This document shows positions 1 through 41,011 of a DNA stretch of 41,011 nucleotides, piece after piece. The translations under genes and the position numbers were made by a program. The number at the start of each line of letters is the position of its first letter. The stretch's first letter is position 1. This DNA is from an uncultured Pseudomonadota bacterium (GTDB lineage Bacteria; Pseudomonadota; Alphaproteobacteria; UBA9219): positions 1 to 41,011 of the forward strand of contig CAIPYM010000066.1 in assembly GCA_903869345.1 (NCBI GenBank), given 5' to 3'. Below the pieces are notes generated by a model. It saw only the letters and a list, made by a program, of their open reading frames with translations. It searched no databases and had not been told where the DNA came from.

Positions 1-269
1 CACGTATGACATTAACACCCACCCCTTGGCCTTCAAAAAGCGATTAACGGACACTTAAGGATCGTTTCGTATGTGATTAATAGGGAGGGGGCGGGTTGCC
101 CGACGGCGCAACGGGAGAGATCCTCCCAATCTCCCTCAGGCGTTGAAAAGCCCTGGAAAACGATCCGAAAATCTTGCTGTTGCGTTAAGCTTCTTGTAAG
201 CTCGGAGGGTGTATTCTTCAGGATAGGGGGCTTAGCAAGCCCCGCGACGAAGGGAAGGACGTGAGGGTT
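1..269. other. Leading non-coding stretch
   Basis: No convincing gene is visible here. A 63-codon open frame at 73-264 has no ribosome-binding site and no recognisable protein character. The stretch probably holds the upstream region of the gene that starts at 261/270. A weak sigma70-like pair, TTGCTG then TAAGCT 17 bp later, lies around 175-205, but it is too poor to call as a promoter. Confidence 0.4.
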
Positions 270-1253
270 ATGCTTCCGCTAGTGCCGTCAGTATCATCCA
301 GTCCGGCACCCGCTCCAGCGGTTGAGCCGCCTGCTGAGGTGTTGGCACCGACGAGAACCCTTGAGGCCATTGCTGGAGCCGAGCTGCCTAAGGGATTTGC
401 GCTCAGTGAGCAGCTTGTGGAGATCAACCAAGCCCAAGGGTCGGATCATTTATACCCCACCATTCATGTGGACCTGACCCAGGCGGCTAACGACTCACAA
501 ATGTCCGCGCTGCCCCTTCCCGCGCAGGCTCATCGCCCCCCGCGCAGTTTGCTCCTCGTCCCGCCGCTTCAGGAGGAGTCCGCCGCGCCCCCTGCGCCTA
601 GCACTGTTCCTTCGCAAACCAGGATTGATCCTTCGGGGCGAGGGTTGACCACCCCGCAAGCCTTGGATCTCGTGCATAACTTTGCAATGCGGAACCCAGG
701 TGCCCTTACCCTGGAAAAACGACGTGCGCTCGAAGCTTTCAGGGAAACGTACATCAGGTATGAGCGAATCGGCGTTGCGAGTCCGCGTATGCGGGCCGAC
801 TTACACCGGGAGGTGCGTGCATGGATGCGTAATAACATTGAGCCCGATCTAGCTCCTGTCATAGGCATTGCCGCTTTTGTGCCTACCGTTCGCGGGAGCC
901 GTCTCTCGGCTGGTCCAGCCGGTCAAGCGCCTGTGCGCCCTGATTTTCAAGCTTTTGTTGAGGGCTACGGGGGGCATAGACCGAACTATCGAGCTCTTGT
1001 GACGGACCTCTCCGAGGGACCGACCCCAACAGCTGATCTGCGTACTGAGCAGCCATCTCCCCGCTCTCGTGTGGCGCGTCAAATTACCGCCCTTACGCGT
1101 GCAGCCGTCGAGCAGACCATTGCGACCCGAATTGGCCCGACCCTCGTTCTTGCTGCCACGGGGGGAGCAGACTGGGGGAGGGGCCCCAGCATGCCAGACT
1201 TTTCCATTAGGCAGGGGGAAAAAAGGCGTCCCCTCGAACCCCTCGTCGCCTAA
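270..1253 (+). CDS. Hypothetical Pro/Ala-rich protein
   Basis: About 327 residues that I do not recognise. The N-terminal third is low-complexity and rich in Pro, Ala and Ser. A more ordinary, charged helical stretch follows (residues about 130-195, including LTLEKRRALEAF), then a mixed C-terminal part. No signal peptide, membrane helix or catalytic motif is evident. I prefer ATG 270, because the purine-rich AGGGAAGG at 251-258 is a suitable distance upstream. GTG 261 is in frame and possible. The stop codon overlaps that of the pseudouridine synthase on the other strand, so the two genes converge with no spacer. The function is unknown, and the gene could be lineage-specific. Confidence 0.6.
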   Translation: MLPLVPSVSSSPAPAPAVEPPAEVLAPTRTLEAIAGAELPKGFALSEQLVEINQAQGSDHLYPTIHVDLTQAANDSQMSALPLPAQAHRPPRSLLLVPPLQEESAAPPAPSTVPSQTRIDPSGRGLTTPQALDLVHNFAMRNPGALTLEKRRALEAFRETYIRYERIGVASPRMRADLHREVRAWMRNNIEPDLAPVIGIAAFVPTVRGSRLSAGPAGQAPVRPDFQAFVEGYGGHRPNYRALVTDLSEGPTPTADLRTEQPSPRSRVARQITALTRAAVEQTIATRIGPTLVLAATGGADWGRGPSMPDFSIRQGEKRRPLEPLVA

Positions 1254-2380
1254 CGCCCCCTCGCCTTACGTGGCCCCATCGTGCGGGGGTTGGCGCTGGG
1301 CTCCTCGACCCACGTATCCGCCTCCGGGCCATGGGTAAATCCACACGCCTTAAACGTCGCCTGCATCGCCGGAAACAGGGGTGCGGTCACGTCCACGAAT
1401 CCGTCACCCGAGGGGTGCGGGATGCGCAAGCGGCGTGCGTGCAGATGCAGCCCCGCGCCGAGCGCACACCGACCAATCCCTCCCACCTGTGCCTCGGCCT
1501 TGCCATAGAGCGGGTCGCCCACCAGCGGCGTGCCCTCCAGCGCCATGTGCGCCCGCAGCTGATGCGTCCTTCCCGTCAGGGGGCAGAGCGCCACGAACGC
1601 CAACCGATCCCCGAGTGTGTCCACCACGCGGTAGAGCGTCACGGCCTCTTTCGCGTTCGGCGATTCGGCATCCTCCACCACGTGCTCCCCGCGCCGCACG
1701 AGAGGCCGCGTGATGCGCCCCTCGGCGTGCGTGGGCACGCCCACCGTTACACCCCAATAGAGCTTCCTGACCCGACGGTCGCGGAAAGACGCCGCCAGGT
1801 GCGCGGCGGCCTTGGCTGTAAGGGCAACAATCAACGCCCCGCTTGTCGCACGGTCCAGGCGATGCGTGAGCCGAGGGGACTCGGCCCCCTCGGGCACCAG
1901 GGCGTCAAGCCACGTATCCACGCTCGTGCGAATCCCTGTCCCGCCCTGGGCCGCAAGGCCGGGGGGCTTGTTGAGAACCATCACCAGCGGGTCCTCGTAA
2001 AGGACCATCGCCCGCGCCCGACGCCGCGCGGCCTCCGTGAAGGTGCGGGGAGCCTCGGCGTCCCGCTCGTCCCTGCTTGCGCTGAACGCGGGCGGCACGC
2101 GCACGCTTTGCCCGACCTCGAGGCGATCCCCCGCCTCGGCGCGGCGACCGTCCACCCGGACCTGGCCCGTACGCAGCCACTTGTGCAAAGCCCCGTGAAC
2201 CGCCGCCGTCCCGCCTCGCTTTTTGAGAAAACGGTCCAGGCGCAGGCCGGATTCATCGTCGGTCACGACCAACGGCTGACAGGGGACCGAGAGCTTAGGC
2301 AACGTCGCGCTTTCACGCGCCGCGTCGGTTGGGCTAAGAGAGGACTCCGGTACCGTTTCCTTCGAGGCCTTGCGTTCCAT
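1250..2380 (-). CDS. RluA-family 23S rRNA pseudouridine synthase
   Basis: Isomerises specific uridines in large-subunit rRNA to pseudouridine. The 376-residue product has an N-terminal extension of about 40 residues, an S4 RNA-binding domain (about 47-98, LDRFLKKRGG to VRVPP), and the RluA catalytic domain. The catalytic domain carries LNKPPGLAAQGG (137-148) and the motif HRLDRATSG at 173-181, whose Asp176 should be the catalytic residue. The later GRTHQLRAHM segment is also typical. The S4 plus RluA layout points to the RluC/RluD group, but the exact target cannot be read. ATG 2380 is preferred because AAGAAGG lies 8 nt upstream. An in-frame start at 2425 exists but would run deep into ispE. 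The gene is divergent from ispE with overlapping start codons. Confidence 0.9.
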   Translation of the reverse strand: MERKASKETVPESSLSPTDAARESATLPKLSVPCQPLVVTDDESGLRLDRFLKKRGGTAAVHGALHKWLRTGQVRVDGRRAEAGDRLEVGQSVRVPPAFSASRDERDAEAPRTFTEAARRRARAMVLYEDPLVMVLNKPPGLAAQGGTGIRTSVDTWLDALVPEGAESPRLTHRLDRATSGALIVALTAKAAAHLAASFRDRRVRKLYWGVTVGVPTHAEGRITRPLVRRGEHVVEDAESPNAKEAVTLYRVVDTLGDRLAFVALCPLTGRTHQLRAHMALEGTPLVGDPLYGKAEAQVGGIGRCALGAGLHLHARRLRIPHPSGDGFVDVTAPLFPAMQATFKACGFTHGPEADTWVEEPSANPRTMGPRKARGR

Positions 2381-3251
2381 GCCGTTCCCTTCTTCGTTGT
2401 CGCGCTTCGCGCCCGCCAAGATCAATCTTTACCTTCACGTGACGGGCCGACGTGACGACGGGTACCACACGCTTGACAGCCTTGTCGCCTTTGCGTCCAT
2501 CGGGGACGAGGTGCGCTGGGACCCCTCGCCGACGTTTTCTTTTCGCCTCGCGGGTCCCCTGGCCGGGACGTTGGAGGTGTCCACACCGTCCGCCAACAAC
2601 CTCGTGGTCCGCGCGGCCCAAGCGTTGGCCGAGGCCGTGGGGGAGCCGTTGACGGGCACGCTGACGCTGACCAAGAACCTGCCCACGGCCTCGGGTCTCG
2701 GGGGCGGATCGTCGGACGCCGCCGCCACACTGCGCCTTATGGCCGAGGTGATGGGGATCAACGACAAGCCCCTGTTGGCTCGCCTAGCGGAGGGCTTGGG
2801 CAAAGACGTGCCGTGCTGCCTGGAAGACGCCCCGTGCTGCATGGGGGGCGCGGGCGAGGTCATCACATCGGCCCCTCCGTTGCCCGAGGTGTTTGTGGTC
2901 CTGGCAAACCCCGGCGTGCCGGTCTCAACGCCCGCCGTCTACCAAGCCCGGCAAGGGGCCTTTTCGCCCCCTGCGCCGATTTTGACGAGCCCGCGTGATG
3001 CCACCGCCCTGGCGGTGCTTTTGCATGATCGCCGCAACGATCTTGCTGCGCCTGCTTGCAGAATCGAGCCCCTTGTGAACAGCGTCCTGCAAGCCCTTGA
3101 GGGAACGGACAAATGCCTGTTGGCCCGCGTCTCCGGGAGCGGCGGCACCTGCTTTGGACTCTACGCGACTTGCCCCGAGGCCGAGGCCGCTGCGTGTCGC
3201 CTCAGCGCCTTTCATCCGACGTGGTGGATCCGGTCGGGGCGGTTGAGATAA
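2379..3251 (+). CDS. ispE: 4-diphosphocytidyl-2-C-methyl-D-erythritol kinase
   Basis: Phosphorylates the 2-hydroxyl of CDP-methylerythritol with ATP in the non-mevalonate (MEP) isoprenoid pathway, in the cytoplasm. The 290-residue product is of normal length. It opens with FAPAKINLYLHVTGRR, where Lys14 matches the conserved catalytic lysine. The GHMP-kinase ATP loop PTASGLGGGSSDA is at 102-114, and GKDVPC places the catalytic-type Asp at 143. The C-terminal VSGSGGTCFG glycine-rich motif is also present. Start: ATG 2379 with a GAGG about 11 nt upstream; TTG 2370 is an in-frame alternative. The downstream MFS gene converges after about 40 bp. Hopanoid-type genes nearby (hpnA) also depend on isoprenoid supply, but no shared operon is seen. 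Confidence 0.96.
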   Translation: MPFPSSLSRFAPAKINLYLHVTGRRDDGYHTLDSLVAFASIGDEVRWDPSPTFSFRLAGPLAGTLEVSTPSANNLVVRAAQALAEAVGEPLTGTLTLTKNLPTASGLGGGSSDAAATLRLMAEVMGINDKPLLARLAEGLGKDVPCCLEDAPCCMGGAGEVITSAPPLPEVFVVLANPGVPVSTPAVYQARQGAFSPPAPILTSPRDATALAVLLHDRRNDLAAPACRIEPLVNSVLQALEGTDKCLLARVSGSGGTCFGLYATCPEAEAAACRLSAFHPTWWIRSGRLR

Positions 3252-3293
3252 TTCCCCCATGGGGGCTGCTTAAAAACTTTGACCACCAACGGC

Positions 3294-4616
3294 TCACGCA
3301 TCGGCGCTCGGCTCCAGCGCAACAGGGGACGTGGGGCCCGTCACGGCCCAATCAGGCTCCGGCCCTGACCCCTTGGACGATCGAGTCTCCAGAAAATCAA
3401 GGTCGTGCGCGTAGGTCTCGCGGACTCCCCACGCGCCGAGGTACCCGATCGCAAACACGATCACGGCCGTCAGGCCCGTGGACGCGAGGATCCCGAGGTC
3501 ATGGGATTTAAAAAGAAGGAACAACGAATTGGTGATGATCAACGTCGCCCGCCCGATGTTCATGGCCAAGGAGGTCATCGTGGCCCGCATGTTGGTCCCA
3601 AATTGCTCGGGCGTCACAACCGCCAGGATAATGTAGAAGTTAGAGGCCCCCACCAACGCGCAAAGCGTGTAGAAAGAAACAGCGCTCGGGTGGTTCTGCA
3701 GCAGATACACCGCCGTCACGGTCAAACCCACGGTCATCAACAGCACGATCACCGGCACGCGCCGCTGCAGCCATTTTGTCAGAAACACCGTCGCAGGCGA
3801 GGCGACCAGCGCCCCCAGCGACCACGCCAACAACGCGGTGCTGGCCTTCACCTCCCCCACAACCCCTACGGCTTTGGCGACCTCAGGGGCCAGTGTCACC
3901 AAAAGGTTGGCCGCACAATAGTAGGGCATGAAAAGAAGAATGCACCAGAAAAGCCGCTTTTGAAGGCTTGGATTCGCCATCAAAAGGCGCAAAGAGCCGC
4001 GTGGGACATCGGCAAGCTCCATCTTCGCAAAGAGCCCGGATTCGCACAGCGCCACACGCCCCAGAAGGAGGAGCAACCCAACCCCTCCCCCCAGCCCATA
4101 CGCCCAGCGCCAGGACATGTGGTCCGCAACAAACATCGCGGCCATGACCCCCAGGAACGCCAGATCCACAAAAATCAGGATCCCCCAGACGCGTTTTTCG
4201 CGGGGCAGCGTTTCCAGGATCAGGGTCGCGCCGAGGCCAATCTCACCTGCAAGCCCGACCCCTGTCAGAAGCCGCAGAGCACCGTAGGACCAAACATCCT
4301 GCACAAAGGCGCACCCGAACGAGCCCAGCGCATAAAGCAGGATGGAACCGACGAGCGCCCGCTTGCGCCCGATTTTATCGCCCAAAACGCCCCACACCAA
4401 ACCGCCGAGGGCCACACCCGCCACTTGCGCGTTCAGGATCAGAAGCCCCATGCGCGTGACGGCATCGGCCTGAAGGCCGAGGTCACGAAGGCTCACCACG
4501 CGCAGCGCGTTGTAAAGAAACAAGTCAAACGCATCGATAAAAAACCCGAGGCCGACAATCCAAACCGTGCCGTTAAAAACGGACTTTTGAAAACGGACCT
4601 CCGAGGTGTCACTCAT
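3294..4616 (-). CDS. MFS transporter, metabolite:H+ symporter type
   Basis: A 440-residue integral membrane protein with about 12 hydrophobic segments, of the major facilitator superfamily. The loop after helix 2 carries the MFS signature GDKIGRKRAL (about 88-97), and LLTGVGLAGEIG marks helix 4. The N-terminal FFIDAFDLFLYN pattern is typical of the sugar/organic-acid symporter branch (PcaK, ShiA or phosphate-transporter-like). The substrate cannot be read from sequence. The central region is long, as usual, and the C-terminus is a short hydrophilic tail. A weak AAGG precedes ATG 4616. The gene lies downstream of hpnA on the same strand but is separated by a 216-bp spacer holding a repeat, so it is probably a separate unit. 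Confidence 0.92.
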   Translation of the reverse strand: MSDTSEVRFQKSVFNGTVWIVGLGFFIDAFDLFLYNALRVVSLRDLGLQADAVTRMGLLILNAQVAGVALGGLVWGVLGDKIGRKRALVGSILLYALGSFGCAFVQDVWSYGALRLLTGVGLAGEIGLGATLILETLPREKRVWGILIFVDLAFLGVMAAMFVADHMSWRWAYGLGGGVGLLLLLGRVALCESGLFAKMELADVPRGSLRLLMANPSLQKRLFWCILLFMPYYCAANLLVTLAPEVAKAVGVVGEVKASTALLAWSLGALVASPATVFLTKWLQRRVPVIVLLMTVGLTVTAVYLLQNHPSAVSFYTLCALVGASNFYIILAVVTPEQFGTNMRATMTSLAMNIGRATLIITNSLFLLFKSHDLGILASTGLTAVIVFAIGYLGAWGVRETYAHDLDFLETRSSKGSGPEPDWAVTGPTSPVALEPSADA

Positions 4617-4695
4617 CGCCTTGCTCCGCGTACACGATCACACCACCGAAAGAGTGTTACGTTGAGGAGTTCCCAAAAACAAGCGTCGTTTCCCT

Positions 4696-4785
4696 CCGTC
4701 GTCCTGGCGAAGGCCGGAATCCCGAGGGAGTCATTCCCACGTTCTGCCCAACCCTTCGGAGTTCCGGCCTTCGCCGGGACGACGG
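4696..4785. repeat. REP-like inverted repeat
   Basis: Two arms, CCGTCGTCCTGGCGAAGG and CCTTCGCCGGGACGACGG, face each other across about 55 bp and are almost perfect reverse complements. The same arm sequence recurs at 8130-8215 and as a half copy at 18197-18223. All three lie between genes, as expected for a dispersed extragenic palindromic repeat. It may act as an mRNA 3' stabiliser or a transcription stop between hpnA and the MFS gene. Confidence 0.8.
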
Positions 4786-4832
4786 TTCTTTTGGATGCCC
4801 TGATTTTCTCCGCCCTCCCCCGCCGCAAGCGT

Positions 4833-5834
4833 TCAGCAGTACCCGTGGTCTTGAAACCACTTCAGGGCGTCGGCAATGGCCTCGCGCGCGGGACGGGGGT
4901 GGTAGCCGAGTTCGTTTTCGGCTTTGGCGGACGAAAAAAACATGGTGTGGGCCGCCATGCGCAAAGCATCCACGGTCAAAAACGGCTCTCGCCCCGTAAA
5001 ACGCGCCAACGCCTCCGCAAGGTACGCTGCGGGGTAAAGCGCCCGACGCGGGATCTTAAAGCGTGGAGGCTTCGCTCCGCTGGCCTCGGCAATCCATCCG
5101 AGCAGTGTCCCCAACGGCACGTTCTCGCCCCCCAGAATATAACGCTCGCCCACCCGCCCCCGCTCAAACGCAAGCCAATGCCCCTCGGCCACATCGTCCA
5201 CGTGCACGATGTTGAGCCCCGTTTCGATGTAGGCAGGCACCTTGTGCCGCGCCACTTCCACCAGAATGCGTCCCGTGGGCGTAGGCTTGATGTCCCGTGG
5301 ACCGATGGGCGTTGACGGGTTCACAATGACGCACGGAAGTCCCCGCGAGCGAACGCGTTGACGGACTTTTTCCTCGGCCAGAAATTTGGAACCTTTATAA
5401 GCCCCCACCATCGCGTGCAACGACGGGGTTGCGGTTTCATCGGTCGGGGTTCCATTGTCCCGCGCCCCCAACGTCGCAACCGAACTGGTGTACACAATGC
5501 GGGGAATCTTCAGAGCCAAGGCCGAATCCATCAGCGCCGCCGTCCCCTCCACGTTCGTGGCGTACAGGGCCGCCGGGTGCGGAGCCCAGAGGCGATAATC
5601 CGCCGCGACATGAAACAGCGCCTGACACCCCTGAAGAGCTTCGTAGTACGTGGCAGGTTGCGTCAGATCCCCTTCGACCAGCTCAATCTTCGTCAGAACA
5701 TCCAGATTCCGTCGGTCCCCGCCGGGACGCACCAAAAGCCGCAAACGGTGCCCCTTAGCCTCCAGGACCCGCGCCACGGCGGCACCGACGAACCCGGTCG
5801 CACCGGTCAAAAACGTCAGGGGTTGCTCCGGCAT
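4833..5834 (-). CDS. hpnA: Hopanoid-associated sugar epimerase HpnA
   Basis: A 333-residue extended short-chain dehydrogenase/reductase of the HpnA group (dihydroflavonol-4-reductase-like), found with hopanoid biosynthesis genes; the exact reaction in this organism is not visible. GATGFVG at 11-17 is the NAD(P) loop. TSSVATLG (116-123) and Y146-xxx-K150 (YKGSK) supply the catalytic Ser-Tyr-Lys triad. The C-terminal FFSSAKAENELGY is a hallmark of this branch. I chose ATG 5834 because GAGGT lies about 6 nt upstream. The longer frame from 5855 would bury that site. The gene starts 21 bp after the stop of the upstream lipoprotein gene, so the two are likely cotranscribed. No squalene-hopene cyclase or other hpn gene is nearby. 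Confidence 0.88.
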   Translation of the reverse strand: MPEQPLTFLTGATGFVGAAVARVLEAKGHRLRLLVRPGGDRRNLDVLTKIELVEGDLTQPATYYEALQGCQALFHVAADYRLWAPHPAALYATNVEGTAALMDSALALKIPRIVYTSSVATLGARDNGTPTDETATPSLHAMVGAYKGSKFLAEEKVRQRVRSRGLPCVIVNPSTPIGPRDIKPTPTGRILVEVARHKVPAYIETGLNIVHVDDVAEGHWLAFERGRVGERYILGGENVPLGTLLGWIAEASGAKPPRFKIPRRALYPAAYLAEALARFTGREPFLTVDALRMAAHTMFFSSAKAENELGYHPRPAREAIADALKWFQDHGYC

Positions 5835-5855
5835 AGAGACCTCATTTCTGAACAC

Positions 5856-7070
5856 TCAAGGAGAAAACGACGCAAGCGGTGCTTCCAGAGGACGGACCCC
5901 CTGAGGCCTCATTTCGTGCGTCACCAAAGCCCGTTCCACCTGCCCATCGGGCAACAACCGGAAGAGGCCGTCCATCCCGAGGAAACCATGGACGTTCGTC
6001 AGGGCGGGAAGATCCACGCTTCCGCCGCGTTGTGCTAAGGCCGCCGCAAGCGCCGTCGCATCATAGGCCAACGTCGCAAGGCGCGGAGGGGGGGCGCCGT
6101 AAACCCGCGTATAGGCCTCCACGAACGCCAGACGCGAAGCCTGGGACGGCGAGGCGTACCACGCGCCGTTCAGGAAGGGAAAATCGTCCGCAAGGCCGGG
6201 CTCATCCCAAAGACCCGTTCCCAAAAGGCGCACGCCTTTCCAAGGTGGACCCGACAGCTGTTCGTGCAAACGGCGAAGGTCCTCCTTTCCCAAGGGCAAA
6301 AACAGCGCATCAATCCCGGCACGGTCCGCTGTGAGGGCGCTGAATCGCGCAGGCGTGACACGCGCGACCACCGTACCGCCGCAGGTGCGGACGGCCGTTT
6401 CAAACGCTCGGTCCACCAAGGCACCGTAAGCCCCCGAAGGGATCACGGCCGCAAAACGACGGAGACCCTGATCACAGGCAAAGCGCGTGACAGCCGCCAC
6501 TTGGGGGGCCGGAGCAAATCCCATGACCCACACGGGGGGCTTGGCCAACGTGACATCACTGGAAAGAGCCATCACCGGCACCTCGGCCTTCGCCGCCAAC
6601 GGCGCGACAGCACGGACATCGGAAGCGAACACAGGGCCGATCAGCAGACGCGCACCAGCGGCCAAGGCATCCCGCGCCGCCTCTGCCGCATGCGTCTCGC
6701 CCGTGTCGCGGGGTAAGAGCTCAAACCCCGTTCCCCCCCCCTCAAAAACGGCCATTTGCGCCGCGTTTAAAAGCGCCTGCCCCAGAGGAGCCTGGGGTCC
6801 CGTCAACGGCACAAGAATCCCCACCTTCAGAGATGTAGCCGGTGGTGGCTGCCGTCCTTCTGCCGGGGGACGTGCAACGGCACGGGCTTTCGGAGCCAAA
6901 ACCGGAGTCCTCGGCGTCACGGACGGCACGATTCTCCCGGAAGGCCCTTCCGCGTGGTAAGAGGGGGGCACGTCCCACGTCCGGAACCCCACGCCCGTAC
7001 ACCCCCCGAGCAGCAGAATCAGCAAACCGACGAGAGCTCCGGCAAAAACAGGACGACCACAACCGCGCAA
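5856..7070 (-). CDS. Lipoprotein, penicillin-binding protein activator (periplasmic-binding fold)
   Basis: A probable outer-membrane lipoprotein of about 404 residues. The N-terminus has a hydrophobic signal ending in the lipobox LLGGC, with Cys at about 24. A Pro-rich linker follows, then a periplasmic-binding-protein type I domain starting VGILVPLTGPQAPLGQAL. This layout and the divergent partner rsmI match the LpoA/YraM-like penicillin-binding protein activators of proteobacteria. The frame stays open far upstream, to 7514, but that stretch is antisense to rsmI. The plausible start is TTG 7070, with AGGGG about 8-9 nt upstream. A role in activating peptidoglycan synthases is inferred from family and context. 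A branched-chain amino-acid-binding-like protein is the alternative. Confidence 0.8.
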   Translation of the reverse strand: MRGCGRPVFAGALVGLLILLLGGCTGVGFRTWDVPPSYHAEGPSGRIVPSVTPRTPVLAPKARAVARPPAEGRQPPPATSLKVGILVPLTGPQAPLGQALLNAAQMAVFEGGGTGFELLPRDTGETHAAEAARDALAAGARLLIGPVFASDVRAVAPLAAKAEVPVMALSSDVTLAKPPVWVMGFAPAPQVAAVTRFACDQGLRRFAAVIPSGAYGALVDRAFETAVRTCGGTVVARVTPARFSALTADRAGIDALFLPLGKEDLRRLHEQLSGPPWKGVRLLGTGLWDEPGLADDFPFLNGAWYASPSQASRLAFVEAYTRVYGAPPPRLATLAYDATALAAALAQRGGSVDLPALTNVHGFLGMDGLFRLLPDGQVERALVTHEMRPQGVRPLEAPLASFSP

Positions 7071-7082
7071 GGAGAAACCCCT

Positions 7083-8096
7083 ATGGCCAAAAGAGAGCGG
7101 CGCAAGACAGGCCCCGACTGGGCCCACGAATCTCGGGAACTCTTTAAAGGTACCCAAGAAGACCCGCCAAGTAAACTCGGTCTGCCTCCTCTCGCACCAG
7201 GACTTCACGTCGTCGCAACACCTATCGGCAACTTGGGGGATATCACGCTGCGGGCCCTCTGGGTCCTCGGACGCGCGGACGCCCTTTTGTGCGAAGATAC
7301 CCGCGTCACGCGCACGCTCCTTACCGCTTACGACCTGCACACGCCCTGCCTGGCCTGCCACACGCACAACGAGGAGGCGCGCATTCCGGAGATTCTGGCC
7401 CGACTGGCCGCCGGGGAATCCCTCGCTCTTGTGAGCGATGCGGGCACACCGCTCCTCTCGGACCCCGGCGCACGCGTCGTGCGAGCGTGCCGTGCGGCGG
7501 GCCATCCCGTCCATGCCGTACCAGGAGCCAGCGCTCTTTTGGCCGCGCTCATGACGCTGGGACTGCCACCGGGCCCTTTCCTGTTTCTAGGGTTCCCCCC
7601 CGCTCGCCCCGCCTCGGCCCGTACGCGCTGGTTCGCGGACCTCGCCTCCGCACCGTCCGGGACAACCCTTGTCCTCTACGAATCCCCTCGGCGTTTGGCG
7701 GCGACGACCCAAGACCTCGCCCGCGTTCTTGGCCCTGATCGGCGAATGGCCGTTGCACGGGAGCTCACCAAGATGTTCGAGGAAACACGCGAGGATCACC
7801 TGGAGGGCTGGGCCACAACCCTGGCAAAGGCCCCGGATTCACCCCGCGGCGAGCATGTTCTCGTCATCTTCCCCGCATCGCCTTCGGCACAGACCTCCGA
7901 AAGCGATCTCTCCCCCGTCGCATGGGAGGATCGCTTGGCCATCGCCCTCGAAGCCGGGCAAAGCGTGCGGGACGCCGTGGCGACCGTTGCACGGGAATCG
8001 AAAATCCCCCGAGGAGAAATCTACCGCCGCGCCTTGGCACTGCGGCACGGAACACCCGCCCCATCAGGCCTGCAAAGAGAGCGAGATTCATCGTAA
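7083..8096 (+). CDS. rsmI: 16S rRNA (cytidine-1402-2'-O)-methyltransferase
   Basis: Transfers a methyl group from S-adenosylmethionine to the 2'-OH of C1402 in the decoding centre of 16S rRNA. The 337-residue product has a charged N-terminal extension of about 40 residues and then the tetrapyrrole-methylase-like fold: VVATPIGNLGDITLRAL, EDTRVTRTLL, SDAGTPLLSDPG, VPGASALLAALM and ARELTKMFEE, all classical RsmI blocks. ATG 7083 is preceded by AAGGAG at 7069-7074, 8 nt away, which decides this start over the longer frame from 6954. The divergent arrangement with the PBP-activator lipoprotein is conserved in many proteobacteria. The ribosome-binding site overlaps the start codon of that neighbour. 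Confidence 0.95.
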   Translation: MAKRERRKTGPDWAHESRELFKGTQEDPPSKLGLPPLAPGLHVVATPIGNLGDITLRALWVLGRADALLCEDTRVTRTLLTAYDLHTPCLACHTHNEEARIPEILARLAAGESLALVSDAGTPLLSDPGARVVRACRAAGHPVHAVPGASALLAALMTLGLPPGPFLFLGFPPARPASARTRWFADLASAPSGTTLVLYESPRRLAATTQDLARVLGPDRRMAVARELTKMFEETREDHLEGWATTLAKAPDSPRGEHVLVIFPASPSAQTSESDLSPVAWEDRLAIALEAGQSVRDAVATVARESKIPRGEIYRRALALRHGTPAPSGLQRERDSS

Positions 8097-8129
8097 CGCT
8101 ATCAGGGGGGGGGGACAGCACCGAAAAAT

Positions 8130-8215
8130 CGTCATTCCGGCGAAAGCCGGAATCCCGAGGGGATCATCCACACTCTCTCAGCCTCTCGGGGTCCCGGCCT
8201 CCGCTGGGACGACGG
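8130..8215. repeat. REP-like inverted repeat, second copy
   Basis: The left arm CGTCATTCCGGCGAAAGCCG and the right arm CGGCCTCCGCTGGGACGACGG are related to the copy at 4696-4785 and form an imperfect inverted repeat downstream of rsmI. It sits 34 bp after the rsmI stop, a position suited to ending or stabilising that transcript. Confidence 0.78.
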
Positions 8216-8258
8216 AAGGGGACCCAGGATGGGTTGGAAAACGACACTGGCGTGGCCA

Positions 8259-8289
8259 TTGACGCCCTTGGTATAAGGTTTCTTACAGT
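8259..8289 (+). promoter_or_regulatory. Possible promoter of the solute-binding protein gene
   Basis: TTGACG at 8259-8264 and TACAGT at 8284-8289 match sigma70 boxes, though the 19-bp spacer is long. They lie 25 bp upstream of the start codon at 8314. Weak support. Confidence 0.3.
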
Positions 8290-8313
8290 CAACACGGGGG
8301 AAGGATACGCACC

Positions 8314-9249
8314 ATGCGAGGGTCGGGGTTTCTGTCATGGATCGCGGGGATTCTCGCGGCAACGCTTCTGGTGGGAGCCGTCGCCTGGACAGTTGTTGGC
8401 CATCGCGAAACCGAGAGGCTCCCGCCGTCCCCTGGGGGCGCAGGGGGGCCGGCCTTGGCGCAGATCACGCGCACGGGCACCGTACGATGTGGGTACGTTG
8501 TTTACGCAAACCTGGTGGCTAAGGATCCCAACACCGGCGCTCTCTCGGGAATTTTTGTGGACCTGACCGAACGGTTGGGCGCGATTCTGGGCTGGAAAAT
8601 TCTGTGGACCGCCGAAACAACGTTTGAGAACGTGGCCGAAGACCTTCGCACCGGGAAATATGACGTTTTCTGCGGCGGCGCATGGCCCGTGTTTCCGCCT
8701 GCCGTGGGCAAAGCCAATTCCATCGGCGCGTTCTATTCTCCTGTGATGGTCTACGTTCGCACGGATGATCCCCGATTCGTGTCGGGCCCAAGCCTGGACC
8801 TGCACGCGTTGAACGATCCCGCGTTGCGCGTGGTGACGATGGACGGCGAACTGTCCCAGATCGTCGCGCGGGATGACTTTCCCCGCGCCCAAACTTTGCA
8901 GCTACCTGCATCGTCCAACGTTGCTGAAGCCGCTCTCAGCGTTGCTACGCATAAAGCGGATTTTGCAATTCTGGAACGCGCGTTGGCCGAGGGCTACACC
9001 ACCCAGAATCCCGGCGTGTTACGCGAGATGGCCACCGACCGCCCCGTGCGCGTCTTCGCGAACACGTGGGAGTTCGCGCCCGCCGAGGTCCACCTCCGCC
9101 ACACGTTCGACCGTGCGATTCAGCAGCTTTTGGACAGCGGGGCGGTGGAAACGGTTTTGCGCCAATACGAATCCACCCCAGGCATTTTCCTCCGCGTCGC
9201 CCCGGCTTATCAGAACGTTGCCCCGCACACGCCTTCACGAGATTCGTGA
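8314..9249 (+). CDS. Membrane-anchored family 3 solute-binding protein
   Basis: A 311-residue protein with one N-terminal membrane segment (about 9-28, FLSWIAGILAATLLVGAVAWTV) that may stay uncleaved. A family 3 extracellular solute-binding domain (SBP_bac_3, as in amino-acid ABC transporters) follows. Visible signs are the opening GTVRCGYVVYANL, GIFVDLTERLGAILGWKI, VAEDLRTGKYDVFCGG and a C-terminal LLDSGAVETVLRQYE segment. GGGGAAGGA precedes ATG 8314. Only ABC-2 type permeases follow, and these are not the usual partners of this class of binding protein. It may therefore be an orphan receptor or signalling input domain. The ligand is unknown. Confidence 0.8.
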   Translation: MRGSGFLSWIAGILAATLLVGAVAWTVVGHRETERLPPSPGGAGGPALAQITRTGTVRCGYVVYANLVAKDPNTGALSGIFVDLTERLGAILGWKILWTAETTFENVAEDLRTGKYDVFCGGAWPVFPPAVGKANSIGAFYSPVMVYVRTDDPRFVSGPSLDLHALNDPALRVVTMDGELSQIVARDDFPRAQTLQLPASSNVAEAALSVATHKADFAILERALAEGYTTQNPGVLREMATDRPVRVFANTWEFAPAEVHLRHTFDRAIQQLLDSGAVETVLRQYESTPGIFLRVAPAYQNVAPHTPSRDS

Positions 9250-9400
9250 ACTCCTCCCCCCGATTCTTTGCCCCATTCCTCGACAGGAAATCGACTGACG
9301 TCGTCGTTTGAGGATGACGAACGCCCTCGGGGGGATGTTTGCGTTGGGGGAGAGGTTCACGCAAAGTGAAGGCCTCGGCGACGCGAGGCGTGTGTGGCAT

Positions 9401-10222
9401 ATGCAGCAAAGCCTTCTTTTTTCCCTCTCTCCCTACGTGGCGGCAGCGAGGATGGGCGCTGGGCAGGCGCTGCGGAATCGGGGGGCGTTGGGCTCGAACC
9501 TAATCGTCTACGTCACGCTTCTGATTGTCTGGGCCGCGATTTTCCGAATCACACCGGTTGAGGAACTGGGCCTGCCGGGCCTGACGACGGGGCACCTGTT
9601 CGCTTATTTTGCCGTGGCCGAGTCCATCATCGTCGGGTGTCCGGGCCTTGCCCTGTTCGGCCAGCTGATTGCCGAAGGCCGCCTGTCCGAAGGGCTCAGC
9701 CGTCCCTGCTCGCTTGTCGGGTTCACGCTGGCATGGCTGATGGGGCAACACTTCGTGACCACCCTTGTTCTGCTGGGCGTGGGAACGATCGCCCTGCCCC
9801 TTTTGGACGCGCCTACGCCGCTGGGACTTTTGGCGGGCGACGGGGCCCTGCGCGGGCTTGGGCTGGCCCTCAGCATGACGTTCGGGATCGCCCTCATGGG
9901 CATGATGACGTACGCACTCGGCACGGTGGAGGTCCTCGGGTCCTACAGCCGCCCCCTCAGCTGGATGGTCAGCAAGTCCATTTACGCCTTCGGCGGACTG
10001 TTTTTCCCGGTCGCGTTTTTCCCGCCCCTGATGCGCGAGGTGGCGATGCTGACGCCCTTCCCTTCCGTCATTTTCGTGCCCGGTTCCTTGATGTTGAACC
10101 CGACACGCGCGGGCATGCTGGAGGGCCTTCTGATGCAGCTTTTCTGGCTGGGGGTCATGGGGCTTGTGCTGGCCGCCACGCACCGTTGGGTGGTCAACAA
10201 AGCCCTGAACGAGGACGCGTGA
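9401..10222 (+). CDS. ABC-2 family transporter permease (ABC2_membrane_6-like)
   Basis: About 273 residues with six or so hydrophobic segments, resembling the permeases of the DUF990/ABC2_membrane_6 group that usually work as a two-permease pair with one ATPase. Characteristic features are the opening SLSPYVAAARMGAGQAL, then alternating hydrophobic stretches, GRLSEGLSRP after the second pair, and FPPLMREVAMLTPFPSVIF near the end. I chose ATG 9401, which gives the usual family length. In-frame starts at 9308 (TTG), 9314 and 9335 would add about 20-30 hydrophilic residues. The next permease begins one base after this stop, so the two are surely translated together. No ATPase gene is adjacent, and the substrate is unknown. 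Confidence 0.82.
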   Translation: MQQSLLFSLSPYVAAARMGAGQALRNRGALGSNLIVYVTLLIVWAAIFRITPVEELGLPGLTTGHLFAYFAVAESIIVGCPGLALFGQLIAEGRLSEGLSRPCSLVGFTLAWLMGQHFVTTLVLLGVGTIALPLLDAPTPLGLLAGDGALRGLGLALSMTFGIALMGMMTYALGTVEVLGSYSRPLSWMVSKSIYAFGGLFFPVAFFPPLMREVAMLTPFPSVIFVPGSLMLNPTRAGMLEGLLMQLFWLGVMGLVLAATHRWVVNKALNEDA

Positions 10223-10223
10223 C

Positions 10224-10991
10224 ATGGGTTGGATCGTCGCCACGCTGCGCTTGAATTGGGCCAACCTCACGGCCAACAAAGGTGTGTTCGCGACCATGGC
10301 GCTGTTGATGGCGCTGCAAAACCTTTTGTATTTCCTTTTGTGGGTTGCGTTCTTTGCCCGCATCAGCAGCCTGAAGGGTTGGGGACTTCAGGAGGTCACG
10401 TTTCTTTACGCCGCTGGCGCCATTGGGTTTGGGATTTTCTTTTCGGTGCTCGGTGGGTGCGACCAACTGAGCCGCACGATTCAAACGGGCCAATTGGATC
10501 TTTGCCTAACTCGCCCTCGATCGGTGTTGCTCTCGGCACTGTTGCTGCGTATGCGGGCGGACAGCCTCGGCGATATTGTGGGGGGCTTTGTGATGCTGGC
10601 CCTTTTTGGCCCGAGCCTGACGCAACTGCCGCTGATCTTGGCCCTCAGCGTCAGCATGGGGATGATTTACGTTGCCGCGCGGCTCACGATCCACAGCCTC
10701 GCGTTCTGGGGCTTGGATGACGAATCGCCCGAGAAAGGCTTTATCGCGTTTCTGATTGCCGCGACCAACCCCCAAAACGGTTTCAGCCCTTGGGCCAAGG
10801 TTGTTTTGCTGTCGGTGATTCCGGCGGGGTACATTGCCCTTCTCCCCGTGGAAATTCTGCATCACTTTTCGTGGAGTTTTTTAGCGTGGCAATTTAGCGC
10901 GAGCACAACCCTGCTGGCCCTTGCCGTCCTTGTCTTCCACCTCGGCCTCCGCCGGTACGAATCCGGGAATACCTCGATCGGGTTGAGGTAG
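10224..10991 (+). CDS. ABC-2 family transporter permease, second subunit
   Basis: A 255-residue integral membrane protein with about six hydrophobic helices. It belongs to the same ABC-2 family as its upstream neighbour and presumably forms the heterodimeric channel with it. It opens GWIVATLRLNWANLTANKG, carries QTGQLDLCLTRPRSVLL after the second helix pair (the conserved cytoplasmic segment of this family), and ends with a short basic tail. The start ATG at 10224 follows the previous stop (TGAcATG), typical of translational coupling. The gene ends just before trpA, which converges on it with a spacer of 37 bp. The ATP-binding subunit must be encoded elsewhere. Confidence 0.85.
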   Translation: MGWIVATLRLNWANLTANKGVFATMALLMALQNLLYFLLWVAFFARISSLKGWGLQEVTFLYAAGAIGFGIFFSVLGGCDQLSRTIQTGQLDLCLTRPRSVLLSALLLRMRADSLGDIVGGFVMLALFGPSLTQLPLILALSVSMGMIYVAARLTIHSLAFWGLDDESPEKGFIAFLIAATNPQNGFSPWAKVVLLSVIPAGYIALLPVEILHHFSWSFLAWQFSASTTLLALAVLVFHLGLRRYESGNTSIGLR

Positions 10992-11028
10992 GGGGAGGTT
11001 CTGTTCGAGAGAGCCGAATGCTGGAATC

Positions 11029-11880
11029 TTAACGGGACTGACTGTATCCCTGCCTCAGGGGTGCAGAGAGAGTCGTCACGAGGTCCAGGACATCGGGCAC
11101 AAGGCTCGGGGTGGGACGACCGTGGGGATCGAGGTTCGCAACCAAGCGGCGGATGAGGGCACTACCAACAACGACGCCTTCCGCCATGCTACCAAGGGCC
11201 TCAACTTGCTCGGGCTCGCTGATGCCAAACCCCACCGCCACAGGCAGATCGGTCTTGGCTTTCAGCGCCTTCACGCCCCGACGTACGGTCGCGGGCAACG
11301 CGCTTTGGCTGCCCGTGATGCCTGTCACCGCGACGTAATACAGAAACCCGCTCGCGTCCTGCAAAACGCGCGGAAGCCGCACGGCGTCCGTTGTCGGGGC
11401 CACGAGACGAATGAGGTCCAGACCCGACGCCTCGGCAGGCTCGCGCAGTTCCGCGTCTTCTTCGGGCGGAAGGTCCACGACAATCAGTCCGTCAACGCCC
11501 GCCGCTTTTGCGGCCTTCACGAATGCCGCGCCGCCGTGAACATAAATTGGGTTGTAGTACCCCATCAGAATCAGCGGCGTTGTCGTCTCCTGGGTGCGAA
11601 ATCCCCGCACGAGGTCCAACACACCCTTGATCGTCATGCCGCGTTTCAACGCCCGGCCATTCGCGGCCTGAATTGCTGGCCCGTCCGCCATAGGGTCGCT
11701 AAAAGGCATGCCGAGTTCAATGAGATCCGCGCCCGCCTTGGGAAATCCCGCGAGAATCGCGGCCGAGGTTGCAGCGTCCGGGTCGCCTGCCGTCAGGAAC
11801 GTGACAAACCCTGCCCTTCCCTCGGCTTTCAGGGCCGCAAAGCGCGCCGCAAGCCGCGACGAAAAACACGCCGCCGTCAT
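11029..11880 (-). CDS. trpA: Tryptophan synthase alpha subunit
   Basis: Cleaves indole-3-glycerol phosphate to indole and glyceraldehyde 3-phosphate, passing indole through the tunnel to TrpB. The 283-residue TIM barrel is of normal length. The block [14 protein letters not shown] carries the catalytic Glu55 and Asp66 (Glu49 and Asp60 in E. coli numbering). [22 protein letters not shown] and the phosphate-binding [10 protein letters not shown] and VVGSALIRR blocks are all in place. The start overlaps the trpB stop by ATGA (11877-11880), so translation is coupled. No accD or folC follows; the next gene downstream is a convergent permease. Confidence 0.98.
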
Positions 11881-13103
11881 AGCTTCACCCCCAGACGTTC
11901 GGCGACCGTGAAAATATCCTTATCACCACGCCCGCAAACGTTCACGACCATCAGATGATCCTTGGGCAACGTGGGCGCGAGGCGACGAACGGCGGCCAGC
12001 GCATGCGCGGGCTCCAGCGCGGGGATGATCCCCTCCAACTTGCTGCACCACTGAAACGCCTCCAGCGCCTCCTCGTCCGTGGCCGACGTATACGTCACGC
12101 GGCCCGCATCTTTCAGCCACGCATGCTCGGGCCCGACGCCGGGGTAATCCAGCCCCGCCGAGATCGAATGCGCTTCTTGAATCTGCCCGTCCGCGTCTTG
12201 CAGAAAATAACTCCGCATCCCGTGCAAGACCCCCGCGCTCCCGCCCGTCAGGGCCGCCGCGTGCTTGCCGGTATCAACGCCAAGACCGGCGGCTTCCACA
12301 GCATGCATTTGGACCGAGGGCTCGTCGAGAAATTCGTAAAACAGCCCCATCGCGTTCGAGCCGCCGCCCACGCACGCAACGAGCGAGTCCGGCAAACGCC
12401 CCTCGGCTTTGTGCAGCTGTTGCCGCACCTCGCGCCCGATCACGGCTTGAAAATCGCGCACCATCATCGGGTAGGGATGCGGCCCCCCCACCGTGCCGAT
12501 GATGTAAAAGGTATCGTCCACGTGCGCGACCCAATCACGGAGCGCCTCGTTCATCGCGTCTTTCAGGGACTTGGACCCACTGCGAACGGGCTTCACCTCA
12601 GCCCCCAAGAGGCGCATCCGGAAGACGTTGGGCTTTTGCCGTTCGATGTCCAGTTCGCCCATGTACACGGTGCACGGCAGGTTAAACAGCGCCGCAACCG
12701 TGGCCGTTGCCACGCCGTGCTGCCCTGCGCCCGTTTCAGCGATGATGCGCGTTTTGCCCATCCGCTTGGCCAAAAGAATCTGGCCCATGCAGTGGTTGAT
12801 TTTGTGCGCGCCCGTGTGGTTGAGCTCATCCCGTTTCAGGTAAATCTTGGCTCCGCCCAGGTTTTCCGTCAGGCGAGGCGCAAAGTAGAGCGGCGAAGGC
12901 CGCCCGACGTAATGCTCCAGGTAGGAATCCAATTCACGCTGAAAAGAGGGGTCGGTTCGCGCCGCCGCATACGCCTTCTCGACCGCGAGGACGAGTGGCA
13001 TCAGCGTCTCAGCAACAAACCGACCCCCGTATTTTCCAAAGTGCCCCGATTCATCCGGTCCCGCGCGAAACGTGTTCGCTTGGAACGACAACGACGTGGT
13101 CAT
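11877..13103 (-). CDS. trpB: Tryptophan synthase beta subunit
   Basis: A PLP enzyme that condenses indole with L-serine to give tryptophan, as an alpha2-beta2 complex with TrpA. At 408 residues the length is normal. The motif [10 protein letters not shown] places the PLP-binding lysine at 101. [13 protein letters not shown] and the phosphate-binding [10 protein letters not shown] loop are typical, and the first residues carry [18 protein letters not shown] lies about 10 nt before ATG 13103. trpF normally sits immediately upstream in alphaproteobacteria. Here the upstream neighbour on the same strand is mucR, 21 bp away, so transcription may come from the mucR promoter. Confidence 0.98.
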
Positions 13104-13124
13104 AGGGCGGAACCTCAGAACCTG

Positions 13125-13589
13125 TTAGGTGGACGACTTCGCCTTGAGGCCGGGACGCGCACGCCCCAGGCCAATCTTCTTGGCGAGATGGCTCCGCGCT
13201 TCGGCGTACTTCGGCGCAGTCATCGGGTAATCCGCCGGAAGGCCCCACTTGGCCCGGTACTGGTCCGGGGTCAGGTCGTAGGCGCTCTTGAGGTGGCGCT
13301 TCAGCATCTTGAGCTTCTTGCCATCTTCCAGACAGATCAAATATTCGTCCGTGATGGACTTCTTCACGGGAACCGCTGGCTCCTGCTTGGGCAGAGGCAC
13401 GGGCGCGCTGGCCGACGCCAACGTCTGCTGCAAGCCTTGGAAGACGGTCGCAATCACGCCCGGAAGATCGGCAACCGCTACCGTGTTATGCCCCACATAG
13501 GCGGCAACAATCGGAATGGCGAGTTCCAACACATCCTCTTGGGTGAACGTCTCGTCCAACAAGGTATCGAGGTCTTGGTCTTGCGACAT
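13125..13589 (-). CDS. mucR: Ros/MucR family transcriptional regulator
   Basis: A 154-residue DNA-binding regulator of the Ros/MucR family, which is almost confined to Alphaproteobacteria. Members act as global, H-NS-like silencers or repressors of surface polysaccharide, motility and cell-cycle genes. The conserved C-terminal domain is clear: DEYLICLEDGKKLKMLKRHL at about 80-99, then YRAKWGLPADYPM and RSHLAKKIGLG. The zinc site is degenerate. The classical Cys-x2-Cys is Cys-x2-Asp, and the second His position after RHL is not His. Some MucR relatives are known to use Cys-Asp-His-His or no zinc. AAGGAG lies 10 nt before ATG 13589. The gene heads mucR-trpB-trpA, an unusual unit. Confidence 0.93.
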   Translation of the reverse strand: MSQDQDLDTLLDETFTQEDVLELAIPIVAAYVGHNTVAVADLPGVIATVFQGLQQTLASASAPVPLPKQEPAVPVKKSITDEYLICLEDGKKLKMLKRHLKSAYDLTPDQYRAKWGLPADYPMTAPKYAEARSHLAKKIGLGRARPGLKAKSST

Positions 13590-13647
13590 CGCTTAAAACT
13601 CCTTAAGATTTCGCCGTTGTACGGCTCTGTTGATCAGGACAAACCTT

Positions 13648-13676
13648 TCTATGTTCCGTTATTAACCGAAGGTCAA
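13648..13676 (-). promoter_or_regulatory. Predicted mucR promoter
   Basis: On the minus strand TTGACC (13671-13676) and CATAGA (13648-13653) are separated by 17 bp and lie about 60 bp before the mucR start. The -35 box is good and the -10 box is modest. The promoter may also drive trpBA. Confidence 0.45.
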
Positions 13677-13682
13677 GAAAAA

Positions 13683-13755
13683 AACGCACAACTAACTTGC
13701 GCCAGTGCGTTTAACGCACGGTGGTTAGCTCCAAAACCTTCACTTGTTAACGCAC
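13683..13755. promoter_or_regulatory. Repeated AACGCAC motif between mucR and uvrD
   Basis: AACGCAC occurs at 13683-13689, 13713-13719 and 13749-13755. The last two are extended to TTAACGCAC and lie 36 bp apart. The middle copy is half of a perfect inverted repeat, GTGCGTT-T-AACGCAC (13705-13719). The cluster lies between the divergent mucR and uvrD promoters, a natural place for an operator, possibly for MucR itself. Confidence 0.4.
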
Positions 13756-13785
13756 CCGTTCGCTCTGGGGGGAATCTGCACCCCC

Positions 13786-13815
13786 TTAGGCACGACCGCG
13801 CCCATGCTCTATAAT
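13786..13815 (+). promoter_or_regulatory. Predicted uvrD promoter
   Basis: A perfect -10 box TATAAT at 13810-13815 has a weak -35 (TTAGGC, 13786-13791) 18 bp upstream. It lies about 58 bp before the uvrD start codon. Confidence 0.5.
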
Positions 13816-13873
13816 CCCCGGAGGGAGGGGGACTTCACCCCTGGCCTTTCTCGGAATCCAGGAGCGTCCTCGC

Positions 13874-15865
13874 GTGCCGTTATCGGTTGCCCTTTCTTCC
13901 GCTTCGCCCCCGGCTGCGCCTTCCGAGGATGAAGCCCCCGCCTACGGTCGCGCCCTGAACCCGGCGCAGCGTTCGGCGATGGAAGCGCTGGATGGGCCGG
14001 TGCTGGTTCTGGCAGGCGCGGGCACGGGTAAAACGCGAGTCCTCGTCACGCGCCTCGCGCACCTGATCGCCACGGGCAAAGCGACGCCTGGGCAAATCCT
14101 GGCCGTAACGTTCACCAACAAGGCCGCCGGTGAGATTCGGGAGCGCGTGCAAAAGCTCCTCGGGAGGCCCGTGGACGGCTGGTACCTCGGCACGTTCCAT
14201 GCGCTTGCGGCAAGACTTCTTCGCCCGCATGCCGAGCGCGTGGGGCTGACCTCGCGGTTCACGATTCTCGATGCGGATGATCAGCTGCGCCTGATGAAGC
14301 AGATCCTCACCGAGGCTAACCTGGATGAAAAGGCCGCACCCCCTCGCGCCGTGCTAGCCACCGTGGAGCGTTGGAAAGACAAGGGCCTGCGCCCCGAGGA
14401 CACGCTGCGGGATCGCACACGTCTTGCAGGGGGCCGCGTGCCCGAGATGTACGCGACGTACCAAGAGCGCCTGCGCGCCCTGAATGCTTGCGATTTTGGC
14501 GACTTGCTGCTGCACCAGGTGCGTTTGCTGCGCGAGAACCCCGCGATTCTAAGCGACCACCAAACGCGCTTTCACTATATCCTGGTGGACGAATACCAAG
14601 ACACGAACGTTGTGCAATATTTGTGGCTTCGCTTGCTCGCGCAAAAACATAAAAACCTTTGCTGCGTGGGCGACGAGGATCAATCCATCTACGGCTGGCG
14701 CGGGGCTGAGATCGGCAACATCCTGAAGTTTGAGCGCGACTTTCCCGGTGCCCAGGTCATTCGGCTGGAACAGAATTACCGATCAACGGGGCACATCCTG
14801 GCCGCCGCCTCCGGGGTCATCGCGCAAAACACGCTCCGCATCGGCAAGACGCTGTGGACCAAGGCAGACCCCGGCGAACACGTGGAGGTTCGCACGTTTT
14901 GGGACGGTGAGGACGAGGCGCGTGGAGTCGCCCAATCCATTGAGGAGCTTCATCGGAATCACGGGGCTCCGCTGGGCTCGGTCGCCGTCATGGTCCGCGC
15001 GGGATTCCAAACGCGAGCGTTCGAGGAGCGCTTCATCGCCCTGGGCCTTCCCTACCGCGTGCTCGTCGGGGCGCGGTTTTACGAACGCCAAGAAGTGCGC
15101 GACGCGCTCGCGTACATCCGACTTGTGTTCAGCGCGACGGACGATTTGGCGTTTGAGCGAATCGTCAACCGCCCCAAGCGCGGAATCGGCCCGACAGCCC
15201 TGACGCACCTGCATGTCCTGGCCCGCGCGAAAGGCTTGCCGCTGATGGAGGCCGCCGGAGTCCTCACCCCCGAGGATGCCATCACGCCCAAGGCGCGAAA
15301 GACGTTCGCCGCCCTGCATCAGGACGTCGCGCGTTGGCGCGGCTTGCTGGGGACAACGCCCCATGCCGACGTCGCCAAGTTGGTTTTGGAAGAGTCCGGC
15401 TACATGGGGCTCTGGCAGACGGACCCCTCGCCCGAGGCCCCGGCGCGGCTCGACAACCTGAAAGAACTTTTGGGCGCGATGGCCGCGTTTGAAAACCTGG
15501 GTGCGTTTCTGGAGCACGTCAGCCTCGTGATGGAGGCGACCGAGAACCACGACGCGCAGGACCAGGTGAGCCTCATGACTCTGCACGGCGCGAAGGGGCT
15601 GGAGTTTGATTACGTTTTCTTGCCGGGATGGGAGGAGGAGATTTTTCCTTCCCGCCGTGCGCTACTCGAAAACGACCTGAAAGGTCTGGAGGAAGAACGT
15701 CGCTTAGCCTACGTGGGTCTCACCCGCGCGCGCCGCAAAGCCAGCGTCAGCCACGCCCAGAGCCGTTTTTTGTACGGCTCGTGGATCACCCCCCTGCCCT
15801 CCCGCTTCATCGGCGAACTCCCACCCGAGCACGTTCGGTTTCGCAAAAGCGGACGGTTGGGGTAG
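13874..15865 (+). CDS. uvrD: UvrD/PcrA-type superfamily 1 DNA helicase
   Basis: An ATP-dependent 3'-5' DNA helicase for nucleotide-excision and mismatch repair and for replication restart. The product of 663 residues is at the short end for UvrD. It has the Walker A loop GAGTGKT at 48-54, TFTNKAAGEIRERV (motif Ia), VDEYQDTN (motif II, Walker B), GDEDQSIYGWRGAE (motif III), LEQNYRST (motif IV), LMTLHGAKGLEFDYVFLPGWEE (motif V) and RLAYVGLTRARR (motif VI). The C-terminal RNA-polymerase-interacting tail of longer UvrD proteins seems absent. GTG 13874 is chosen, with AGGAG 10 nt upstream; the first 25 residues are low-complexity. A Rep-like or PcrA-like label is equally possible. Confidence 0.93.
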   Translation: MPLSVALSSASPPAAPSEDEAPAYGRALNPAQRSAMEALDGPVLVLAGAGTGKTRVLVTRLAHLIATGKATPGQILAVTFTNKAAGEIRERVQKLLGRPVDGWYLGTFHALAARLLRPHAERVGLTSRFTILDADDQLRLMKQILTEANLDEKAAPPRAVLATVERWKDKGLRPEDTLRDRTRLAGGRVPEMYATYQERLRALNACDFGDLLLHQVRLLRENPAILSDHQTRFHYILVDEYQDTNVVQYLWLRLLAQKHKNLCCVGDEDQSIYGWRGAEIGNILKFERDFPGAQVIRLEQNYRSTGHILAAASGVIAQNTLRIGKTLWTKADPGEHVEVRTFWDGEDEARGVAQSIEELHRNHGAPLGSVAVMVRAGFQTRAFEERFIALGLPYRVLVGARFYERQEVRDALAYIRLVFSATDDLAFERIVNRPKRGIGPTALTHLHVLARAKGLPLMEAAGVLTPEDAITPKARKTFAALHQDVARWRGLLGTTPHADVAKLVLEESGYMGLWQTDPSPEAPARLDNLKELLGAMAAFENLGAFLEHVSLVMEATENHDAQDQVSLMTLHGAKGLEFDYVFLPGWEEEIFPSRRALLENDLKGLEEERRLAYVGLTRARRKASVSHAQSRFLYGSWITPLPSRFIGELPPEHVRFRKSGRLG

Positions 15866-16061
15866 GCGGGGGTCTGAGCCTCTTCCCCGTCATCACGAAC
15901 GACGTGAAGCGATCCAGCTTACACCCTTTCGGGCTAACAGAAAGAGCCGAAGAGGAATTGCCACGGCCCCTTCGGGAGCCCGCGATTGACGGTTGAGAGG
16001 GCGGGGCTAGAAAACCCCACCTTTCAACAGAGTTGATGACGAGGAAGGGAGAGCCAGAGAC

Positions 16062-16091
16062 AAAATCCCTCTCCCACAGAGGGGAGAGGGA
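16062..16091 (-). terminator. Intrinsic terminator after rpsB
   Basis: On the minus strand a stem built from TCCCTCTCC and GGAGAGGGA with a short loop is followed directly by TTTT. It begins about 25 bp after the rpsB stop. The stem is strong, the T run short. Confidence 0.6.
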
Positions 16092-16115
16092 ATCGCGTCT
16101 GGCACACCAACCAGC

Positions 16116-17087
16116 CTACACCTTGGTGGGCGCAGCCTTGGCCGCCTTGGGCTTGGCGACGGTCCGAACTCCAGGCTTGGCCTTGGGCTTCGCCGCCGAA
16201 GCGGGCTTGTCACCCGACGGCTTCGGAGCCTCGTTGTCGGCAGCAGCAGGGCCTTCGGCAGCAACCGACGCCTCGGCCCCTTCGGGGCTCACGGGATCAG
16301 CGGACTTCTCGGCCTTGTCTGCTTTGGCCGCAGGAACCTTGCCCCCGCGCGAAGGGCCTTCACCCTTCTTGGCGGCGGGCTCGTCGCCCCGTGCATTAAG
16401 CTCGGCCTCAATGCCGTCAAGAACGGCCAACGACGCCAGCTCACAGTAGAGATCAATCGCACGGGCTGCATCGTCGTTTCCCGGCACCGGAAACGTGATG
16501 TGCGTGGGGTCTGCGTTGCTGTCCACGATGCCAATGACGGGGATCCGGAGCTTGACGGCCTCTTGAACCGCGAGATCTTCCTTGACCGTGTCCAGGATGA
16601 ACAACAGATCGGGAAGTCCGCCCATGTCTTTGATCCCACCGAGCGCGCGCTCCAATTTGTCGCGGTCGCGGGTCATGTCCAACAGCTCTTTCTTGGTGAA
16701 CTTGCCCGCCGCCGTCTCCAGACGCTCGTTAAGTTCGCGCAGACGCTTGATGGAGTTGGAAATGGTCTTCCAATTCGTCAACATGCCGCCGAGCCAGCGG
16801 TGATTCACGTAGTACTGGCCACACCGCTGGGCGGCCTCGGCGATGCGTTCTTGCGCCGCGCGTTTCGTGCCGACGAACAGGATTCGCCCGCCGTCCGCCA
16901 CGACATCGCGCATCTTTTGCAGGGAGCGCTGAAGGAGCGGCACGGTCTGCTCAAGATCCAGAATATGCACCCCGTTGCGCACACCAAAAAGGTACGGCTG
17001 CATCTTAGGGTTCCAACGACGCGTGTTGTGACCAAAGTGGGCACCGACTTCAAAAAGCTGCTGAAGGGTAACAACAGGAAGAGTCAT
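16116..17087 (-). CDS. rpsB: 30S ribosomal protein S2
   Basis: Ribosomal protein of the small subunit, needed for 30S assembly and S1 binding. The 323-residue product has the complete S2 fold at 1-235: [46 protein letters not shown] and [13 protein letters not shown]. After it comes an Ala/Lys/Pro-rich, probably disordered tail of about 85 residues; such tails are known in some alphaproteobacteria. ATG 17087 is set by AAAGGA about 7 nt upstream and by the family start, although the frame is open to 17207. The gene is alone: the usual downstream tsf, pyrH and frr are missing, a terminator follows, and uvrD converges on it. Confidence 0.97.
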
Positions 17088-17487
17088 GGTTTCGTCCTTT
17101 TCTCCGGTTAAGCCTCCGCGTGCTCTTGTATTTTCCAGGGCGAGCCCCAAAAAACACCGGAAGGCCCGTGACGTTCCCTTTTTGCGGAAGGAAAGTCCCG
17201 GCACCACGGCGCGCGTGCGGTGTCACAGATTGTGACAAAGCCCCGAACCATCACGGCTCAAAGCCAAGCGCTTCTACCCCGCGGACCCACGAAACGCAAG
17301 GGAATCCCAAAAAAATCCCCAAAAATGGGGCCATCCCCCGAACCAGGAGGATGACGGTGGGGGAGCAGGGCTGAAAAAAAGGCCCTTTTGTGCCGTGTCG
17401 TCGTATGATTTTCCGTCGTTGTTCTGGAAGCGCCGCACGTTAGGACCTCGCTGTGTGCTACACCAGTGGCGCGGAGGAGGAAGCGGC
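17088..17487. other. Gene-free spacer between rpsB and the next gene
   Basis: About 400 bp without a credible gene. It must contain the rpsB leader and promoter on the minus strand, and the promoter of the gene at 17488 on the plus strand. Visible structure includes the palindrome at 17221-17237 and a small hairpin of AGGGC/GCCCT followed by TTTT at about 17367-17390. An isolated good -10-like TATGAT lies at 17404-17409 without a clear -35. Confidence 0.5.
17221..17237. promoter_or_regulatory. Palindrome TGTCACA-GAT-TGTGACA
   Basis: A perfect 7-bp inverted repeat around a 3-bp centre, 134 bp upstream of the rpsB start and 250 bp before the gene at 17488. Its size and symmetry suit a dimeric regulator. 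It resembles an everted CRP-type half-site pair, but I cannot name the factor. Confidence 0.4.
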
Positions 17488-18147
17488 ATGAAGCGCGAGG
17501 TAGCGTCTTTCTGGGCGAGTTTTTGTGTGGCGATCAGCCTTCACCTGGTGGTTCTGGCGTCGCTGTACGTGGGGGGAGCGTTGGGGATCATCCCCCTTCC
17601 GATTCGCTGGCAGTCGTTTCCCGTTGAGATTGTGGGCCGCGAAGCCTTAGGGAGCCCGGAAGACGTTTCTTCGCCCCAGGCGTTTTCCACCCCGTCGCGA
17701 CAGGCCTCCGAAGCCGCCGCCGCGCCCGAGGCGTCCTCGGCCCCTCCTGTTGCGCCCCGTCCTTCTCCGTCTCCCGCCGAGTCGGGGGGCTCGGCAACCA
17801 GCGCCACGATTCACGTGCTTGTGCCGTCGCGGTCCTCGGCCATGGGGTTGGGCCGGGGTCCGCTCGCTGGCATTCCCGCCGGGGTCACTTCTCAGGCGGT
17901 CAGAAGCGGACCTGTGGCAAACAACAGCCCTTCCGCGTCCGAGGACGGGGTGGTCTGCGGTCCTTGGCCGTTTCCCTGTGTACGGCTTCCAGAGGCCCCG
18001 CCCAGGGGGATTCCGGGGATCAATCCGGGGCCGGGGCTGCACTGTCCCTGTTGTGCGTTGCTCCTTGGGGGGGCGCGGTCCGATCCCAACGAGCCGTGTC
18101 CTCTGGAGCGAGCCCTGGGACTCGGGGAGAGCCTGTCGGGGCCGTAA
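17488..18147 (+). CDS. Hypothetical membrane-anchored Pro/Ser-rich protein with Cys cluster
   Basis: A 219-residue protein with one hydrophobic segment near the N-terminus (about 8-32). A long Ala/Pro/Ser-rich region (about 55-150) and a C-terminal part with clustered cysteines (VVCGPWPFPC, then HCPCC) follow. The layout of an N-terminal anchor plus a Pro-rich periplasmic linker recalls TonB-like or TolA-like energy transducers. However, no TonB C-terminal domain is visible, so I leave it unnamed. GGAGGAGG lies about 8 nt before ATG 17488, which is a strong site. The cysteines could bind metal or form disulfides in the periplasm. No cotranscribed gene follows; a repeat half-copy and a reverse-strand terminator lie downstream. 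Confidence 0.6.
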   Translation: MKREVASFWASFCVAISLHLVVLASLYVGGALGIIPLPIRWQSFPVEIVGREALGSPEDVSSPQAFSTPSRQASEAAAAPEASSAPPVAPRPSPSPAESGGSATSATIHVLVPSRSSAMGLGRGPLAGIPAGVTSQAVRSGPVANNSPSASEDGVVCGPWPFPCVRLPEAPPRGIPGINPGPGLHCPCCALLLGGARSDPNEPCPLERALGLGESLSGP

Positions 18148-18196
18148 CCACCAGGGGCCTCATGAGCTCACCTTTTTCTCAGCCCCGTTTTCCCCA

Positions 18197-18223
18197 CCGT
18201 CATCCCGCCGAAAGCCGGGATCC
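18197..18223. repeat. REP-like repeat, half copy
   Basis: CCGTCATCCCGCCGAAAGCC followed by GGGATCC matches the left arm of the repeats at 4696 and 8130. The right arm is absent or strongly degraded. Confidence 0.6.
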
Positions 18224-18323
18224 ATTTTTTATTGCAACACGGAAAACGTCAATGAACTCAGGCTTTCACAGGACGGGGGACAGGATGGAACCTAAACAAG
18301 GAGTCGCCACCTTCAGGGCATAA

Positions 18324-18348
18324 AAAACCCGCGTCTTCAGCTGAAGCG
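18324..18348 (-). terminator. Strong minus-strand intrinsic terminator
   Basis: The stem CCCGCG...CGCGGG with inner palindrome CTTCAGCTGAAG and a single bulged base is followed on the minus strand by six T. This is textbook form, but no upstream minus-strand protein gene needs it. Confidence 0.7.
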
Positions 18349-18438
18349 CGGGCACAGCTTACCATGGGTTTGTCGACACCACTCTTGCCCCTGACGAGTC
18401 AGAAAATCGTACAAGGGACACTCACGTGAATCGCCCCC
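18324..18438 (-). ncRNA. Candidate small RNA of about 115 nt
   Basis: On the minus strand a possible promoter (TTGTCG at 18470-18475, TAGAAT at 18445-18450, 19-bp spacer) is followed by a gene-free stretch. That stretch ends in a clear intrinsic terminator: CCCGCG/CGCGGG around a CTTCAGCTGAAG core, then TTTTTT. An internal hairpin, CTGACTCGTCAG nested in CTTG/CAAG, lies between them. No protein gene lies upstream on this strand to need the terminator. It does not carry the conserved 4.5S, RNase P or tmRNA motifs that I know, so the class is unknown. Confidence 0.35.
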
Positions 18439-18568
18439 CCCTAAATTCTACCCAGACATGAAACGTGATCGACAAGCCTTGTTTTGTTCAATTGGGTTTT
18501 GTTTAATCGGCTCGATTCTGCCATGATTCAGGCAGGCACCGAACGCCTGGGGATTGCAGGTAAGCCTT

Positions 18569-19252
18569 ATGCCTGATACGCCGAACAAAATGGCAGGCCC
18601 GAAGGGGAAACAACACGAATTGTTTGGAGTCGAAACAATGCCTGGCCAGAAAATGCGGTTCGAAACATGGCGGGCGCGGTTGAAGAAACATGGAGGATTT
18701 TTAGTCGGTCGCGTGATGGATGTCATCGTGCCGGAGTTTGAACGTCATGGATTCATCTGGCATTCGGATTACGCGGCAAACTCGGTGCAACAAGTTTCTC
18801 GAAGCACATTGCCACTGCAGATGCGGCAGGGGATCGAGTGGCCAACGGTGGAAATTCAATTTGATCCAAGGCATGGGAGAAATTTCAGCATTTTATTTGC
18901 TTCCCTTCCTCTGGAATGTCGCGAGGGCGGTCGAAAACTGATTGCAAGAGAAAAAGCGGTTGTCGTCAATGCCCCTGTTTGGTTCCTTCTCTGCAAAGGC
19001 AGGAATAGATCTTACGAGGGGCAATTTGGGGTCGGACGTTTTTCGTTACGGCCCCATGCCTGTATGGAGCGGGAGGTCCAAGAAGCCTTTTCGCTGTTAT
19101 CGGTTATTTTCGCGCATTTCGAAAAGAGGGACGAACAACATTGGCTGAATCAACCGTTCGGATATATAGACAAAAACACTCTGTTGGTAAGTTCTTGGCG
19201 AATCTACCTCGAGCATATTGAAAAACAACGAAAGACGGCCCGCAGCGATTGA
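18569..19252 (+). CDS. Hypothetical protein, lower-GC orphan
   Basis: A 227-residue soluble protein that I do not recognise. It has no signal peptide, membrane helix or known catalytic motif. The middle part (VMDVIVPEFERHGFIW..., then a beta-rich stretch WPTVEIQFDPRHGRNFSILF) vaguely recalls DUF4304-like proteins, but I would not assign it. The ending YIDKNTLLVSSWRIYLEHIEKQRK is charged and helical. ATG 18569 has AGG about 8 nt upstream; TTG 18554 is in frame. Its base composition is clearly more AT-rich than the neighbours at 17488 and 19400, which suggests recent acquisition. No companion gene is apparent. Confidence 0.6.
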   Translation: MPDTPNKMAGPKGKQHELFGVETMPGQKMRFETWRARLKKHGGFLVGRVMDVIVPEFERHGFIWHSDYAANSVQQVSRSTLPLQMRQGIEWPTVEIQFDPRHGRNFSILFASLPLECREGGRKLIAREKAVVVNAPVWFLLCKGRNRSYEGQFGVGRFSLRPHACMEREVQEAFSLLSVIFAHFEKRDEQHWLNQPFGYIDKNTLLVSSWRIYLEHIEKQRKTARSD

Positions 19253-19399
19253 GGCGACGGCAAGGAAGATTCTTGCCGTGCCCCTTACTCTGCTCAAAGA
19301 AGCCCTTGTTCAGAGGGGCATGAAGCAGGATGATAGGATGTCCGGTGTGGCGTCCTCCTGCTATCAACGCCCCCCGGAGCTTGAAGGACCCGATCCCCC

Positions 19400-20230
19400 A
19401 TGTTGCCTGCTGCCCTTGCCGCCTCGCCCTCTCCGACGTCCCCGCCGACGCCGCGTCGCCTGGGGCGGTTCAACGGGCGCGGCCTTTGCACGCTGGCCCG
19501 CAAAGAAATCGGCCGGTTCATGAGCATCGCGCTGGAGACCGTCCTGGCCCCGACGGTCGTGGTGCTCCTCTTTTTCGTCGTGTTCGACCGCGCCTTTGGC
19601 GGCGAGAACAAGACCACCCTCGGGATCCCGTTCATGCTGTTTCTCGCGCCGGGGCTGATCATGATGGCCGTCGCGCAGAACGCGTTCATGAACACCTCCA
19701 GTTCCCTCATTTTGTCCAAGTTGCACGGCAACATTGTGGACATTCTGATGGCCCCCCTTTCACCCTTTGAGTTCACACTCGGGTACGCCCTTGGCGGGCT
19801 GGCGCGGGGGGTGGCCGTCGGGGGCGTTGCGCTGCTGGTCATGACGTTCGTTGCCCATCTGCCTTACGCCGCGCCCGGATTCCTTGTGTTTCACCTTGTT
19901 ATGGGCAGCCTGCTCGTCGCCCTGTTGGGCCTTCTAAGCGGCATTGCGTTTGGTGGGTTTGAGCAAATCGCCGCCGTGCAAAGTTTTGTGATCACGCCTG
20001 CGACGTTTCTCTCGGGGACATTCTACACGCTGGAGCAACTGCCCGAAACGTGGCGAACGGTGTGCCTTTTCAACCCGTTTTTCTACATGATTGACGGATT
20101 CCGGTACGGCCTCACGGGTGTGGCCGACGGCCCCCTCGGGGTCGGGATGGTTGTCATCACGGGTCTGGATCTCGCCCTCTTCGCCCTCGCTTACGTCTTG
20201 GTCGCGCGAGGGTATAAACTCAAAACGTAA
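19400..20230 (+). CDS. ABC-2 type transporter permease (YadH/NodJ-like)
   Basis: A 276-residue membrane protein of the classical ABC-2 permease family, with about six hydrophobic helices. It has a Pro-rich cytoplasmic N-terminus and LARKEIGRFMSIALETVLAP, the amphipathic segment before helix 1. MLFLAPGLIMMAVAQNAF and FVITPATFLSGTFYTLEQLPETWR follow; the latter is the conserved signature near the fifth helix. Relatives export polysaccharides, drugs or lipids together with a separate ATPase. That ATPase is not visible just upstream, where a short spacer follows the hypothetical gene. An aminotransferase gene begins 20 bp downstream, so the two may be cotranscribed. ATG 19400 has AAGGA about 12 nt upstream. 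The substrate is unknown. Confidence 0.85.
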   Translation: MLPAALAASPSPTSPPTPRRLGRFNGRGLCTLARKEIGRFMSIALETVLAPTVVVLLFFVVFDRAFGGENKTTLGIPFMLFLAPGLIMMAVAQNAFMNTSSSLILSKLHGNIVDILMAPLSPFEFTLGYALGGLARGVAVGGVALLVMTFVAHLPYAAPGFLVFHLVMGSLLVALLGLLSGIAFGGFEQIAAVQSFVITPATFLSGTFYTLEQLPETWRTVCLFNPFFYMIDGFRYGLTGVADGPLGVGMVVITGLDLALFALAYVLVARGYKLKT

Positions 20231-20249
20231 CCCCCTGGAGGATTCACGT

Positions 20250-21461
20250 ATGGCCGTTACACAGGTTTCCAACACCCAGCCCTTCCCTCCCCTCATGCCC
20301 GTTTACGATCGCGCGGGCGATTTGATGTTTGAGCGCGGCGAGGGTGTGTGGCTTTTCGACACTCACGGGCAGCGCTACCTCGACGCCGTGGGCGGCGTGG
20401 CCGTCACGGGGTTTGGGCACGCACACCCGGCACTCGTGAAGACCCTTTGCGAACAGGGGGCCAAGGTCTGGACGGTCTCCAACATTTTCAACACGCCCGT
20501 GGCCGTGCGCTTGGCCCAGCGCCTGGTGGACCTCACGTTCGCCGACACCGTCTTTTTCCAGAACTCGGGCGTGGAGGCCTGGGATGCCTCGGTGAAAGTG
20601 GCGCGGAAGTATTTCAGCGCGATCGGCAAGCCGGAGCGGTACCGCGTCATCACCTTCCAAGGCTGTTTTCACGGACGCTCACTGTCGGCGATTGCGGCCT
20701 CCAAAGCCCCCAAGATGGTGAACGGATTCGGGCCGATGATGGACGGGTTTGATCAGGTGCCGTGGAACGATCTGGAGGCCGTCAAGTCCGCCATCACACC
20801 CGAAACCGCCGCGATTTTCATTGAGCCCCTGCAGGGCGAGGCGGGGGTACGTGAAGCAACGCCCGCTTTCCTTCAGGCCTTGCGGAGGCTCTGCGACGAA
20901 CACGGGCTCTTGTTGTGTTTCGACGAGATTCAGTGCGGCCTAGGCCGGACAGGGACTTTGTTCGCGCACGAGGCCTTGGGCGTCACGCCGGACATCATGT
21001 GCATCGCCAAGACCCTCGGCAATGGCTACCCCATCGGGGCCTGCCTCGCGACAGCCAAAGCCGCGCAGGGCATGACCGTCGGGACGCACGGTTCAACGTT
21101 CGGCGGCAACCCGCTGGCCGCAGCCCTCGGCAACACGGTGTTGGACCTTTTGACCGCGCCGGGTTTCCTGGACGACGTGCGGCGCAGAGGCGCGTTGTTC
21201 AGCGCCGAGCTGGATGCGGTTGTCGCCCGGCACCCGGAGGTGTTCACCGGACGGCGCGGCAAAGGGATGATTCAAGGGCTCGTGTGCAAGATGCCCAACA
21301 CCGACATCATCACCGCGCTGCGCGAAGAACATTTGCTGACCATCGCGGCCGCCAACAACGTCATTCGCCTGTTGCCCGCCTTGATCGTGACGGACGAGGA
21401 GATCCACGAAATCGCCCTCCGCATCGACCGCGCCGCCGTGCGTCGGGAGAGCGCCGCCTAA
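20250..21461 (+). CDS. argD: Acetylornithine/ornithine-type class III aminotransferase
   Basis: A 403-residue PLP-dependent class III aminotransferase, most like acetylornithine aminotransferase (arginine biosynthesis, N-acetylglutamate semialdehyde to N-acetylornithine). The opening MPVYDRAGDLMFERGEGVW is typical of ArgD. PLP contacts are NSGVEAWDAS (105-114), CFHGRSL, Asp225 in FDEIQCG and Lys254 in CIAKTLGNGY. The usual NSGAEA-N-EAA segment is altered here (GVEAWDAS), so related substrates such as succinylornithine remain possible. GGAGG lies 8 nt before ATG 20250, setting the start well inside a longer open frame. The partner argF often follows argD, but here an aldolase follows after 168 bp. 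Confidence 0.88.
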   Translation: MAVTQVSNTQPFPPLMPVYDRAGDLMFERGEGVWLFDTHGQRYLDAVGGVAVTGFGHAHPALVKTLCEQGAKVWTVSNIFNTPVAVRLAQRLVDLTFADTVFFQNSGVEAWDASVKVARKYFSAIGKPERYRVITFQGCFHGRSLSAIAASKAPKMVNGFGPMMDGFDQVPWNDLEAVKSAITPETAAIFIEPLQGEAGVREATPAFLQALRRLCDEHGLLLCFDEIQCGLGRTGTLFAHEALGVTPDIMCIAKTLGNGYPIGACLATAKAAQGMTVGTHGSTFGGNPLAAALGNTVLDLLTAPGFLDDVRRRGALFSAELDAVVARHPEVFTGRRGKGMIQGLVCKMPNTDIITALREEHLLTIAAANNVIRLLPALIVTDEEIHEIALRIDRAAVRRESAA

Positions 21462-21629
21462 GCATCTTGTGCGGAAGATGTGCAAAAAAAAGGGGAGCGA
21501 CAATCTGGCGGTTTGCTCTGGCGAGGATTGAACGCATTCAGGGGTTGGACAAACGCGTCGCGTCGCGTTAAGGAGGCCGTGTGCCCTTGTCGGCGGAGTT
21601 CCTTGTTCCTGCAGCTACGGAGTTGTCCC

Positions 21630-22622
21630 ATGTCGTCTTCAGAGACCATCGCGACCCTTGCGAACGCAAAGGGTAAAGGCATTCTCGCGGCCGATGAAAG
21701 CTTCGGCAGCATCAAAAAGCGCTTTGACAACGTGGGGGTCCCCACGACGGAGGAAACCCGTCGCGCTTACCGTGAGATGCTGTTCACAACCGAAGGGTTG
21801 GAAGCTTACGTCTCGGGCGTGATCCTTTTTGAAGAAACGCTCGGGCATAAAACCGCCAAGGGACAACCGTTTGTGGAGGTCCTCAGGAACAAGGGCATTC
21901 TTCCCGGTATCAAGGTGGACCAGGGCTTGGTCCCGTTGGCCGAAGGCTCGCTGGAGCAGACCACGAAAGGCCTCGACGGGCTTCCAGCGCGGCTGGAGGG
22001 CTACGTGAAGCAAGGGGCGACTTTTGCCAAATGGCGAGCGGTGTTTTTGATCGGCGAGGGCCTGCCTTCATCGGCGTTGATTGACGTGAACGCGGCAAAT
22101 CTCGCGGCCTACGCCAAGGCCTGTCAAAACGCGGGGCTTGTTCCCATTGTCGAGCCCGAGGTTCTGATGGAGGGGCCTCATAGCCTGGAACGTGCCGCCG
22201 AGGTTCAAGACGAGGTTCTGAAGGCTGTTTTTGCGGCCCTGAAGTCACGGCGCGTGGATCTTCCCCAAATGATCCTCAAGCCCAGCATGGTTGTTCCCGG
22301 AGCCAAGGCAACGCCCGTTTCGCCCCGTGACGTGGGGGAGGCGACGGTGGCCTCGTTCCGCAAGACTCTGCCCTCGGAATTGCCCATGGTGGCCTTTTTG
22401 TCCGGCGGCCAAACGGAAGACCAGGTTAACGCCAACCTGTCGGCCATCAATCAAGCCGCGGCGCTGACGGAAGAACCCTGGCGGCTCACGTTCTCGTTCG
22501 GGCGCTCGCTGCAAAAGACGGCCCTCGGGCTTTGGAAGGGGGAGACGGCCCACGTAGCGGCGGCCCAAAAAGCCCTGCTTGCAAGTGCGGCCCGTGCGAG
22601 CACCGCGTCACTGGGGCGGTAA
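21630..22622 (+). CDS. Class I fructose-bisphosphate aldolase
   Basis: Splits fructose 1,6-bisphosphate into dihydroxyacetone phosphate and glyceraldehyde 3-phosphate through a Schiff base, in glycolysis and gluconeogenesis. The 330-residue TIM barrel is of the animal/plant class I type. Landmarks are GILAADES (Asp22), ATFAKWRAV (Lys134), PIVEPEVL (Glu175) and the Schiff-base Lys217 in MILKPSMVVPG. It ends in a flexible tail, without the Tyr terminus of vertebrate enzymes. GGAG is 8 nt before ATG 21630, although the frame opens at 21480. No other glycolytic genes are nearby. A strong hairpin follows the stop codon. Confidence 0.96.
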   Translation: MSSSETIATLANAKGKGILAADESFGSIKKRFDNVGVPTTEETRRAYREMLFTTEGLEAYVSGVILFEETLGHKTAKGQPFVEVLRNKGILPGIKVDQGLVPLAEGSLEQTTKGLDGLPARLEGYVKQGATFAKWRAVFLIGEGLPSSALIDVNAANLAAYAKACQNAGLVPIVEPEVLMEGPHSLERAAEVQDEVLKAVFAALKSRRVDLPQMILKPSMVVPGAKATPVSPRDVGEATVASFRKTLPSELPMVAFLSGGQTEDQVNANLSAINQAAALTEEPWRLTFSFGRSLQKTALGLWKGETAHVAAAQKALLASAARASTASLGR

Positions 22623-22655
22623 CACCCCGCACGACCTTTGAGCATTGGTTGGCGC

Positions 22656-22684
22656 AGAAGGGGGGAGGATTCGGCCCCCCTTCT
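22656..22684 (+). terminator. Strong hairpin after the aldolase gene
   Basis: AGAAGGGGGG and CCCCCCTTCT pair perfectly around a 9-nt loop, starting about 34 bp after the stop codon. No long T run follows, so it may stabilise the 3' end or act with Rho rather than terminate on its own. Confidence 0.45.
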
Positions 22685-22763
22685 CAGGCCTGTCCCGTTG
22701 AAGGGTCACAGGGGGCGCACCCATCGGACCTCGGCCCTTGTCGGGCTTCACCGAAAGGCTTAG

Positions 22764-24281
22764 ATGAACGGCATGGCCGATCCTGCTCTTGCCGCCTCCC
22801 GTGATCCACGTTCCAGCGGAGGCGATTCGTCGCCCGTGCCTCGGGTCGCTCCACACAACGTGGAGGCCGAGCAAAGTCTTTTGGGCGCGATTCTCGTCAA
22901 CAACGCGGCGTATGAAAAAGTGGGCGACTACCTTCGGCCCGAGCATTTTTACGACCCCGTCCATGCTCGCATTTACACCGCCATGGCAACCCTGCTTCAG
23001 CGCGGACAGGTGGCTGATCCCAAGACCCTGCGCGGCTTGTTTGAACACGATCCGGCGTTGGAACCCGTCGGCGGAGCGCGGTACCTCGGCGATTTGGCCG
23101 CCAGCGTCCTCAGCGTTTTTAACGCGGGCGATTACGGACGCCTGATTCACGAACTCGCCCTGCGTCGCCAACTGATTGTCCTCGGCGAGGACGTCGTCAA
23201 CGATGCCTACATCGAAGACCTCGACAACCCCGCGCCCACACAAATCGAACGCACCGAGCAGCGCTTGTTTGAGCTTGCACAAACGGGCCAGCTGGACCGT
23301 GGTTTTGTGAAGCTTGATTCGTCGTTGGCGGTCTCCCTTCGCATGGCGGAAGAAGCGTTCAAACGCGACAGCCATATCACGGGTGTGACGACGGGCCTTA
23401 AGGACCTCGATCGCAAGCTGGGCGGTTTGCAGCGCTCCGACCTTGTGATCCTGGCGGGTCGGCCTTCCATGGGGAAAACCGCGCTTGCCACCAACATCGC
23501 GTTCAACGCTGCACGGGCGTGCCATGACAGCGGCGGCAAAGAAGGAAGCGCTGTTGCGTTCTTCTCGTTTGAAATGTCGTCCGAGCAGCTCGCCACACGC
23601 CTTTTGGGGGAGCATTCTCAGGTGCCTTCGGATAAAATCCGACGCGGTGAGATCAAGCAAGAAGATTTTACCAAGTTCGTGGAAGCCTCGCAGTTTCTCG
23701 CGCACGCGCCCCTCTACATTGACGACACGCCGGGCCTTGGCGTCGCGGCTCTTCGCACGCGGGCGCGACGGCTGAAGCGTTTGGTGCCCACGTTGGGGCT
23801 CATTGTGATTGACTATTTGCAGCTGATTCAGGGCACGTCGCGGCGCGATGATAACCGCGTTCAGGAGGTGTCCGCGATCACGCGCAGCCTGAAGGGACTG
23901 GCCAAGGAGCTGAACATCCCCGTTCTTGCCCTGTCACAATTGTCACGCGCCGTGGAATCGCGCGAGGACAAACAGCCCCAACTTGCGGACCTACGCGAGT
24001 CGGGCTCGATTGAGCAAGACGCGGACGTTGTGATGTTTGTCTACCGCGAAGAATACTACCACGCCCGCAGCGAGCCCTCGCGCCGCCCCGACGAAAGCGA
24101 AGACCGATTCGCGGCGCGCCACCAAAAGTGGATGGAACGCGGCGAGGAGATCGCGAACATCGCCGAGGTCATTATCGCCAAACAGCGCCACGGTCCCATT
24201 GGTACGGTTCCGCTTCACTTCGACGGTCCCTTCACCCGATTCTCGGATCTTGAAAAACATTACCAAGCGCGGGGTGACTGA
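22764..24281 (+). CDS. dnaB: Replicative DNA helicase
   Basis: The hexameric 5'-3' helicase that unwinds DNA ahead of the replication fork. The 505-residue product has the DnaB N-terminal domain (HNVEAEQSLLGAILVNN at 31-47) and the RecA-like motor domain. That domain carries the Walker A GRPSMGKT at 232-239 and Walker B LIVIDYLQLIQ around 345, followed by SAITRSLKGLAKELNIPVLALSQLSR and DLRESGSIEQDADVV. No intein is present. ATG 22764 has AAAGG 6 nt upstream; ATG 22773 is an alternative. The usual alphaproteobacterial order is dnaB-alr-radA. Here a restriction-modification gene starts 4 bp after the dnaB stop and separates it from alr. Confidence 0.97.
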   Translation: MNGMADPALAASRDPRSSGGDSSPVPRVAPHNVEAEQSLLGAILVNNAAYEKVGDYLRPEHFYDPVHARIYTAMATLLQRGQVADPKTLRGLFEHDPALEPVGGARYLGDLAASVLSVFNAGDYGRLIHELALRRQLIVLGEDVVNDAYIEDLDNPAPTQIERTEQRLFELAQTGQLDRGFVKLDSSLAVSLRMAEEAFKRDSHITGVTTGLKDLDRKLGGLQRSDLVILAGRPSMGKTALATNIAFNAARACHDSGGKEGSAVAFFSFEMSSEQLATRLLGEHSQVPSDKIRRGEIKQEDFTKFVEASQFLAHAPLYIDDTPGLGVAALRTRARRLKRLVPTLGLIVIDYLQLIQGTSRRDDNRVQEVSAITRSLKGLAKELNIPVLALSQLSRAVESREDKQPQLADLRESGSIEQDADVVMFVYREEYYHARSEPSRRPDESEDRFAARHQKWMERGEEIANIAEVIIAKQRHGPIGTVPLHFDGPFTRFSDLEKHYQARGD

Positions 24282-24285
24282 CCCC

Positions 24286-27200
24286 ATGGGCAATGCTTTT
24301 CAGGTCTATTTTGCGTGCTTGAAGTCCCTCGATTTGCGGGAGGCCACCGAGCACACCTTGCGCCCGGCTCTTCACAACCTTCTGGCCGCCCAGGTCGAGG
24401 GCACCTTGGTCCAGGTGGTTCCCGAACCCAAGCGCGACGAGTCGGGGCGCGGTGCTCCGGATGTGAAGTTCAAGATCGGGGCGTGCATCCTGGGGTATCT
24501 TGAGAACAAAAAGCCAGAGACCGCGCTGGACCCTGTGGTGAGATCAGATCAGATCAAAAAATACGCGCAGCTATCCGACAATCTCCTTTTGACCAATTAC
24601 CTTGAGTGGCTGTGGCTCCGCGAAGGTATTGTCGTTCAACGTGCAACACTGGCAGCAATCAGCGACCTCGGAAACCCCAAGGCGCGACTCAACCCGGACA
24701 AAGCCGAAAACGTCCGGCAGCTCATCGCGGGATTCTTGTCCGTGCCGCCCAAGGGAATTTCTACGGCCAAAGACCTGGCCGAATCCCTTGCGACCCGATG
24801 CCATACGCTTCGTGCTTTTATGGACGACGAGTTGGTGCGGCAAGAAAAAGAAGATCAACGCGGTCGGCTCTTCGGCTTGTTCAGTGTGTTTAAGCGTGAT
24901 GTGTTCCATGAACTGAGCCTTGCGGGGTTTGCCGACGCGTTTGCACAAATGTTGGGGTATGGTCTGTTTTTGGCGCGGCTCAACAGTGAAGGCCAAGGAC
25001 CCGTGACGTTGGTTACGGCGAAAAAATATATTCCGGTGAACTTTGAACTGATTCGTGAGCTTGTTAACTTTTTGGACGAACTGGACGCCCCCGAGTACGG
25101 GCGCATCAAGTGGATCGTCGAAGAGATTCTCCACCTGATGAACACCCTTGATCTTGGGGCGATTCAGGATGATCTCACCTTCACAGCACGGCAAGGACGG
25201 CTCTTCAGCCCGTCGGAGGAGGAACGTCTTCTTTTTGCCCGTGATCCCTATATTTATTTCTATGAAGGTTTTCTGAAAGCCTATGACTCACACCTCCGCA
25301 AGAGCCGGGGGGTGTATTACACACCTCCTCCTGTGGTGGATTTCATTGTTCGCGCGGTGAACGATGTTTTGAAAGAGACGTTCGGGATCAAAGAAGGCCT
25401 CGCGGACCGCAAACGGGTGACGGTCCTGGATTTTGCCACAGGCACCGGCACGTTTTTACTCGAGGTCATTCAGCAAATCCTCGGCAGTGTTTCCGAAGGT
25501 GTTCGGGATCAGGTCATCCGTGAGCATGTGCTCAAAAATCTCTACGGGTTTGAGTACCTGATTGCCCCCTACACTATCGCGCACCTCAAGCTCTCTCAGT
25601 TTTTGCGTGAACGTGGGTATGTCCTCGGCCCCAAAGAGCGATTCCAGATTTATTTGACCAACACGCTGGAGCCTATTGAACCTCAACAAAACTGGCTTCT
25701 GCCCGCGCTTTCCAAAGAGATTGCCAACGCCCAAATTATCAAAGACAAATCCATTCTCGTCATTACGGGCAATCCGCCGTATTCGGGACATTCGCTTAAC
25801 AAAGGGGCATGGATTTCGCAGCTGATTGAGACGTACAAAAAAGTAGATGGGCAGTCCCTGGGCGAAAAAAACCCCAAGTGGCTTCAAGATGATTATGTGA
25901 AGTTCATCCGATTTGCGCAGTGGAAAATGGCGCAAGTTGAGGAAGGCGTCGTCGGGATCATCACCAACCATTCTTTCCTGGATAACCCGACGTTCCGCGG
26001 TATGCGTCAAAGCCTGATGGAAACCTTCCATCAGATTTACATCCTCGATCTTCACGGCAACAACCGCAAAAAGGAAGAATCGCCCGACGGCAGTCCCGAC
26101 GAGAACATTTTTGATATCGAGCAAGGGGTGTGCATCTCGATTCTGATCCGCCGTCCGGGTCTATCCAGGGGCGTCTTCCACGCGGAATTGTGGGGTAAGC
26201 GTCAGGCGAAATACAAAACGTGTCTCGAATCGTCGCTTGCCTCGGTGTCCTGGGAAAAAGTTTATCCCACGTCACCTTTTTATCTGCTGACGCCTCAGGA
26301 TACCGCACGCCGCGCACGGTACGAAAAGGGCACAAAAATCACCGAGATTTTTCCTGTGAATGTCCTCGGCTTTCAAACGCACCGGGACCATTTTGCGGTG
26401 GATTTCCAGAAGGACGACATTGAACGGAAAGTGCGTGATTTTCGCGACGCCGATATTCCCGATGAAACCTTCCGGGAGACCTTTGCGTTGCAGGATAAGG
26501 GGGGGTGGCACCTGTCTGAATCGCGCCATTTATTGCGAAAAAACAAGGATTTTAAAAAACACATCCTTGAATGTTGTTACAGGCCCTTTGATAAAAGATG
26601 GTGCTATTTTGGACCTGAATTGATGGACCGTCCACGACGTGATATTCTTTCACATGTCGTTGGGAGATCCAACCTATGCCTTGGCGTTGGAAAATGTGGC
26701 AACGCCGTTCCGGAGCGGCCCTGGGAGCTTGTCACGGTCTCGGACGTTCCCATGGACGCGAATCTCTACCGACGTGGAGGGGTGAACGTCTTTCCCCTTT
26801 ACCTGCACGCCCCCACCTCCCCTGCTGTGCCGGAATCGAAAAAGGCCCTATTGCCGCCTTCCGATTCCTTCAAAGGCGAAAAGCGCTGCGAGAACATCGC
26901 TCCTGCAATTCGGGCCTTTTTGGATAAAAAATACGGTCATGCTTACAGTCCCGAGGCTATTTTGGGCTACGTTTACGCCGTTCTTCACAGCCCCACCTAC
27001 CGAACGACGTACGCCGCGTTTCTGAAAATTGATTTTCCACGCATCCCGTTTGTGGACGATCGCAAAGTTTTCGAAAAAGTGTCTTCTTTGGGCCAGAGCC
27101 TCATGGACGCGCACTTGATGCGCGTGATTCCGGACGAAGGCCCGACGGTCACAATCAGCAAGGGAAGTGACCTTGTGGAAAGCCCCCGCTACCAGACCTC

Positions 27201-27423
27201 GGAAAACAAATTGTTTATCAACGCTGATCAGTTTTTCTCCAACGTTCCCGAAGATGTTTGGGCTTTTCACGTGGGTGGCTATCAGGTGCTCGATAAGTAC
27301 CTCAAATCACGCAAGGGCAGGACGCTCACCCTCGATGAAAAAGAACACATGGCCGCTCTGGTCAAAGTTCTCCGTTTCACCCTTGTCTGCCAAGATGAGC
27401 TTGCGCCTCTCAACCTTCTCTGA
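24286..27423 (+). CDS. Single-chain restriction-modification enzyme, type IIG/ISP-like
   Basis: A 1045-residue protein joining putative nuclease, adenine methyltransferase and target-recognition parts. Residues 58-75 (PD at 58-59, E73-x-K75 in GYLENKKP) look like a PD-(D/E)xK nuclease site. A helical linker reaches RGVYYTPPPVVDFIV (341-355). The methyltransferase core has motif I DFATGTGTF (382-390) and motif IV NPPY (496-499), which predicts N6-adenine methylation. The C-terminal 450 residues should hold target recognition. Genuine type ISP enzymes also carry a helicase between nuclease and methyltransferase, and none is visible, so a type IIG label fits better. ATG 24286 lies 4 bp past dnaB and lacks a good ribosome-binding site, suggesting coupling to dnaB. 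Confidence 0.85.
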   Translation: MGNAFQVYFACLKSLDLREATEHTLRPALHNLLAAQVEGTLVQVVPEPKRDESGRGAPDVKFKIGACILGYLENKKPETALDPVVRSDQIKKYAQLSDNLLLTNYLEWLWLREGIVVQRATLAAISDLGNPKARLNPDKAENVRQLIAGFLSVPPKGISTAKDLAESLATRCHTLRAFMDDELVRQEKEDQRGRLFGLFSVFKRDVFHELSLAGFADAFAQMLGYGLFLARLNSEGQGPVTLVTAKKYIPVNFELIRELVNFLDELDAPEYGRIKWIVEEILHLMNTLDLGAIQDDLTFTARQGRLFSPSEEERLLFARDPYIYFYEGFLKAYDSHLRKSRGVYYTPPPVVDFIVRAVNDVLKETFGIKEGLADRKRVTVLDFATGTGTFLLEVIQQILGSVSEGVRDQVIREHVLKNLYGFEYLIAPYTIAHLKLSQFLRERGYVLGPKERFQIYLTNTLEPIEPQQNWLLPALSKEIANAQIIKDKSILVITGNPPYSGHSLNKGAWISQLIETYKKVDGQSLGEKNPKWLQDDYVKFIRFAQWKMAQVEEGVVGIITNHSFLDNPTFRGMRQSLMETFHQIYILDLHGNNRKKEESPDGSPDENIFDIEQGVCISILIRRPGLSRGVFHAELWGKRQAKYKTCLESSLASVSWEKVYPTSPFYLLTPQDTARRARYEKGTKITEIFPVNVLGFQTHRDHFAVDFQKDDIERKVRDFRDADIPDETFRETFALQDKGGWHLSESRHLLRKNKDFKKHILECCYRPFDKRWCYFGPELMDRPRRDILSHVVGRSNLCLGVGKCGNAVPERPWELVTVSDVPMDANLYRRGGVNVFPLYLHAPTSPAVPESKKALLPPSDSFKGEKRCENIAPAIRAFLDKKYGHAYSPEAILGYVYAVLHSPTYRTTYAAFLKIDFPRIPFVDDRKVFEKVSSLGQSLMDAHLMRVIPDEGPTVTISKGSDLVESPRYQTSENKLFINADQFFSNVPEDVWAFHVGGYQVLDKYLKSRKGRTLTLDEKEHMAALVKVLRFTLVCQDELAPLNLL

Positions 27424-27452
27424 GTCGCCCACGGGATCAGGAAAAAATCACG

Positions 27453-28547
27453 ATGGCTGCACCGTATCTCTCCCGGATTCTGATTCATACCGAAGCGCTG
27501 CGGGCCAATTACGCGATTCTTCTTCGCCACGCGGCCCCCGCCCAGGTCGGAGCGGCTGTCAAAGCCGACGCCTACGGGCTGGGGATGGGACCCGTCGCCA
27601 CGATTCTCGCGGAAGAAGGCTGCAAGACGTTTTTCGTGGCCAACATCGACGAGGCTCTGGAGCTCAGAGCCCTTTTGCCCGACGCCCCCACCATCGCTGT
27701 CTTGGGCGGCGTGCCCGCCAACGCTTTGAACGAAACCCGCGAGAATCGCTTGACGCCTGTTCTGAACGACCTGGACGCGGTTCAAGCCTGGAGCAGCCAC
27801 GCCTTTCAACGTGGCAAACTGCTGCCCGCCCTCATCCATCTGGACACCGGTATGCATCGGCTCGGACTCACCGAGGCCGAGACCGCGCGGCTGGCCGCTG
27901 ATACCCTGCTCCTCGGCAGCTTACGGATTCGTGCGTGGATGAGCCACCTCGCTTGCGCCGATGCTTTTGATCACCCGATGACCATCTCGCAAAGGGACCG
28001 CTTTGTCCGGCTGCTGCGCACACTGCCGAAGGCTCCCGCAAGTCTGGCCAATTCGTCCGGAATCTTTTGGGGCATAGGCTACCTCTTTGACCTCGTGCGA
28101 CCCGGCGCGGCCCTGTACGGGATCAACCCCACGCCGCACCGTGCCAACCCCCTGCACGGCGTTGTGGAACTTCAGGCTCCCTTGTTAGAGATCCAAGACG
28201 TGCCATCCGGCGCGAGCGTTGGCTACGGCGCGACCCATCGCTTTACACATCCCGCACGAGTCGCCACGGTCGCGCTGGGGTACGCCGACGGGTACCTGCG
28301 AGCGCTTGGAAACAAAGGGACGGCCAAAATTGGCCTGTTCGAGGCCCCCGTGATCGGACGCATTTCGATGGACCTCACGACGTTGGACGTGACGGGCCTT
28401 CCTCCGTCCGTCGCCCACGTGGGTGCTTACGCGACGCTGATGGGCCCTCACCGCCCCGTGGATGCCCTTGCCGCCGATGCTGGAACCATCGGCTATGAAA
28501 TTCTGACCCGCCTCGGCCCCCGCGTGATTCGGAAGATGGTGCCGTAG
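27453..28547 (+). CDS. alr: Alanine racemase
   Basis: A PLP enzyme that interconverts L- and D-alanine for peptidoglycan. The 364-residue product has an N-terminal TIM barrel with the PLP lysine at 37 in VKADAYGLG, and a C-terminal beta domain. The tyrosine base lies in SVGYGATHRF, and VALGYADGYLR and GRISMDLTTLDV are typical. ATG 27453 has AGGA about 10 nt upstream and follows the restriction-modification gene by 29 bp on the same strand. It is probably still transcribed with dnaB. radA, the usual next gene, is not here; leuB converges from the other strand 15 bp downstream. Confidence 0.96.
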   Translation: MAAPYLSRILIHTEALRANYAILLRHAAPAQVGAAVKADAYGLGMGPVATILAEEGCKTFFVANIDEALELRALLPDAPTIAVLGGVPANALNETRENRLTPVLNDLDAVQAWSSHAFQRGKLLPALIHLDTGMHRLGLTEAETARLAADTLLLGSLRIRAWMSHLACADAFDHPMTISQRDRFVRLLRTLPKAPASLANSSGIFWGIGYLFDLVRPGAALYGINPTPHRANPLHGVVELQAPLLEIQDVPSGASVGYGATHRFTHPARVATVALGYADGYLRALGNKGTAKIGLFEAPVIGRISMDLTTLDVTGLPPSVAHVGAYATLMGPHRPVDALAADAGTIGYEILTRLGPRVIRKMVP

Positions 28548-28562
28548 CCGTGTCGCGGTCTC

Positions 28563-29684
28563 TCACGACCTGCCTTCGGGGGGCCGCTCCAACGCCTCCA
28601 ACACCGCATCACCCATGCCCTTGGTGTTGACGGTCGGTTGCCCTGGCGTCGCGATGTCGGGTGTCCGGACGCCCGAATCCAGAACAACGCGAACGGCCGT
28701 GTCGATCCGGTCCGCGTCTTCGTTCCACCCGAACGAGAATCGTAGCATCATCGCGACGCTCAGAATCGTGGCCAGAGGATTGGCAATGCCTTTTCCTGCA
28801 ATGTCCGGGGCCGAGCCGTGAATGGGTTCGTACACCGCGCGGCGGAAGCCCTTGGCGTCTGAGACGCCCAACGAGGCCGAAGGCAAAAGCCCGAGCGAAC
28901 CCGTGAGCGTAGCGGCCTGATCGGATAGCATATCACCGAACAAATTATCCGTTAGAATCACGTCGAACATCTTGGGATTTTGCACAAGCCGCATCGAGGC
29001 CACGTCAGCGTAAAGATGCGTGAGCTCAATGTCGGGGTACTCGGCCTTGGCAAGCGCCGTGACCTCCTCGCGCCACAAAAGCCCGGCCTCCATCACGTTC
29101 GCCTTGTCGCACGAGCAAACCTTCTTCCGGCGCGTACGGGCCACGTCAAAGGCGACGCGGGCGATACGGCGAATTTCGGATGACGTGTAAACGTGCGTGT
29201 TGACCCCGCGCCGCTCTCCCGCGCCGAGGTCCTCAATGCCCCGCGGCTCACCAAAATAGACCCCGCCCGTCAATTCGCGCACGATCACCAGATCAAGGCC
29301 CCGGATCACCTCGGGCTTCAGCGTGGACGCCTGAACCAGGGAATCGAACACAACCGCCGGACGCACGTTGGCAAACAATCCAAGGTCCTTGCGCAGACCC
29401 AGAATCCCGACCTCGGGGCGCAGGTGAAAAGGCACCGAGGCCCACCGTGGATCCCCCACCGCGCCGAACAAGACGGCATCTGCTGCTAGGGCGGCTTGGC
29501 GCGTGGCCTCCGGAAACGGCTCACCACAACGATCAAGCGCAGCACCGCCGATGACATCCTCGGTGAAACGAAAAACACCCCCGCGCCGGACCGAAACCGC
29601 CTCAAGAACGCGTCGCGCCTCGGCTACAATCTCTGGCCCAATGCCATCGCCGGGAAGAAGAAGAATGTTTTTTGTCGCGTTCAT
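28563..29684 (-). CDS. leuB: 3-isopropylmalate dehydrogenase
   Basis: Oxidatively decarboxylates 3-isopropylmalate to 2-oxoisocaproate with NAD in leucine biosynthesis. The 373-residue product has [11 protein letters not shown] near the N-terminus, the substrate residues in [16 protein letters not shown], the active-site [13 protein letters not shown] segment, and the metal-binding block [17 protein letters not shown]. The NAD-binding [18 protein letters not shown] is also present. ATG 29684 gives the family start; the frame is open to 29810, but the extra residues are unlike the family. No leuC or leuD is adjacent. It lies downstream of the DAHP synthase on the same strand with a spacer of about 200 bp, so cotranscription is possible but unproven. 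Confidence 0.96.
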
Positions 29685-29857
29685 GGGAAGACCGTTAGAG
29701 CGTGGGAAAAACAACACGGGCAGGCCATCGCCTACCCACGATCGTCGATGAAGCACATCCCCGCCACCCGGTGCAAGAGCTCGGCCATGATCGCGCTTGC
29801 CGGGCAACATCCCTCGGTAGGGTTTTGGCTTAGAGCCTGTTCAACATCCGGGTCTGA

Positions 29858-29881
29858 CATCTGCCTTTACCTTGGCAGATG
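29858..29881 (-). other. Perfect hairpin at the DAHP synthase 3' end
   Basis: CATCTGCC and GGCAGATG pair perfectly around an 8-nt loop, 6 bp beyond the stop codon of the DAHP synthase. There is no T run on either strand, so it is more likely an mRNA 3' stabiliser or a Rho-assisted stop than an intrinsic terminator. Confidence 0.4.
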
Positions 29882-29887
29882 AGGCCT

Positions 29888-31282
29888 TCACTCCTCGACA
29901 ACGGCACGATGATTTTGCCGCAGCGCCTTGAGTTGATCACCGACCAGAAACGCAAGCTCCAGGGCTTGCGAGGCGTTCAGGCGAGGGTCGCAGTGGGTTT
30001 CGTAACAGTGGGACAGGTCCGCCTCTGTCACGGCCACCGACCCGCCAGTGCATTCGGTCACGTTGCGGCCCGTCATCTCCAGGTGAATCCCCCCCGGCCA
30101 GACGCCCTCGGCATCACAAATCGCCAGAAAGCCCTGAACTTCCGACAAAATGTCGTCAAAACTGCTCGTCTTGTAGCCGCTCGCTGTTTTCTTGATGTTG
30201 CCGTGCATGGGGTCAGACATCCACGCAACAGAACGCCCCGTTCGCTGAACGGCGCGGACAAACGGCGGCATCAGCGTGTGAATCTTGTCTGCCCCCACGC
30301 GGACGACAAGCGTGATGCGACCGGGGATGTTCTCAGGGTTCAAAATATCGAGAATCCGCAAAAGCTCATCGATGGTGAGTGCGGGTCCACACTTAACGCC
30401 CAGCGGGTTGCGAATCCCGCGTAGAAACTCCAGATGCGCCCCGTCCAATTGCAGCGTCCGATACCCCGCCCACAGGAACGGAGCCGAGACATCGTACCAA
30501 TCGCCTGTCGTGCTGTCCACGCGCGTGAGCGCCTCTTCGTAGGGAAGCAGCAAGGCCTCGTGCGCCGTGAAAAACTCGGTCTCATGCAGCGCCGGGGCGG
30601 TCTCGCCCGTGATGCCGCACGCCGCCATGAAATCCAACGCTTCGCTGATACGCTCGGCAAGGTCGCGGTACCGATCCGCCGAGAGGGTCTGCGTGACCGA
30701 GGCCAGATTCCAGCGTTGGACCTCGTGCAAATCCGCGTACCCGCCCCCCGCAAACGCGCGGAGCAGATTCATGGTGGAGGCCGCCTGGTGGTAAGCCTCA
30801 ATCATGCGGTCCGGGTCGGGAACGCGGGCCTCAGCGGTAAAGGGCAGGCCGTTGATGATGTCGCCACGGTACGCGGGCAGGGTCACGCTTCCCCGCGTTT
30901 CGGTATCTTCTGTGCGCGGCTTGGCGAATTGGCCCGCCATGCGGCCCAGCTTGACGACGGGAACGCCGCCGCTGAACGCAAGGACAACCGCCATTTGCAA
31001 CAAAACGCGAAACGTGTCGCGGATCTTGTCCGCGCTGAACTCGGCAAAGCTTTCGGCGCAATCGCCTCCCAGAAGAACGAATCCCTGCCCCTGCGCAACA
31101 TCGGCCAAGCGGCGCTTGAGCCGCCGCGCCTCGCCCGCAAACACAAGCGGCGGCAGCTTGGCCAGACGGTCTTCCGCGCGGCGCAGAGCCCCAGCGTCCG
31201 CGTAGGTTGGCTGTTGGGATGCCGTCTTCTTGCGCCAACTGGCAGGAGTCCAAGGCAAGGACGAATCAGAACGAAAGGACAT
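29888..31282 (-). CDS. Class II 3-deoxy-7-phosphoheptulonate (DAHP) synthase
   Basis: Condenses phosphoenolpyruvate with erythrose 4-phosphate, the first step of aromatic amino-acid synthesis. The 464-residue product is of the plant/mycobacterial class II type, not the AroFGH type. Blocks include [24 protein letters not shown] (metal-binding Cys), [25 protein letters not shown] and WVGYRT-type [33 protein letters not shown] and [15 protein letters not shown] follow. ATG 31282 is set by GAGGG about 9 nt upstream and the family N-terminus [16 protein letters not shown]. The frame runs open to 31447. The accessory region begins just upstream of this gene. Confidence 0.96.
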
Positions 31283-31603
31283 GACGCGCACCCTCGTGAG
31301 CAGGAACACCGTTCTTAACCGAACAACCGTGACAAACAACCACGGCCCAACCGAATTCACAAAAAGCCTTGAACACTTAGAAGAATATGGCTCCCCTTTG
31401 TGGAGGAGTATCGAACTCTTTTTATGCTCCCAGGTAGAGAGATGCAAGCCATTATTGAGGCTGCATCGGCTATGAATGCCTCATAGCTCTGCCCATATTC
31501 TCAGTAAGAATCCGGCTTTAGGATTCAAACCACCATTAAAATGGGCAATCATTCGGTTCGCTTGGGGAATTTTCCTTATGATTTCGTATTCTGTGAGGCT
31601 GTA
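31283..31603. other. Junction spacer between chromosomal block and accessory module
   Basis: About 320 bp without a credible gene, noticeably more AT-rich than the genes to its left. It must hold the promoter of the DAHP synthase (minus strand) and that of the first accessory gene. Short inverted repeats are present: GAATCC/GGATTC at 31508-31526 and TGAGGC/GCCTCA around 31457-31482. No tRNA, integrase or direct-repeat attachment site could be found. Confidence 0.45.
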
Positions 31604-32188
31604 ATGCGCGGTGGTATGCGACATGGGGCTGGGCGGCCAGCTCAACATGGCAAGGTGGACCATCATCGCCAGATTGATATTCGCCGATGGGCGCGTGAGA
31701 GTATGATCAAAGATGGAGGATATTTCGGGTGGCAATGGCAGCAGGACGGCAAACAAGTTGCTTCAATCGGGGTGCGCGTCAATTCCGCCGATATGCTAAC
31801 GCTGATTTACCGGTTGGAACGGGATGAGGTTTGGCGCGAGGAGTCCATTCCAATCCGTTTGGCAAAAACGGCTTGTCACTATGGTGGGGAGCGGCCTTGG
31901 TTTATTTGTCCCCATTGTGGCAGGCAGGCGGCCATTCTCTATTTGGCTTCCGGCAAATGGTTTTGTCGTGAATCGCTGAAACTTACCTATGCCAGTCAGA
32001 GCGAGGACTATCTGGACCGACTCAACAGGAAAAAATCAAAGCTGGAAGCCAAACTACAAGGATCAAGAAAACCAAAAGGGATGCACCAAATCAGTTATGA
32101 GCGGCTCAAACAGCAGTGGATCAACGCAGAAATGACGTGGGACAATGAATTTGCCATCCGAGCAATGCAGCTTTTTGGCTCTCTATAG
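31604..32188 (+). CDS. Zinc-ribbon-like protein of mobile elements
   Basis: A 194-residue protein of a family I know only as hypothetical. It opens MRGGMRHGAGRPAQHGK, has a mid-protein block ASIGVRVNSADMLTLIYRL, and a ribbon HYGGERPWFICPHCGRQ...WFCRES followed by LKLTYASQSEDYLDRL. Relatives end the ribbon CRHC or CRxC. Here the last Cys is Ser (CRES), leaving three cysteines, so zinc binding may be weakened. GAGG lies 5 nt before ATG 31604; an upstream ATG at 31541 lacks a site. Such proteins recur in plasmids, prophages and integrated elements, which supports an accessory origin. The function is unknown. Confidence 0.65.
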   Translation: MRGGMRHGAGRPAQHGKVDHHRQIDIRRWARESMIKDGGYFGWQWQQDGKQVASIGVRVNSADMLTLIYRLERDEVWREESIPIRLAKTACHYGGERPWFICPHCGRQAAILYLASGKWFCRESLKLTYASQSEDYLDRLNRKKSKLEAKLQGSRKPKGMHQISYERLKQQWINAEMTWDNEFAIRAMQLFGSL

Positions 32189-32203
32189 TTTGTTGTCCCC
32201 AAC

Positions 32204-32227
32204 GCTAAAATTGCTAAAGCCGCTAAA
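32204..32227. repeat. Three 9-bp-spaced GCTAAA repeats
   Basis: GCTAAA occurs at 32204-32209, 32213-32218 and 32222-32227, exactly 9 bp apart, upstream of the XRE regulator. The reverse complement TTTAGC, within GTTTAGC, recurs in the XRE promoter (32302-32308) and before the next gene set (33444-33450). Such an array could be operator half-sites or iterons. Confidence 0.55.
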
Positions 32228-32281
32228 CTTACACGTCTACCAAAGGTTGTTGGCAAGCGCAGGAAACTGTTTAATCAACAC

Positions 32282-32310
32282 TTGACACCATCTTCCGAAT
32301 CGTTTAGCTT
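32282..32310 (+). promoter_or_regulatory. Predicted promoter of the XRE-ImmA operon
   Basis: A perfect -35 box TTGACA (32282-32287) and a weak -10 TAGCTT (32305-32310) have a 17-bp spacer. The -10 region overlaps the motif GTTTAGC (32302-32308), a likely operator for the repressor encoded 23 bp downstream. Confidence 0.5.
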
Positions 32311-32332
32311 TACCTACACAGAGGGAGTCGCC

Positions 32333-32686
32333 ATGACGAAGCAACACCAAGAGTTCGGCCAATTCATTCGTGACCACAGGGAGGGGATGAAGATCACTCT
32401 GCGGCAATTGGCGCGTGATATTGAGGTTTCTCCTACCTATCTGAGCCAGATTGAGCAGGGCAATTTTTCGCCGCCCTCCGAAGAGAAAATTCGCTTGCTC
32501 GCTCAACACCTCAAGTTGGATGAGGATGAATTGCTGGCGATGGCTAACAAGATTCCCAGCGACCTAAAGCCCATTTTCACGGATCAGCCGCGACCGGTGG
32601 CCGACTTTCTGCGAACGGCAAAAGGGTTGTCGGAAGAAGATTGGGAAAAACTGCGGAAACAGGCCCAAGAAATGCAGAAGGAGTAA
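32333..32686 (+). CDS. XRE-family transcriptional regulator
   Basis: A 117-residue repressor-type protein. An XRE helix-turn-helix lies at about 8-65: FGQFIRDHREGMKITLRQLARDIEVSPTYLSQIEQG, with SPTYLSQIE as recognition helix. A C-terminal helical part (FLRTAKGLSEEDWEKL) probably dimerises. GGGAG lies 6 nt before ATG 32333. It is followed immediately by an ImmA/IrrE metalloprotease gene. This is the ImmR/ImmA-like pairing in which the protease cleaves the repressor to release an integrated element or a stress response. Autoregulation is likely through the GTTTAGC sites in its promoter. Confidence 0.9.
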   Translation: MTKQHQEFGQFIRDHREGMKITLRQLARDIEVSPTYLSQIEQGNFSPPSEEKIRLLAQHLKLDEDELLAMANKIPSDLKPIFTDQPRPVADFLRTAKGLSEEDWEKLRKQAQEMQKE

Positions 32687-32693
32687 GGTGGAA

Positions 32694-33419
32694 ATGCTGG
32701 ACGATTACATTTCAAAGGAGGATTTGGAAGTTATGGCCATTGATGCGATTTCCGGTTTCGAGCTGAATAACGGCCAGATTCTCAAACCGCCGGTTCCGCT
32801 TGATCAAATTATGGAAGGCCATTTGGGATTGACCATTCAGTTTAGCGGCCAGCTTCCAGCAGATGTTTTGGGCTGTTTATCCGTCAAGGATAGGATTGTC
32901 ACGATAAACGAACGCCTTGATACCTACGGCTGTCCCCAAAACGAAGGCCGATGCAATTTTACCATTGCCCACGAAGGCGGCCATGAAATTGCCCATGCGC
33001 CGTATTTGCGTACCACGACGGATTTGCGCGATTTGTTCGGCAGAGGGGCCGCACCTGTAACGACGATCCTATGTCGCAAAGACAACCAGAACGCAAAAAT
33101 CGAATTTCAGGCCAATTATATCGGCGCGGCACTTTTGATGCCGAAAAAGTTAATGCACCAGTTTTGGCAGGATCGTTTTGGCAGTCTTCAGCAACTTGAT
33201 GAAAATGCCCTTCTTCACAAACTGAGGCTTGATAACAATTTTTTGGCGGAAGTGAATCGTATGCGGGGCGATGATAACGATGCTCTTTTGGAAGAGCATT
33301 TCAGGCCGATCGCAAAAGAATTCACGGTGTCACCAGAAGCGTTTTGCCGCCGCCTAAAAACGCTTGGCTTGTTGGGCTCTCACAACAACGGGGAGTTGTT
33401 TGCACGCGCTGGTGCGTGA
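32694..33419 (+). CDS. ImmA/IrrE-family metallopeptidase
   Basis: About 241 residues with the gluzincin-like active site FTIAHEGGHEIAH (HExxH), and the downstream Glu in IEFQANYIGAALLMP, the usual EFQANxFAAxLLMP of this family. Family members are zinc proteases that cut the cognate XRE repressor. ATG 32694 is preferred (AAGGAG at 32678-32683, spacing 10); GTG 32688 is in frame. The gene begins 7 bp after the XRE stop. Together they should form a switch controlling the adjacent element genes. The C-terminal half (EVNRMRGDD... SPEAFCRRLKTLGL) may sense the inducing signal. An intrinsic terminator overlaps its stop codon. Confidence 0.9.
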   Translation: MLDDYISKEDLEVMAIDAISGFELNNGQILKPPVPLDQIMEGHLGLTIQFSGQLPADVLGCLSVKDRIVTINERLDTYGCPQNEGRCNFTIAHEGGHEIAHAPYLRTTTDLRDLFGRGAAPVTTILCRKDNQNAKIEFQANYIGAALLMPKKLMHQFWQDRFGSLQQLDENALLHKLRLDNNFLAEVNRMRGDDNDALLEEHFRPIAKEFTVSPEAFCRRLKTLGLLGSHNNGELFARAGA

Positions 33420-33427
33420 GTTTTTTT
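33402..33427 (+). terminator. Intrinsic terminator at the end of the ImmA gene
   Basis: CACGC and GCGTG pair around a 6-nt loop. The stem overlaps the ImmA stop codon and is followed by seven T (33421-33427). It separates the immunity switch from the replication genes. Confidence 0.6.
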
Positions 33428-33470
33428 GTCACGGTTGTTTAGTGTTTAGCTAACAAATTGGGGTAAAATC

Positions 33471-33830
33471 ATGGTGTCACCCTTTCCAAAAACAGGCTTG
33501 CGTGAAGCCCTTGCGCTTATCACCCATGAAATTGTGGGAGGGTTGCGACATGGCTTTTTTGATTTTTCGATTATCGGCGAATCCGTGCGGCAAGGCGAAT
33601 GCAGCCTGACTTTCAAGGCAGGGAAAAGCCACCGCTTCCGCATACCGGAAAGCGATTTTTGCGGAAACCCCACCTTCACCGTCAGCGACTCTGAACAAAA
33701 GAGCGCACCGATGCAACTCATTCACCAAAACGATCAGAAAAATCCTGACGTGACGGTTGGAAACAACAACCATGACGACACAGGACAACGATCTTTGGAG
33801 CAAGCGGTACGGTGCAAAAATGAACGATGA
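33471..33830 (+). CDS. Hypothetical small protein
   Basis: A 119-residue protein that I do not recognise. The first 75 residues look globular (GLREALALITHEIVGGLRHGFFDFSIIG...KSHRFRIPESDF). The rest is polar and probably disordered. A purine-rich GGGG lies about 9 nt before ATG 33471, and the AT-rich upstream region carries GTTTAGC (33444-33450), matching the motif in the XRE promoter. It overlaps the next small gene by 59 bp in another frame. It may be an accessory factor for the primase gene that follows, by position only. Confidence 0.5.
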   Translation: MVSPFPKTGLREALALITHEIVGGLRHGFFDFSIIGESVRQGECSLTFKAGKSHRFRIPESDFCGNPTFTVSDSEQKSAPMQLIHQNDQKNPDVTVGNNNHDDTGQRSLEQAVRCKNER

Positions 33831-33924
33831 GGAAAAGCGCGTGATTAAGGACAACCTTACCGGCTTTTTTAAAATTTTGCGCGAATGGAAGGCGCAGGAG
33901 GTGGCTAATGCTCAATTTCAATGA
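33772..33924 (+). CDS. Hypothetical 50-residue protein
   Basis: A short reading frame, MTTQDNDLWSKRYGAK..., ending ...EVANAQFQ. It is strongly charged and helical in the second half. It overlaps the preceding gene by 59 bp and the primase gene by 17 bp, the tight packing usual in phage-like operons. No good ribosome-binding site precedes ATG 33772, so translation may depend on coupling. It may be a small DNA-binding or regulatory peptide, but this is a guess; the frame could also be chance. Confidence 0.4.
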   Translation: MTTQDNDLWSKRYGAKMNDEEKRVIKDNLTGFFKILREWKAQEVANAQFQ

Positions 33925-34855
33925 CATTGAAACCGCAGCACGTGACCGGACGCTGGATTGCCTCCACTGGCTTTTACCGGACGGCAAATTGCGCGGCGAC
34001 GAGTTTTGTGCCTTGAATCCGACGCGGCGCGACCACAAGGCTGGATCGTTCGCCTATAACGTCCGCAAACACGTTTGGAGTGATTTTGCCAGCAATGACA
34101 AGGGCAAAGGAATTATCGGCCTATGGCGATATGTCCGCAACAAGTCCTTCAAGGATGCTGCTTGCGAATTGGCGCGGTGTCTTGGCATAGACAGCGAAAG
34201 GATCCCTCCCGATTTTATGCGGTGCGTTGCGCCGGAACAGGCCGTTAAAGTTGATAAACATGAAAAATGGATTACCCAGCTATGGCAACAATCTGTCCCT
34301 GCCCAAGGAACGCTGGCCGAAAAATACCTTCAAGGCCGTGGCATTTCATGCGTGATACCGCCAACCATCCGTTTTCTTCCGGCACACAAACACAGTGACA
34401 CCAGCTTGATTTTTCCCGTCATGCTGGCGGCTGTGACCGTTTGGCCGTCAAAGAATATTACCGCCCTGCATCGGACGTATTTGAAATCCGACGGTTCCGG
34501 CAAGGCGGATGTTACGCCCAACAAAAAAATGATCGGCCGTGTCGCAGGTGGAGGCGTCCGCCTCGCGCAGTCAGCGGAAATCATGGCAGTGGGCGAAGGC
34601 ATTGAAACGTGCCTTGCCGCGCAGCAAGCAAGCTGTGTGCCGACATGGGCAGCGTTGTCCACAAGCGGCATGATCAGCCTCATTCTTCCTGATCTGCCCT
34701 TTGGCCGCGAAATCATCATTGCTGCTGACAACGACAACGCTGGCATGGATGCCGCGCAAAAAGCCGCCGCACGTTGGATTGATGAAGGCCGCAAGATACG
34801 GCTTGCCGTTCCTCCTCAAGACCAAGACTTCAACGATTTATTGAGGACACCATGA
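33908..34855 (+). CDS. Toprim-domain primase-like protein
   Basis: A 315-residue protein resembling the primase part of phage and plasmid primase-helicases (DUF7146/Toprim_3 type). The N-terminal half (DRTLDCLHWLLPDGKLRGDEF... HKAGSFAYNVRKHVWSDFAS) resembles the zinc-less primase leader domain. The Toprim domain is at about 224-290, with the Glu of MAVGEGIET (Glu230) and the Asp-x-Asp of IIAADNDNAGMDAA (Asp274, Asp276). AGGAGG lies 7 nt before ATG 33908. Its stop overlaps the next start by ATGA. With the following ATPase it should prime and open the replication origin of the element. Confidence 0.82.
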   Translation: MLNFNDIETAARDRTLDCLHWLLPDGKLRGDEFCALNPTRRDHKAGSFAYNVRKHVWSDFASNDKGKGIIGLWRYVRNKSFKDAACELARCLGIDSERIPPDFMRCVAPEQAVKVDKHEKWITQLWQQSVPAQGTLAEKYLQGRGISCVIPPTIRFLPAHKHSDTSLIFPVMLAAVTVWPSKNITALHRTYLKSDGSGKADVTPNKKMIGRVAGGGVRLAQSAEIMAVGEGIETCLAAQQASCVPTWAALSTSGMISLILPDLPFGREIIIAADNDNAGMDAAQKAAARWIDEGRKIRLAVPPQDQDFNDLLRTP

Positions 34856-36375
34856 CCGAGGAAGCCATTAAATCCGCCTTTGAAAATGCGGAAGAATTAA
34901 CCGCTGAAAACGTGACCGAGGCTCCGCGCCTGTTACGACGGCCCCTTGCTCCTGCCCAACCTTACCCTGTTGAAGCTCTTGGTAAAGACATGGCGCGGGC
35001 GGTACAAGCCATCCGCAACAAGATTCAGGCCCCCGACGCTATTTGCGCCCAGTCCGTTCTATCCGCCGCAACGCTGGTGACGCAAGGACATGGCGATGTT
35101 GTGTTGCATACAGGGCAATCGCGTCCATCGTCCGAGTATTTTTTGACGATTGCCGATAGCGGGGAGCGAAAAACAAGTGCCGATTCCGAAGCCCTGCGCG
35201 GGATTGAATCTTATGAAAAAGCCCTGCGCGAACAATACGATGTGGACGAGGCTGAATACAGCAATCAGTTTGCCGCGTGGGATAGACAGCGCACCCAGAT
35301 TTTAACCGACAAGACAAAATTTCCAACGCAATTCAGCAAAAAACAGGCGTTGGATGATTTGGGGATTGCGCCACCTGCTCCCCTTTTTCCGGCAATTATT
35401 TGCCCAGAACCGACCTATGAAGGCTTGTGCAAGCTGTTGGCAATAGGCCAGCCCAGCATGGGCGTATTTTCAAACGAGGGGGGCCAGTTTATCGGTGGCC
35501 ACGGCATGAAAGAAGATAACCGACTGAAAACCGCCGCCGGTATGTCCGACCTCTGGGACGGCAAAACAATCAAGCGCGTGAGAAGCGGAGACGGGGCAAG
35601 CATAATTCCAGGTCGTCGCCTAAGTGTGCATCTTATGGTGCAGCCGATGGTTTTCAGCCAGTTTTATTCTGACAAATTGTTGGAAAGTCAGGGCGTATTT
35701 TCGAGGATTCTTGTTGCCGCTCCCGATAGCGAGGCAGGCAAACGCTTTTACAAACCGGTGTCATCGCAAGACGTTCAAGCACTTCAAACCTTCGCTTGTT
35801 CGCTTGTGAATGCATTGCGTGCGCCGTTGCCATTAGCGGCTGGCAAGCGGAATGAATTATCACCAAGGCTTGTTGAACTTTCTCCAAAAGCCAAAGAATT
35901 GCTGATAAAATTCAGCGACCATGTTGAAAGACAGCTTGCCGAAGGCCAGCCGTATCATCCGATCAAGCCGTTAGCGAATAAGCTGGCCGAACACGCGGCA
36001 CGAATGGCGGCGACAAAAACTTTGTTCGCGGATTTGTTGGCCGCCGAAATAGATCATCACGTCATGGCGGAGGCGATTACACTCGCGGAATTTTATGCGG
36101 GGGAAGCCCTGCGGCTTCGCGGCGCGTTGTGCATAAACCCAATGTTGGCCTTGGCAGAAAAGGCTTTGACGTGGATGCAAACAAAATGGGGGGAAGGGCT
36201 GATTTCCCTGCCAGACATTTATCAGTTTGGAACGCACGGGATTGAGGACAAAAACACCGCCCTGAAAATCGTGAACATTTTGCAAGATCATGGATGGCTG
36301 GTGCGCGTGAACGGAGGCAGCGTTGTGAGAGGCCAAAAGCGGCGCGACGTGTGGCAGATCGTGGGGAGACCTTGA
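34852..36375 (+). CDS. DUF3987-type ATPase/helicase-like protein
   Basis: A 507-residue protein with the layout of DUF3987 (YfjI-like) proteins found beside Toprim primases in prophages and integrated plasmids. The Walker A-like loop is IADSGERKTSAD (about 101-112). EPTYEGLCKLLAIGQPSMGVFSNEGGQF and the conserved SVHLMVQPMVF follow. The C-terminal winged-helix-like end (ALKIVNILQDHGWLVRVNGG) could bind DNA. Its start overlaps the primase stop (ATGA, 34852-34855), so translation is coupled. A role in replication is inferred from family context. The next gene starts on the overlapping TTGA. Confidence 0.8.
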   Translation: MTEEAIKSAFENAEELTAENVTEAPRLLRRPLAPAQPYPVEALGKDMARAVQAIRNKIQAPDAICAQSVLSAATLVTQGHGDVVLHTGQSRPSSEYFLTIADSGERKTSADSEALRGIESYEKALREQYDVDEAEYSNQFAAWDRQRTQILTDKTKFPTQFSKKQALDDLGIAPPAPLFPAIICPEPTYEGLCKLLAIGQPSMGVFSNEGGQFIGGHGMKEDNRLKTAAGMSDLWDGKTIKRVRSGDGASIIPGRRLSVHLMVQPMVFSQFYSDKLLESQGVFSRILVAAPDSEAGKRFYKPVSSQDVQALQTFACSLVNALRAPLPLAAGKRNELSPRLVELSPKAKELLIKFSDHVERQLAEGQPYHPIKPLANKLAEHAARMAATKTLFADLLAAEIDHHVMAEAITLAEFYAGEALRLRGALCINPMLALAEKALTWMQTKWGEGLISLPDIYQFGTHGIEDKNTALKIVNILQDHGWLVRVNGGSVVRGQKRRDVWQIVGRP

Positions 36376-36674
36376 CCGCGCATCTCCCCAAATTTAATGC
36401 GCTTGAAGTCCTGCGCGATATGGAAGGAGCGGAAAACAACAAGCCGAATCCAGCTTTAGCGACTTTAGAAACTTTAGCCAAAACAACATCCGTTTTGTCG
36501 CCGTTGCGGGATAAAATCTTGGGCTTCACGGATGATGATTGGTACGAAATTGATGAGCGATCCGCTATCATTCAACATGACGGTGGCAGGTCGCGTTTCG
36601 AGGCGGAGGCGCGAGCAATAGCGGAGCAAATGGCGAGAGGAGTGAACGATGGGTGCGGAAATCATCGAGCTTGA
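36372..36674 (+). CDS. Hypothetical protein with TTA-rich 9-bp repeat
   Basis: About 100 residues of unknown function, charged, with a C-terminal helix (RFEAEARAIAEQMARG). TTG 36372 overlaps the stop of the DUF3987 gene (TTGA) and has GGGGAG 3 nt upstream. ATG 36420 is the alternative. The coding sequence contains three TTA leucine codons at exact 9-bp spacing, in the peptide ALATLETLAK (36451-36480), in a region otherwise poor in TTA. The DNA repeat there matches the motif upstream of the XRE gene. The end overlaps the next gene by 26 bp. It is probably part of the same operon. Confidence 0.5.
   Translation: MTAHLPKFNALEVLRDMEGAENNKPNPALATLETLAKTTSVLSPLRDKILGFTDDDWYEIDERSAIIQHDGGRSRFEAEARAIAEQMARGVNDGCGNHRA
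36454..36478. repeat. Three 9-bp-spaced CTTTAG repeats
   Basis: CTTTAG at 36454-36459, 36463-36468 and 36472-36477; the outer two extend to CTTTAGC. This is the reverse complement of the GCTAAAG-type units at 32204-32227 with the same 9-bp spacing, about 4.2 kb away at the other end of the module. Confidence 0.5.
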
Positions 36675-37464
36675 AAACAGCGGCGCGGATCAGGGCGGCT
36701 ATGCCCTCTCGCGCCTCAACGCCGTGAGGCATGGCATTTTATCGCGTCATGCGATTTTGCCGTGGGAGGACCAGGCCGATTACGACAAGCTCGCAGAGGG
36801 TCTTGTGGCGGAATACCAACCGGCCACACCTACCGAGTGCCATCTTGTGGAAGAACTGACGGGGATCATTTGGCGCAAGGCGCGTGTGCGCGTGGCTGAG
36901 GGAAGCGCGTTTCGCAGGGAAGCGGCGCGAACCGTCAAACATTTTGGATCGGACGCGCCTGAATATGTCACCGCCGCGCTTGTCGCCACCACCACGGAAC
37001 CCCAGGCCCTGAAGGACGGCATAACAAGCCTTGCTGACAATGTAACGGATTTGGAAGCGCAGGAAGCAGCAAAAAGTTTGGCCTACTGGGAAGAACGGCA
37101 ACAACGCTTTGAAGCCGACGGCTTGGCGGCGGCACAATCCATGTTGGACGATGAGGATCAAGCGGATTGGAAAGAATACCGGCAACAGATTGTGCAAAAC
37201 CGGCGGGAAAGGGGATACACGCCGCATAAGGACGATCAAATGTTTGCCGATTGGTTGGGGGAATGCGTCGGACATTTCCGCCAAATCGTCATCCAACACC
37301 AACACACCCCCGCTATTCGCCAGCAAATCATCGGTATGTCTTACGCCACCGAGCGGATGGACGGCATTGCCCGGTACGAAACTCACCTCGACCGGAAATT
37401 TGAGCGCATTTTGGCGATGTTGATCAAGCTCAGAGAGATGCAAGGGATCAAACGCATCGTCTGA
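36649..37464 (+). CDS. Hypothetical protein of mobile elements (NAVRHGIL-type)
   Basis: A 271-residue soluble, charged helical protein. The N-terminal block [30 protein letters not shown] resembles a family often seen in plasmids, prophages and near transposases. In that family NALKHGLLS is followed by a four-helix region ending in LDRKFERxLxxLxxLR, matched here by [23 protein letters not shown]. The function is not known to me. GAGGAG lies 8 nt before ATG 36649, and the gene overlaps the previous one. It closes the accessory operon: a 109-bp spacer with an inverted repeat follows before the methyltransferase gene. Confidence 0.65.
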
Positions 37465-37481
37465 ACGCCGAAGACGCTGGA

Positions 37482-37529
37482 CCTCTCCCAACGGGGCACG
37501 TCTGGCTAGACGGCGGAAGGCGGGAGAGG
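37482..37529. other. Inverted repeat upstream of the methyltransferase gene
   Basis: CCTCTCCC (37482-37489) and GGGAGAGG (37522-37529) enclose a smaller stem, GTCT/AGAC. The arms resemble the rpsB terminator stem at 16066-16091, so this may be a chromosomal repeat or the boundary of the accessory module. It could also form a structured leader for the gene at 37574. Confidence 0.4.
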
Positions 37530-37573
37530 GATACTGCGCCCCTCGCAAGCCTGTTTTTGAGGGTGCGGTCCCG

Positions 37574-39721
37574 ATGAATCTCACCGATCACGAAATCCGT
37601 GACATCACGCGCTTGCTTCAGCAAGGCAAGCCTCTGCCCGATCAGTATCGGTTCCTCTTGTTTGAGGACAAGCGCGAGGTGGAGCTTGTTTGGAACGGGA
37701 AGACGAACGACGTGTGCAACGTCGTCTTACCCTTTCAGACCATCGAACAGGTGGACGAGCCGCGATCCGAGGACACGATCAAAAGAACAGGCGATTTGTT
37801 TGACCCCCACACGGGACGGCAACTCAAAGGGTGGACGAATAAGCTGATCTGGGGGGACAACAAGCTGATTCTGTCGTCCCTGAAAAACGGCCCCTTGCGA
37901 GAAGAGATTGAAAAACAAGGCGGCATCAAGCTGATCTACATTGATCCGCCCTTTGACGTGGGCGCGGATTTTTCGATGGACATCGAAATCGGCGAGGACA
38001 CGCTCACCAAACAACCCTCGGTCCTGGAAGAAATCGCCTACCGCGACACCTGGGGCAAAGGCGCGGATAGCTTTATCGCGATGATTTACGAGCGACTCGC
38101 GCTGATGCGGGATTTGATGGCGGAGGACGGAACAATATACGTTCATATTAACCAAGATATGTTGCCGTATATGCGATGTCTGTTAAATGAAATTTTTAGA
38201 AACGAGAATCATCTCAATGATGTTGTTTGGCATTTTGAAAATAAGCCAAAATTTAGTTTCTCAAAAGTTCTCCCACGTGACTGGGAGTATATTACTTGTT
38301 ATGCAAAAAGGAGTGGTCACCATAAGTTTGAACATCAACTCGTTCCAGTGAAAGAAGTTCAGCAACAAGCCATTGTGTCGTGGGACCCAATCAATAAAAA
38401 ACGCACTGCTAAAAGAGATGAAAACGGAAATATAATATATGAAACCCGCACAGAGAAGTTAATGGGAGCTGTTTGGACATTGCCAATTATTCATCCGATT
38501 GGCAATGAGCGACTTAATTATCCCACACAAAAGCCAGAAAGTATCTTGGAACGTATTATGAAAATATCCTCCAACGAGGGCGACTTGGTAGCTGACTTCT
38601 TTGCGGGGTCGGGCACGACGTTGGCGGTGGCGGAAAAGCTGGGGCGCAAGTGGATCGGCTCGGACCTCGGTAAATTTGCCATTCACACCACGCGCAAACG
38701 CATGATCGGCGTCCAGCGAACCCTGAAACAAGAAAACAAAAGTTGGCGGGCGTTTGAGATTCTGAACCTCGGTAAATACGAACGCCAGCACTACATCGGC
38801 ATGAACGCCTCGCTGCGCGACCAGGAAAAACACAAACAGCGCGAGGCCAAAGAAGCGGCCTTTGTTGCGCTGATTCTGAAAGCCTACAAAGCCGAGGCGA
38901 CCGAGGGCACGGGCGTTTTCCACGGCAAGAAAACCGGACGCATGGTGGCGGTCGGTCCCGTCAACATGCCCGTCACGCGCTTGTTTGTGGAAGAAGTCGT
39001 CAACGAATGCCGCCAAAAGCATCTGACTCGGGCCGACATTCTGGCGTTTGAGTTTGAAATGGGGCTTGTCCCCACCGCGATTGACGAGGCGAAAGGCAAG
39101 GGTCTGGACCTCGCCCTTAAACACATTCCGCGTGAGGTGTTCGACAAACGCGCCGTGGAAAAGGGCCAGGTCGTTTTCCACGATGTCGCGTTTATCGAAA
39201 TCAAACCCCTGATTGTCGGCACAACTCTCGCGGTGCAGTTGACCGACTTTTCCGTGTTCTACAATCAGGACAGCTTGCGTGACGTCGAAGCCAACCTGAA
39301 AAACGGCGGCACGAAACTGGTGGTGGACAACGGCAAGATCATCAAAGTTGTGAAAGACAAAATCGGCATCACCACGCGGGAGGTCCTGACCAAAAATTGG
39401 ACGGACTGGATTGACTACTGGGCCGTGGATTATGATTTTACCAGCAAGCGTGAACTGATTCGCGTTCGCCGCGACGTGCACGGCCAGACGAGCCTTGAAG
39501 GACTGGAACCTGCGCAACAGGCCCTCCTCGAGTATGAGGAAATCTGGACCGGAGACTACATTTTTGAAAACGAATGGCAGTCCTTCCGCACTAAGAAAAA
39601 CCGCAAAATTGAGCTGACCAGTGCCCCCAAAGAAGTCCCCAAAGGCCGCCGCACCCTCGCCGTCAAAGTCGTGGACATCTTTGGCAACGACACCACAAAA
39701 GTGATTGAGGTGGGGGTATGA
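37574..39721 (+). CDS. Type III-like site-specific DNA methyltransferase (Mod)
   Basis: A 715-residue beta-class DNA methyltransferase, predicted to make N6-methyladenine. The SAM/catalytic order is inverted as in this class: motif IV DPPF (124-127) comes first, and motif [10 protein letters not shown] (341-349) follows the target-recognition region. The C-terminal third (about 400-715), with [17 protein letters not shown] and a stretch ending [13 protein letters not shown]-like, probably contacts the restriction subunit. Residues 186-335 are encoded by DNA of about 37% GC by hand count, whereas both flanks are about 60%. This suggests an exchanged recognition domain. GAGGG lies about 9 nt before ATG 37574. 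It is first in a mod, KilA-N, res-like operon. Confidence 0.9.
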
Positions 39722-39750
39722 CGAAAAACACTTGTCCATCAAAGGGTTCC

Positions 39751-39774
39751 AATTGGGGCGAATTCGCCCCAATT
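39751..39774. promoter_or_regulatory. Perfect 24-bp palindrome in the mod-KilA-N spacer
   Basis: AATTGGGGCGAA is followed directly by its exact reverse complement, then AAAAA. It lies in the 73-bp gap before the KilA-N gene. It can form a 10-bp or longer hairpin in RNA, or serve as an operator. The stretch also lies within a 24-codon frame (39718-39792) that overlaps the mod stop by ATGA. Confidence 0.6.
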
Positions 39775-39794
39775 AAAAACGCGAGGGTTTAAGC

Positions 39795-40679
39795 ATGTTG
39801 TCCTTCCTTCCAAAAAAGCGTTCGGTAACCGTTCAGGATAATGTCGTCTCTGTCCTGAACGTGGACGGTGAAGACTACATTTGTCTGACCGATATGATAA
39901 AAGCAAAAGACGGCGAATTCTTTGTGAAAGATTGGCTTCGGAACAGAAACACTCTGGAATTTCTAGCTGTTTGGGAAGAAATGCACAATCCAAGTTTTGA
40001 TGCTAGCCATTTTGTTAAGATTGCCGAGCAATCCGGTCTGAATAATTTTAAAATCAGTGTGAAGGAGTGGATTGAGCAAACAGGCGCAAAAGGTGTTGTT
40101 GCCAAATCGGGACGTTATGGGGGCACCTACGCGCACCGCGATATTGCCTTTGAATTTGGGACCTGGATTAGCCCCACTTTCAAGCTCTACCTTATTAAGG
40201 AATATCAACGACTCAAAGAAATCGAGAGCAATCAGTACAACCTGGAATGGAATGTTAAGCGACTGGTGAGCAAAGCAAATTACCACATTCATACCGACGC
40301 CATTAAAAATCACCTCATCCCTGTTTCTCGAAAATGGAACAAGGACATGGAATACGCCGAAGAAGCGGACGTTTTGAACGTTGTTCTCTTTGGCTGCACC
40401 GCTAAGGAGTGGCGTGAGCGCAATCTCGAACGTGTAAAAAATGGCGAAAACGTTCGCGATTCTGCCAGCATCAACGAGCTGATCGTGCTTTCCAATATGG
40501 AAAGCCAAAACGCTAAGATGATGCGTGACGGAATCGGGCGACGGGAACGTTTTGAGACTCTTCAACGTGAAGCACGGCACGAGATTCAAATCTTGAACAG
40601 TCGGGACACCACGCGGAGTCTTAAGAAAACCTCCGAAGAGGTCTATTTGTTGGAAGACAAAAAGGGGAAGGAAACGTAA
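39795..40679 (+). CDS. KilA-N domain protein
   Basis: A 294-residue protein with an N-terminal KilA-N DNA-binding domain at about 18-145: YICLTDMIKAKDGEFFVKDWLRNRNTLEFLAVWE, then VKEWIEQTGAKGVVAKSGRYGGTYAHRDIAFEFGTWISPTFKLYLIKEYQRL. A long charged helical region follows, with GCTAKEWRERN and NGENVRDSASINELIVLSNMES. KilA-N proteins are typical of phages and large DNA viruses but also appear inside restriction operons. GAGGG lies 8 nt before ATG 39795. The tight gene order mod, KilA-N, res-like suggests a role in regulating or assisting the R-M system. The exact role is unknown. Confidence 0.85.
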   Translation: MLSFLPKKRSVTVQDNVVSVLNVDGEDYICLTDMIKAKDGEFFVKDWLRNRNTLEFLAVWEEMHNPSFDASHFVKIAEQSGLNNFKISVKEWIEQTGAKGVVAKSGRYGGTYAHRDIAFEFGTWISPTFKLYLIKEYQRLKEIESNQYNLEWNVKRLVSKANYHIHTDAIKNHLIPVSRKWNKDMEYAEEADVLNVVLFGCTAKEWRERNLERVKNGENVRDSASINELIVLSNMESQNAKMMRDGIGRRERFETLQREARHEIQILNSRDTTRSLKKTSEEVYLLEDKKGKET

Positions 40680-40681
40680 GC

Positions 40682-40939
40682 ATGTCCCTCCCTCCCAACT
40701 TCCCGCACTCGCCTTATGCGATTCTGGACCCGCAGGTTCGGTGGCTGCCGGGGGATGATCTCTTTCGCTCAACATCTTACGAAAAACTCCTGCCGCCGCT
40801 CGTCCACACCCTTCGACAGAAAGTCCATGCGTGGCGTGAGTCGCACTACGTTGGGGCTCGTGAAACCAGTAAGGCTCTGTTGACGTGGTGGTTTGAGACC
40901 GAGCATCTGATCCCGCGCAACGACGGGAGTGTTGTGGAT
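40682..40939 (+). CDS. Type III-like restriction subunit, N-terminus only
   Basis: The first 86 codons of a probable DEAD/DEAH helicase-restriction subunit. The segment FPHSPYAILDPQVRWLPGDD...TSYEKLLPPLVHTLRQKVHAWR...GARETSKALLTWWFETEHLIP matches the opening of the large helicase proteins that pair with this kind of Mod. The helicase and nuclease motifs lie beyond the window. GGAAGGA lies about 9 nt before ATG 40682, two bases after the KilA-N stop. The frame seems to continue to the end of the window, but from 40940 on it translates adapter (RSEEHTSELQSL), so the gene is cut by the contig end. Confidence 0.8.
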
Positions 40940-41011
40940 AGATCGGAAGAGCACACGTCTGAACTCCAGTCACTGGCTCAGATCTCGTATGCCGTCTTCT
41001 GCTTGAAAAGG
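40940..41011. other. Illumina TruSeq adapter and index at the contig end (artefact)
   Basis: From 40940 the sequence begins AGATCGGAAGAGCACACG and continues as the TruSeq read-1 adapter to 40973. An 8-base index, TGGCTCAG (40974-40981), follows. Then ATCTCGTATGCCGTCTTC and the rest of the P7 end run to 41005, with a tail AAAAGG. It is sequencing-library sequence, not genome. Translated in reverse it gives the well-known contaminant peptide MTGVQTCALPI. Confidence 0.99.

What the first reader, a model, noticed from the sequence alone, without database searches (positions are those of the whole stretch)
24286..27423. A restriction-modification enzyme lodged between dnaB and alr in a housekeeping operon
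Seen: the 1045-residue enzyme starts 4 bp after the dnaB stop and ends 29 bp before alr, all on one strand, with no promoter or good ribosome-binding site of its own. Known: dnaB-alr(-radA) is a common alphaproteobacterial order. Inference: a restriction gene was inserted precisely into an essential operon and may be translated by coupling to dnaB. That would tie restriction to replication-gene expression and make loss of the operon harder.
Basis: partly seen in the sequence, partly recalled or inferred. Interest (0 to 1): 0.6.

Follow-up and report, generated by a model that had tools for sequence, protein, structure and literature searches.

The report
Borrowed restriction gene between dnaB and alr
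A single-gene DNA restriction-modification enzyme of a well-known kind, gained by horizontal transfer, sits snugly between the replication helicase gene dnaB and the cell-wall gene alr in one uncultured alphaproteobacterial lineage; the enzyme is ordinary, but the position is unusual and its translation may depend on that of dnaB.

Summary
An intact 1045-aa ORF (24286-27423) starts 4 bp after dnaB and ends 29 bp before alr, same strand. It is a type IIG (IIC) restriction-modification enzyme of the BBQ67 kind: PD...ExK nuclease site, N6-adenine methyltransferase motifs and a Type_ISP_C recognition domain, but no helicase domain, so not a true type ISP enzyme. Adjacent dnaB-alr is the class norm (104 of 115 listed genomes linked, 96 within 500 bp); only this genome has the enzyme there. 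GC is 52.5% against 60-64% for its neighbours, only 2 of 33 genomes of the order carry a homologue, and the nearest relatives lie in other families: a lineage-restricted horizontal insertion. The genome has three further homologues, none its closest relative. That fits translational coupling but is unproven, and the fold is not unusually stable. No promoter-like site lies at the dnaB end. A tie between restriction and replication, or protection against gene loss, remains speculation. A known kind of enzyme at an unusual address.

The parts
22764..24281 (+). dnaB, replicative DNA helicase (505 aa), intact
   Evidence: NF006606 695 bits, above cut-off 540; C-terminus of normal length compared with relatives
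24271..24285 (+). Shine-Dalgarno-like GGGGUGA (24271-24277) in the last dnaB codons; GGGGU (24271-24275) predicted to pair with ACCCC (24281-24285) directly before the AUG, dnaB stop codon partly in the loop
   Evidence: anti-SD pairing -10.7 kcal/mol; fold of the 75-nt junction z = -1.94, 8 of 200 shuffles as good; SD core predicted unpaired with P <= 0.08
24286..27423 (+). type IIG (IIC) restriction-methyltransferase, 1045 aa, BBQ67-like
   Evidence: PADLOC REase_MTase_IIG PDLC03610 9.9e-254; Pfam Type_ISP_C 1.1e-78, N6_Mtase 1.5e-10; full-length homologues on Borrelia plasmids
24457..24510 (+). PD...ExK nuclease active-site motif (P58 D59 ... E73 N K75)
   Evidence: P58, D59, E73 and K75 invariant across 8 homologues including BBQ67
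25429..25455 (+). methyltransferase motif I, DFATGTGTF (residues 382-390)
   Evidence: alignment
25771..25782 (+). methyltransferase motif IV, NPPY (residues 496-499)
   Evidence: alignment
26344..27342 (+). Type_ISP_C target-recognition domain (residues 687-1019)
   Evidence: PF18135, 265 bits
27453..28547 (+). alr, alanine racemase (364 aa), intact
   Evidence: TIGR00492 235 bits, above cut-off 168

Best explanation
The gene is a complete, horizontally acquired single-polypeptide type IIG (IIC) restriction-modification enzyme that entered the short dnaB-alr junction in this lineage without damaging either neighbour. Most likely it methylates an adenine in a short recognition site on the host DNA and cuts incoming DNA that lacks the mark. 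With no promoter-like site at its 5' end, a 4-bp gap and its Shine-Dalgarno sequence inside dnaB, it is most likely read from the dnaB transcript. Ribosomes finishing dnaB then probably reinitiate on it, or open the hairpin that masks its ribosome-binding site; alr follows from its own AGGA site. Shown: gene structure, motifs, insertion limited to this genome as sampled, foreign composition. Inferred: enzyme activity, co-transcription. Predicted only: translational coupling.
For: Intact nuclease and methyltransferase motifs; IIG family match; relatives reported to restrict incoming DNA in Borrelia (PMC4466376). GC 0.525 against dnaB 0.604 and alr 0.637. Homologue in 2 of 33 genomes of the order and 13 of 385 of the class. 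Closest relatives are in other families (G223 62%, G125 53%, G694 52%), while own-genome homologues are only 43, 38 and 28% identical and fall in separate places of the tree. dnaB-alr adjacency is the class norm and only this genome has the enzyme there. Full-length relatives occur on viral contigs and plasmids, which gives a vehicle. SD site and occlusion as above. Small stop-start spacing and structure over the ribosome-binding site are features linked to coupling (PMC12548453).
Against: No empty site in a near relative: the other family members read have lost dnaB-alr linkage. No target duplication or element ends were found at the borders, so how it inserted is unknown. The junction fold is no more stable than at many other ATGs of the window (164 of 492 as stable or more), and the structure has no comparative support because the junction is unique. 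The promoter scan covers only sigma-70-type consensus sites. No expression data.
Confidence: 0.75

Rival explanations
1. The enzyme is an independent cargo gene that merely landed downstream of dnaB; it is transcribed by read-through but translated from its own Shine-Dalgarno site, without dependence on dnaB translation.
For: A Shine-Dalgarno match of -10.7 kcal/mol exists, and the local fold is of ordinary stability. The other three homologues in the genome lie in unrelated contexts, so the family needs no coupling.
Against: The SD is inside dnaB and predicted to be paired; the 4-bp stop-start spacing favours reinitiation.
Confidence: 0.4
2. Ancient arrangement: the enzyme gene was between dnaB and alr in the family ancestor and was lost in the others together with the linkage.
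For: All other family genomes read have rearranged downstream of dnaB, so absence there is not an empty site.
Against: Sister families and the class have dnaB-alr without it; its composition still differs from the host; it is absent from 22 of 23 other family members, and the one homologue (G005) lies elsewhere and groups with the C4 copy.
Confidence: 0.12
3. Assembly artefact joining an unrelated enzyme gene into the dnaB-alr junction.
For: The window end carries a sequencing adapter, so the assembly is not perfectly clean.
Against: Both junctions fall exactly between complete genes, more than 13 kb from the contig ends, in one continuous 41-kb contig; the assembly is 99% complete with 0.13% contamination.
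Confidence: 0.04

Closest known systems
Borrelia BBQ67 / BBE02 restriction-modification enzymes (lp56, lp25)
   Same: Full-length collinear relative (37% identity to BBQ67), same PD...ExK, methyltransferase and recognition layout, single gene; loss of bbe02 and bbq67 raises transformation (PMC4466376)
   Different: Those are on plasmids; this one is chromosomal between two core genes
Type ISP enzymes LlaBIII / LlaGI (PDB 4xqk, 5ffj)
   Same: Methyltransferase plus recognition domains match (residues 323-1005 to LlaBIII 846-1522, 2.9e-45)
   Different: No SF2 helicase-like ATPase domain; 1045 against 1578 residues (domain layout of type ISP: PMC4872093)
Restriction-modification enzyme of PDB 7lo5
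   Same: Matches over methyltransferase and recognition domains (1.5e-40) at similar length (1029 aa)
   Different: Not closer in sequence than LlaBIII; target site unknown for the window enzyme
Compact type IIC systems as mobile genes (PMC4176335)
   Same: Compact single-gene systems, overabundant on mobile elements, above all plasmids of spirochaetes
   Different: Here no mobile element is recognisable around the gene

Membership tests
Type IIG (IIC) restriction-modification enzyme | Nuclease, methyltransferase and target recognition in one polypeptide | tested here: met
   PD...ExK, motif I, NPPY and Type_ISP_C in one ORF
Type IIG (IIC) restriction-modification enzyme | Match to a IIG family model over the whole protein | tested here: met
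   PDLC03610 843 bits; PDLC03631 covers residues 19-1010
Type IIG (IIC) restriction-modification enzyme | Cleaves at a fixed distance from its site and methylates it, without ATP-driven translocation | not testable with these tools
   Needs biochemistry or a methylome
Type ISP | SF2 helicase-like ATPase between nuclease and methyltransferase | tested here: not met
   No helicase family in Pfam; LlaBIII aligns only from its residue 846
Type ISP | Type ISP C-terminal specificity domain | tested here: met
   PF18135 1.1e-78
BBQ67-like enzymes | Full-length collinear homology including the N-terminal nuclease | tested here: met
   99% coverage in tblastn; alignment
Translationally coupled gene pair | Co-directional genes with very small stop-start distance | tested here: met
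   +4 bp
Translationally coupled gene pair | Downstream ribosome-binding site weak or masked by RNA structure | tested here: inconclusive
   SD predicted paired, fold z -1.94, but not unusual among the window's ATGs
Translationally coupled gene pair | Downstream translation depends on upstream translation | not testable with these tools
   Needs a reporter or ribosome profiling
Gene insertion with target duplication or mobile-element ends | Direct or inverted repeats at the borders | tested here: not met
   No border repeats among those listed

The most novel reading that the evidence does not exclude
A restriction enzyme whose translation depends on that of the replicative helicase gene: ribosomes terminating at dnaB open a hairpin that masks the enzyme's start, so restriction rises and falls with the replication machinery, and loss of the enzyme by simple deletion risks harming two core genes.
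Probability: 0.2. Interest if true: 0.5.

Novelty: new member of a known kind. Interest (0 to 1): 0.25.

Why it matters
Compact single-gene restriction-modification systems are enriched on mobile elements. Here one has settled inside a conserved pair of core genes, without a recognisable vehicle and without harming either neighbour, so there is little free deletion space around it. If coupling to dnaB is real, it would be a simple way to keep the enzyme level in step with DNA replication, which matters for an enzyme whose modification must keep pace with new DNA. Otherwise it is a neat example of a known gene type in an unusual place.

Tried and rejected
Target-site duplication or element ends at the borders: none. 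Type ISP membership: rejected, no helicase domain. dnaB-alr junction as a hot spot for this enzyme: among 104 linked genomes seven others have more than 1 kb between the genes; where readable these hold other things (opposite-strand aldo-keto reductase in G231; transporter and other genes in G408), never this enzyme. Duplication within the genome: rejected, the homologues are 28-43% identical and scattered in the tree. Phage records: only two weak partial matches, though 29 viral contigs in IMG/VR matched, most of them with full-length relatives. A tentative pattern of enzyme homologues near replication genes (dnaB here, dnaA on C9) is two cases seen after the fact and is not claimed. Structure prediction was not run: the motif alignment answered the question.

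Full report
What is there. dnaB ends at 24281, the enzyme ORF runs 24286-27423 (1045 aa), and alr begins at 27453, all on the + strand. dnaB and alr are intact members of their families, and the DnaB C-terminus has the same length as in relatives, so the enzyme gene interrupts neither.

What the enzyme is. Pfam gives N6_Mtase and Type_ISP_C; PADLOC gives a type IIG restriction enzyme-methyltransferase with 843 bits. In an alignment with BBQ67 of Borrelia and alphaproteobacterial relatives, P58, D59, E73 and K75 (a PD...ExK nuclease site), the DFATGTGTF motif I and NPPY are conserved. It matches LlaBIII only from the methyltransferase onwards and has no helicase family, so it is type IIG/IIC rather than a true type ISP enzyme, although plasmid records call such proteins 'type ISP'. 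BBQ67 and BBE02 are reported to lower transformation of B. burgdorferi (PMC4466376), so the likely job is cutting unmodified incoming DNA.

Where it came from. GC content is 52.5%, dnaB 60.4%, alr 63.7%. Within the order only 2 of 33 genomes carry a homologue, within the class 13 of 385 at E <= 1e-80. The nearest relatives are in other families (62, 53 and 52%), and the three other homologues in the same genome are 43, 38 and 28% identical and lie in different places of the tree (most deep forks unresolved). This points to horizontal transfer, with separate acquisitions. Full-length relatives occur on viral contigs and plasmids, and compact IIC systems are known to be enriched on mobile elements (PMC4176335).

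The site. In a class sample 115 genomes, G000 included, had both dnaB and alr among the listed matches; 104 had alr downstream of dnaB on the same strand within 20 kb, 96 of them within 500 bp. These are the best-scoring listed matches, not a random sample. Gaps in inspected cases range mostly from an 11-bp overlap to about 90 bp, with one case of about 350-400 bp holding a GIY-YIG gene (G030). Eight genomes have more than 1 kb between the two, and only G000 has this enzyme there. In the family, the 16 other genomes whose dnaB surroundings were read have neither alr nor the enzyme after dnaB, so the closest direct empty sites are in sister families. The insertion is therefore confined to this genome as far as sampled, but its date within the family is not fixed.

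Expression. No sigma-70-like site lies at the dnaB end on the + strand. The same GGGGU is predicted to pair with ACCCC just before the AUG. A review of coupling names small spacing and such masking structures among the features of coupled pairs (PMC12548453). Against over-reading: the fold has z = -1.94 against shuffles but is matched or exceeded at a third of the window's ATGs, and with no second genome there is no covariation test.

Verdict. The position is unusual and probably makes the gene part of the dnaB transcript; coupling is plausible and unproven; the wider claim that restriction is tied to replication is speculation.

Noticed in passing
window 40940-41011: The contig end carries an Illumina TruSeq adapter (agatcggaagagcacacgtctgaactccagtcac... 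to ...gccgtcttctgcttg): contamination, not genome sequence.
   Followed up: yes
window 31541-40679: Low-GC block (46-56%) after aroG with phage- or element-like genes: IrrE-like peptidase, Toprim primase, DUF3987 helicase-like protein, KilA-N protein, and a 715-aa DNA methyltransferase (37574-39721, PF01555, type III Mod-like); probably an integrated mobile element cut by the contig end.
   Followed up: partly
L165 5421-11501 (G000 contig C9): A second type IIG homologue (44%) lies downstream of dnaA on the same strand, with a small ORF and a GIY-YIG/DUF4357 gene between; two of the four homologues thus lie near replication genes, which may be chance.
   Followed up: partly
L167 4966-8331 (G000 contig C14): A third homologue overlaps the 3' end of the convergent ychF gene by 11 bp; with the C4 copy (18 bp to the next ORF) and the C9 copy (0 bp to a convergent gene), all four sit in very tight junctions.
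   Followed up: partly
L176 1633-1917 (G030): In a sister-family genome a small GIY-YIG gene with palindromic repeat sequence lies between dnaB and alr.
   Followed up: no
L161 5217-5504 and L152 8651-8923: Two related enzymes (G694, G349) are followed by a small conserved protein (...HVRN.L...M..AE.WPW...), a possible accessory gene that has no room in the 29-bp gap of the window.
   Followed up: no
window 18554-19252: Low-GC (49%) ORF of 232 aa without Pfam match between higher-GC core genes; possibly another foreign gene.
   Followed up: no
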